From Candidatus Omnitrophota bacterium (GTDB lineage: Bacteria > Omnitrophota > Koll11 > Gorgyraeales > Gorgyraeaceae): a DNA stretch of 5,298 nt. Numbering within the stretch: the stretch's first letter is position 1; every line of letters begins with the position of its first letter. Of this stretch, positions 1 to 5,298 are shown piece by piece. The position numbers were made by a program, and so were the translations under genes. The notes below the pieces were generated by a model. The model worked only from the letters and a program-made list of their open reading frames with translations, ran no database searches and was not told where the DNA came from. Location: assembly GCA_018818505.1 (NCBI GenBank), contig JAHIRR010000320.1, forward strand, positions 1 through 5,298, written 5' to 3'.

Positions 1-23
1 TATTGTATAGAATTTCAATGTTT

Positions 24-75
24 GATCCTCGATGATAGATACTCGTAAAAGCAATAACGAGGATCGAGAATCGAG
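24..75. repeat. Inverted repeat built from short CTCGAT/ATCGAG units, downstream of lptF
   Basis: The 8-bp arm GATCCTCG at 24-31 has its exact inverse complement CGAGGATC at 58-65, separated by 26 bases. Read on the minus strand, the right side is a string of 7-base units (CTCGATT, CTCGATC, CTCG), and a further CTCG-like copy (ACTCG, 41-45) lies in the loop. This design, short units repeated in opposite orientation on two arms, looks like a mobile or spreading intergenic repeat rather than a simple terminator, since neither strand has a T-run after it. It lies just past the 3' end of lptF. Positions 1-23 show nothing I can assign. Confidence 0.5.
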
Positions 76-110
76 ACAAGTTCCCGAGCCGAAGGCGAGG
101 GTTAACTTGT
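76..110. repeat. REP-like hairpin touching the lptF stop codon
   Basis: ACAAGTT (76-82) pairs with AACTTGT (104-110). Inside it CCC (83-85) pairs with GGG (99-101), leaving a two-base TT bulge. GCC (88-90) pairs with GGC (94-96) around a GAA triloop, with opposed GA dinucleotides forming an internal loop. The outer arm reaches the last base of the lptF stop codon (TAA, 112-110 on the minus strand). There is no T-tract after the hairpin in the minus-strand direction, so it is not a canonical intrinsic terminator. It could still stabilise the 3' end of the lptF mRNA or be a small palindromic repeat inserted there. Confidence 0.55.
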
Positions 111-1201
111 TATACAGTTTTCTTAAACAGTACGCTGCCTATGATCGCGAGTATGATATTCGGCGCATACATATATAATGCAATAGGCTGGCCGCCTTTT
201 AGAGAGATGGCCATTCCACCCGCCATAAATACATAATATGCTACAATGACAGCCAGCGCTATTGCGAACTGCACTGTCTTTTCACCTCGTTTCGTAAATA
301 TACCAAGAGAAATCCCGATTATAATGAATACCAGGCTGGCAAAGGATATAGAGATCTTTCTGTGAAACTCTGCTATCAGGGCAGGCGCGTCTATGTGATG
401 ACGGCCGAGCCTTTTCAACTCTTCTTTTATTTCCCGAAAGTTCATCTCCTTTGGTTTTTTCTGCACGTGTTGTCCCTGGGGAATCGTCTCGTCTATGTTC
501 ATGGTGAGATAGTATGTTTTGAAATTCAATTTATAGAAGTGCATCGGGTTTTTTGGATTGGGTTCATCGCTCGTGCCATTTGTGAGCTTTAGTTTTATCG
601 CATTTTGATTCTCAAGGGTGATAAATTCACCGCTTTTGGCTATTATGGTCCTTGTCGGGCGGTCTTTCTGGATCTGGTATATGCGGATTTCTTTTAATCT
701 GTTTTCGTCTATCTCGTTTATGAATATGATATAGTCCTTGAAACTCTTTATGAATACCCCTGGCTCAAGATATGCGACAGGGTTTTTTGCCCCTATATTT
801 TTTACGATCTTGCGGGATGAGAAATGCGATTCGGGCAAGATCCTATCGTTGAGTATAATAGAAAAAAGACTCAGTACGATCCCAGCAATAATTAAAGGTA
901 CTGTGAGTCTTGAGATATTGATTCCCTGCGCGCGCATGGCAGTTATCTCATTATCAGAAGAGAGTCTCCCGAAGGTAAGCAAGGCCGCGCTCAGGGCAGA
1001 CATGGGTATGGTATAGCTCAGGAGGAACGGTATCATGAATAAAAATAGTTTACCAACAAGCGCGATATCCACACCTTTATTGATGACCAGATCAGCAAGC
1101 TTTACAATATTTCCCGTAACCAATGCGAATGTGAAGACAAGGAGGGAAAACAGGAACATGAAGAAGATATCTTTTAACAGGTATTTACGTAAGATTTTCA
1201 T
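110..1201 (-). CDS. lptF: LptF/LptG-family LPS export permease
   Basis: This 363-aa protein is a permease subunit of the LptB2FG ABC transporter, which extracts lipopolysaccharide from the inner membrane and passes it to the LptC/LptA bridge. The family layout is complete: TM1 about residues 11-30, TM2 50-75, TM3 100-117, a periplasmic beta-jellyroll about 125-245, then TM4 283-301, TM5 309-331 and TM6 341-358. The segment FGRLSSDNEITAMRAQGI (77-94), between TM2 and TM3, matches the conserved cytoplasmic coupling region that contacts LptB. I chose the ATG at 1201 because MKILRKYLLKD is the usual family N-terminus. An in-frame TTG at 1252 adds 17 residues that are only the translated GCGAAT repeat. 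No Shine-Dalgarno is visible before this ATG. LptF and LptG are hard to separate by eye, and the partner permease is not in the window. It lies 109 bp downstream of comF on the same strand. Confidence 0.93.
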   Translation of the reverse strand: MKILRKYLLKDIFFMFLFSLLVFTFALVTGNIVKLADLVINKGVDIALVGKLFLFMIPFLLSYTIPMSALSAALLTFGRLSSDNEITAMRAQGINISRLTVPLIIAGIVLSLFSIILNDRILPESHFSSRKIVKNIGAKNPVAYLEPGVFIKSFKDYIIFINEIDENRLKEIRIYQIQKDRPTRTIIAKSGEFITLENQNAIKLKLTNGTSDEPNPKNPMHFYKLNFKTYYLTMNIDETIPQGQHVQKKPKEMNFREIKEELKRLGRHHIDAPALIAEFHRKISISFASLVFIIIGISLGIFTKRGEKTVQFAIALAVIVAYYVFMAGGMAISLKGGQPIALYMYAPNIILAIIGSVLFKKTV

Positions 1202-1212
1202 GGTAGATTTTT

Positions 1213-1302
1213 TAGACGCGAATACACGCGAATCAAACGCGAATAGCCGCAAATGAGGTTATTCGCGAGAATCTGCGTTAGATTCGCGATAATTCGCGTT
1301 AG
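1213..1302. repeat. Palindromic array of helically phased ACGCGAAT / ATTCGCG units between comF and lptF
   Basis: The left arm has ACGCGAAT at 1216, 1226 and 1237, plus a degenerate copy (GCCGCAAAT) at 1246. The right arm has the inverse form ATTCGCG at 1261, 1282 and 1292, plus a degenerate copy (ATCTGCGTT) at 1271. Steps are 10-11 bp on both arms, close to one DNA helical turn. The arms end in TTTAGACGCG and CGCGTTAG, so the whole element is a near-palindrome around 1255-1259. It fills nearly all the gap between two co-directional genes. It would fold as a long imperfect hairpin in the comF-lptF transcript, or present a phased row of identical sites on DNA. From memory, related TTCG-rich intergenic palindromes occur in several environmental phyla, but I cannot name the family. 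Confidence 0.8.
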
Positions 1303-1310
1303 CATAATAT

Positions 1311-2036
1311 TTAACATGCTTTGTCTCCGCGTGCCAGCGTTATGATCTCCACCTGATTTGAGCGCGCTTCTTTAAGGATCCTCGCGCATTCATTTACAGT
1401 GCTGCCTGTCGTGAAGAGGTCATCTACGAGTAGTATGTTCTTATCTTTGATGTGAGAGATTTTCTTTTTCTGCAGGGAGAAGCTCTTTTTTATATTTTTT
1501 ATTCTTTTTTCTCTGGGGAGGCTGCTCTGGGGCAGGGTATTTATAGTTTTTTTAAGGACCCCATCAGAATATTGCACGCGCAGGATCTTTGCTATATTTT
1601 CTGCCAGTATGTGAGAAGGATTTATCTCTCTCTTGAAGAGCCTGGAGCGATGCATGGGCACAGAGAGCACCAGATCAAGATCTTTGGCCATGCCGTGCTC
1701 TTTCATAAAGTCCACGGTCGATCTAGCAAATTCTTTTAGAGGAGAGGTAATTTTTTTATATTTAAAGTCATGTACCAGTTTTTTGATCTCCCTGTCGTAA
1801 TAGAATACTGAGAGGGCCTTGTCAAAATACACGGCGTCTTTCTTGCAGTCACTACAAAGCTCTTTCATCTCTGGTTCGCCTGAGAGCTTTTTGCCGCATT
1901 TTACGCAGAAAGGAGGCAGTCTTTTTTTTATCTTTTTCATGCAGCCAGCGCATATATTCTCATCAGGAGGCCTAGTTTTTTCACCACACACCTGACAAGA
2001 TGAAGGAAAGAAGAGGTTTATAATACTCAAGATCAT
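1311..2036 (-). CDS. comF: ComF-family amidophosphoribosyltransferase-like protein
   Basis: This 241-aa protein is a typical full-length ComF/GntX-family member: an N-terminal zinc-binding region followed by a type I phosphoribosyltransferase fold. Eight cysteines form four pairs, C14/C17, C29/C32, C44/C47 and C61/C64, consistent with two zinc ribbons. The PRPP loop VDDLFTTGST is at residues 204-213, and the conserved VPMHR is at 126-130. In the segment that usually reads RGFNQ the sequence is KREINPS (135-141), a modest departure from the consensus. In naturally competent bacteria ComF works in the cytoplasm in uptake or processing of transforming DNA. In many others the role is unknown, and no other competence gene is visible here. 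The ATG start fits the family N-terminus (short hydrophobic stretch, then CxxC). It has its own strong promoter just upstream and is probably co-transcribed with lptF. Confidence 0.93.
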   Translation of the reverse strand: MILSIINLFFPSSCQVCGEKTRPPDENICAGCMKKIKKRLPPFCVKCGKKLSGEPEMKELCSDCKKDAVYFDKALSVFYYDREIKKLVHDFKYKKITSPLKEFARSTVDFMKEHGMAKDLDLVLSVPMHRSRLFKREINPSHILAENIAKILRVQYSDGVLKKTINTLPQSSLPREKRIKNIKKSFSLQKKKISHIKDKNILLVDDLFTTGSTVNECARILKEARSNQVEIITLARGDKAC

Positions 2037-2044
2037 ATCTCATA

Positions 2045-2073
2045 AATATAGCATACTGAACAATTAAAGTCAA
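2045..2073 (-). promoter_or_regulatory. Sigma70-type promoter of comF, predicted near-leaderless
   Basis: On the minus strand, -35 TTGACT lies at 2073-2068, followed by a 17-bp spacer and -10 TATATT at 2050-2045. The -10 is extended by TGC at 2053-2051. The -10 ends 8 bp before the comF ATG at 2036, so transcription should start near the A at 2038, leaving about two untranslated bases. No room remains for a Shine-Dalgarno in such an mRNA. Confidence 0.78.
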
Positions 2074-2079
2074 AATTTC

Positions 2080-2108
2080 TTAACAAATCCTTACTTTTGT
2101 GCTATATT
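2080..2108 (+). promoter_or_regulatory. Sigma70-type promoter of the TPR-PilZ operon, predicted near-leaderless
   Basis: The -35 TTAACA is at 2080-2085, the spacer is 17 bp, and the -10 TATATT is at 2103-2108 with an extended TGC at 2100-2102. The -10 ends 9 bp before the ATG at 2118, so the start site should fall at the A/G/G of 2114-2116, giving a leader of about 2-4 bases. It is back-to-back with the comF promoter: only 6 bp (2074-2079) separate the two -35 boxes, so two polymerases could hardly bind at once. Confidence 0.75.
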
Positions 2109-2117
2109 GATTTAGGT

Positions 2118-2837
2118 ATGGATGATAGCACAGAGAGAAAGATAAGGGATCTGGAAGAGTGGAATAAAGAACGCAGCAGGATAAAACCTGTTATCGAAAG
2201 GGCCGTGGACTGCCATAATAAGGCCAGGGTCGAAGTGCGCTGGAAGAATTATGACACAGCCACAGGGCTTTATAAAGAGGCGATTAAATATTACAAGGAC
2301 GCAATAGCCCTGAACCCGAAGTATTACCTGCAGGATCTCATGGACAGGGTGGATCATGTCATAGAGGAGTACATAAATAATGCCTTTAGGTTGAAGACAG
2401 CAAGGGATGAGCTAAAGAGCGAAAGAGGCATAAAGGAATTCATGAGTTTTGTTGACAGATTAAAAGAGGGGGAACGCAGATATATAAATACATATGAGCT
2501 GGCTGACGCGTATTTGCGCATAGCTAATTTATACTATGATGAGGAAAAGTTTGAAAAGGCATGCGAATTTTATAACAAAGCAATCGATGTGAATTGCGAA
2601 CAATCTTTTATAAACCGGGAAAGCTATTTTAAGATAGGGAAGATCTTTTTTGAGGATGATAAGTTCAAGGAAGCGCTTATGAGTTTTGTTTCAGTTTTAT
2701 CTTTTGATAGAGGCAATGAAGAGGTTACGGATTACATAGATGAATGCCTTAAGAAATTGAAGATATCAGAATATAGAGAGAGGTTTCTTGTGGCAACGCC
2801 TAATGAGGCAAAGAAGCTTATTATGGAGGTATTATGA
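2118..2837 (+). CDS. TPR-repeat protein, unknown function
   Basis: This soluble 239-aa protein is rich in Lys, Glu, Tyr and Phe and has no signal peptide or membrane segment. Helical TPR-like units are visible at about residues 34-68 (ending KDAIALNP), 127-160 (YLRIANLYYDEEKFEKACEF then NKAID) and 166-199 (YFKIGKIFFEDDKFKEALMSF). A charged, probably helical linker lies at 75-120. Such repeats act as protein-protein scaffolds, so no enzymatic role is expected. The ATG at 2118 is preferred because an in-frame TTG at 2097 overlaps the -10 region and would not be transcribed. It is the first gene of a tight plus-strand run. Its stop overlaps the PilZ start (ATGA), suggesting translational coupling and possibly a joint function with a c-di-GMP receptor. 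Arginine is mostly AGA/AGG and isoleucine mostly ATA. Confidence 0.85.
   Translation: MDDSTERKIRDLEEWNKERSRIKPVIERAVDCHNKARVEVRWKNYDTATGLYKEAIKYYKDAIALNPKYYLQDLMDRVDHVIEEYINNAFRLKTARDELKSERGIKEFMSFVDRLKEGERRYINTYELADAYLRIANLYYDEEKFEKACEFYNKAIDVNCEQSFINRESYFKIGKIFFEDDKFKEALMSFVSVLSFDRGNEEVTDYIDECLKKLKISEYRERFLVATPNEAKKLIMEVL
2825..2830 (+). promoter_or_regulatory. Ribosome binding site of the PilZ gene
   Basis: GGAGGT inside the last codons of the TPR gene lies 3 bases before the ATG at 2834. It is strong in sequence but close to the start. With the ATGA overlap it fixes the PilZ start and fits translational coupling. Confidence 0.65.
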
Positions 2838-3208
2838 TAGACAGAAGGCGATATCCCAGATTTGAATTAAAGATCAATGCCAAGTATAGAATTGTGGACT
2901 CTGAGCAAGTGCTGAGATTCGGCAATCTGAAAAATATTTCTGCAGAAGGCATATGTTTTGAATCAGATCAAAGATTAAAACCGGGTAATCATGTGGGGTT
3001 AGAGGTGGATCTGGGTGACAGGGGTAAGCCTGTCAGTCTTACCGGGGAGATACTGTGGGCTATAGAGGTAAAAAGGTCCATGGACAAAGGGAAGAAATTC
3101 ATAAATGGAATAAAGCTGCTCGATGTCTCCAGTTCAGACGAGGGCAGATTTTTAAAATATTATTGCGGCAGGATGGTCGAGAAACTTTCAGGTTATTTAA
3201 AAATGTGA
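2834..3208 (+). CDS. Single-domain PilZ protein, predicted c-di-GMP receptor
   Basis: This 124-aa protein is essentially one PilZ domain. The RxxxR motif of the N-terminal c-di-GMP-binding loop is present at R5-R9 (RRYPRF, residues 5-10). The second motif, (D/N)xSxxG, is present as NISAEG at 34-39. Later beta-barrel strands are recognisable around VSLTGEILWA (67-76) and FINGIKLLDV (89-98), followed by a C-terminal helix (101-119). Both binding motifs are intact, so it is likely to bind the second messenger and change a partner's activity. Stand-alone PilZ proteins usually act through a partner, and the coupled TPR protein upstream is the obvious candidate, though that is inference. It starts in the TPR stop (4-nt overlap), and the next gene begins 2 nt after its stop. 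The likely processes (motility, exopolysaccharide, adhesion) cannot be chosen from this window. Confidence 0.92.
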   Translation: MIDRRRYPRFELKINAKYRIVDSEQVLRFGNLKNISAEGICFESDQRLKPGNHVGLEVDLGDRGKPVSLTGEILWAIEVKRSMDKGKKFINGIKLLDVSSSDEGRFLKYYCGRMVEKLSGYLKM

Positions 3209-3210
3209 CT

Positions 3211-3858
3211 ATGAAGAAAAAGAGCAAATTAAACCATATTATATCAGAATTATTGGAACACCTGCCGTATTCTGTTTTTGGCGTTACCGTAGGAATAATC
3301 ATGATGGGGCTTCTGACATTTATCTCGATCAGTTTAAATACAAAGCATCTATTGCCGAACGCTGCAAGCGAACTTTTTCATGTCTTTCACCCGGTCCATA
3401 TCCTTTTAAGTTCCATAGTGACTACAGCGATGTTCTGGAAGCATGAGAAACGTTTTCTAAAAACTATTTTCGTGGGCCTTGTCGGTTCTATCGCTATTTG
3501 CGGTGTCAGCGATATATTGCTCCCGTATCTTGGGGGCAAACTGTTTGGCTGCCATATGCATCTTCATATCTGTATTTTAGAGCATCCGGGCATTATCATT
3601 CCTTTTGCCTTTATAGGGGTGCTCTTCGGTTTTCTCGTGCCTTCTACGATTGAGAAGAGCACAGAGTTTTCCCACTCCATGCACGTCCTTGTAAGCAGTA
3701 TGGCGTCCATCCTCTATCTTATTTCATTCGGCATTACAGACTGGATCCATATGATAGGCGGCATATTTTTAATAACCATAGTCGCTGTAATGCTGCCCTG
3801 CTGCCTGAGTGATATCGTATTTCCCTTGAGCTTTGTAGATACTAAAGGAGGTAGTTAA
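3211..3858 (+). CDS. Six-helix membrane protein with 3+3 internal duplication and His/Cys-rich loop; family not recognised
   Basis: I do not recognise this 215-aa integral membrane protein. Hydrophobic segments lie at about 19-40, 61-77, 84-106, 126-144, 157-173 and 180-206. The halves resemble each other: HPVHILLSS (60-68) matches HSMHVLVSS (155-163), and SDILLP (100-105) matches SDIVFP (200-205), each at the same place in its half. The linker between halves holds C114, H115, H117, H119, C121 and H125, and H57/H60/H63 form an HxxHxxH run before TM2. Positive residues at the N-terminus (KKKSK) and at 77-81 put the N-terminus inside and the His/Cys linker outside. Three helices per half would make the halves inverted, as in many transporters. 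Metal binding or transport is an inference. No good ribosome site precedes the ATG. A GTG at 3205, overlapping the PilZ stop as GTGA, is an alternative start two codons earlier. Confidence 0.85.
   Translation: MKKKSKLNHIISELLEHLPYSVFGVTVGIIMMGLLTFISISLNTKHLLPNAASELFHVFHPVHILLSSIVTTAMFWKHEKRFLKTIFVGLVGSIAICGVSDILLPYLGGKLFGCHMHLHICILEHPGIIIPFAFIGVLFGFLVPSTIEKSTEFSHSMHVLVSSMASILYLISFGITDWIHMIGGIFLITIVAVMLPCCLSDIVFPLSFVDTKGGS
3844..3852 (+). promoter_or_regulatory. Ribosome binding site of the symporter gene
   Basis: AAAGGAGGT, a near-perfect Shine-Dalgarno, sits at the end of the membrane-protein gene, 5 bases before the ATG at 3858. It settles the start, since a second in-frame ATG four codons later lacks such a site. 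Confidence 0.8.
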
Positions 3859-5298
3859 TGCAACAGGCAATGAATCCGTCAACTCACCATGTGACAGCCC
3901 GCGAAGATCGCGTTTCTATTTTTCAAAAAGCCGTATACAGTATAGGAGGGCTCGTTAATAATATTCAGGCCGCCGCTCTTGGATCGATGGTCATTGTTTT
4001 GAACCTCGGATTAGGCCTGAATCCCGCTTTAGTCGGTCTTATCGGAGCCATTCCCCGTATTGTCGATGCCATATCAGATCCTCTTGTCGGTTACAGTTCA
4101 GATAATACCCGAACCCGATATGGACGCCGTAGGCCTTTTATATTCTTTGGAGCTCTTTCCGCGGGACTTTTATTCGCATTGATGTTCCAACTATATAAGG
4201 GGCATAGCGACAATTTCTATTTCTGGTATTTCTTAGGGTTCCAGGTTCTATTTTTCATCGGATTTACCTGTTATTCGATTCCATGGATCGCGCTAGGGTA
4301 TGAAATGACACCCGATTATCATGAGCGGACACGACTGCAGGGGGCCAGCAACTTTGTCGCTCAATTTGCATGGGTGATCGCTCCCTGGTTTTTCAAAATC
4401 ATGAACAACAAGAATATGTTTACAGATATTGTTCATGGAGCGCGGACCCTCGGGCTCATCGTCGGCGGCTTTATCATAGTTGGCGGCATACTTCCAGCTA
4501 TTTTCAACAAAGAGCGATTTGGCAACTTAGCAAAACCTGAAAGACTCAAGGGTCTTTGGAATACACTGAAAGACTTTTTCAGCGGTTTTGCGATTACCTT
4601 GAGATGCCGTCCGTTTGTAAAGCTTTGCGCGGCGACATTCCTGATCTTCAACGGATTCATGCTCGCTTCCGCCTTCTCAGCCTATGTTATTTTCTTCTAT
4701 GTTTATGGCGGCGATTATTCAAAAGGCGGGACATTGCTCGGCTGGTTTGGGTCGATCAGTTCCGTTTGTACTTTTTGCGTCATCTTCTTGACTACATGGA
4801 TCTCCACGAAGATCGGCAAGCGAAAAACCTTTTTAATTACCATTTCCCTTTCGATCATCGGTTACGCTTTGAAATGGATAGGGTATAATCCCGACCAGCC
4901 ATACTTACTACTGATCGCTGCTCCGTTCATAGCGTTTGGCCTGGGATCGCTCTTTACGCTGACCAGTTCCATGGTAGCCGATGTCTGCGACCTTGACGAA
5001 CTCCAGACCGGCACACGCAGAGAAGGCATGTTTAGCGCTGTTTACTGGTGGACGGTAAAACTAGGATTAGCAATTGCATCGCTCCTTTCCGGAATCCTCC
5101 TCAATGCGACCGGTTTTGATGTTGCATTAGGCGGCAACCAATCAGCTCAAACTTTATTGTATATGAGGATCTGCGATATCGGCATTCCGATCATAGCCTC
5201 TATTACCGCTATTTTTATTATTATGACCTTTAAAATCTCAGAAGCTAAGGCATATGACATTCGTAAGCAGGTCGAAAGACGAAGAGAAGAAAGACGAA
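3858..5298 (+). CDS. GPH-family (MelB-like) sugar:cation symporter, 3' end outside the window
   Basis: The first 480 residues are present with no stop before the window edge. It is an MFS-fold, about 12-helix transporter of the glycoside-pentoside-hexuronide:cation family. RIVDAISDPLVG (67-78) aligns with the MelB cation site: D70 and D74 correspond to MelB Asp55 and Asp59, and S73 to Asn58. It is followed by GYSSDNTRTRYGRRRPF (78-94), the family loop after TM2. The second hallmark, ADVCDLDELQTGTRREGMFS (374-393), is also intact. At the MelB sugar-binding Asp124 position this protein seems to have S140 (CYSIPW), so the substrate need not be a melibiose-like galactoside. The charged tail (462-480) is typical of a GPH C-terminus, so few residues should be missing. 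The start overlaps the preceding TAA by one base. Arginine codons are mainly CGN, unlike the TPR and PilZ genes. Substrate is unknown. Confidence 0.92.
   Translation, partial: MQQAMNPSTHHVTAREDRVSIFQKAVYSIGGLVNNIQAAALGSMVIVLNLGLGLNPALVGLIGAIPRIVDAISDPLVGYSSDNTRTRYGRRRPFIFFGALSAGLLFALMFQLYKGHSDNFYFWYFLGFQVLFFIGFTCYSIPWIALGYEMTPDYHERTRLQGASNFVAQFAWVIAPWFFKIMNNKNMFTDIVHGARTLGLIVGGFIIVGGILPAIFNKERFGNLAKPERLKGLWNTLKDFFSGFAITLRCRPFVKLCAATFLIFNGFMLASAFSAYVIFFYVYGGDYSKGGTLLGWFGSISSVCTFCVIFLTTWISTKIGKRKTFLITISLSIIGYALKWIGYNPDQPYLLLIAAPFIAFGLGSLFTLTSSMVADVCDLDELQTGTRREGMFSAVYWWTVKLGLAIASLLSGILLNATGFDVALGGNQSAQTLLYMRICDIGIPIIASITAIFIIMTFKISEAKAYDIRKQVERRREERR

What the first reader, a model, noticed from the sequence alone, without database searches (positions are those of the whole stretch)
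3211..3858. Unrecognised 3+3-helix inverted-repeat membrane protein with paired HxxH and SDIxxP motifs
Each half of this 215-aa protein has the same order: an opening His then a helix (H18 / H125), an HxxHxLxSS motif starting the second helix (60-68 / 155-163), and an SDIxxP motif ending the third (100-105 / 200-205). With three helices per half, the second copy sits upside down. That places matching His pairs and Asp-Pro motifs on opposite membrane faces, as expected of a small alternating-access transporter or channel. I cannot assign it to a known family. The duplication is read directly from the sequence; the transport role is inference.
Basis: partly seen in the sequence, partly recalled or inferred. 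Interest (0 to 1): 0.7.

Follow-up and report, generated by a model that had tools for sequence, protein, structure and literature searches.

The report
Unnamed family of metal-linked membrane proteins
This gene encodes a small, strongly conserved membrane protein of an unnamed family, built from two mirror-image halves; a third of the relatives examined sit beside genes that sense or import metals such as iron or nickel, so it may be an undescribed metal-uptake protein.

The parts
3211..3858 (+). the finding: 215-aa six-helix membrane protein (P0001), unnamed family
3244..3531 (+). first repeat, residues 12-107 (TM1-TM3)
   Evidence: hhalign; helices
3580..3831 (+). second, inverted repeat, residues 124-207 (TM4-TM6)
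   Evidence: hhalign; K/R topology
3259..3267 (+). H17-L-P19 at the start of TM1, predicted cytosolic end
   Evidence: H17 in 267 and P19 in 268 of 269
3388..3399 (+). H60-x-x-H63, predicted outer end of TM2
   Evidence: 267 and 269 of 269; topology
3508..3525 (+). S100-D101-I-x-x-P105, predicted outer end of TM3
   Evidence: D101 and P105 in 269 of 269
3565..3567 (+). H119, predicted outer side before TM4, no partner in the first half
   Evidence: 269 of 269
3673..3684 (+). H155-x-x-H158, predicted inner end of TM5
   Evidence: 269 of 269 for both
3796..3825 (+). P196-C197-C198-x-S200-D201-I-x-x-P205, predicted inner part of TM6
   Evidence: 268, 269, 268, 268, 262 and 269 of 269 for P, C, C, S, D and P
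2097..2837 (+). TPR-repeat gene upstream, overlaps the PilZ gene by 4 bases
2834..3208 (+). PilZ-domain gene, ends 2 bases before the ATG of the finding
3858..5298 (+). GPH-type sugar/cation symporter gene (MFS_2), runs off the window; its ATG overlaps the stop of the finding by one base

Best explanation
A small divalent transition-metal uptake permease of the cytoplasmic membrane, made by duplication and inversion of a three-helix unit. Shown: the duplication, a topology from charge, near-invariant residues, and metal-gene neighbourhoods at a third of the relatives examined. Inferred: that an outer cluster (H60, H63, D101, perhaps H119) and a mirrored inner cluster (H155, H158, D201 or C197/C198, perhaps H17) hold the metal in turn as it crosses, and that the neighbouring repressors switch the gene off when metal is plentiful, which points to uptake. 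The metal is not settled: iron(II) is slightly favoured, nickel and zinc are open.
For: Near-invariant His/Asp/Cys on a duplicated scaffold. In 92 loci: a Fur-type gene within 300 bp in 10, NikR-type in 10, FeoB in 5; any of Fur/NikR/FeoB/DtxR within 5 kb in 30; Pfam confirms the representatives scanned. Fur within 300 bp in 4 of 80 genomes against 0.09 expected. Fur neighbours lie on several branches of the tree. The archaeal NikR-like protein keeps the four nickel-ligand positions of E. coli NikR as I recall them. A TTAWTAA-N15-TTAWTAA palindrome around a TATA-like box lies between it and the family gene in 10 of 10 divergent pairs, 7 exact and 3 with one mismatch. With up to 2 mismatches, 14 genomes hold 12 matches against 2 for the backward control: ten are the gaps the pattern was built from, one lies beside another NikR-like gene, one beside ZnuA and ABC-ATPase genes. 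In the clade of the Methanocellales records a split FeoB ends about 13 bp before the gene in 5 of 6 loci.
Against: No transport data. 62 of 92 loci, the window included, lack those four gene types within 5 kb. FeoB is as common in genomes with the gene (65 of 78) as without (67 of 78), so the gene neither replaces nor needs FeoB. D201 is Gly in 7 of 269. The best structural match is a potassium-permeable channel family, at modest Z. The neighbours point to more than one metal.
Confidence: 0.55

Rival explanations
1. A metal efflux or overflow permease: same sites, opposite direction, induced rather than repressed by metal.
For: Small 3+3 metal exporters exist (recalled, e.g. MntP and RcnA of the LysE superfamily). 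In 3 of 92 loci an ArsP_1 permease gene, whose nearest NCBIfam models are Cu/Zn and SaoE efflux transporters (below cut-off), precedes the Fur gene.
Against: Fur, NikR and DtxR proteins mostly repress uptake genes when metal-loaded (general knowledge); the shared palindrome also lies upstream of a ZnuA-type importer gene in one genome.
Confidence: 0.15
2. A membrane partner of anaerobic Fe-S or metal-cofactor assembly (Mrp/NUBPL ATPases, NifX- and NifU-type proteins), supplying or sensing metal rather than transporting on its own.
For: MinD/NUBPL-type ATPase genes within 5 kb in 16 of 92 loci, radical SAM (COG0731-like, recalled label) in 8, NifX-type in 5 (Pfam). MrpORP is reported to transfer Fe-S clusters (PMC6345978, passages).
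Against: 76 of 92 loci lack the ATPases within 5 kb; the conserved residues lie in helices near both faces.
Confidence: 0.13
3. A haem- or redox-active membrane protein with His ligands.
For: Many conserved His; a hemC gene within 300 bp downstream in 6 of 92 loci and hemB within 5 kb in 5 (Pfam for one of each).
Against: The His pairs are three residues apart on one helix, which suits a metal ion better than an axial haem pair (inference); the hem neighbours fall in one branch of the tree.
Confidence: 0.08

Closest known systems
TRIC cation channels (prokaryotic family, Pfam PF03458)
   Different: No sequence relation found; no GGG motif in P0001; six helices, not seven; aligned as TM2-TM6 of this protein on about TM1-TM5 of TRIC, as if circularly permuted (inference). 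Foldseek ranks other families first by E-value.
ZIP zinc/iron transporters (BbZIP)
   Different: More helices and other motifs (recalled); Z within the background rows.
LysE-superfamily metal permeases (MntP, RcnA, CadD)
   Same: 3+3 inverted repeat and metal ions (recalled).
   Different: None of these families is among the 11 Pfam families listed for 17 members, and none among the 3 NCBIfam rows for 22 members.
FeoB
   Same: Adjacent in 5 of 92 loci and likely the same kind of substrate there.
   Different: No sequence match; genome-wide co-occurrence not enriched.

Membership tests
TRIC channel | profile match to the TRIC Pfam families | tested here: not met
   0 Pfam families for P0001; not among the families matched by 17 members; hhalign probability 0.1 against a profile of only 3 PF03458 proteins, a weak test
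TRIC channel | two inverted three-helix units | tested here: met
TRIC channel | glycine-triplet kinks in TM2 and TM5 | tested here: not met
   no GGG in P0001; which helices correspond is inferred
TRIC channel | overall fold | tested here: inconclusive
LysE superfamily (MntP, NicO/RcnA, Cad, TerC) | Pfam profile match | tested here: not met
   none for P0001 and none among families listed for 17 members
LysE superfamily (MntP, NicO/RcnA, Cad, TerC) | shared fold | tested here: inconclusive
   not seen among the rows shown, which cannot exclude it
ZIP transporter | Pfam profile match | tested here: not met
ZIP transporter | shared fold | tested here: inconclusive
transition-metal permease (functional class) | moves or binds a metal ion | not testable with these tools
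   only context and conserved candidate ligands
transition-metal permease (functional class) | genomic link to metalloregulators or metal importers on separate branches | tested here: met
   absent within 5 kb at 62 of 92 loci
NikR regulon (archaeal subfamily B only) | NikR_C regulator acting on a dyad operator at the promoter | tested here: inconclusive
   regulator family and palindrome are present, binding is untested; half-site spacing differs from the TRTTA-N15-TAWTA described for H. pylori (PMC9696931, passage)

The most novel reading that the evidence does not exclude
A new family of one-gene transition-metal importers, spread across bacteria and archaea, built on a circularly permuted TRIC-like fold with mirrored His2-Asp(Cys) sites near the two faces, and placed independently under three unrelated kinds of metal-sensing repressor (Fur, NikR, DtxR).
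Probability: 0.3. Interest if true: 0.8.

Novelty: new variant of a known kind. Interest (0 to 1): 0.6.

Why it matters
[quoted passage not shown] A 215-aa candidate with near-invariant ligand-type residues, and an archaeal repressor and palindrome that look dedicated to it, make the question directly testable. Its possible likeness to a cation-channel fold would bear on how inverted-repeat transporters and channels arise.

Tried and rejected
Riboswitch upstream: Rfam scans of the window and 59 loci gave one tRNA and one tmRNA only. Substitution for FeoB: not supported. ZnuB-type permease (PF00950): over cut-off in 41 of 80 genomes, many hits weak; the only link noted is G434, near the extra palindrome. 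Phage or defence protein: PHROG best E 0.21, no PADLOC hit, no phage-record match, best viral Foldseek E 0.62. GltPh, YetJ and bestrophin rows in the fold searches: judged chance. Weak genome hits L119 and L040: judged chance. Pfam 6TM_2nd_PGAP2IP (E 0.0036, 2 of 17 members): judged chance. P0197, a piece of ZnuA in frame with a family member, is one cluster (3 members, 13 contigs); not used as proof, since the ZnuA part is partial. The models' coordinates are not returned, so distances between the conserved residues and the superposition of the halves were not measured.

Limits of the counts. The 92 loci are those of 98 chosen from the held loci in which my ORF set contained the family gene; 6 were dropped, and other held loci, mostly shorter cuts of the same places, were not counted. 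Two of 271 sequences were lost in trimming. The 269 include close relatives (effective number about 85). Neighbour HMMs were built from the same loci in which they were counted, and distances run between open frames, so they can be too short by some tens of bases. For the Fur expectation I copied genome sizes and hit numbers by hand and read the observed distances off; I left out five genomes with only weak Fur hits. The 80 genomes are 80 of the 137 I had listed, chosen because I held their neighbourhoods. Searches used 78 genomes each; some of the 78 'without' are inferred from not being in the match table. Two searches scored only the candidates sharing most words, and each listing shows 120 rows.

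Not in print: keyword searches of an open-access library listed no paper that I recognised as about this family; with no name to search for, they cannot exclude one.

Full report
What is there. The window carries a TPR gene, a PilZ gene, the 215-aa gene of the finding and a GPH-type symporter gene, tightly packed on the + strand, opposite a ComF-like and an LptF/G-like gene. Its nearest named homologues are from Omnitrophota MAGs. An in-frame GTG at 3055 would make a 267-aa ORF, but the ATG at 3211 fits the listed homologues, 191-235 aa long.

The family. P0001 has no Pfam, NCBIfam, PADLOC or PDB sequence match; two PHROG rows (E 0.21 and 0.57) look like chance. A profile of 17 diverse members finds no PDB chain up to E 10, and scans of single members give only scattered weak rows. 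Homologues: 744 at E 1e-3, 1108 at E 0.1 and 5599 at E 0.01, the last two from capped candidate lists. Readable names in the rows shown say 'hypothetical protein'. Genome searches found it in 94 of 285 genomes of the phylum of an Omnitrophota MAG, 22 of 196 of the phylum of a Methanocellaceae MAG, 5 of 299 of the phylum of a Bacillota MAG, one of them a chance hit, and 19 of 199 of the phylum of a Brocadiaceae MAG. Two main subfamilies appear: A (the window; mostly H57, C97, C121) and B (mostly Y, A, G at those places).

The duplication. Profile comparison of the halves is significant, with shuffled, reversed and unrelated-membrane-protein controls far weaker. The register pairs P19/P131, H60/H155, H63/H158, S67/S162, C97/C197, S100/S200, D101/D201 and P105/P205. 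H17, H119, C121 and C198 are conserved without a matching partner. Counts over 269 sequences are. The main exception among the key residues is D201, Gly in 7 of 269; L007, L009 and L012, of the Fur-hemC branch, are examples.

Neighbourhood. In 92 loci: Fur-type gene within 300 bp in 10; NikR-type within 300 bp in 10; FeoB within 300 bp in 5; DtxR-type within 5 kb in 5; MinD/NUBPL-type within 5 kb in 16; hemC within 300 bp in 6. Any of Fur, NikR, FeoB or DtxR within 5 kb: 30; none: 62, the window among them. On the tree (several supports are low) Fur neighbours occur at L007/9/12, L068, L013/16/21, L083, L078, L178 and L179, at least five places. L068, sister to the window's clade (support 0.90), has a Fur gene about 125 bp away, then NifX- and MinD-type genes and a NifU-type gene further on. 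In L002, of the window's clade, a CorA-type gene starts about 40 bp downstream. The four Fur-type proteins scanned score better against Fur or PerR models than against Zur, all below cut-off. In the 80-genome set the numbers of Fur genes near the family gene exceed expectation: within 300 bp 4 against 0.09, within 5 kb 7 against 0.63.

Archaeal switch. In ten loci a NikR-like gene (about 127 aa) is divergent from the family gene. A 29-bp palindrome, TTAWTAA-N15-TTAWTAA, around an ATTTAAWT box lies between all ten, 7 exact and 3 with one mismatch. With up to 2 mismatches, 14 genomes hold 12 matches, backward control 2: the ten gaps from which the pattern was drawn, one in G339 between a NikR-like gene and a gene with a sub-cut-off Ferrochelatase match, and one in G434 upstream of ZnuA and ABC-ATPase genes, with an ABC-3 permease and two FeoB_C matches on the same contig. 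All ten genomes also carry another, better-scoring NikR elsewhere, so this one looks dedicated, and its metal need not be nickel.

Mechanism. Fur, NikR and DtxR are mainly known as metal-activated repressors of uptake genes (general knowledge), so uptake is the likelier direction. The near-invariant His, Asp and Cys residues near both faces suit a two-site metal path. Not shown: transport, binding, direction, metal. Iron is favoured by FeoAB, DtxR-, Fur/PerR-like, hem and Fe-S genes; nickel by NikR types, including a strong NikR_C protein close downstream of a subfamily A gene (L067); zinc by the ZnuA links.

Against. Most loci have no such neighbour; FeoB presence does not differ between genomes with and without the gene (65 and 67 of 78); the best fold match is a potassium-permeable channel family at modest score; no riboswitch was found.

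Literature. Seen as passages only: PMC8351635, PMC6345978, PMC2667541, PMC9696931, PMC5477506. The passages shown do not describe this family.

Noticed in passing
L198:9001-9267: Plasmid EAL2_808p of Peptoclostridium acidaminophilum DSM 3953 encodes a stretch 34% identical to residues 123-215 with no gene annotated over it; it may be a remnant.
   Followed up: partly
L091, L092, L093, L096: A recurring cluster around the family gene: MinD/NUBPL ATPases, a radical SAM gene and, where scanned, ARMT1-like phosphatase, metallo-beta-lactamase-fold and TrmO genes; a methyltransferase gene was judged by eye.
   Followed up: partly
G434 contig C259 (L191): Two FeoB_C matches, an ABC-3 permease, an ABC ATPase and ZnuA genes on one contig, with a copy of the palindrome upstream of ZnuA.
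   Followed up: partly
L013, L016, L021: ArsP_1 permease and Fur genes before the family gene in all three; the gene between them is DUF1980 (TIGR03943) in L013, the one scanned.
   Followed up: partly
P0197: 301-aa predicted protein with a partial ZnuA domain in frame with a family member.
   Followed up: partly
P0180: 254-aa member in which the stretch from the end of TM3 into TM4 appears twice.
   Followed up: no
window 2097-3208: A TPR gene and a PilZ gene precede the finding; the TPR gene is found at 6 of the loci clustered, the window included.
   Followed up: no
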